DNA from: Candidatus Aenigmatarchaeota archaeon
GTDB lineage: Archaea > Aenigmatarchaeota > Aenigmatarchaeia > JACPZZ01
DNA: 37,596 nt
Direction: 5' to 3'
Assembly (NCBI GenBank): GCA_016195275.1
Contig: JACPZZ010000021.1
Coordinates: forward strand, 1 to 37,596
Below the pieces are notes generated by a model that made no database searches, was not told where the DNA came from, and saw nothing but the letters and a program-made list of their open reading frames with translations. A program made the position numbers and the translations under genes. Of this stretch, positions 1 to 37,596 are shown in pieces. How positions within the stretch are numbered: the stretch's first letter is position 1; every line of letters begins with the position of its first letter.

Positions 1-80
1 GAATGTGAGGGTATTAAAATGAAGCTGTTGGGGGTGTTCCGATAAAACAGGGGTCCTGCCTAACGCCCGAAGGAAGTGTA

Positions 81-116
81 CTAAAGTCACAATAAGGCGA
101 CTTTAGTCGCATTATT
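81..116. promoter_or_regulatory. Overlapping inverted repeats CTAAAGTC-N10-GACTTTAG (81-106) and GCGACT-TT-AGTCGC (97-110) upstream of the first ORF
   Basis: Perfect 8-bp and 6-bp inverted repeats read directly; the outer arms AATAA/TTATT extend the second one. Confidence 0.5.
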
Positions 117-140
117 TAACTCTTGTGGTACATCAAAACG

Positions 141-1094
141 ATGTTGGGTATGGTACAAGAATCGGATTACGGATTGCAAAGGTTCATTGAAGAGTATGGC
201 TATCGGGTAGCAAAAAAACAGTTCCACTACATAAGAAGCAGAACTTCAGAAGGTTTGACCGTTTTGACCCTGTCTAACCCTTCGTGTGAGGTGGATATTG
301 AAGGGACTACAATTAGCCAAAATGAAAAAACGCATACAGAAGAAGCAGAAATTTACGTTGTGATGAATGGTCGAAATATACGCGGCACAAAAATAGTACA
401 GCATGGTTATTCGACGGACACTACTGTAGCTGCAGTCGGCGAAGGTATAAGAAAACTCTATTTTATCCGGCGACAAACCGGCGGAGTTTATGTAATACAA
501 GGCTCACAAACCGACATATTGCCCACAGAACAAGATTTTAAAAGACTGCTCAACAGTGATTTTACTGGCGGTGGGTGTGTAGAAATTGATCACAGTGGCT
601 ATAGAGCTTCTCCGACAGACGGGTCATCACTAGTAGCAAATGAATTTCGGTTCACTACAGACATCCCTCATGTGCAATTCGAAGTTAACGAGCTTCCTTT
701 TTTTTATGAGCCCCGATCCAATTACATTCTGAGTACAGTTATGTCGGATAATATGAGAACCGAAAGGCTTCCCGAAGTCACGGGTCATTTTACAGATGCG
801 GTTACTGTAGATTATGATGGACGGCATTTTACATTTGTCAGGAAAGATACTAGTGGTATGTCAACCTTCACAGAAGAAAACGCCAGATGCAAAGTGACAA
901 TAAGATTTCCCGAGAGCGTATCGCCATACGACCTACGTCATCTCGAACAGGTTCTCATGTCCGATGACGAATGGATAGATACAATAAACTATGGACTTCC
1001 TACAAGATCGGGCCAGCGTTTGCCTTTGATGACTTATTCCAGAAAATCAAGTGGGGACACTAACAAATCTGGACATGACCTAGATAAAAATTAA
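141..1094 (+). CDS. Hypothetical protein (ATG 141 preferred over the ORF-track start at 123)
   Basis: Long ORF, no family recognised; its stop overlaps the convergent histone stop. Confidence 0.65.
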   Translation: MLGMVQESDYGLQRFIEEYGYRVAKKQFHYIRSRTSEGLTVLTLSNPSCEVDIEGTTISQNEKTHTEEAEIYVVMNGRNIRGTKIVQHGYSTDTTVAAVGEGIRKLYFIRRQTGGVYVIQGSQTDILPTEQDFKRLLNSDFTGGGCVEIDHSGYRASPTDGSSLVANEFRFTTDIPHVQFEVNELPFFYEPRSNYILSTVMSDNMRTERLPEVTGHFTDAVTVDYDGRHFTFVRKDTSGMSTFTEENARCKVTIRFPESVSPYDLRHLEQVLMSDDEWIDTINYGLPTRSGQRLPLMTYSRKSSGDTNKSGHDLDKN

Positions 1095-1321
1095 ACAAGC
1101 TTCTTCTTCGCAAGCCTTATGTCCGCGTCTATGATCGTTTTGCGCCCAGCGTGTCGCGCCATTGTAGCAGCCTCTGCAGAAAGTTCGATAGCAACGCCTT
1201 CAAGCACTTTGGCAAACTCGTCGACAGCGTCCTTGCCTACGCGCCCGCCACCGATTTTACGCAAAATTCTTTCGCACGCGGCGTGTGGCAGTTCCGTCAT
1301 AACAAATTTTGGAGTTTTCAT
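1091..1321 (-). CDS. Archaeal histone (histone-fold protein)
   Basis: 76 aa with GGGRVGKDAVDEFAKVLEGVAIELSAEAATMARHAGRKTIIDADIRLAKKK, typical of archaeal histones. Confidence 0.93.
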   Translation of the reverse strand: MKTPKFVMTELPHAACERILRKIGGGRVGKDAVDEFAKVLEGVAIELSAEAATMARHAGRKTIIDADIRLAKKKLV

Positions 1322-1498
1322 AATTTAAATATCTTAAAAAGGAAAACATCATGACCGCATTGGCAGCAACAATTACATGCAGGACGAATCTGGATATAGA
1401 TCCTTACCAGTCTTTTTTCCCGGCGGTTTGAATCGTGGGAGGATGTCACATTTCTGGAAAATGAATTGTGAGTAGATTTTTTACAAAAGGTATTTGAT

Positions 1499-2530
1499 AT
1501 GAAGAAAAGGATACTCGTTTTGTGCGTTGACCGCGACGACGATGTTGGCCGCAAAACCTCTTTCAAGGGCCCGGTTATTGGTAGAAAGGACAATGTGTCC
1601 CTGGCAACAGAACTCGGATTAAACGATCCGGAAGACTCTGACACAAACGCGATTTTCGAAGCGGTAAAAGTGCACGACGAACTGTCGAAAGCATCCGACA
1701 TAGAAGTTGCCACGATAACCGGCCACAAGGAAGAGGGTCTCAGGGCCGACCGGGAAATAATCAAACAGCTCGATAAAATCCTCGAAAAATTCAAACCCGA
1801 CGGAATTGTGGTCGTAAGCGACGGGGCAAGCGACGAGTACATAATGCCGCTTCTGTCGTCGAAGGCGAGCATCATATCGGTGCGCCGCGTTGTAATCAGA
1901 CAGAGCGAGCGTTATGAAGGCCTTTATTTCGCACTCCAGAATTTCATCAGGCATTCTCTGGATAATCCGCGCTTGGCTCGTGTGGTCTTTGGTTTACCGG
2001 CCATAGCACTGATACTGTTCTCGTTGTTTGATGTGGTTGCCTGGCGCTTCGTTATCGGCGTAGTAGGAACGTTCATGTTTGTCAAGGGCTTTGGCCTTGA
2101 AGGCTTGGTTGCAGGCTCCATCAAAGAGCTTAGCACGTCTCTCAGGACAAAGAAAACCGCCTTTTTCCTGTACATAGCAGCTATCGCGATAGGTTTGATA
2201 GCCGTGTTGCGCGGCTACGAAGCTGTCGTGGCATCAGGATCGGAAATCTGGTACAAAACAGTGGGTACGTTCGCCTACAACTCGGTGTACATATTCTTCC
2301 TTTCCGAAGTTATCCTGGTCGTAGGATGGCTAATCAGCCACCCGAATAATTACAGGCAGGCCGTTAACCTCATAATCCTGGGCTTTTCACTGAACTTCCT
2401 TCTTTACAGCGCCTCTGAAGTGTTTATTTTGCCAAGTAAAGGTTTGCTAACATTTTTCCTTGCCATTATCCTAGGCTTCCTAGTAATAATCACAACATTT
2501 GCGTTAGAATCAAAAGGTAGGTCAGAATAA
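1499..2530 (+). CDS. DUF373 family integral membrane protein
   Basis: N-terminal LVLCVDRDDDVGRKT...GPVIGR plus C-terminal multi-TM segments, resembling DUF373. Confidence 0.85.
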   Translation: MKKRILVLCVDRDDDVGRKTSFKGPVIGRKDNVSLATELGLNDPEDSDTNAIFEAVKVHDELSKASDIEVATITGHKEEGLRADREIIKQLDKILEKFKPDGIVVVSDGASDEYIMPLLSSKASIISVRRVVIRQSERYEGLYFALQNFIRHSLDNPRLARVVFGLPAIALILFSLFDVVAWRFVIGVVGTFMFVKGFGLEGLVAGSIKELSTSLRTKKTAFFLYIAAIAIGLIAVLRGYEAVVASGSEIWYKTVGTFAYNSVYIFFLSEVILVVGWLISHPNNYRQAVNLIILGFSLNFLLYSASEVFILPSKGLLTFFLAIILGFLVIITTFALESKGRSE

Positions 2531-2664
2531 CATCATTTATAACAAAGATAAAGTAAAAAATAGTATTAAAAGAAGCTTATAATTATTATATTATATAAAA
2601 TATAATTAAAATTATTTAAGTCCAAAAAACCAAGTAATTGTATTCACGCAGGAGATGTGAGAGT

Positions 2665-2979
2665 TTGGCGGAAAACGAAGAAAATAACATCCTAGAAGGC
2701 TTGTTTTTACACGAAAAGCCAGCTAGATTACTTATCTCGGCAAAAACTCCGAAGTACGCGACTCAATTGGCAAAAGAAGTCGATTGCACGTTCTCCCACA
2801 CTGTAAAGCTTCTAGAGCAGTTTCGCAAAATGGGCTTAGTTGTCTTCAAAAAAACCGGGCGCATTAAAATGGTTTCCCTCACAGACGACGGCCAAGAAAT
2901 CGCAAACTACCTCGAAGGCCTTGTAACTAAGATAACCAACCTGGAAAAGGCGCAAAAAAATAAGGAAAATCCACAATAA
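2665..2979 (+). CDS. Winged-helix (MarR-like) DNA-binding protein; start uncertain (2638 in the ORF track, TTG 2665 preferred)
   Basis: wHTH pattern YATQLAKEVDCTFSHTVKLLEQFRKMGLVVFKKTGRIKMVSLTDDGQEIA; GGAGATGTGA-like RBS before TTG 2665. Confidence 0.75.
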   Translation: MAENEENNILEGLFLHEKPARLLISAKTPKYATQLAKEVDCTFSHTVKLLEQFRKMGLVVFKKTGRIKMVSLTDDGQEIANYLEGLVTKITNLEKAQKNKENPQ

Positions 2980-3158
2980 TCGTGACATGCTTGTTTTGGC
3001 ATGGTTTACCACGTAATCGTGCTGCTTCGAAAGTCGTTTTGGGGTAGTTTATATATATTCCGGGATTTTTCCTCAAATATCACCAAATCGGCGATTTTCG
3101 CCAAAAACAACGGGCAGAATGCAAACAACATATATAAGTCATTCGAGATAATTCTATT

Positions 3159-3578
3159 ATGCAGAAAATCTCCATTTCCGATTTACCAACACCAAAAACC
3201 AAGGACCCAAGGCTTGTTTGCAACTGGTTATTGAACTCTTTAGGCCTCATAAACCGCGACGAACAGGGCGATAAAATGACTGATATATTCATGTTTCTGG
3301 CTGGTAAATCCCAGGCAAAAGACCAAAACGCGCCAAGCAAAGCAGCCAAAATAGAGGAAATACAGGCGCATACCGGTTTACCGAGATCAACATGTTACAA
3401 ATACATAGGCCGTTTAATTGACTCCGGTCTGGTAAAAAAGATCGCAGCTAACGAATATGCGCTATCAGAAGGAGAAATAGCCCGCATTATCCAAAATATA
3501 CGAAAAGATACCGATAAAGTGCTGGAAAAACTCCAGGATCGCACCGCGCAGTTGGATAAGGAGATGCAGTTTGTATGA
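3159..3578 (+). CDS. HTH transcriptional regulator (TrmB/ArsR-like winged helix)
   Basis: IEEIQAHTGLPRSTCYKYIGRLIDSGLVKKIAANEYALSEG. Confidence 0.7.
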   Translation: MQKISISDLPTPKTKDPRLVCNWLLNSLGLINRDEQGDKMTDIFMFLAGKSQAKDQNAPSKAAKIEEIQAHTGLPRSTCYKYIGRLIDSGLVKKIAANEYALSEGEIARIIQNIRKDTDKVLEKLQDRTAQLDKEMQFV

Positions 3579-3820
3579 ACACTCACGGGTGCTGCAAAAA
3601 TTCGTCCTCCATAACAAACAAGTATTCTACAAAACAACCTTTTAAAAATACGGAGATTATTACAAATATAAAAAACTATATACCAAACAGAATAATAAAT
3701 AAAATATATTTTAAAGTAAATATGTGTTATTTACAAAGTGAGAGTTAGAGTTTACAAAACAACAACCACTGTAAAGTAGTAATAATACTTTATTAATAAG
3801 CCTTTAAGACTGATAATTAG

Positions 3821-4441
3821 TTGAATATGTCCGCACGTAACCTATTGGAAAAAGAAAGGTTTCTGTACATCAACAAAGAGCACGGCTTTGTAGTCCCGGC
3901 GTTCGCTTCTTTTTGCGCATCTCTGGGCCAGCATTTGATAGATGAACTTTACCTGAAAGAGCAAGGCACAGGGCTTTACCTTAAGGCCAGCAAATACAGA
4001 TCCCGCGATATTCCAAGTCGGATCGATTTTACCTATAAGCCTCAATCTTTGGTTTTCATAAGCAATGGAAACCCAACCGACCCAGAAAGCGAAAGCTGTC
4101 TTTATTTAAGAGGAAACGAACAGAAAATAGAAGAGTTTCTCGCATTGCACGCAAATATAAAGCCAGGCGCATTCCGTGTCTCCAGCCGGAATGAGATGAA
4201 CGAGCTTCTGTCAAGGCTGGAAGGGAAAAAGATTAAGAGCGCAATAATAGACCCTGCAATAGGAGGCGAAATTTACGCTGGTTTGTTAAATGGCAGTTAC
4301 ATTTTTTCAGCCGGCTTAATACCTGTCAATACCGAAGACACAGAGCTGGACATTTGTATGGACGATAACCTAGTGAGCGTGACAACGACATCACCCAAAG
4401 ACGGAATCGTAAAGTATTTGCCTAGAGAAATCGACAGATGA
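3821..4441 (+). CDS. Hypothetical protein, paralogue of 5262..5834
   Basis: Shared motifs IEEFLxxH, AIIDPxxGxxxYAGxLxGxxxFSxGxIPxNT, MDDxxL. Confidence 0.75.
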   Translation: MNMSARNLLEKERFLYINKEHGFVVPAFASFCASLGQHLIDELYLKEQGTGLYLKASKYRSRDIPSRIDFTYKPQSLVFISNGNPTDPESESCLYLRGNEQKIEEFLALHANIKPGAFRVSSRNEMNELLSRLEGKKIKSAIIDPAIGGEIYAGLLNGSYIFSAGLIPVNTEDTELDICMDDNLVSVTTTSPKDGIVKYLPREIDR

Positions 4442-4707
4442 TCGACACTTCGATTTTATGCTTTAGTTGTCGTCAATTGTCGGAAGAAATCGACACAATA
4501 ACCACCAAAAAATGCCAAAATTGGATCAAAAAACCAGCTGGAAGCGATAACTGTCGCTTATACAGTATGGGATGTGTGAGACTTCCAAACTTGTTAAGAT
4601 CATATAATAATATGCCAATCAGATTAAACCACGGCCAAGGATAGCAGGCGATGAATAGCCAGCATCTTAGAAGATTTAAGATAATTTCGTCTATAATAGA
4701 GTGTTAA

Positions 4708-5232
4708 TCACCAGTCCATCGTTTTCTCAACAACGCCGTCAATCTTCGCCTCGCCGGAATCCAGCATCTTTTTAACAAATTCGTAAACGCTTTGAGGAAC
4801 CAGGTGATCCCAGCTGCCGCGCAATCTTATAATATTCCTTATTCTTGTAGCGTTGTATTTTTCCGGCTCAAGAAAATCCGGCAATACAATTTCGTAATCC
4901 GCTTCAAGGCATTTTCTTGTCCAATCGTTTCCAGTAACAACAACATCGAAATCGTATTTCTTGATCTCTTCAGCCCATTTTTCGTCGTCGGGAATGTCGG
5001 GAATTCCTATGATCTTACATTTATCCAGCAGGCCTTCCTTTTCCAAAACCTCTGTTGTCATTTGCTTTCGTTCGGGAAAAGAAAACGGATTGCTTCTTTG
5101 GCGCGATGCGTTCGAGCTTCCGACTGCTATCAATACGGAATCATATTTTTCAAGAATCTTCTTTATCGCGTGTAAATGGCCTTTATGCATGGGCTGCAGG
5201 CGGCAGACGAATAGCGCAATCATAAAAGACAA
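4708..5232 (-). CDS. nadM: Nicotinamide-nucleotide adenylyltransferase, archaeal NadM type
   Basis: Nucleotidyltransferase motifs FVCRLQPMHKGHLHAIKKIL and GSSNASRQRSNPFSFPERKQM. Confidence 0.88.
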   Translation of the reverse strand: MSFMIALFVCRLQPMHKGHLHAIKKILEKYDSVLIAVGSSNASRQRSNPFSFPERKQMTTEVLEKEGLLDKCKIIGIPDIPDDEKWAEEIKKYDFDVVVTGNDWTRKCLEADYEIVLPDFLEPEKYNATRIRNIIRLRGSWDHLVPQSVYEFVKKMLDSGEAKIDGVVEKTMDW

Positions 5233-5261
5233 ATTTAAATCTATGGTATAAATATCAACAT

Positions 5262-5834
5262 ATGCACTACGGACCGAAGCTCCTCTATGAAAGCAGAGAG
5301 CACCGTATTGTTGTGTCGTCGTTTATGAATTTTTGCCAGGGGTTGCGAGGGCGCACAATAAGCGAATTGTACGTTAAACCTGACGGTTCCGGGCTGTTCC
5401 TGCGGGCCGGAAATAAGTCTGCGGATTTCCTTTATTCCGGCAGGGCGTTTAATTTGCTGGGCATGGAAAAAGCAGCAGGAGACGAGGTATATGTATATCT
5501 GGAAGGCAGGGAACCGCAGATAGAGGAATTTCTGTCAGCCCACAAAAACGGCAGGAACAGGGTAATGAAAACAGATTTGTCAGGAATAAACTCACTGCTT
5601 CACCGCATGGCCGGGTCAGAGATTATCAATGCAATAATAGACCCCGGGAAAGGCGACTCTGTGTATGCAGGGCCCCTGCACGGCAACACCGTGTTTTCCT
5701 CCGGCGCCATACCTATTAACACATACGGCATGGCAACCTGCCTGTTTATGGACGACGATTCCCTGCTCGGAATAAGAACCGTTTCAGTGCCGCAGGGAAT
5801 TGTGGACTACGCAGCGACAAAGAACGTCTACTAA
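5262..5834 (+). CDS. Hypothetical protein, paralogue of 3821..4441
   Basis: Same conserved blocks as 3821..4441 (AIIDPGKGDSVYAGPLHGNTVFSSGAIPINT). Confidence 0.75.
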   Translation: MHYGPKLLYESREHRIVVSSFMNFCQGLRGRTISELYVKPDGSGLFLRAGNKSADFLYSGRAFNLLGMEKAAGDEVYVYLEGREPQIEEFLSAHKNGRNRVMKTDLSGINSLLHRMAGSEIINAIIDPGKGDSVYAGPLHGNTVFSSGAIPINTYGMATCLFMDDDSLLGIRTVSVPQGIVDYAATKNVY

Positions 5835-5839
5835 ACAGT

Positions 5840-6406
5840 TTACCCTATGTAGCTGCTCTGCCCTTCAATGTCGCTCTCGCCACCTTTTCCATCCTTGCTC
5901 TTTTCAGAACCTTTTTTCGGCGCCACAATAGGAACCTGCAACGGCGGCGGCAGCTGCATGTCGTCCGACAAAACAAGCGCTTTCAGCAAACCCTTCCTAA
6001 AAATCATGTTGTAAACCTCTATCATCATTTCCTGCGGCAGCGATTTGTTCTTGGCCCACGTCTTTGCGCCGACACGCTCGCCTTCTTCCAGGAAAAGGAT
6101 TTCGCCCGCTATTTTTATCATGGCGATATCAGGCTTGTATTCCACATTAAAATTGAAATTGATTGTCAGAACCTTCCCATTGTTGCCTAGGGTGGGCAGT
6201 TCTTTTTCCTCCACGGAAACTATGGCCGGCACCGATTCAACCTTGAAGCCCGGGGTCGGGTTGTTTTTGCGAACAGCATCTATCTTTGTTATCTGCATCC
6301 CGATTACTGGCATAACATCACGAAAAACATTGGCCGTAGGAGCATTTAAGCTTTGATCCGCATCAGAGGCCGCCACATAAATCCTCGCTGATAGGAAAAG
6401 AGACAT
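5840..6406 (-). CDS. Hypothetical soluble protein
   Basis: 188-aa ORF with no recognised family; the start codon lies in an inverted repeat. Confidence 0.65.
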   Translation of the reverse strand: MSLFLSARIYVAASDADQSLNAPTANVFRDVMPVIGMQITKIDAVRKNNPTPGFKVESVPAIVSVEEKELPTLGNNGKVLTINFNFNVEYKPDIAMIKIAGEILFLEEGERVGAKTWAKNKSLPQEMMIEVYNMIFRKGLLKALVLSDDMQLPPPLQVPIVAPKKGSEKSKDGKGGESDIEGQSSYIG

Positions 6407-6535
6407 GTGCTATTGGTATGCACATGTTTCTAGCTAACCTGAAACATGCCGTAAAGCTGGAAGCATAGGTTGTTAGAAACATACCGATACAGTATACGGT
6501 ATGTTTCAGTTTATAGCGGTATGTTTTTATCTAAC
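6403..6535. promoter_or_regulatory. Cluster of inverted repeats built on the half-site GAAACAT(A/G)CCG
   Basis: ACATGTGC-N9-GCACATGT (6403-6427); CATGTTTC-N10-GAAACATG (6423-6448); GAAACATACCG-N10-CGGTATGTTTC (6476-6507); extra half-site CGGTATGTTT from about 6517. Confidence 0.65.
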
Positions 6536-6611
6536 ATCCACAACCGCAGCCGCAACATCCGTTTTTCTTTCCTGCAGTCTTCTTCGCCGCAGTTGTTTTC
6601 TTAGTCACCAT
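6531..6611 (-). CDS. 26-aa Lys/Ala-rich peptide with Cys-Gly tail (MVTKKTTAAKKTAGKKNGCCGCGCGC)
   Basis: Hand translation of the minus strand, ATG to TAG; below the ORF-track length cut-off. Confidence 0.5.
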   Translation of the reverse strand: MVTKKTTAAKKTAGKKNGCCGCGCGC

Positions 6612-6677
6612 AAAATCACTGAAGTTAGTTGTGCAGGAAAGTTAATAAGCGTTTGCAACAAAGAACAACCGGAAGGA

Positions 6678-7373
6678 TTAAACTATCCTTGTGCCCCTGA
6701 AATTGTCGCCCAGGATGGCCTTTTCCATATTCTTCACATCAGCACCGTTTACTATTACCGTTGAAAAGCGTGCCCTGTGAATTATCATCGACGCAACAAG
6801 GTCTATAACAGAATACTGTTTAGCCCGCATTTTTGTTTTCGATATGATTTCCACAAGTTCGTCCTTGCTCAATTTTTCATATTTCACCGCATTTGGGTTT
6901 TTATCCGGATCATCAGAATAAATGAAATCCACGTCTTTCGCAACAACCAGGCGCGACGCGTCAAGATATTCCGCAACCTCGGCTGCGACAGCATCAGTCG
7001 ATTGGCCCGGCACAAGCCCGCCAAGCACAACGACCTTTCTTGTAGCTTCCGCCGATGTCAGTTCCTCAAATGTTTTGCACGGCTCCCTGTATGCTATGTG
7101 ACCCAAAGACGAGATGAAAAGTCTTGCGTTTAGTCGTGACGTATCTATGCCAATCAGGTCGAAATAGGATTCGTTGGTTCCAATCTCTCTCGCAGCTTCG
7201 ACATACATCCTGTTAACAGACCCGCCTCCAATGATAACAATGAATTGATAATCTTTATCCAGCCTTTTTATCATTTCAGCGATTTCTTTCATGTGTTTGG
7301 TGTTGGGACCTTTGTCGAACAAAAAAGAACCGCCGAGCTTGATAACGATTTTTTTCTTGTCCATGCAGACCAA
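6678..7373 (-). CDS. pyrH: Amino-acid-kinase-fold protein, probable archaeal UMP kinase
   Basis: KIVIKLGGSFLF, IVIIGGGSVNRMY, GLVPGQSTDAVAAEVAEYL, KDVDFIYSDDPDKNPNA. Confidence 0.82.
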   Translation of the reverse strand: MVCMDKKKIVIKLGGSFLFDKGPNTKHMKEIAEMIKRLDKDYQFIVIIGGGSVNRMYVEAAREIGTNESYFDLIGIDTSRLNARLFISSLGHIAYREPCKTFEELTSAEATRKVVVLGGLVPGQSTDAVAAEVAEYLDASRLVVAKDVDFIYSDDPDKNPNAVKYEKLSKDELVEIISKTKMRAKQYSVIDLVASMIIHRARFSTVIVNGADVKNMEKAILGDNFRGTRIV

Positions 7374-7586
7374 TTCTGATTATGGTTTGGGATTAATAAG
7401 TCTTCGTTTACCTGTCGCCTGAGCAAAGAGAAAGATTACCTAGCAAGCTATACCAACAAACAATGGCAGAGGCCCAGATACCATTATTGGTTTCCATGTA
7501 CAGGGACTTAATTTTAGAATCACCCTTTTTTGAGGGCGTGGAGCGCTATGTAACGGGTCACAGATAAAAATCAAAATAACAAATCA

Positions 7587-8285
7587 TTATACTGTTGAAT
7601 TATATCGGTTAAACACTTCGCTGGCACTTAAAGTACTATTGTAAATCCTTACCTCGTCAATCTTTCCTAAAAATGTGCCAAAATTAAACTGGCTGTGACG
7701 GCCAATCCACAGGTTTGTGTTGGTGTTCGTAATATCAGCGGTATTATTGCTGACTTCGACCAAGGTCCCGTTAATGTAGAGCTTATGTACATCATTCGAA
7801 TTATCAAATGTATAAACTACGTGGTACCACTTATCGATATTGCCTGAACTGTAAAAATTGAAAGCTTTGTGTTTTAAGGGTACATCCCCCACAGTAGCTG
7901 CAAGATAGCCATCGGTGTTAATACGGAAGTCATATTCGTTGTTATTCTTGCTAAGAATGATCGAGTCATTCCCTGTGTTATTACCCGGGAAAATCCATGC
8001 TTCAAGGCTTAAATTAACCGGAGGGTTAAAATCTTGGACTTCAACAAGATCGTTATTCCCGTCAAAACTCAAGGAATGGTTGACTTTTCCAGTAGTCCAT
8101 ACAGGACCATTATGCAACATACCGTTTCTTCCATTACCAGAAGAATCAGCCGCACTAACACCTGAATTTTCATCAAACTTCCAATAACCCATCAAACTTG
8201 AATCAGGACTAGAAGATAAGGCCAACCCGGCCAATAACAACAATGTCACCATAAGCTGCAATACAACAGCAAAAATTTTTTTCAT
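7587..8285 (-). CDS. Secreted LamG/concanavalin-like domain protein
   Basis: Signal peptide, then GYWKFDENSGVSAADSSGNGRNGMLHNGPVW...WHHVVYTFD-like and GKIDEVRIYNSTLSASEV motifs. Confidence 0.88.
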   Translation of the reverse strand: MKKIFAVVLQLMVTLLLLAGLALSSSPDSSLMGYWKFDENSGVSAADSSGNGRNGMLHNGPVWTTGKVNHSLSFDGNNDLVEVQDFNPPVNLSLEAWIFPGNNTGNDSIILSKNNNEYDFRINTDGYLAATVGDVPLKHKAFNFYSSGNIDKWYHVVYTFDNSNDVHKLYINGTLVEVSNNTADITNTNTNLWIGRHSQFNFGTFLGKIDEVRIYNSTLSASEVFNRYNSTV

Positions 8286-8350
8286 CGTACTACATAATTT
8301 AAATGTTAAATATTAAAAGCTTTTTTATGCGGTGTAATTAGTGGGTTAAT

Positions 8351-8461
8351 TAGCCCCGGGCGGATTCGAACCGCCGTCCCCAGGTTACTCCATTTTTACT
8401 CCAGAGCCTGATGTGCTTTGTCGTGATCTTGAAATCACTTTGGCCGCTGCACTACGGGGCT
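8351..8461 (-). tRNA. Intron-containing tRNA, best read as tRNA-Gln(CUG), with an additional D-loop insert
   Basis: AGCCCCG/CGGGGCT acceptor plus discriminator A; T-arm GGCGG-TTCGAAT-CCGCC; anticodon stem TCAGG/CCTGG; spliced loop CUCUGGA; D-stem GTGC/GCAC. Confidence 0.82.
8386..8400 (-). other. 15-nt tRNA intron at canonical position 37/38 (AGTAAAAATGGAGTA)
   Basis: BHB model: outer helix TCAGG/CCTGG, 4-bp helix CTCT/GGAG, bulges GGA and TAA. Confidence 0.7.
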
Positions 8462-8464
8462 ATT

Positions 8465-8900
8465 TCTAGACAGTATAAACCGGTCCAGCTTTTTATTCTT
8501 TTCTCCTACAAACCCTATGCCTTTATGAAATTTAGAAACCTGATTAAAACCATTCAGGTACAAACCGAATAACTTATTTCCACCTTTCCTTTTCCAAGTA
8601 TAAGTCCTTGGGATTAAACCCAAATCTTTGAAGTATTTTTTTATACCAATTAAGAAACTTTTAGTGGCGGAATCAACGCCGACCCGAGATAATTTTTATA
8701 TAATGTAAATTTACCGTCAGTTGAAAACACACCCTTTAAAAAATGTTTTGATAGCATCTTAGAGTGCGAAACCTGCCCACAGCAAACCTAGAAATAGTGC
8801 AAATTTATGATTTATTGTCGGAGGCGTCCTAATTCTGTGACCAGAACCTTTTAAGTATGACACATTTTCCCTCTTGTCAAACAACGGTTTTATCCCTTTA
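8465..8900 (-). pseudogene. Degraded LAGLIDADG homing endonuclease with frameshifts
   Basis: Fragments in different frames: INHKFALFLGLLWAGF; KHFLKGVFSTDGKFTLYKN; SATKSFLIGIKKYFKDLGLIPRTYTWKRKGGNKLFGLYLNGFNQVSKFHKGIGFVGEKNKKLDRFI. Confidence 0.72.
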
Positions 8901-9194
8901 ACGAGGTTACATCTATCATAGAATTCTTTTCATTTACAAGCATTTAAAGTTATGACTAGACGACGGGGCTATTCTAATTGACGCATAAGCCGGTATACGT
9001 AATAGTCGGCTACCAAAACAAACCGCAGCAACTTCTTTTTATTCCTTTATAAAAATGCGAGCGGGAAAATCCACACCTTTAATAATTTCCTATGAAGCGA
9101 ACCGTATCGGAACGCCACCAGTTATCATAGTTCAGCATCTGTTTTTAGCATGATATTCCGGATGTATGAATATATCAAAGTCGCAGAATAAAAG

Positions 9195-9926
9195 ATGTCT
9201 GATAAGACTGTGCTTTTTGTTGGCACACACCCTGATGATATAGAAATCGGTTGCGGAGGAACTATTCAGGTTTTTCGGTCTAACGGTATAGATACTGTTG
9301 GTCTGATTATTACTACAGGGCACGACAGAGAAGATGCAAGGAGAAGAGACGCAGTATTGAAATCTTCAGATTTATTGGGCTATACGCCAGAGTTCGGAAA
9401 CATTCTTTCTATAGATTTGACAGACATACTTGTAGAAGATGCTGTAGCAAAACTTATTGGGAAATATCACCCCATTGCCGTTTTTGGTCATTCGAGGAAA
9501 GACAGCCACCGTAGCCATAAAATAGTGTCTGATGGCACAGATTCTGCTGCACGGTACGTTAGAAATAGACTGCATTATGCAGGCCCGGAAGGAGAATATG
9601 AATTCAGCCCTAACGTGTTTTTCACCTTCACAGAAAAAGAATTCAATGGAAAATTAAAAGCTCTAAAAATACACCAAACAGCTTATGGCGATGCAAGATA
9701 TTTCCACGAGAATTATTTGACCCAGAATAGTTGGTTAGGACAAAGAGTATTGCAATATACCCAGAGAGAAAACGCACCTTATGTTTTAGAGCATGGCGAT
9801 AGACACATTCCTTACGCGGAAGGTTTTGAGGCTAGACATATTGTTAATCCTGCTCTTAGCGACAGCCTGTTTTTTGATTCAGAGATGCGAGAACTTGCAA
9901 AAACCGTTGGTGGGACAGACATTTGA
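9195..9926 (+). CDS. PIG-L/LmbE-family deacetylase
   Basis: VGTHPDDIEIGCGGT and SHRSHKIVSDGTDSAARYV. Confidence 0.9.
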   Translation: MSDKTVLFVGTHPDDIEIGCGGTIQVFRSNGIDTVGLIITTGHDREDARRRDAVLKSSDLLGYTPEFGNILSIDLTDILVEDAVAKLIGKYHPIAVFGHSRKDSHRSHKIVSDGTDSAARYVRNRLHYAGPEGEYEFSPNVFFTFTEKEFNGKLKALKIHQTAYGDARYFHENYLTQNSWLGQRVLQYTQRENAPYVLEHGDRHIPYAEGFEARHIVNPALSDSLFFDSEMRELAKTVGGTDI

Positions 9927-10034
9927 TATCCGAAGCAACATTCCAAATGTTGCATTATCATAGAAAATTAGGCAACAACTTCTTTTAGGCGCACACGCTC
10001 TAAAACCCAATACAAGAACTAAGGCTGTAATTTG

Positions 10035-11531
10035 TTACCTTGGTTTAACAACAGGCTGCCACGGCTGGCGTTTGCCGTAATTCTGGCGATAATACCACAC
10101 CAGCCCTGCTAGGATAAGAACAACAGCGACCACGAAAACAAGGTTTATCTTTTCCCCGCTGCCCAAGGTGGTTGTTGTCGTTGGCGGTAGCGTCGTGGTC
10201 GGCGGCACGTAAACCTGCGTTGATTCGGCCAATATCGTAGGTGCCGCATACTCGTTGGCCAATGTGAAGACTCTCTCATTGACACTATAAGTTATTTTCT
10301 TCTCTTCGCCGGGCGTCACAGTCTTGTAAATAAATATATATTCAGGGTCCGGGTTTGTCACATTAACAACTGCGCCAGGCGCAGTCACAGTTATCTTAGA
10401 CGCCTTGTCAGCCAAAGATTTCGGAACAATGTCCTTTATTATGAAATTGTTCACCTGTTCTGTGCCGTTGAATTTTATACTCAGTGTAACTGTTGACTTC
10501 TGGTTTGTTACATCAACATCTATCGTCCTGTTCGCCGCAGTGTTCTTCTGCACTTTTTCTGTTGTCGCTGCCACAACAGCCTTTATCTCGGCCGAAAGTT
10601 CTTTACCCAGCGCTATGCGCAAACCGGTTTGAAGCTCTTCTTTGCTGTCTATCAGGGATTTTATCTCCTCATTCTTTCTCTGCACGATCTCTTTTACAAC
10701 ATTTTGTATTTCATGGCCTGGCGGACCCTTGATCGTGCTTGTCGTTGTCGTGGTCGTAGTTGTCGTAGTTCCGCCGCCGGGCGAGCCGCCTGTTGTTGTC
10801 GTCGTAGCGGTTGACGCTGTTGTAGTCGTGCCTTTTGTCAGCGTCCAGACTTTTGATTGTGTCGTGTCACCAAGCCTGATTATCGCATGCCCGGCGCCTG
10901 TGAACGAACCTATCGTTATGTTCCATGTTACAGATTTCGTTTCCCCTGCGGTAAGCGTTATTGTTTGAACAGCCGCTGCACTGCCCAATGATGCGTTAAC
11001 CACAAACGTGTTTGATTTGTTCTGGTATAGCGTTAAGTTTCTTGTCTGCGACGAACCCAACGAATTCTGTACGTTAATTGACATTCCGGTGTTGTTGCCT
11101 TCGTAAACAGTTGAGATGGGGTCTTCGATAATTTCCATGGTCAGGCTTGACGGGTTCACGTATTCAATCGTAGCTGTGCCGCTGCTTGAGCTTGCGCCGC
11201 CAGAGTCGACAACAGTTACGGAAAAAGAGTAGGTGTTTGTTGTGGAAGAACTTATAGTGAATGTTTTTGTGGTTCCTGACGTGCCAACTGTGAAAGGCGT
11301 ATCAACGCTGCTTATAGTCAGGCCGGACGGTGAGGATGAAACGGAAAACGAGTTAATAGTCGCGGATCCGGAATCCGTGGACATCGTGACGCTCACGGTT
11401 CGCGTGGTTCCTGTATCAACCGTGGTTGTGTCATAGGAAGGATCGTTTACAGTAACCGCGGCAAACGCTGCAGAAACCATCATTATGCTCGAAAGAGCCC
11501 AGAACAATGCAATCTTGAAAGTTTTCATCAT
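10035..11531 (-). CDS. Secreted surface protein with Thr-rich linkers and C-terminal TM anchor
   Basis: N-terminal signal, Ig-like repeats, TTTT linkers, PPTTTLPPTTTTTLGSG followed by TM and a basic tail. Confidence 0.8.
   Translation of the reverse strand: MMKTFKIALFWALSSIMMVSAAFAAVTVNDPSYDTTTVDTGTTRTVSVTMSTDSGSATINSFSVSSSPSGLTISSVDTPFTVGTSGTTKTFTISSSTTNTYSFSVTVVDSGGASSSSGTATIEYVNPSSLTMEIIEDPISTVYEGNNTGMSINVQNSLGSSQTRNLTLYQNKSNTFVVNASLGSAAAVQTITLTAGETKSVTWNITIGSFTGAGHAIIRLGDTTQSKVWTLTKGTTTTASTATTTTTGGSPGGGTTTTTTTTTTSTIKGPPGHEIQNVVKEIVQRKNEEIKSLIDSKEELQTGLRIALGKELSAEIKAVVAATTEKVQKNTAANRTIDVDVTNQKSTVTLSIKFNGTEQVNNFIIKDIVPKSLADKASKITVTAPGAVVNVTNPDPEYIFIYKTVTPGEEKKITYSVNERVFTLANEYAAPTILAESTQVYVPPTTTLPPTTTTTLGSGEKINLVFVVAVVLILAGLVWYYRQNYGKRQPWQPVVKPR
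10735..10850 (-). repeat. Low-complexity trinucleotide tract encoding the Thr-rich linker
   Basis: Repeated gtc/gtt/gta/gtg triplets (plus-strand reading) encoding the poly-Thr linker of 10035..11531. Confidence 0.7.
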
Positions 11532-11538
11532 TTAATCA

Positions 11539-14500
11539 CTATCCGAAGACCTTTCTTCCCCCGCTCAAAAACTCTATCGGTCCGGCAAACATCTCTTCCT
11601 GCACACCTGTAGACTGGCCTGCTGTGTTCAACTCTGTGGCCGTTCCTACTATTTCGCTCCTTCCAGCAGACCACGACCCGCTCTGTGGAAGTATTTCAGT
11701 TAGCAGACAGCCGTCATAAATTGACACCGACGTTTCATTTGGCAGGTTTATCGCGTCACCGTGTGTTAAGTTATACACGGTTATGTTCGCTGTTTGTGAT
11801 GAAGATAATTTACCCTGCATCCAGTTATTGTACTTTAACGCGAACGACGCATTCTTTGCCTGGTTCGAGAATGTCGACGCACAAACCCTGATTCCGTGCG
11901 GTTGTGTCGTTGATGAAACAGTCGCCCATGGTATCGAAGGCGAAGACTCATAGAAGTTCAATATGGCGTGCGTGTTGTTTATGTACCAGTCCGTGAGGCC
12001 GAGCGTTATGAACGAGCCGAAGCTTAGCGACTTGCCGCTGTCCGACGAAGAAACGGACATTGTCGGGTAGTTGAACGCAACGCCTGAAAGGCCTGCCCCG
12101 CACCCGTTTGCAAGTTCATTGGTCGATTGGCTTCTTGCTCCTGTGCTCGCAGCGCACGCGCCGGAATTGGAGAACACGTTGTCATCGTCCATGTACAAAG
12201 TTGTCAAATTGCCGCGCGTATAGTTTACAGCGTTGGCACTCGTGAGGTCATGAACTGTCGCGTTTGTGATTACGAAATAGAACGTCGAGATCAAACCGTC
12301 CCTTACAAGTTGGTCGCTCGCAGTCTCAGTGAACGAGCCGTTGAAGAATAATACAGGCGAATACGAGTTTGTAAATCCTGACGTTGCGTTTGCGCCAACA
12401 GTTGCATTGAACGTTGTAATATTAGCCCTCAAAATTATTCTCTTCGAAGTGTTCGGCGCCAATTGGACAAATGTGCTCACCGCATTAAACGAGCGCACAT
12501 TGAAATTTATCGAATTCTTGAACGTTGATTTCTCGGCTGGCGTCGAGTTAACTTTCCAGAACGCCATGAACCTGCCGTTCTTTGTGACGTTTAACGGTAT
12601 GAATACGAGTCCGTCGGCATTTGTCGCGTTGCCTATAAAGTCTGTCCAATTTCCACCGCTGGCGTTTATCGCATAATCGAACGGGCTCTGAGGTAACTTA
12701 CTTTTAATGCCAAAGCCTTCTGTGTTCATCTCCGCAACCTCGGTTATGTTGAACCAGTGGCTCGGTAGTCTTGTCGCTGTCGAAGCCTGCCCGTCGCTTC
12801 CGCGGAACGCAACCATAGGTATCCATATCTGCTCGCGTATCTTGTGGCTTCCGCCGAACGCGAAATTGGTGCTCACGGTTCCCTGTCCGCCCTGGCCGCC
12901 AGTCGACAGTGTTGTGACATTAACAAATCTGACAAACGGAGCGCCGTCGATAGTCCACAGGTATGTCTTGAATCCGCCTCCAGCAAGGGCTATTTTCTGT
13001 GTGGGCAACAACCTCATCGTTTGGTTCAGCGTCAACCCGGCCGCGGTTCTGTTACCAAGGAATACGAATGAATGAGTGTCGTTTCCGACGACCATGACAT
13101 TAATGCCCGTATAGTTTGTCGAAGGCTGGTTCCTGTCGTTTGTTGTGTCCAGCGTTGGACCGGTGCACACAAGTGTGTTGAAACCGTTGGCTCTGCTCAA
13201 ACCCAGGTATGTGTTGTTTATCTGTGTCCAGTTAGCCAAATTCCATCCGTCGGTTATGCCACGCGCATCGTTCGAGCCGTCATACCAGCCTTGGTCATAA
13301 AATGGTACAGGCGAGCAATGTCCACTCGGAGCAGTCCATTGTTCGACCGGCGCCATGCCCACAGTAAGGCCTTTCACAGACAAGAAAATAAAGTCCTCGC
13401 TGGTTTCAGTGGATGATGTCAGGTTGTTCGTTGCCGTAATAATGCCGCCGTATTCGCCTGCTTTCAAACTCGCCGGGAGTGAAAAGTTGAACGATATATT
13501 TTCAATTCCGCTTAATAAATTGTAAGCTGGTGTTCCATTAATCCACTCCACCCTTGTGGCATTGTATTTTTTACCGCTCTCGAAATCCAGCAATTCGACT
13601 ATTATTCTGGTGATGTTTACAGGGCCTGTGGCAGGCGGCAAATCCGCAAATAACCTGGTTCCGTTAATCCAATCGCCTGGTTGGTATGTGTTTTGGGAAT
13701 TCACGGGGTTCATCCACCAGTCTGTCCACATGTCAAACGCTGCTATCTTGAAACCGGAGTTGGACGAAGTGCCACAGCCGCCCGAATAACCTTTAGTCGC
13801 CAACGACGCGTTGTCGCAAACCTTTATCCTAAGCTCGAAGAAGCCGTTTGGCCACTTTGTTAATTGTTTTCCAGCCGAGCTGAAGTATGACGGATGAATA
13901 TACAGTGTTCCATTAACTTGCCCGCTGCTGTTTGTCAGGTTAACAATAACAGGGTTTATCGCAGTCAGAACCGTAGCTCCGGTGGACGGGTTGAAATTAA
14001 TCAGCGACGCAACGCTCATGTTGCCGCCAACCACAACACGCGACGAATTGGCGGTGTATGATGGGTTTTGCATGACTATAGTTATATTTGAAGTAGGCGA
14101 GAACGAAAATCTCTGCTGACCCAGGCTGTTGTACGCGCTAGGGCTCATGGACATACTTTCGCACACAAATCCGGCAGGCACCTGGTCTGTTTTATCCTGG
14201 AATGACACGTTGAAAAGCATGAAGTGGAAACCTGAATATGTGCAAGCGTTTGAGAACGTTACATTGATCTTTGCCTGGCCGGACGAATCCGTAAGACCTT
14301 TGGTCACAGTTAGGCACGATGTCACATCAGAGCCTGTTATTTCGTCCTTCGCAGACAAGATAGAAACGAAAGACACAGAACTTGCCGGCATAAAGGTTTT
14401 TGCGTCGAAAACCATGACATTAAATTCCGTTGTCCCGGAGCAGTCTATTGACATGCCGCCTCCTTTCCCGCCTTCGTGACCGCCCGTATCACCGCCCTCG

Positions 14501-16299
14501 AATCTTGTTCCCGAAGGCGTCCCGAACCCCATAAGATATTTACCAAGGTAGAAAGCATCAGCTGTGATGTTTGTTTCACCAACCACGGTTGCCATTACTG
14601 TTATCATCTGCGGCCCTGCAACATTTGGTATCGGACCGCCTGACAAATATGGAACCCCGTCATCAGACTGCGCAGCGGTTACAAACGTAAAATTGCTTTC
14701 CAAACCTGAAATTTCCGAGCTTCCGCTGCCTGAAAGCGACATTATCGTTATCTTTTTCACCCAGGCGTATGTGATATTTCCGCCCTGCATATTCTCGCCG
14801 CTGCTTATGTTGAACGCTGTTAATTTGAACGTTGTGTTTGATCCGGGCAGCAAAAGCGCCTGGAAACCGCCTTCGCCGAACTCGGACGACGGCTCAACAG
14901 ACAGACCGTTTTTCTGGATGTTGAAGTAGCCCTGCGCAACGGCGTTGGTGTTGTCATCAGCCGAGACATTTAATTTGATGCCGAACAAACCGGCATAATT
15001 CGAGGTCAGTTTTAATTCCATACCACACACAGAAGTGCCCGTATGGACAGTGGGCGTGTAAGTCAGGTTTCCGGCCAGTATAGTGGAATTTATTGATGTC
15101 TGGTTATTCGCAAAGTAAACGTCCAAAAGATGGAAACTGGTAACATTACAGTTGTACAAAGGCCCGCTTGCCAAAATTTCCCCACTGCTTACGTTAGTTG
15201 GAATTATTGTCAGAGAAACGTTTTCGCCGGGCGGGAACAGTTTTTTGCCTGCGAATTCGCGGAAGAACGAGGCGGTTTCGCGGTTCACAATCGACGCTGT
15301 TAAAGTCCTTGTCGAGAAGCTTCCTGACGTATCCTGTCCGCCGGATTTGATATTTACCTTGTACGTGCCTGTCGTGCTAGCGGTATAATTGTACTGGAAC
15401 CTGCCGTCAGAGTACGTTGAACCCGAGGAACTCGTTATCAGCCCGTTCGGATCTGTTAACTCTATTGTAGTCGCAGAACTGGAAATCGGAGTGCCGTTCG
15501 TGTATGTTAATCTTGATTCAATTGTCACGGCGCTTCCGGGCGCGAACGCGTTTTTGTTCGTTCCGGTGTTGTCCTTTGTCGTAACGGAAAGCGTGTATCT
15601 GGCAACGCCGAAGAATATGAAGCCCGCGTTGCCTTCGACGGCCAGTATGTAATCAATGGCGTCTGCATTTGACGGTATGGAAAAGTTCATCAGCGTTTCG
15701 CCGGCACTGTTGGTTTTTGATGAATTAACACCCCAGCCTGTGAACGGGCCGTCAGCAGCGAATATGCTGCCGTTTATCACCTCATTTTGCAGCGCCCCGC
15801 CAGACCAGTTTTTAGCTATTATCTTGGCTGTGATAAACCCTCCCGGCGAGAACGGCGGAACCGAGCCCACAAATTCAATTGTGGCCGAGGACGTGTTCGT
15901 GACCCGGAATTTCACAGTCCTTACCAGTTTCGTAGTTCCGTTTGAAACCGTAAGCGTCAGTGTGGGAGGCCCCCAGATGCCCGAAGCGTTCACGCTTACG
16001 TTGAACGAGGCGTTTACAGGAGCGGAAGCAACACCATAGCCGGTTGTGGTGTGGGCAAAATTGTTGTTCGACAGCGAAACGTTAATAACCCAGTTGCCTC
16101 CAGTCAGGTTTTCCGGCGTGCTGTTGAGTATGTTGCCTCTGACAGTAACGTTTCCGCTGTACGAAGTGGTGAAATTGGAAACAAAATCAACCGTAAACGC
16201 TTCGGAGTAAGCGGGCAAGAAAGACAAACCTAACAAAACCACAGCCGCAAATACAATACTATGCTTGATTACAGGCCTACTCAACAAACGCCAACCCAT
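11539..16299 (-). CDS. Giant secreted surface protein (1586 aa), Ig-like/carboxypeptidase-regulatory-like domains
   Basis: N-terminal signal, many Asn-X-Ser/Thr sequons, beta-rich repeat composition; no obvious C-terminal TM. Confidence 0.8.
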   Translation of the reverse strand: MGWRLLSRPVIKHSIVFAAVVLLGLSFLPAYSEAFTVDFVSNFTTSYSGNVTVRGNILNSTPENLTGGNWVINVSLSNNNFAHTTTGYGVASAPVNASFNVSVNASGIWGPPTLTLTVSNGTTKLVRTVKFRVTNTSSATIEFVGSVPPFSPGGFITAKIIAKNWSGGALQNEVINGSIFAADGPFTGWGVNSSKTNSAGETLMNFSIPSNADAIDYILAVEGNAGFIFFGVARYTLSVTTKDNTGTNKNAFAPGSAVTIESRLTYTNGTPISSSATTIELTDPNGLITSSSGSTYSDGRFQYNYTASTTGTYKVNIKSGGQDTSGSFSTRTLTASIVNRETASFFREFAGKKLFPPGENVSLTIIPTNVSSGEILASGPLYNCNVTSFHLLDVYFANNQTSINSTILAGNLTYTPTVHTGTSVCGMELKLTSNYAGLFGIKLNVSADDNTNAVAQGYFNIQKNGLSVEPSSEFGEGGFQALLLPGSNTTFKLTAFNISSGENMQGGNITYAWVKKITIMSLSGSGSSEISGLESNFTFVTAAQSDDGVPYLSGGPIPNVAGPQMITVMATVVGETNITADAFYLGKYLMGFGTPSGTRFEGGDTGGHEGGKGGGMSIDCSGTTEFNVMVFDAKTFMPASSVSFVSILSAKDEITGSDVTSCLTVTKGLTDSSGQAKINVTFSNACTYSGFHFMLFNVSFQDKTDQVPAGFVCESMSMSPSAYNSLGQQRFSFSPTSNITIVMQNPSYTANSSRVVVGGNMSVASLINFNPSTGATVLTAINPVIVNLTNSSGQVNGTLYIHPSYFSSAGKQLTKWPNGFFELRIKVCDNASLATKGYSGGCGTSSNSGFKIAAFDMWTDWWMNPVNSQNTYQPGDWINGTRLFADLPPATGPVNITRIIVELLDFESGKKYNATRVEWINGTPAYNLLSGIENISFNFSLPASLKAGEYGGIITATNNLTSSTETSEDFIFLSVKGLTVGMAPVEQWTAPSGHCSPVPFYDQGWYDGSNDARGITDGWNLANWTQINNTYLGLSRANGFNTLVCTGPTLDTTNDRNQPSTNYTGINVMVVGNDTHSFVFLGNRTAAGLTLNQTMRLLPTQKIALAGGGFKTYLWTIDGAPFVRFVNVTTLSTGGQGGQGTVSTNFAFGGSHKIREQIWIPMVAFRGSDGQASTATRLPSHWFNITEVAEMNTEGFGIKSKLPQSPFDYAINASGGNWTDFIGNATNADGLVFIPLNVTKNGRFMAFWKVNSTPAEKSTFKNSINFNVRSFNAVSTFVQLAPNTSKRIILRANITTFNATVGANATSGFTNSYSPVLFFNGSFTETASDQLVRDGLISTFYFVITNATVHDLTSANAVNYTRGNLTTLYMDDDNVFSNSGACAASTGARSQSTNELANGCGAGLSGVAFNYPTMSVSSSDSGKSLSFGSFITLGLTDWYINNTHAILNFYESSPSIPWATVSSTTQPHGIRVCASTFSNQAKNASFALKYNNWMQGKLSSSQTANITVYNLTHGDAINLPNETSVSIYDGCLLTEILPQSGSWSAGRSEIVGTATELNTAGQSTGVQEEMFAGPIEFLSGGRKVFG

Positions 16300-16349
16300 T
16301 TAAACCTAATTTATATTAAAGAACTGTGCATTCGTTACTTATAAATATT

Positions 16350-17138
16350 ATGTTGGTGAAAAAAGCCGACGGATCGCTGGAAGACTTCGACGGTAAAAAA
16401 ATAATCAAGACATGCCTGCGCGCAGGCCTGGGAAAGGAAGAATCTGAAATTGTAGTGCAGCACGTAACCAGCAAAGCCTACGATAAAATACCCACGAACG
16501 TTTTGTTGAAGATTATTTTGAAAGAGATACGCAAACACAGCAAACCCGCATCAATGAAATACAACCTGCGCGCCTCTCTGGCAGCGTTGAGCCCGGAAGG
16601 CGTTTTCTTCGAACTGTACATAAAAAAACTTCTGGAAGAGTACGGCTACAAAGTCAGGCATGCACAGATAGTAAAAGGAAACTGCAGCGAGCATGAAATA
16701 GACCTGATTGCGGAAAAGGACGGCAAAAAGACAATGGTCGAATGCAAGCATCACAGGAACCACCACAACTTCGCCGGGCTGGGCGAAGCCATGGTAACGT
16801 GGGCAGCGTTCGAAGATGCAAAAAACAAAAACAATTTTTCGGAAGCGTGGTTGGTGTGCAACACAAAAATATCCGCCCACGCCGCAAAATACGCGCAGTG
16901 CAAAAACGTTAGATTGTTATGCTGGGGCAACAAACTGAACGACATGATAGAAAAAAGGAAATTATACCCGGTTACGATACTCGAAAGCATGAAAGGCAAT
17001 TCAGTCGAAAAGGCGTTCGACTGCGGCATAGCCACGATAAAGGACGTTATAAAATCGGATCCTGACACGCTGAGAAAAATATTCGGAGAAAATTACCGGA
17101 AAGCGCTGGAAGAGGCAAACGCGGTTACGGCATCATAG
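16350..17138 (+). CDS. ATP-cone domain fused to a PD-(D/E)XK (Mrr-like) nuclease domain
   Basis: N-terminal VKKADGSLEDFDGKKIIKTCLRAGLGKEES (ATP-cone); then EHEIDLIAEKDGKKTMVECKHH (D-ExK); C-terminal helical tail. Confidence 0.8.
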   Translation: MLVKKADGSLEDFDGKKIIKTCLRAGLGKEESEIVVQHVTSKAYDKIPTNVLLKIILKEIRKHSKPASMKYNLRASLAALSPEGVFFELYIKKLLEEYGYKVRHAQIVKGNCSEHEIDLIAEKDGKKTMVECKHHRNHHNFAGLGEAMVTWAAFEDAKNKNNFSEAWLVCNTKISAHAAKYAQCKNVRLLCWGNKLNDMIEKRKLYPVTILESMKGNSVEKAFDCGIATIKDVIKSDPDTLRKIFGENYRKALEEANAVTAS

Positions 17139-17297
17139 TTTCTCATAGAACCTGCCGTAAAAAATCAGGTCAGCCGCCAGCAAAACAAATCCCGCAACGC
17201 GCATCTCAAAAGAACCAAACATTATCATGTACAACGCAATTAACGCAACAACAAAAGTTGCAAACAAATGGGGCTTGCTTGCGCCGTCAATGGACAT
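17133..17297 (-). CDS. Small membrane protein (54 aa)
   Basis: Hand translation MSIDGASKPHLFATFVVALIALYMIMFGSFEMRVAGFVLLAADLIFYGRFYEKL; two hydrophobic segments. Confidence 0.55.
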   Translation of the reverse strand: MSIDGASKPHLFATFVVALIALYMIMFGSFEMRVAGFVLLAADLIFYGRFYEKL

Positions 17298-17396
17298 AAA
17301 ACTGTTTTATTTACGTCAAATAAAAACCCATCCGCCTGTCCCGTCTCTTCGCGCAAACGGTTAGCTTTTTATCCGGGACTTTATATTCTTGGTTGT

Positions 17397-17894
17397 ATGG
17401 CAGTCGCAAAAAGCAACCTCGCAATCGCAGCTTTCACGGGCCTTACCATGTTGGTATCCGTGCTCGGTTTCGCTTTTTTGCAGGGTTCGCCCCAGGCAAA
17501 CCGGCCGGAAGAAAAACTGCCCGACAGTTATATTATCAATTATACCCTGACGCAGTCGCAGCGCCAGACGCTCGCTAACCGCGGCAAGACGCTGATAGAC
17601 CTTGTTTACGACCCGCAAAACTGCACAAACTGCGGTTTTATCAAAGCGTCTTTGGAGGGTATTGCGCACCAGTTCAGCGACCAAATACTGCTTTCGGAGA
17701 TAGAAGTTTCCAGGTCGGATTACGTCGACCTGCCCCGCGTGTTCATGGCCAGCCAGATAAACGCGTGGTCGAAAAAAGGCGCCGGCATAACGGCCGCAGA
17801 ATTGGAACAGGCTTTCTGTTCGGTGGTATTATACCCGCCGCTTGGTTGTGCAATAAAGCCGCAGCCCGGGAATAATACAAACAGATCTCAGTGA
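17397..17894 (+). CDS. Hypothetical membrane-anchored protein with CTNCGF motif
   Basis: ATG 17397; N-terminal TM; DPQNCTNCGFIKASLEGI. Confidence 0.6.
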   Translation: MAVAKSNLAIAAFTGLTMLVSVLGFAFLQGSPQANRPEEKLPDSYIINYTLTQSQRQTLANRGKTLIDLVYDPQNCTNCGFIKASLEGIAHQFSDQILLSEIEVSRSDYVDLPRVFMASQINAWSKKGAGITAAELEQAFCSVVLYPPLGCAIKPQPGNNTNRSQ

Positions 17895-17900
17895 CGCTCT

Positions 17901-18272
17901 ATGTCGAATGTCCTTAACAAAATTTTAAATGTACTCGTTTTCCTGTTACCTACGATCCTTTCGATATCACAGATTCTGAACATAGGAACATCGCAAAGTC
18001 TGATAATCTTGGGTGTCATAATTTTACTCGTGGTAATATACTTCTCCATAGACTACGTTAAAGGGCTTTCTTTCAAGGTGAACAAAACATCGGAAAGGAT
18101 TAAAGACATGGAAGAGAGAATTAATTATATGGAAAAGATCCACGATCTTGATAAAAGGGTGGCGATGTTGGAAAAAAGACGGAAGAAAGGCGAGATAGAC
18201 CCCAAGACAGTGATATTATTCCTTCTGTTAATCTTACTGATTCTATACTTAAGATCGATAGGCCAACTATAA
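17901..18272 (+). CDS. Membrane protein with central coiled coil
   Basis: Hydrophobic N- and C-terminal segments around MEERINYMEKIHDLDKRVAMLEKRR. Confidence 0.6.
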   Translation: MSNVLNKILNVLVFLLPTILSISQILNIGTSQSLIILGVIILLVVIYFSIDYVKGLSFKVNKTSERIKDMEERINYMEKIHDLDKRVAMLEKRRKKGEIDPKTVILFLLLILLILYLRSIGQL

Positions 18273-18281
18273 AGTGATTAA

Positions 18282-18584
18282 ATGAACATATCCGAACTTG
18301 CCTCCGGGATGAAAGACGTTTCGCTCACGGCAAAAGTGGCCGAGAAAAACGAGCCGCGCGAAGTCCAGACGCGTTTCGGCAGGCGCCTTGTCGCTGATGT
18401 GATGGTCAAGGATAAAACAGGCTCTATAAAACTTTCTTTGTGGGAAAAGCAAATCGACGCTGTCAAGGAAGGCGACGAAGTGGAAATCGCCGGTGCGTAC
18501 GTTACCGAGTGGCGCGGCTCGCTCCAGTTGTCCATACCGAAAACCGGCAAATTGACAGTAGTGGACAAGACAAATCAGGGATGA
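18282..18584 (+). CDS. OB-fold nucleic-acid-binding protein (RPA/SSB-like)
   Basis: DVSLTAKVAEKNEPREVQTRFGRRLVADVMVKDKTGSIKLSLWEKQIDAVKEGDEVEIAGAYVTEWRGSLQLSIP. Confidence 0.85.
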   Translation: MNISELASGMKDVSLTAKVAEKNEPREVQTRFGRRLVADVMVKDKTGSIKLSLWEKQIDAVKEGDEVEIAGAYVTEWRGSLQLSIPKTGKLTVVDKTNQG

Positions 18585-18627
18585 GTTCGAGTTTCGAAAA
18601 GGAAATATCACAACTGCCGTCTAATTA

Positions 18628-21297
18628 CTAAAACCCGGCCTCGGCAAACACGCTTCTTACCTTTGCGAGGTCGCCGCGGCCCTGTCCGAATGAAACGGAC
18701 CCGCCGCCGGATCCGCCGCATTTCTGGCATATATCAGAAATAATCTGGCCCACGTTTTCTTCGTTCTCGTCGCCGCGCTTGCCGACAATATCGCCGTTCA
18801 CGTTGGCCAAAACAACCAGCAGTTTTGGATGGTCCGCCGCCATGGCCTGCGCCACCTCGATCAATTGTTCGCGGTTGTAGGGCAGTATGTGGAATAATTT
18901 GTCGCCGCGTATTTTGCCGCGCAAATTCTCAGCTTTCAAAAACGCCAATTCGGATTTTAACTTTTCAATCGCCTTGTCCTTCTCTTTCCATTCTTCGAAG
19001 AACCTCTGTGCCGTTGACGGTAAATGGTCAACAGACACGCTGAAAACTTCCGCGACCTTTTTCAGTATTTCCTCTTTTCTTTTCAGGTCTTCCCACGCCT
19101 TTGAGCCCGCCGCAAATTCCAACCGAACCAACCCGTCCTGAATCCTTTCTGTTTTGAGAATTTTAATAGCTTTAACCTCTCCAGTCGAATCGCAGTGCGT
19201 GCCTCCGCACGCTTCGACGTCGTAGCCTGGTATTTCAACAATACGGATGTTCGTGCTTGGCACAGCCCCGCCCTGGTATATCATAGATCCGTACGCACGT
19301 TCCGCATCAGAGCGCGTCATAACCGTCTTGTTTACGTGTATTTTGTCCGCCACAATCCTGTTCGCAACCTCCTCGATCCTGTTTACCTCTTCGTCAGTCA
19401 ATGATTTGTAGTGGGTTATATCAAGCCTGGCTTTTTGGACAACCTTTTCCGCTCCGGCCTGGTTTACGTGGTTGCCTAAGACCATGCGCGCCGCGGCGTT
19501 GACGATGTGCGTTGCCGTGTGGTTCTTCATCAACTGTTCGCGGCGTTCCCAATCAATGCTGCCCTTCACAGCCTTAGCACCTTTGTATTTTCCATCGATT
19601 GTGTGTACAATGACATTGTTGTATTTTTCAACTTTCACAACATCAAAACCATTGATCCTGCCCAAATCGTGTATTTGTCCGCCCGCCGTGGGATAAAACC
19701 CTGTGCGGTCCAGAACAACATGTTTCCCGTCAAATATTTTCAATATTCTTGCCCTGAAATTTTTTACGCCGTCGTAATACAAAACCTTGGTCGGCTTTAT
19801 CCCTGTCAGGTCGTGGGAGAATTTCTTATCCTCTTCTTTGCGGCCCATGTGTTTTTTGGAAAGCATTTCGTAAAAAGTTTCCGGCACTTTAATCTGCACG
19901 CCGCGCTGTTCAGCATGGGATTTTATCATCTCCGGCGTCACGCCCTGCGATTCATAAAGTTTAACCATCTTATCCTCGTCTATGTCCACGTTCTGGCTGA
20001 TTATCACTTCAACAATTCTCGCGGCCTTTGCGCGCGAAGAAACAAAACGATCAGTTTCGTAGCTTATTATCTTCTCCACATCAACAAGGTTTTCCATCAG
20101 CTTCGTATCCAATGGATGCAGGAATTCTGCGTGCATCGCGCATATCTCCGGCAAATCTATCTTCAAATTCATTTCGTCTATGAAGTTCAGCGCCCTTCGC
20201 AAAATTACGCGAAGGTTGTACCCGCCGCCCACGTTGCTCGGCAGCCCGCCGTCCGAAATCGCATAAAGAAGCGTTTTCGTGTGGTCCGCGATGGAATAGA
20301 TCGCCTGCAAAGTAGCTACTTTGCGCTCCAGCAAAGACTCGTTTACCCCGATCTTTTTCGCAATAATACCGCGCGCCGTACGCAGATCCTTTACCTCGTC
20401 AAGGTTCAAAGAGCCTGCGTGCGAAGCGTATTTCAGGAACAGGGCCTCGTCGTAATCTATAAGCCCCTTCAAATGGTCTGTTACTTTTCCAAACGTTGCA
20501 TCATAACTTGTAGGAACGCCCTGCGAAAACCACGCCAATCGTTCCAAACCCCAGCCAACGTCAACTACTTTTATAGGAAGCTCTATCCTCTTGTTGTTTT
20601 TCGAACTGAATTGCATGAACACCGAGTTAACCAACTCAAGCCCGCGCGAAAACGTCTCGACGCACGGACCAAAGGCAGACATGTCAGGCATGGCCCACAA
20701 ATCCTCCACGTAAGTTAATTCGTCCTTCTTAATGCCCATGACCTCGGTCATAAATTCGAAATTCAGTTCGATGCAGCGGTCTTTCCAATAACCCGTTTTC
20801 GGATAACCGAACGAATGCTGCCCGGCCATTACGAAAGACGTGTGATGCTTTCCTGTCACGCCTACATTAGGTATGTCCGGGAATCGCAAACAAACCTGCG
20901 GCACTACAAGCCTGTCCGCAGGGTATTCAAATGTCAGCCCGCCCGCGTCCAGCCTCTGGAAATCCTGTATGCTTGCGATCGTGAAAAACAAATCCGGGCG
21001 CCATCTGGAAACAACAGGATATCTGGGCATTGAATAATGCGAATTGCGCGAAAAGAATTTCTCGAATTCCTTCCACATTTCTATATACCCAAAACGTTTC
21101 TTCGTGGCATTTTGTCCGATAAAACCGTAATCCTCGCATGACGTATCGCCGCACGTTTGTTTGCTTGTGCTCCAGAAGAATTTTTTGCATTTTACGCATT
21201 GCTTGCGGGAAAAACCTTCGTCTTCAAACATCTTCACTTTCCAGTATTTGGAAGGCGTTTTCTGGAACTCTTTCACCAAAGCGTTTTTCGAAAGCAT
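18628..21297 (-). CDS. alaS: Alanyl-tRNA synthetase (archaeal type); start ATG 21297
   Basis: FGYPKTGYWKDR, NHTATHIVNAAARMVLG, EACGGTHCDSTGEV, C-terminal DHLPS...SGGGS. Confidence 0.96.
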   Translation of the reverse strand: MLSKNALVKEFQKTPSKYWKVKMFEDEGFSRKQCVKCKKFFWSTSKQTCGDTSCEDYGFIGQNATKKRFGYIEMWKEFEKFFSRNSHYSMPRYPVVSRWRPDLFFTIASIQDFQRLDAGGLTFEYPADRLVVPQVCLRFPDIPNVGVTGKHHTSFVMAGQHSFGYPKTGYWKDRCIELNFEFMTEVMGIKKDELTYVEDLWAMPDMSAFGPCVETFSRGLELVNSVFMQFSSKNNKRIELPIKVVDVGWGLERLAWFSQGVPTSYDATFGKVTDHLKGLIDYDEALFLKYASHAGSLNLDEVKDLRTARGIIAKKIGVNESLLERKVATLQAIYSIADHTKTLLYAISDGGLPSNVGGGYNLRVILRRALNFIDEMNLKIDLPEICAMHAEFLHPLDTKLMENLVDVEKIISYETDRFVSSRAKAARIVEVIISQNVDIDEDKMVKLYESQGVTPEMIKSHAEQRGVQIKVPETFYEMLSKKHMGRKEEDKKFSHDLTGIKPTKVLYYDGVKNFRARILKIFDGKHVVLDRTGFYPTAGGQIHDLGRINGFDVVKVEKYNNVIVHTIDGKYKGAKAVKGSIDWERREQLMKNHTATHIVNAAARMVLGNHVNQAGAEKVVQKARLDITHYKSLTDEEVNRIEEVANRIVADKIHVNKTVMTRSDAERAYGSMIYQGGAVPSTNIRIVEIPGYDVEACGGTHCDSTGEVKAIKILKTERIQDGLVRLEFAAGSKAWEDLKRKEEILKKVAEVFSVSVDHLPSTAQRFFEEWKEKDKAIEKLKSELAFLKAENLRGKIRGDKLFHILPYNREQLIEVAQAMAADHPKLLVVLANVNGDIVGKRGDENEENVGQIISDICQKCGGSGGGSVSFGQGRGDLAKVRSVFAEAGF

Positions 21298-21302
21298 GCT
21301 AA

Positions 21303-21656
21303 TCACACATAAATCTTCGCATTTTTCGCCACGTCCGGGTTCACCGAACAGCTGTCGCAGGTGTCTATCCACGTAGATCCCGCAGCGCGCAGGCGCGATT
21401 TTGAAATCGTGTCGTAACTCACAGCCGCACCGCAGAATTTGCATGATGTTGGCACGAACACCCTTTTCTGCTTCTTGCCGTAAATGCTTTTCGTCCTGGG
21501 AGGCGGCCTTGTTTTCGCTTTCTTGTAGCCGAGAGACGCCGAATAACCTCTTAATCTCACGGTAATGAGGCCTTGAACCAGCCTGTTTTCTTTCTGCTCC
21601 GGCGTGACATAATTTTTGTCGCCCTTCTGTTCTACGGAAGAATAAGCCATACTCAT
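21303..21656 (-). CDS. Basic zinc-finger protein upstream of alaS
   Basis: CKFCGAAVSYDTIS...CDSCSV with an Arg/Lys-rich region. Confidence 0.65.
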   Translation of the reverse strand: MSMAYSSVEQKGDKNYVTPEQKENRLVQGLITVRLRGYSASLGYKKAKTRPPPRTKSIYGKKQKRVFVPTSCKFCGAAVSYDTISKSRLRAAGSTWIDTCDSCSVNPDVAKNAKIYV

Positions 21657-21696
21657 AAAGACTCAATAATTTTAACGACGATCAAACTAATAGCCT

Positions 21697-22041
21697 TTAA
21701 GCTGCAGCGCAGTTTGGACAGTGCGGTGTCAGGGCTTTTCTGTTCTTCAGCAACCCAAACACCGTCCTGGTTATCGGCTTCGTTTCGGGGACGCCGCCGC
21801 AATAATAGCAGGTTGTTTTTCTGGCAGCAGTTCTCGGTCTTCGACGGCTGTAACGGAACAGACCCAACTTGTCATAAACCCCTCCTCTCCTATAACTCCT
21901 GGACGGCCTGTATCCGGTATCGGCAAAAGTGTAAGAAGCTTTATTAGCAGCATTTAGAGCATACGGACTTTTCGGGTTGTTACTGTTTTGTCTGGAGTCT
22001 TCCAAAACCAAACGCTGCGTGTAACAGGGTATCTTCATCAA
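21697..22041 (-). CDS. Basic zinc-finger protein, possibly related to 21303..21656
   Basis: RRRPRTAARKTTCYYCGG...CPNC. Confidence 0.6.
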   Translation of the reverse strand: MMKIPCYTQRLVLEDSRQNSNNPKSPYALNAANKASYTFADTGYRPSRSYRRGGVYDKLGLFRYSRRRPRTAARKTTCYYCGGVPETKPITRTVFGLLKNRKALTPHCPNCAAA

Positions 22042-22198
22042 ACTATTTCTTCAGCGGGCTGGCTTTTAATCTTCACGTCATAGGTTACGCTTATTGTCGA
22101 TTACATACTCGTCAAAATCCCGAATTATTCTTTATCGGAACTCCACATAGACCACACGATTTATCTGAAGGAGAAACACGGTATTATTCGAACCCAGA

Positions 22199-23392
22199 AT
22201 GTTTACTTGTTACAAATTCAGATTATACCCATCAAATGACCAAGAGCGAAAGCTTTTGTGGGTTCTGGAAAAATGCCGGTTCTTATACAACAAACTTCTA
22301 GAAAACATGAATAACAACAAAACAAGCAGAAGAGAATCGCAACACACGATTCTAATCATAAAGAAAGAAAACCCGGAACTCTGCAAAATTTATTCGAAAG
22401 TACTTCAATATGAAAACTGGAGGCTATTTTCTAATTTGCACTCGTTGTATATGCGAAAGAGCAGAGGCAAAAAAGCAGGCAAGCTACGTTTCAAAGGTAA
22501 GCAATGGTTCAAATCATTTACGTATAGCCAATCCGGGTTTACTTTCATAAAAAATAACACAAGATACGATAAATTACGACTTTCTAAAATCGGTGAGGTA
22601 CCATTGATAATGCATAGAGAAGTGGAAGGGGAAATTAAACAGCTGACTGTAAAAAAACAGTCTTCGGGTAAGTGGTTCGTTTTGATAATTTCAGAGGTTA
22701 CAAAACAGACTAATGATGTGCAAAAAATAGACAGGGTAGGTATAGATCTGGGAACGATGAATTATGCTTATGACAGCGACGGGAATCATTTTGAAAATCC
22801 TAAAAATCTTGACGGATCAATTGAAAAATTAAAGCGGGAGCAAAGACAGTTATCAAGAAAAGTGAGAGGTTCTAAAAATTGGAGAAAACATAAAATAAAA
22901 GTAGCGCGGACACATGAAAACATTGTTTCTAGAAGAACAGATTTTCTTCACAAGTTATCTGGGTACTACGTGAATAGATATGGTTTTATCGCAGTTGAAA
23001 ACCTGCGAATGTCGGGTATGGTGAGACATCCACGCCTTTCTAAATCAATTTCAGACGCTTCATGGTCTCGTTTTATAACAATGCTCGAATACAAGGCTGA
23101 AAGAGCTGGTATTCGGGTAGTGAAGGTTGAACCAAGAAACACCTCGCAAAATTGTTCTGGTTGTGGAAGTACCGTGACCAAAAGGCTATGGGTAAGAACC
23201 CACGCCTGTCTGCAATGCGGCCTTACAATCGACCGAGATTACAATTCCGCGATAAACATACTGAATAAAGCACTACTGCCGGAACGGCAGGAAGTTACGC
23301 CTGTGGAGATTGGGCCTCTACTCAACAATGAGCAAGTTCGGTCACGGAAGCAGGAACTTGAAGAAAACAAAAATCTCACACACCGGATCTAA
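22199..23392 (+). CDS. tnpB: IS200/IS605-family TnpB RNA-guided nuclease, apparently intact
   Basis: RuvC motifs [17 protein letters not shown], zinc finger [37 protein letters not shown]. Confidence 0.93.
23276..23290 (+). other. Hairpin CTGCCG-GAA-CGGCAG inside the 3' end of tnpB
   Basis: Perfect 6-bp stem, located where TnpB omegaRNA scaffolds commonly overlap the CDS end. Confidence 0.4.
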
Positions 23393-23816
23393 AAGAGTTC
23401 ACTATCCGCCGTAGCAGGTTACGTTGATTGCCCCATTTCAGCCTTCTAAACGCGTTTTCAGCGTCTAACCACTCAAACCCAGAGAACATGCCACGCTCAA
23501 CCACAACCTTCCCGGCCAAAGCATGCACAAGGAAAGCCTTCTGCAAAGTTCCTGTGTAACCATGCTTCTTCGCATATTGTTTAGGGTAATTATATATGAT
23601 CTTACCGGGAACCTGTTTCACCAGCCCGAGCCGTTTCAAACCCGTTTCCTCTTTTACCTCGCGCAACGCAGCCTCGCGAAACGTCTCGCCTTTATCCACG
23701 CCGCCCTTCGGAAATTCCCAGCCCTTCCAGCCGTGTTTGCGCTTCAGCAAAAGAAATTTTATCCCGCCCGGGAAATTACGAAAAACAACGCCGACAGCGA
23801 CTTTGCGGGTCTTCAT
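23376..23816 (-). CDS. NUDIX hydrolase
   Basis: Nudix box [23 protein letters not shown]. Confidence 0.93.
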
Positions 23817-23999
23817 AAAATGAATTCGCTTTTCGGGCTTTTAATCATAACATATTTTAAGAAAACCATTTGCGAAATGTATAATAAAAAAGTCTCTGAA
23901 GGAAATTCCTGATATCAAGAATGATTTATGGGATACCTTAGACTATTTTAAATTAAAAAAGATAGTCCGTCCGAATAGCGTTTCCATCTAATAGCCTTA

Positions 24000-24314
24000 T
24001 CAACCGAAGAGTGAACTCAAACCGGCCGCAGCTTCAGCAGCCTTTTGTGCAGTGTCTTCTTCCGTCTTCGCTTCTTCCTTCTTCGCCTCGCCAGACGCGG
24101 CTACAGGCGCTGACGCTACGGCAACCGGTGTTGACGCTTTCTTCAGCTCTTCGTCTATGTTTACGCCTTCCAGCGCAGCGACCAAAGCCTTTACCTTGGC
24201 TTCGTTAACCTGTTCGCCAACGGCTTCGACGACTTTCTTCACATTCTCTTCCGTTACTTGCTTGCCTGCTGAATGAAGCAGCAAAGCGCTGTACATGTAT
24301 TCCATCGTTCTCAA
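24000..24314 (-). CDS. rpl12: Ribosomal protein P1/L12 (archaeal)
   Basis: [30 protein letters not shown]...[10 protein letters not shown]. Confidence 0.95.
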
Positions 24315-24550
24315 ACCCCTTTCCTTATCTCATCCATTCTTTTGTAAAGGGCGGCTTCAAGCTCCAATTTGTTGCTCGATGCAACCCTTGACAGCATTAT
24401 TATCATTTCTGTTATTGTTTTTTCATCAGCGTTTTTTTCCAGTTCCGCAGCCAGCGTTTTTATCTTCGTTATCAATTCTTTATTGTCTAGCGGTAAACTT
24501 TCTATCATTCGCTGAAGGTTATTTATCTGCATCTTTCTCACGTTAAACAT
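24311..24550 (-). CDS. Small helical hypothetical protein between rpl10 and rpl12
   Basis: 79-aa ORF overlapping rpl10 by 8 nt and rpl12 by 4 nt. Confidence 0.7.
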
Positions 24551-25379
24551 TTAACCTGCGTTTCATGTTTTCCGCTATGTTTTTGTACTTGGCCATTATA
24601 TCCCCCATAACCTCTTTTTCATAAATACCTTTCTCGGTCGCGATATGTTTGGCGTTGCGGAATGCGTTTGCTATCATTACTTTGACGGATTCCTTGTTCG
24701 GGTAACCGACGTTCACGGACAGGTTCAGCGCCTTGTGATAACTCATCAGCATGCCCGCCAAATATTCTTCCGCCGGGACGCCCAAAACATCCTTGCCGAA
24801 CACGGTGCCGTTATCCAGCATGGCAACTACATCAAGGCCGATCTTCATAGGCTTGATGCCGAATTTCATTATGAACTCTGTCAATTCCTTTGTCAATTGC
24901 GTTCCCGCTTTCGCGACAACCGTATCTTCTTTTACCGTGATCTTCCCGTTCTCGACCGTTGTCTTGATTTTGGCCTTCTGGAACTCGCTTATCACAGGGC
25001 CTGCGGCAAATTGTGTCGGCCCCGCAGGAATAACGATGTCAATAGGCGTCACGTCGCCCGGCTTCGCGGCGGCGGGCTGCTTGTTTTTTTCCAAAAAATT
25101 GTAAAGCTTGAAAGGGTTTTGGTTTGTAAAGATAAGCGCAACTTCCCCTGTGAGCAATTTTTCAAGTTCCGGCAGGCCTTTCTTGTCGGAGCTTTGGAAT
25201 GCGCGCTTCATCAAAGAAGATTTCGCCATCCTTATTTTCGCCTCGCCTGCAAGCGCATTGCGTATGTCCAGAAGCTGTTTTGCAGGCATCTTATGCATGT
25301 TCAAAACGCCTACAACGCTGTACGAACCTGCCAGTTTTTTCAAATCGTCCACAGCCTGCAATTTTTGTTCGTTAACCAT
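24543..25379 (-). CDS. rpl10: Ribosomal protein uL10/P0
   Basis: VVGVLNMHKMPAKQLLDIRNAL...IRMAKSSLMKRA, GPTQFAAGPVISEFQKAKI. Confidence 0.95.
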   Translation of the reverse strand: MVNEQKLQAVDDLKKLAGSYSVVGVLNMHKMPAKQLLDIRNALAGEAKIRMAKSSLMKRAFQSSDKKGLPELEKLLTGEVALIFTNQNPFKLYNFLEKNKQPAAAKPGDVTPIDIVIPAGPTQFAAGPVISEFQKAKIKTTVENGKITVKEDTVVAKAGTQLTKELTEFIMKFGIKPMKIGLDVVAMLDNGTVFGKDVLGVPAEEYLAGMLMSYHKALNLSVNVGYPNKESVKVMIANAFRNAKHIATEKGIYEKEVMGDIMAKYKNIAENMKRRLNV

Positions 25380-26024
25380 CTACTGCACCCTGACCTTTTC
25401 CGGCTTGCCCATCGTCAGCTTTACGGTTATGTTTTTGAAGTTGTCCTTGCCCTTAGGCAGTTTACGCTCCAAAAATTCCATTACAGACTCTATGTTTTCG
25501 ATGACCTTGCCGTCGTCCATTTTTTCGTTGCCTATGATTACGTTAACGACAGGCGAGTCCTTTAATTTTATTCGCACGTATTTTTTGGTTCTTTCAACCA
25601 AGGTTTTCACATCAGCGTTTGGCGGTATGGGTTTTGGCATTTTTCCGCGCGGAGCCAGCACAGGGCCCATGTGCTTGCCTACCAAAGGCATCAACGATAT
25701 TTCAGAAAGGAAGAAATCTGTGCCGGCGGCCAATTTTTTAAGCGATTTTTTGTCCTGGCCTATTGCAGGCAGCTGGTCTTTGGTTATAACAGAGTCCGCG
25801 ACACCCGTCGCCTTTTGCGTTATGGTGTCCGAGATGACAGCAACTTTTACGTTCTTGCCAAGCCCGTTAGGCAGCATGAAATCCTCGGAAAGCCTGCTCT
25901 CCGCCTTCTTCATGTCCATTTCCTTCAAAGAAACGGAAAGGTCCCAGGATTGGGTAAAATTCTTTCCTTTTGCCGATTCTCTCGCCTTTTTCATGGCGTC
26001 CATTAATGTGTTTTTATCTATCAT
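25380..26024 (-). CDS. rpl1: Ribosomal protein uL1
   Basis: FTQSWDLSVSLKEMDMKK, VGKHMGPVLAPRGKMPKPIPPNAD. Confidence 0.96.
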   Translation of the reverse strand: MIDKNTLMDAMKKARESAKGKNFTQSWDLSVSLKEMDMKKAESRLSEDFMLPNGLGKNVKVAVISDTITQKATGVADSVITKDQLPAIGQDKKSLKKLAAGTDFFLSEISLMPLVGKHMGPVLAPRGKMPKPIPPNADVKTLVERTKKYVRIKLKDSPVVNVIIGNEKMDDGKVIENIESVMEFLERKLPKGKDNFKNITVKLTMGKPEKVRVQ

Positions 26025-26125
26025 TACAACCCTCCCGCCAAAGCGGTAGTCAAACAGTTATTGGGTTTTATCGTCTTTGCAGTATTTTACTAAACAGTTT
26101 ATTGCCGGGTTACGCTTAAATACCC

Positions 26126-26551
26126 CTATTCTTGTTTTTGTTCCGTATCCTGCTTAATCTCTACAAAATCAGCATCGCCCTGCTTGGATTTGATGTCAAC
26201 AATCTCCGCCGTTAACGCTTTGGAAACCCGGTTCATCCTGTTCTCGAGTTCGAGTATTTTTTTCGTGAGCATGGTGTGCTGCTCGTCGTCCTCGATTTTT
26301 CCGTTTGCCAGCCCCACCTTGCTGATGCCTTCCTTTATCCAATGCAAAGCGTCGAGAATTTTCAAGTTGACCTCTTTCAGTTCTTTAAAAGCGACTTCCT
26401 GCGTTAACTTTACCAGCCCTGTCGATACTATCGCCACAGCGATCAGCAGGCCGGTTGACACGCTGAACAAGGGGTTGGAGTATAGTGAATACGCTAAAGA
26501 AAATCCGCCGAGCGCAAACCACGCCCAAAATAATTTGTCCCACATTGACAT
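26126..26551 (-). CDS. Hypothetical membrane protein with coiled coil
   Basis: N-terminal hydrophobic segments and C-terminal heptad-like region. Confidence 0.6.
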   Translation of the reverse strand: MSMWDKLFWAWFALGGFSLAYSLYSNPLFSVSTGLLIAVAIVSTGLVKLTQEVAFKELKEVNLKILDALHWIKEGISKVGLANGKIEDDEQHTMLTKKILELENRMNRVSKALTAEIVDIKSKQGDADFVEIKQDTEQKQE

Positions 26552-26683
26552 TACAGCACAACTAAACCGTCGATTCGAAAAGATTTAACCCTATCTCTGG
26601 CATCGGCGTTGTGTAAAAAATCCTTTATAACCATATTTTGGATATGTCTTACCCCTGAACTGGCTTTTGGATAAAAAGTTGGC

Positions 26684-26965
26684 TTAGAACTTACCCGTCA
26701 TTCCAAGGTCTTCTAACTGCTTTTTGAGGTCTTCTTTGGATTTTGGCTTAGACGGCAATATGCCGTCCAACGCTTTTTGTAGCTCTTTCATGGAGTTATT
26801 GCAGTGAGGGCAGTCCTCAATGACTTCATATTTCTCTGGGTGAAACGTTAAATCTCTCCGTCTTGATGTAGAATTTCTCACAATCCTACTACTGACAACA
26901 CCTTCTCTGAATAAAACGTTTATTTGATTACCACAGAATGGACAGGGTGTCGTAGTTTTATGCAT
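26684..26965 (-). CDS. Small zinc-binding protein
   Basis: CPFCGNQI...CPHCNNSM. Confidence 0.65.
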   Translation of the reverse strand: MHKTTTPCPFCGNQINVLFREGVVSSRIVRNSTSRRRDLTFHPEKYEVIEDCPHCNNSMKELQKALDGILPSKPKSKEDLKKQLEDLGMTGKF

Positions 26966-27060
26966 ATTTTATCTCAGTCTTGTCTTTATTAAATCCTTAA
27001 CGTTCGTTCTTAGGTAACTAAAATCTCATCTTTTAAATCTCAGACTGATATACGTATAAT

Positions 27061-27663
27061 ATGGACATAAAAATCGGTGATTATGTAGTTGCAACAAGGA
27101 ATATTAGCAATATTCAAGTACGTGCTGTTGGGCTTGTAAAAAATGTTTCAGCAGGAGAGATTACTGTCTTGTTTATTGGAGCAAACAAAACTGTGAAAAC
27201 TGACGACAATCATATTGCTTATTTAGATATTAAAAAAACTGGTAAACCATACGATAAGAAAGTATGCAACATGTGTCATTTATTGAAAGACATGAAAGAG
27301 TTCGATATCAATCAGACTGACGCAAAAGGAAGAAAGACTACTAGGCCAAGCTGTAAAGTATGCAGAGTAGCGATAGATGGGAAGCCTCTAAAACCCGAAG
27401 AAAATCGAAGGTTAAACAGCATGACGCCCAAAGATATTTTCACGTGTCCGATATGTAAGAAAACATCCATCGTAGGTGTTACCGCTAATTTGGTGAAAGA
27501 TCATGACCATGCTACAGGGAGAGGAAGAGAATGGATTTGTGACAGTTGCAATACCGGATTGGGCAGATTCAAAGATGACATCGGATTACTTCAAAGAGTG
27601 ATTGAATATTTGAAAAAGTATTTGAAAAATACTCGTATTTTTAAGGATTCTAAATTAGTTTAG
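27061..27663 (+). CDS. Recombination endonuclease VII-like (HNH/His-Me) nuclease, candidate restriction enzyme
   Basis: CPICKKTSIVGVTANLVKDHDHATGRGREWICDSCNTGLGRFKDDIGLLQRVIEYL. Confidence 0.85.
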   Translation: MDIKIGDYVVATRNISNIQVRAVGLVKNVSAGEITVLFIGANKTVKTDDNHIAYLDIKKTGKPYDKKVCNMCHLLKDMKEFDINQTDAKGRKTTRPSCKVCRVAIDGKPLKPEENRRLNSMTPKDIFTCPICKKTSIVGVTANLVKDHDHATGRGREWICDSCNTGLGRFKDDIGLLQRVIEYLKKYLKNTRIFKDSKLV

Positions 27664-28435
27664 TTTGTTTGTACACACTTTTCAAACGTTTTTTTGCTAT
27701 GTTGACATATTCTTCCGATATATCGCAACCCAAGAAATTCCTACCGTTTAGCTTAGCCATCTTGAGTGTAGTCCCAGAACCGCACATGGGATCGAACACC
27801 AAATCATTCGGTTTGCTCCAAGATATTATGTGATCTTCCGCAAGTTTCTCGGGAAACACTGCTGGATGTTTAAATGCTATCTTATCACTAGTTGTTCCAC
27901 CAAGACCGACAGCATATTCCCAAATATTATCTCTTACTTTCTCTGATTTTAATTCGCCTAAAACTTTTTTTATTTTACCATCCGCTTTTCTATTTGTTAC
28001 TAACATTTCAAACCCTGTTCTTACTGTTGGAACTTTTATAGGGTTAAAGGTTTTGGGTTTTCCTTTGGAAAAGACAAACATAAATTCAAAAGCGTTAGTA
28101 TATGCATTGCTTCTCATGAACGGTGTGTTTCTTTTCTTGAATATCATGACATCATGAACATTGAACCCAACTGACTGAAAGAATAATGCTTGTTTGAATG
28201 GCGTTAATATTATATTGCTGTTCTCTATTTTTTTCCCAACAACCCAGACGACTACACCGCCTTTTTTAGTTACCCTGAAAAGCTGATGGGCGATGTTATC
28301 GAAATCGAACTTGTATCCGTTATAATTCCGTAGATTGTCGTATGGCGGGGAGGTGACGGTCAAGTCTATTGATTCTTCATCCATTTCCTTCATAAATTCA
28401 ACGCAATTCATCGTGTAGACTTCATTTATTTTCAT
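27650..28435 (-). CDS. Beta-class DNA methyltransferase (N4C/N6A)
   Basis: TVTSPPYDNLRNY (motif IV) before FDPMCGSGTTLKMAKLNGRNFLGCDI (motif I). Confidence 0.9.
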   Translation of the reverse strand: MKINEVYTMNCVEFMKEMDEESIDLTVTSPPYDNLRNYNGYKFDFDNIAHQLFRVTKKGGVVVWVVGKKIENSNIILTPFKQALFFQSVGFNVHDVMIFKKRNTPFMRSNAYTNAFEFMFVFSKGKPKTFNPIKVPTVRTGFEMLVTNRKADGKIKKVLGELKSEKVRDNIWEYAVGLGGTTSDKIAFKHPAVFPEKLAEDHIISWSKPNDLVFDPMCGSGTTLKMAKLNGRNFLGCDISEEYVNIAKKRLKSVYKQTKLI

Positions 28436-28476
28436 TGGAAATGCCTCGTTTAATCATTCATTTAATTAAATATTAG

Positions 28477-29145
28477 TTAACTGAGTTTTACATTTATACC
28501 TAATTCAAACATCTCCGGAATGGCCACCGTCAAATTATGGCACAATAATTTTAGCAAAACTTCATTGATTTGTGCCCTTTCTGTCTTGCTTCTTATCATA
28601 TCACCGACTTCATCTTTACCATGCTAAAGACCGTCTAGGCGTTGCTCCTCTGGTGATAATGCTGCTTGAACCCGTCTGCCTATAAATAAAGTATCCGTAC
28701 ATTTTGTGCCAAGCACCATATCCGATAACGGCATCTTGGGTCTGCCGAAACCGTAAGCCGGTTGCGGTATCGTTTTGCATAATTCATAAAGCAGTTTCGT
28801 AAAAAGTTCTTTCTGGCTTGTTTGTGCTTTGTCGTAGGCTTGCCAGTCCTGCGAGTAACTTATTCTCTTGATTTTTATGAGCGTTACGTTGCCGTATTTG
28901 TCTATCTGTTTTGTTAGCGTTATTTCAACAGCGAAAATATGCTTGCACTTCAACCCGCGTTTCTCGAAATCAACCCATGTGCAAGCCGGGGTATCACGCC
29001 TGAACGTAACCGTATAATTGCCGTGTCCGTATTGAGACGGAACAATCCAACGGTCTCCCTTATTCACTATCTGGCAACTCTTGGCGATCTCCACGCCACG
29101 CTGCCACCTTGTTTTCAAATTTTCCTTGTCTGACATATCTACCAC
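28477..29145 (-). pseudogene. SWIM zinc-finger transposase remnant: N-terminus and C-terminus joined, catalytic core missing
   Basis: CTWVDFEKRGLKCKHIFAVEI (SWIM) and FGRPKMPLSDMV; after the in-frame stop at 28624, HGKDEVGDMIRSKTERAQINEVLLKLLCHNLTVAIPEMFELGINVKLS. Confidence 0.75.
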
Positions 29146-29155
29146 CCCTTACTTT

Positions 29156-29203
29156 TTGGTATATTACCAATAGATAGAGATAAATACCTTACGGTTATAC
29201 CGT
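29156..29203. promoter_or_regulatory. Two palindromes, TTGGTA-TAT-TACCAA and ACGGT-TAT-ACCGT, upstream of the zinc-ribbon operon
   Basis: Perfect inverted repeats at 29156-29170 and 29191-29203. Confidence 0.5.
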
Positions 29204-29252
29204 TCCGATATAATATTTAAGTTTATATACCAAGGAGTATAAATATTGTGAT

Positions 29253-29402
29253 ATGGCAGAGCTTCAACTCAAAGGCTATAAGTGCGAAAGGTGCGAACAT
29301 GTTTGGTTGCCACGCGAAGGGAGCGAACCGCGGGTTTGCCCCAAGTGCAAAAGTCCGTATTGGGATGTGCCCAAGAAAAAGAAACACAAAAATGAACAAT
29401 GA
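29253..29402 (+). CDS. Zinc-ribbon protein (49 aa)
   Basis: Hand translation MAELQLKGYKCERCEHVWLPREGSEPRVCPKCKSPYWDVPKKKKHKNEQ. Confidence 0.75.
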   Translation: MAELQLKGYKCERCEHVWLPREGSEPRVCPKCKSPYWDVPKKKKHKNEQ

Positions 29403-29740
29403 AAACAGATTTATCTCTCATGACTACTATTTTATATTGGGTGAGGTTCGTGCAAGTTGTAGAATTTTTTACAAGCTGTTGGGGCGAATATTGCGATTCG
29501 GCTAAAGCAGAAGTTCTAAAAGCCATAAAAGAAAAAGAAGATGGTAAGGATATACAATTCGTAGAATTGGATATCGACAAAAAAGAGAATTTTTTAAGTT
29601 TGGTAAAATATTTGCATAAGGTCGAAAATCCAGAGCCTACAGATGACCCTATCATACCAGTAACGGTAGTTAATGGTAAAAATCTAGTCATTGGCTATTC
29701 CGAAAACATGAAAGAGGTAATAAAACAATTTCTTGAGTGA
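29399..29740 (+). CDS. Thioredoxin/glutaredoxin-fold-like protein
   Basis: VVEFFTSCWGEYCDSAKAEVLKAIKEKE...FVELDIDKKE...IPVTVVNGKNLVIGY; ATGA overlap with the zinc-ribbon gene. Confidence 0.6.
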   Translation: MKTDLSLMTTILYWVRFVQVVEFFTSCWGEYCDSAKAEVLKAIKEKEDGKDIQFVELDIDKKENFLSLVKYLHKVENPEPTDDPIIPVTVVNGKNLVIGYSENMKEVIKQFLE

Positions 29741-29976
29741 TATCAATGACAGATGGCTATTTCTTAGCTTTTTTGCTATACTGTAAATCATGCAAATCGC
29801 ACTTTGAACAAATCATACCAGTAGAAGTGACGGAACGAACCACAACCCCAGCGGACGATAACATCAGGATAATTTTTAATAAAGGGATGGAAAAACCAGA
29901 TTTCAAGTGCGATGGTTGTACTACACCATATCAACTCATTTTTCTCGGTATTAGGTTAATAAAAAAACAGCATTGA
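29737..29976 (+). CDS. Small double-CxxC protein (GTG 29737 or ATG 29746)
   Basis: CKSCKSHF...FKCDGCTTPYQLIF. Confidence 0.55.
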   Translation: MISMTDGYFLAFLLYCKSCKSHFEQIIPVEVTERTTTPADDNIRIIFNKGMEKPDFKCDGCTTPYQLIFLGIRLIKKQH

Positions 29977-30068
29977 AACCTTCTGTTGAAAAAGTGCCGT
30001 CCGCGTTGAAAAAGTCTTAATTTCTGCCAACTTGTTCAACAAAGTTTCTGCGCCCGGTTAAAAAAAGA

Positions 30069-30551
30069 TCATTTGAACTTTGCGTCAAACTCGCCGTCTT
30101 CTATGCGCTTGATAACCTTTCTGGGATCCCCGCCTTCGATCGTAACGCCCATGCTTTTGCATGTGCCTGCCACTTGTTTCGCGCCGTTTTTGGCGTCGGT
30201 AAACCCCTTCGCCTTTGCGATCCCTATCAGCTGGTCGATGCTTAAGTTTCCTACAACCTCCTTGCCTTTGACAGTCGCTTCGCCTTTCGCGCCCTTTTCA
30301 AGTTTTAATTCTTTTTTTATCAGGGCCGATACAGGAGGCGTTCCCACGGAAACTTCGAAATCCTTTGTGTCAAGGTTGATATCCAATTTAACAGGAACCT
30401 GCATGCCGCCGAATACCTTTGTTTTTTCATTGACTTTTGCCATGACAGCGCCGATGTTTATTTTCATCGGGCCAAGCTTCTGCGCCAGCGCCGGCGTCGG
30501 AGCCGCTTTCCCGCCGTCTACCATGAATTCCATTTTTTCAGTTTTCGCCAT
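30069..30551 (-). CDS. rpl11: Ribosomal protein uL11
   Basis: FMVDGGKAAPTPALAQKLGPMKINIGAVMAKVNEKT...AGTCKSMGVTIEG. Confidence 0.96.
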   Translation of the reverse strand: MAKTEKMEFMVDGGKAAPTPALAQKLGPMKINIGAVMAKVNEKTKVFGGMQVPVKLDINLDTKDFEVSVGTPPVSALIKKELKLEKGAKGEATVKGKEVVGNLSIDQLIGIAKAKGFTDAKNGAKQVAGTCKSMGVTIEGGDPRKVIKRIEDGEFDAKFK

Positions 30552-30553
30552 AA

Positions 30554-31141
30554 TTATTCCTTCTTCTCCCCTACTTTTTCCAAAACTTTAACAAATTCCA
30601 TGTTAACCTTTACCGGAATCGGCACGCCAGCTTCCAGAAGCTCAAGCGTCACTTCGTTTTTGGTCTTGTCGACTCTTGCGACGCGCGCTTTGTCGCCTTT
30701 AAACGGGCTCGTTAATATCTCAACAATATCGCCGATGTTTAACTCTATGTTCACGACCTTCGCAACCAGGAACTGCTGGATTTTATTCAGCTCTACAGGC
30801 CTATTTATCAGGCCGCGTATGTGAGGTATTCCTTGTATGGCGCGTTGCACGTTTTCCAAGTTGCCCTCTACAAAAATGTAACCTTTCAGTTCCGGCGGGT
30901 GCATTACAGCCTTTATAGGAATCGCCTGCGCCCGTATCCGCGATGAAAGGAAATCCATCACAACATTCTCCCTGCCCAAAGTGGTTTTCACTGTGTAAAC
31001 ATTGCTTCCGTATTCTTCTGTTGTAACCGGTTCGGCGACAGCAGGTTTTTGTTCGGCAACTTCATCAGGCTTGTCCGCCGACTCTATAAATTTCTCTGTT
31101 TCAGTTTTCTCATGACTGATTGTTTTATTTTCCTCTTCCAT
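30554..31141 (-). CDS. spt5: Transcription elongation factor Spt5/NusG
   Basis: VYTVKTTLGRENVVMDFL, LKGYIFVEGNLENVQRAIQGIPHIRGLI, KOW GDIVEILTSPFKGDKARVARVD; start at MEEENK. Confidence 0.94.
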   Translation of the reverse strand: MEEENKTISHEKTETEKFIESADKPDEVAEQKPAVAEPVTTEEYGSNVYTVKTTLGRENVVMDFLSSRIRAQAIPIKAVMHPPELKGYIFVEGNLENVQRAIQGIPHIRGLINRPVELNKIQQFLVAKVVNIELNIGDIVEILTSPFKGDKARVARVDKTKNEVTLELLEAGVPIPVKVNMEFVKVLEKVGEKKE

Positions 31142-31155
31142 TCCAAATCCCTTTT

Positions 31156-31329
31156 TTATACCAGCCTGAACAAAACGTAAATAACAAAACCGATAAAACC
31201 GATTGCCAATATTCCCGCGCCGCATATTTTCGCGGACGACCAGAATTCCTCGCGGTCCGGTTTTTTGCTCACGCTTATCACTCTTAGGTATTGACCCAGC
31301 TTATTTTTAATATTCGACCCTAAACCCAT
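31156..31329 (-). CDS. secE: Preprotein translocase SecE/Sec61-gamma subunit
   Basis: Hand translation MGLGSNIKNKLGQYLRVISVSKKPDREEFWSSAKICGAGILAIGFIGFVIYVLFRLV; position upstream of spt5. Confidence 0.88.
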   Translation of the reverse strand: MGLGSNIKNKLGQYLRVISVSKKPDREEFWSSAKICGAGILAIGFIGFVIYVLFRLV

Positions 31330-31472
31330 GAAATCACCATAAGAAACTTAGATCAATTATACCGTAGTGTATTTAAAGACGCGCATTGAATGGAAGGTTC
31401 CAATGTTAAAGCCGTTGCCATCCAAGAAGCGTCCGAAAATTCGTGGCGGGCTTTGCGCAGAGCATCAAAAGG

Positions 31473-31799
31473 TTACTTGTTTGCGAGTACAACCGCTTTT
31501 TTATCGCCGTGTTTAACTAGATTCATGTTAAAAAGGTATTTGTCCAATTGTACGGCTGCGATATTATCCCTATCAAAACCGTATAAATCGGCCTTTCCTA
31601 CCCGTCTTGTCTTAAGTAATAAACCTTTCTTTATCAGTTTTGGTACCAATTCCTGCAGAGTCTTGAAATTAACACCAGTTTCATCAGATATCTGACTCAG
31701 CGAATAATCCCAATACTGATTAATTATAAAGAAATCTAAAACTTTATTCGTAGGGTTATCCCCCAACACGTCGGTTAAGCCAGTCATTTTATTCACCAC
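31473..31799 (-). CDS. Winged-helix transcriptional regulator
   Basis: NKVLDFFIINQYWDYSLSQISDETGVNFKTLQELVPKLIKKGLLLKTRRVGKADLYGF. Confidence 0.75.
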   Translation of the reverse strand: MVNKMTGLTDVLGDNPTNKVLDFFIINQYWDYSLSQISDETGVNFKTLQELVPKLIKKGLLLKTRRVGKADLYGFDRDNIAAVQLDKYLFNMNLVKHGDKKAVVLANK

Positions 31800-31971
31800 A
31801 ACAGTTCAAGGATATCGTCATTGATTAACCTATAAGATACTTATCAGTTACTTATTTTATAGATGTCCATAAATAAATACTCGATCCAGTTTATATTGTA
31901 TTATATACATAATATAGTGTAGAGTATTGTGGCGTATTTATCGAACGGGAACCATAACAATTTGGATACAA

Positions 31972-32250
31972 ATGAGTCCTTTACGAAGGTTTACAACCGA
32001 AGATGCGGAAGTTTTCATCATACGTTATCTGCTTCTGAAAGAGTACATCGGACACCGGCAGACGACAGAAGAAAACCTGCTGAGACACGTGCCGGCGCAG
32101 GACAAGAAAACGGTTTCAAAAGCCATTAACAGTCTCGAAAAAAACGGCTGGTTTTCGATGAAACGTAAACACTACGGTGTGCATGTCAGCATATTACCCG
32201 ACAAGTTGGATGAAATACGGGCATGGCTAAGTTCCAAGGGTATAGTCTGA
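31972..32250 (+). CDS. Small winged-helix-like protein
   Basis: EDAEVFIIRYLLLKEYIG...KTVSKAINSLEKNGWFSMKRKHYGVHVSI; ATG 31972 preferred. Confidence 0.55.
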   Translation: MSPLRRFTTEDAEVFIIRYLLLKEYIGHRQTTEENLLRHVPAQDKKTVSKAINSLEKNGWFSMKRKHYGVHVSILPDKLDEIRAWLSSKGIV

Positions 32251-32288
32251 AACCGCCGCCTAGTATCATACGTTTTTAAAAAACTACG

Positions 32289-33380
32289 TTAACTAACAAA
32301 CTCTATCCCGAGAATCTGCTCTATTTCCTTGCGGTTTTCGGCTACAAATTTTTTGTTCGGCCCGTAAATCTGAGGGCTCTTGACGCCTGTTATCACGAGA
32401 AGCGCGCGCACAACGTCGCCCATTTCCTTTACGACCTGCGCGCCCCAAATTATTTTCGCGCCCGGGTTTAATCTTGAAGAGACGGCTTCGACGATTTCCT
32501 GGCACTCGCGTATCGTCATGTCTGAGCCGCCCGCAACGCTGACCAGAGCGCCTGTCGCGCCTGTAATATCAACATTCAACAGCGGGTTCGTTAATGATTT
32601 TTCGACAGCTTCGATGGCACGATTCTCGGAATCGGATTCGCCCATCCCGATCATCGCCAACCCGCCCGAAGACATCACGGCGCGTATATCGGCAAAATCC
32701 AGGTTGACAAGCCCGGGGCGCGTCACAAGTTCTGCGACCCCTTTGACAGCATTGACCAGGATCTCGTCAGCGACCTTGAACGCGGTCGTTATTGAAACAT
32801 CAGGAACAATCTCCAGAAGTTTGTCGTTTGGTATAACAATCAACGTATCCACAACCGATTCCAAATTCTCCAAACCTTCCTTCGCATTGTTCATCCTGTG
32901 TTCGCCTTCCATCGAAAAGGGCAAAGTAACAATAGCAACGGTCAAAGCCCCGATCTTTTTAGCGACATCAGCGACGACAGGGCTCGCCCCTGTTCCAGTC
33001 CCGCCGCCCAAACCGCATGTTATGAAAACCATATCAGCGCCGTCTAAAATTTTCTTTACATCGTCCTTGTTTTCCTTCGCAGACTCTGCGCCGACTTTGG
33101 GGTTGGCGCCCGCGCCCAAACCTTGGGTGACCTCTTTCCCGATCAACACCTTTGCGTCAGCGTCGGTGTAAAGAAGGTCCTGGGCGTCTGTATTGATCGC
33201 AACCGTTTCGCAGCCGGTTATTCCCACCTGCATAATGCGCGAAACAGTATTCCCGCCAGCGCCGCCAATCCCGACAACTTTAATGTCAGACTTGCGCGAC
33301 TCGATGATCCGTCTCAGTTCCTCGTCAACGTCTTTGGATTTCGTGCTTCTGGGAGAATAATCGGATTGCGGTAACGCCAC
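32289..33380 (-). CDS. ftsZ: Cell division protein FtsZ
   Basis: GIGGAGGNTVSRIM, GLGGGTGTGASPVVA, NLDFADIRAVMSSGGLAMIGMG. Confidence 0.97.
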   Translation of the reverse strand: MALPQSDYSPRSTKSKDVDEELRRIIESRKSDIKVVGIGGAGGNTVSRIMQVGITGCETVAINTDAQDLLYTDADAKVLIGKEVTQGLGAGANPKVGAESAKENKDDVKKILDGADMVFITCGLGGGTGTGASPVVADVAKKIGALTVAIVTLPFSMEGEHRMNNAKEGLENLESVVDTLIVIPNDKLLEIVPDVSITTAFKVADEILVNAVKGVAELVTRPGLVNLDFADIRAVMSSGGLAMIGMGESDSENRAIEAVEKSLTNPLLNVDITGATGALVSVAGGSDMTIRECQEIVEAVSSRLNPGAKIIWGAQVVKEMGDVVRALLVITGVKSPQIYGPNKKFVAENRKEIEQILGIEFVS

Positions 33381-33422
33381 AGAACATCACTAAAATATAC
33401 TTGATGGCCGAAGATATTTAAA

Positions 33423-34085
33423 CTAATTCTTGCTGTAAACTTCTTCGAATTTTACAGAATCAACTTTTACCCATTTTATTATTTCCGCGGCCGCGCGCTC
33501 CTTCATTTCCGAAGGCACGTTGTTTTTTTGAGGGAACGTAATAACAGCCTGCGCGCCATTTACTGAAACCTGCACGCCGTCCTTTATCCCGGTGTAATAT
33601 TGAATCAGGGATTTTGTCCTGTCCTCGGCGCCGTCCACTGTGCCGAGGCAGGCCATATCGTAAACGAGATTCTTGCCAGCAAGAGGATGATTAAAATCCA
33701 CCTGCACGCGCCCGCCGGACGACGATAAAACCCGGCCGCGCAACCCGTTCAAGTTTACGGTCAAACCTGGAACAGGATTCATGTTGTTTTTCGCAAACTC
33801 CGCTTCGCTGAAAATCTTTATCAGCCTGGAATCGCGCGGCCCAAACGCCTTTGCGGCATCGAGTTCTATTTTTTTCGACTCGCCCGCCCTCATAGATTTT
33901 ATCTCGTCCTCAAGCGCGGGCAGGATCATTTTTTCACCAATGATTACTGTGACAGGCCCGTAAACAGCGTTTTGCAGGTTTATTTTTTCTTTTTTAGCAA
34001 CCTGCTCGTCGGTTAAATCGAATATTTCGTTCGTTTCCTTGACCCGGCCCACATAGTTGATTTTTACAAAATCTCCGTTCCGCAC
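33423..34085 (-). CDS. FKBP-type peptidyl-prolyl isomerase (SlyD-like)
   Basis: GDFVKINYVGRVKETNEIFDLT...VDFNHPLAGKNLVYDM. Confidence 0.9.
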   Translation of the reverse strand: MRNGDFVKINYVGRVKETNEIFDLTDEQVAKKEKINLQNAVYGPVTVIIGEKMILPALEDEIKSMRAGESKKIELDAAKAFGPRDSRLIKIFSEAEFAKNNMNPVPGLTVNLNGLRGRVLSSSGGRVQVDFNHPLAGKNLVYDMACLGTVDGAEDRTKSLIQYYTGIKDGVQVSVNGAQAVITFPQKNNVPSEMKERAAAEIIKWVKVDSVKFEEVYSKN

Positions 34086-34131
34086 GTCAAATCACTCTTT
34101 CATATTCAATGCTAGGGTTTAAATCCTTAAA

Positions 34132-36789
34132 TCACTCCAAGTAAATTCCGGGCCTGCCCTGTTTCGCTTTTACGGCCTTTTGCGCAGGGTCGTGCATTTT
34201 CTCATCGTCAGGCCCGTAAACAGTTATTTTATCAAACCCGGCCGCGCTTTTAAGGTGTTCTAACGATTCGGATATGTAATCTTTTTCGTCTTCAGTTTTT
34301 GCATAAATGAAGGCATTCTTTTTCCGGCCGGCTATCTTTACCAGCTGGTTCAAATCTTTGACAAGCTCGCTGAACATTAATTCAAGCTCTACGCGTTGCC
34401 TGTCCACGGCCCGCTGCTGCGGCCACATCTGTACGGAAATCAGGCCTTCCTGCCCCAGGGAATTCCACAACCCTTCGCATGTGTGCGGTATCACCGGTGA
34501 CAACGCCAGTATCCAGTCTTTTGCAACAGCCTGCACCGCACCGTAATCGTTGGTTCTGTTTATCAAATTCTCAGCATTCCTTAACGTATCGAAAAACATT
34601 TTTTGTATGTACGCGCGGAATCCGTAGCCTTTCATTATCCTTTCAGAGGTTCCCAGATTTTGGTAAAATTCGTTGACGAACCATTCGCCTGTCAAAGAAC
34701 CTGCCAAAGGTTTTGCCTGCTTGGAAACAATTTCGCAAAATCTTTCCAGCCTGCCATTCACGTTTTCCACCCCGTTCTCGCGCCAGTCAAGCGTCGAAGC
34801 TGCGTCAGCGGAATGCGCCAGGTAAAGCCGGACAGCGTCTGCCCCGTGTTTCCTTATTGCGGAGGCGAGCGGTATTACGTTGCCCAAAGATTTGCTCATC
34901 TTCCTGCCTTCTGCTATCAGCAACTCGTTAATCGCAACCCGCCTGGGCCACATGGTTTCCGGAAAAACCGCTGCATGGTGGAACAAAAAGAACGTCAGGT
35001 GGTTGGGAATGTGCGCGGGCGCGGTCCTTCTTTCGTCCAGCGGGTACCAGTATGAAAATTCGCCGCGCATTGCGGCCAGGATTTTTTTGCCTACGCCGGA
35101 AGATTTTAACACCTTGTCTTCTTCGCCCTTCCCAAGAAACACGTAATCAAACAACTCTTCTGTTAAACTTTCCGGCTTTATTTTATTTTTCTTTATTTCG
35201 TTCACTACGGTGTAGAAGGCCATGTAAATTGTCGAGTCTGATAACGATTCTATAACCCATTTCTCGTCGTACGGCAGTTTTGTCCCCAAACCCCTGCGGC
35301 GGGCGCAGGCCCATTCATGCAGCCATGAGATCGATTCTTCAAACTGTTTGCGGTACGCGGCAGGCGTTATTTCCATCCGGGCCAGAAGTTTTCGCGCGGC
35401 CTTTTTCCAGTTCGCGTCCGAGTAATCCAAAAACCACTGGTCCTTGATTACTTTGATCATGACGTCGGAGCCGCAGCGGCATACCAAAATTTTCGTCGGA
35501 AGGCCTTTCATATCAGTAGTCGCGTTTTCATACATCAAAGCCCCGAAGCCCTTGGAAGAAAGTTCATCAAAAATTTTCTGCTTGGCATCGCTTACCTTCA
35601 ACCCGGAAAACGGCCCGCAATTTTTGTTTGTCACACCCTTGTAGAATTCCGCAGCGTAAACATCCTTGGTCGCCTTTTCAAGCTTTCCAGTCTCATCCAG
35701 CGACTTTATCCCCATGCTTTCGCACATGCCAACGGCTGACGCTTCTTTCCCGTCTGCGGTTATCACAGAGACGGGTTTTATCATTTTTGCCTCCACGAGC
35801 GTTTTTAACGCTATGTAATCGTAAGGAGCATGAGCCGGAACAGAGTTAACAACGCCCGTCGCTACATTTTCGTCTACAAAAGGGGACGGGAATATCTTTA
35901 CCTTTTGCCCGGCTATCGGTATCGTTACGTCTTTGCCAAGAAGCTCTTCGCCGTTCATTTTTTTTATTATCTTCACGTCCATGTTCTGGTTTTTTAGTTT
36001 TTCCGCCGCTTTCTCGGAAATGTACCACACTTCGCCGTTTACGCTTGCTTTTACATAACCCGCTTCGCGGTTTACCCAAACATTGGTTACCCCGAAAATC
36101 GTTTCCGGCCTGAGAGTTGCAGCTACAATGAATCCGTCGTCCATCTTCTCCTTGATAAGGAAAAACTTCTCTATGGTCATGGAGATTTCATCGCCGCCCC
36201 TGACATCGTCCGTTGTTACCGGATTGTCGTCAGCAGGGCAGAAAAAAACCGCGTGTTCGCCCTTTTTCAGGTAGCCGAGTTTGTTAAGGTGTGAATATTG
36301 CCATTTGATGAACTGGTTGTAAATTTTGTCCCCGGTCGTAAAGTCGCGGCGCCAGTCTATGGAGCATCCCAACTCGTCCATGTCCTTGCTTATCACCGAC
36401 GCATAATACTCGGCAACGTTGCTGGGATCAATGAAACTCGCAACAATTTCTTTTGCCTTTTTTGGGTCGTGTAGCGATACGTAGCCCTCGTGCTCCTTTA
36501 TGACATTCTTTTCCCGGTTTTCTATCCTTTTTGAAACAGCCAGTATTGGCGTGCCGGTGATATGGAAACCCAGCGGCCACAATACGTTGAAGCCCTGCAT
36601 GCGCATGAACCGCGCCGTTATGTCGCCCAGCGTGTAAGTGCGGCCATGCCCGACATGGAGCGTGCCGCTTGTGTACGGGTATGGAACAGTGAAAAAGAAA
36701 CTTTTCTTGCCGAAATCCGGGCTCGGTTCAAAAATCTTCTTTTTTTTCCACACTCTCTGCCATTTCTTCTCATCGTTGCCGGGCAGCAT
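34132..36789 (-). CDS. leuS: Leucyl-tRNA synthetase (archaeal type)
   Basis: VPYPYTSGTLHVGHGRTYTLGDI and GRKMSKSLGNVIPL; archaeal LeuRS layout. Confidence 0.95.
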   Translation of the reverse strand: MLPGNDEKKWQRVWKKKKIFEPSPDFGKKSFFFTVPYPYTSGTLHVGHGRTYTLGDITARFMRMQGFNVLWPLGFHITGTPILAVSKRIENREKNVIKEHEGYVSLHDPKKAKEIVASFIDPSNVAEYYASVISKDMDELGCSIDWRRDFTTGDKIYNQFIKWQYSHLNKLGYLKKGEHAVFFCPADDNPVTTDDVRGGDEISMTIEKFFLIKEKMDDGFIVAATLRPETIFGVTNVWVNREAGYVKASVNGEVWYISEKAAEKLKNQNMDVKIIKKMNGEELLGKDVTIPIAGQKVKIFPSPFVDENVATGVVNSVPAHAPYDYIALKTLVEAKMIKPVSVITADGKEASAVGMCESMGIKSLDETGKLEKATKDVYAAEFYKGVTNKNCGPFSGLKVSDAKQKIFDELSSKGFGALMYENATTDMKGLPTKILVCRCGSDVMIKVIKDQWFLDYSDANWKKAARKLLARMEITPAAYRKQFEESISWLHEWACARRRGLGTKLPYDEKWVIESLSDSTIYMAFYTVVNEIKKNKIKPESLTEELFDYVFLGKGEEDKVLKSSGVGKKILAAMRGEFSYWYPLDERRTAPAHIPNHLTFFLFHHAAVFPETMWPRRVAINELLIAEGRKMSKSLGNVIPLASAIRKHGADAVRLYLAHSADAASTLDWRENGVENVNGRLERFCEIVSKQAKPLAGSLTGEWFVNEFYQNLGTSERIMKGYGFRAYIQKMFFDTLRNAENLINRTNDYGAVQAVAKDWILALSPVIPHTCEGLWNSLGQEGLISVQMWPQQRAVDRQRVELELMFSELVKDLNQLVKIAGRKKNAFIYAKTEDEKDYISESLEHLKSAAGFDKITVYGPDDEKMHDPAQKAVKAKQGRPGIYLE

Positions 36790-36790
36790 G

Positions 36791-37156
36791 CTATCTACTT
36801 GCTGTTGCGAACGATTTATACGTTTCCCGCAGGCCGATCGCCATCATACCCGCATCCGTAACCACGATGGGCAGGCTTTGCCTTTCCCTTGTTCCTGCGG
36901 TTATCAGCCCGGACGAGCGGAGCTTCATCATATTCCATTTAACGGTTGAGTACGGCAACTCCAACTCCCTGGAAACGCGGTCCACTGCAGAGGTAAACGT
37001 TGTCCTGCCGGATATCTTGGCTATCTCGGTTAAAATCATCCTTTTCTTTTCCGTCAGCCTTAGGCCTAGGCGGATAAGGTTCTCAAGCCCGGCCACCCTT
37101 TCCCTAAGCGAATTCAGCTCCCCGACTCTCTGCCCTGATACAAGCAATTCCATCAC
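36791..37156 (-). CDS. Winged-helix regulator
   Basis: LTEIAKISGRTTFTSAVDRVSRELELPYSTVKWNMMKLRSSGLI. Confidence 0.7.
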   Translation of the reverse strand: MMELLVSGQRVGELNSLRERVAGLENLIRLGLRLTEKKRMILTEIAKISGRTTFTSAVDRVSRELELPYSTVKWNMMKLRSSGLITAGTRERQSLPIVVTDAGMMAIGLRETYKSFATASR

Positions 37157-37392
37157 GCTCCGGACCAGTGAGATGACCCGTTACACACGCAGGAAAGAGT
37201 ATCAACTCCCCGGCACGCAACAGGCAACAGAAAAAAATTCGCGACCAGGGAGAAAAACTTTGGACGTTTAAAGGCACAAATTATTTATAATGTGCCCTGC
37301 AAAAAACGTCTTCCATGGCGTGGTATATGTTGTTTTTCCCATTCTGATCTAACATTATTTATCGGGTTCAATTATAAATAGGTTGCAGTCAA

Positions 37393-37596
37393 ATGTACCA
37401 CGTCGCTATAATGAAAAAATCGTGGGGCCTTACAGAAAAAATTCTGGACAGGAGAAAAACAATAGAATCCCGCTGGTACAAACACAGGCGTACGCCATGG
37501 AATAAAATAAAAAAGGGCGACACCGTTTATTTCAAAAATTCAGGCGAGCCAGTTTCCATCAAAACCAGGGTTAAAAAAGTTATGCAGTTTTCTGGC
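37393..37596 (+). CDS. ASCH-like domain protein, truncated at the window end
   Basis: MYHVAIMKKSWGLTEKILDRRKTIESRWYKHRRTPWNKIKKGDTVYFKNSGEPVSIKTRVKKV. Confidence 0.7.
   Translation, partial: MYHVAIMKKSWGLTEKILDRRKTIESRWYKHRRTPWNKIKKGDTVYFKNSGEPVSIKTRVKKVMQFSG

Follow-up and report, generated by a model that had tools for sequence, protein, structure and literature searches.

A tRNA-Gln(CUG) gene of an aenigmatarchaeote with a probable noncanonical intron in the D-loop, and apparent introns of the same architecture in rtcB

The window, by which we mean the whole 37,596-nt stretch of DNA analysed, is contig C29 of a metagenome-assembled genome of Candidatus Aenigmatarchaeota (G000; 1.07 Mb, 83% complete; its congeners are G001-G004), and it contains a tRNA gene interrupted in both the D-loop and the anticodon loop. 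Elsewhere in the window, positions 22199-23389 of the plus strand encode an IS605-type transposon-associated protein (OrfB/TnpB with a Cas12f1-like TNB domain). The tRNA gene lies on the minus strand at 8351-8461 and was recovered in a search over the window with the Rfam family RF00005 (44.8 bits, E=1.6e-6); the alignment runs end to end from 8461 to 8351, covers 71 of the 71 model positions and places the surplus positions within the D- and anticodon loops. ARAGORN found no gene in the window; given the isolated unspliced gene it returned nothing or, in intron mode, a tRNA-Phe, and only once both inserts were taken out did it call tRNA-Gln(ctg), with no intron. The cloverleaf with anticodon CUG that ARAGORN and the general Rfam tRNA model support after intron removal upholds the isotype proposed in the initial annotation. 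The 83% complete host assembly yielded this Gln(CUG) gene and no other. The parts of the gene are as follows.

8351-8461, minus strand: the entire pre-tRNA-Gln(CUG) gene of 111 nt, which does not encode CCA (Rfam RF00005, and ARAGORN after removal of both inserts)
8440-8461, minus strand: exon 1, AGCCCCGTAGTGCAGCGGCCAA, from the 5' strand of the acceptor stem to A21; the same 22-mer occurs in Gln(UUG) of all congeners and in loci L053 and L054
8417-8439, minus strand: probable noncanonical intron at 21/22, AGTGATTTCAAGATCACGACAAA, 23 nt; missing from Gln(UUG) of G001 and G002, in a register common to 20 DPANN inserts
Parts of the 21/22 intron, minus strand: one bulge base; hairpin at 8423-8438; GACA at 8419-8422, opposite exon GGCC at 8442-8445; final two bases at 8417-8418
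8401-8416, minus strand: exon 2, GCACATCAGGCTCTGG, with anticodon CUG at 8402-8404 (sequence; ARAGORN fold of the spliced form)
8386-8400, minus strand: canonical intron at 37/38, AGTAAAAATGGAGTA, 15 nt (sequence; fold; missing from the G003 gene, L053)
8351-8385, minus strand: exon 3, ACCTGGGGACGGCGGTTCGAATCCGCCCGGGGCTA, from A38 to the discriminator (sequence; T-arm and acceptor pairs in the Rfam alignment)

At 37/38, the 15 nt at 8386-8400 interrupt a loop CUCUGGA with anticodon CUG, exactly as had been described. GGAG (8388-8391) pairs with C32-U35 (8403-8406) at all four positions, one of them a G.U pair; GG^A and UA^A form the bulges, and the predicted fold of the pre-tRNA forms the same CUCU/GGAG helix. 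In the gene of G003 (L053), which otherwise matches, the anticodon loop CTCTGGA is uninterrupted. The helix, the bulges and this intron-free relative confirm the earlier reading of a canonical bulge-helix-bulge (BHB) intron: position, a 4-bp central helix with the anticodon region and two 3-nt bulges are those of canonical archaeal tRNA introns, from which this one differs in being very short (15 nt) and in having an inner helix of two pairs only.

The insert in the D-arm had been described as a 22-nt excess, representing either a second, noncanonical intron or an expanded D-loop, with a hairpin GTGAT-TTCAAG-ATCAC and a direct ctttg repeat taken as the excision unit. The hairpin (8423-8438) and the repeats are indeed there, and the extent had to be revised: taking out the 23 nt at 8417-8439, between A21 and G22, leaves GTGCAGCGGCCAAGCAC, which is letter for letter the D-arm of the Gln(UUG) genes of G001 and G002 (L059, L060), both of which have no D-loop insert, whereas excision of 22 nt leaves one surplus A relative to this congener D-arm. 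The repeat does not define the excised segment; CAAAG is simply present at either end of the intron.

Exact restoration of an intronless relative's sequence favours the intron half of the earlier alternative. Opposite exon GGCC, the insert offers GACA, which gives two of four pairs and one C.A mismatch; the strict 4-bp central helix is thus not formed, which excludes the strict form only. Relaxed BHB motifs are known, and the copy in the window, with GACA instead of GGCA, is, to judge from its letters, a relaxed motif in a weak form. The minimum-free-energy fold of the pre-tRNA, which forms the 37/38 helix, lacks the central helix of the D-loop, and this counts against an intron. One could accordingly suppose that only the 37/38 intron is spliced and that the D-loop insert is kept, giving a tRNA-Gln with an extra D-loop hairpin whose mature form retains GUGAUUUCAAGAUCAC; the poor helix, the stable hairpin into which the insert folds on its own and the recurrence of the same weak GACA in Gln(CUG) of G004 all speak for it. 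Yet the insert of G003 makes three central pairs (GGC/GCC) and that of Gln(UUG) four in the same register, the intronless congeners have a normal 9-nt D-loop, and in shuffles of the window's insert alone an inner helix of at least five pairs in that register arose with P of about 0.003.

A broader comparison bears on the same point. When genome contigs were scanned with the 22-nt 5' exon, 78 stretches were recovered, almost exclusively from records of DPANN archaea; many of these Gln genes run without interruption over 72 nt, and an insert at the 21/22 junction is present in 19. We assembled 20 distinct DPANN tRNA-Gln inserts, the window's included, and read them in one register, anchored on the exon: GGCC of the exon, a bulge AA^N, the hairpin, a tetranucleotide opposite GGCC, two further bases and, beyond the second ^, exon again. 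At least three central pairs are present in 18 of the 20 (shuffle mean 2.4) and at least three inner pairs in 17 (shuffle mean 1.1), both together being seen in 15 (shuffle mean 0.13). The observed pairing counts were reached by 0 of 5000 shuffles, a figure that is not a strict probability since the inserts are related and the best-pairing 3' exon start was taken where several were possible. The signal was lost when other registers were tried, and the register stays constant while sequence and length (18 to 48 nt) vary, a range easier to reconcile with an element that is excised than with a structural part. Both in the set of 20 and in the window's insert alone, the hairpin and bulges fall so that cuts would lie between bulge bases 2 and 3; this register is, at the level of sequence, the geometry of archaeal BHB introns. 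An expanded D-loop, in view of this common splice register and of the intronless congeners, was demoted from main reading to rival, and we consider retention of the insert unlikely. As its pairing and its relatives suggest, a noncanonical archaeal tRNA intron is the most likely identity of the D-loop insert.

Within the genus, both Gln genes of G000, G003 and G004 begin with GTGCAGCGGCCAA, which an insert separates from the 3' strand of the D-stem. The second Gln gene of the host is the following.

G000, contig C9, 12258-12452, minus strand: tRNA-Gln(UUG), L058, with three inserts, at 21/22, 37/38 and 53/54

Read by hand, all three of these inserts have four central pairs. The Gln(UUG) genes L056 and L057 likewise bear three inserts apiece at 21/22, 37/38 and 53/54; L059 has those at 37/38 and 53/54 only, L060 that at 37/38 only, and the 53/54 insert of Gln(UUG) forms a perfect CGGC/GCCG helix. 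Several other tRNA genes of the host genome exceed the length expected for uninterrupted genes. The D-loop inserts of the two Gln genes differ from each other in G000 and G004; in G003 those of Gln(CUG) (L053) and Gln(UUG) (L056) are identical despite different upstream flanks, an identity that may reflect transfer or gene conversion from one isoacceptor gene to the other. Intron gains and losses cannot be ordered, because the tree of endonuclease genes of the five congeners is mostly unresolved and groups only G002 with G004 (91/94).

The locus is thus very probably a functional tRNA-Gln(CUG) gene with two protein-spliced introns, a 15-nt one at 37/38 and a noncanonical 23-nt one at 21/22, a reading for which the sequences directly supply the anatomy, the intronless relatives, the common register, and genes for a catalytic endonuclease and for RtcB. 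Removal of 23 nt and 15 nt leaves a textbook tRNA-Gln(CUG), with a D-arm letter-identical to L059 and L060 and an anticodon loop identical to that of the G003 gene. We infer that the gene is transcribed, cleaved and ligated and that the C.A mismatch in the central helix is tolerated. Within the transcript each intron would fold back into a hairpin; the splicing endonuclease would cut on both sides between the second and third bulge nucleotides, at GGCCAA^A...AA^GCAC in the D-loop and CUCUGG^A...UA^A at 37/38, and an RtcB-type ligase would join the exons into a normal 73-nt tRNA. Besides the weak central helix, two observations count against this scheme: the sole endonuclease gene found has no loop of the kind tied to relaxed substrates, and the host's own rtcB is both interrupted and, near the start, 89 nt short. 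That the locus is a decaying pseudogene or an assembly artefact, as the metagenomic origin of an 83% complete genome and the failure of ARAGORN on the unspliced sequence might suggest, is very improbable given that every stem is intact, that no other Gln(CUG) gene turned up in the host genome and that the homologous gene and homologous D-loop inserts occur in the separate assemblies of G003 and G004.

The candidate splicing machinery of the host comprises an endonuclease gene and, described below, rtcB.

L052, 1156-1797 (contig C15), plus strand: splicing endonuclease gene (214 aa) with PF02778 and PF01974 domains

The predicted endonuclease is of the catalytic kind, and a PF01974 search found one such gene in each of the five congeners; elsewhere in the class, families with tandem or fused endonuclease genes occur. 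Searches with PF01974 and PF02778 found no second subunit in the 83% complete host genome; a further PF02778 candidate on contig C5 (E=0.014) was rejected, the match sitting in an unrelated protein. In sequence alignments the enzyme has no insertion relative to M. jannaschii EndA (1a79) at the place of the Crenarchaea- and ARMAN-specific loops and is gapless between the catalytic Tyr and His relative to N. equitans NEQ205, so that the loop with a conserved lysine that marks broad-specificity catalytic subunits was not found. The lysine of a YGK motif, conserved in the congeners and replaced by Asn in M. jannaschii, adjoins the ARMAN-2 loop lysine K161 in the alignment, a proximity that we regard as a lead only. 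Since loop-bearing endonucleases have been tied to diverse introns (PMC6379350, PMC12397907) and a single loop-less gene is seen here, the genus may be an exception to that association; incompleteness of the assembly or a diverged partner could also account for the pattern.

The ligase gene of the host is itself interrupted.

L190, 1408-2886 (G000, contig C11, 32550-33908), minus strand: rtcB, RNA ligase gene, with three in-frame TGA codons

Compared with its congeners, the host rtcB has a 21-nt insert at MPDGH^SGYGFP and a 33-nt insert at GFDI^NCG; G003 has an insert at the first site only and G004 at neither. The rtcB frame of G002 is free of stops, and the G002 segment did not align with the congeners. 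Recoding of TGA was ruled out, all three codons lying inside the two inserts missing from G004. Relative to G004 and G003, the host gene also lacks 89 nt near its 5' end (L190, near 2860, minus strand), which shifts the frame; a deletion, a pseudogene or an assembly error would each explain this gap. Among the 104 genomes of the class with rtcB that were examined, we delimited 17 inserts in 14 genomes (L190, L193, L204-L208, L211-L217), nine exactly at the first site, three more a few nucleotides past it and five at the second. Left out of the count were the open in-frame site 1 inserts of L210, L217 and L219, as well as L209 and L218 (the latter masked at that site). The inserts carry frame-breaking stops or lengths, the latter not always multiples of three, and are missing from G004 and many other relatives. 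Fifteen of the 17 have at least three central and at least three inner pairs, against 0.16 in shuffles, a control that leans towards the intron hypothesis, the junctions having been chosen by motif restoration and pairing (and, for L190 site 2, L205 and L208, set by hand against intact homologues). From this pairing, the rtcB inserts are apparently small pre-mRNA introns of the same architecture as the tRNA introns. A different kind of interruption is seen in G013, G022, G038, G059, G065, G089 and others, where rtcB frames of about 900-1000 aa have a split RtcB match, as expected for inteins.

Both kinds of intron have counterparts elsewhere. The noncanonical tRNA introns described in Crenarchaeota and Nanoarchaeota (Marck and Grosjean; Sugahara et al.; review PMC4090602) are likewise short, of BHB type, located outside 37/38 and often found beside a canonical intron in one gene, whereas the present one is from Aenigmatarchaeota, sits at 21/22 in a tRNA-Gln, has a weak central helix and belongs to a host with an apparently single endonuclease gene lacking the specificity loop. 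The list of positions in PMC4090602 names 20/21 and 22/23 and is open-ended ('etc.'); 21/22 may have been recorded elsewhere. The documented case of archaeal pre-mRNA introns is cbf5 of Crenarchaeota (PMC2738675), which the rtcB inserts resemble in being BHB-type, in interrupting a protein-coding gene and in restoring the frame upon removal; they differ in affecting a ligase gene in another lineage, at two sites at active-site codons, and are known from sequence alone. Our literature search, the scope of which left out most subscription journals, found no report of introns in archaeal rtcB. The tRNA gene thus belongs with the known noncanonical archaeal tRNA introns, the rtcB inserts being the greater surprise.

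The gene probably extends noncanonical tRNA introns to Aenigmatarchaeota, its D-loop site in tRNA-Gln, 21/22, being found again in several DPANN groups, and it shows that the tRNA finder used (ARAGORN) missed or misnamed an interrupted gene. With it one can also test whether relaxed introns require a specialised endonuclease loop. We lean slightly towards a single splicing system in Aenigmatarchaeota that would act on tRNA introns and on introns of the form GGYC-AN^A...GGCA-AN^ in RtcB mRNA, in this genus by way of a single-gene, loop-less endonuclease; if this is true, production of the ligase would itself depend on splicing.
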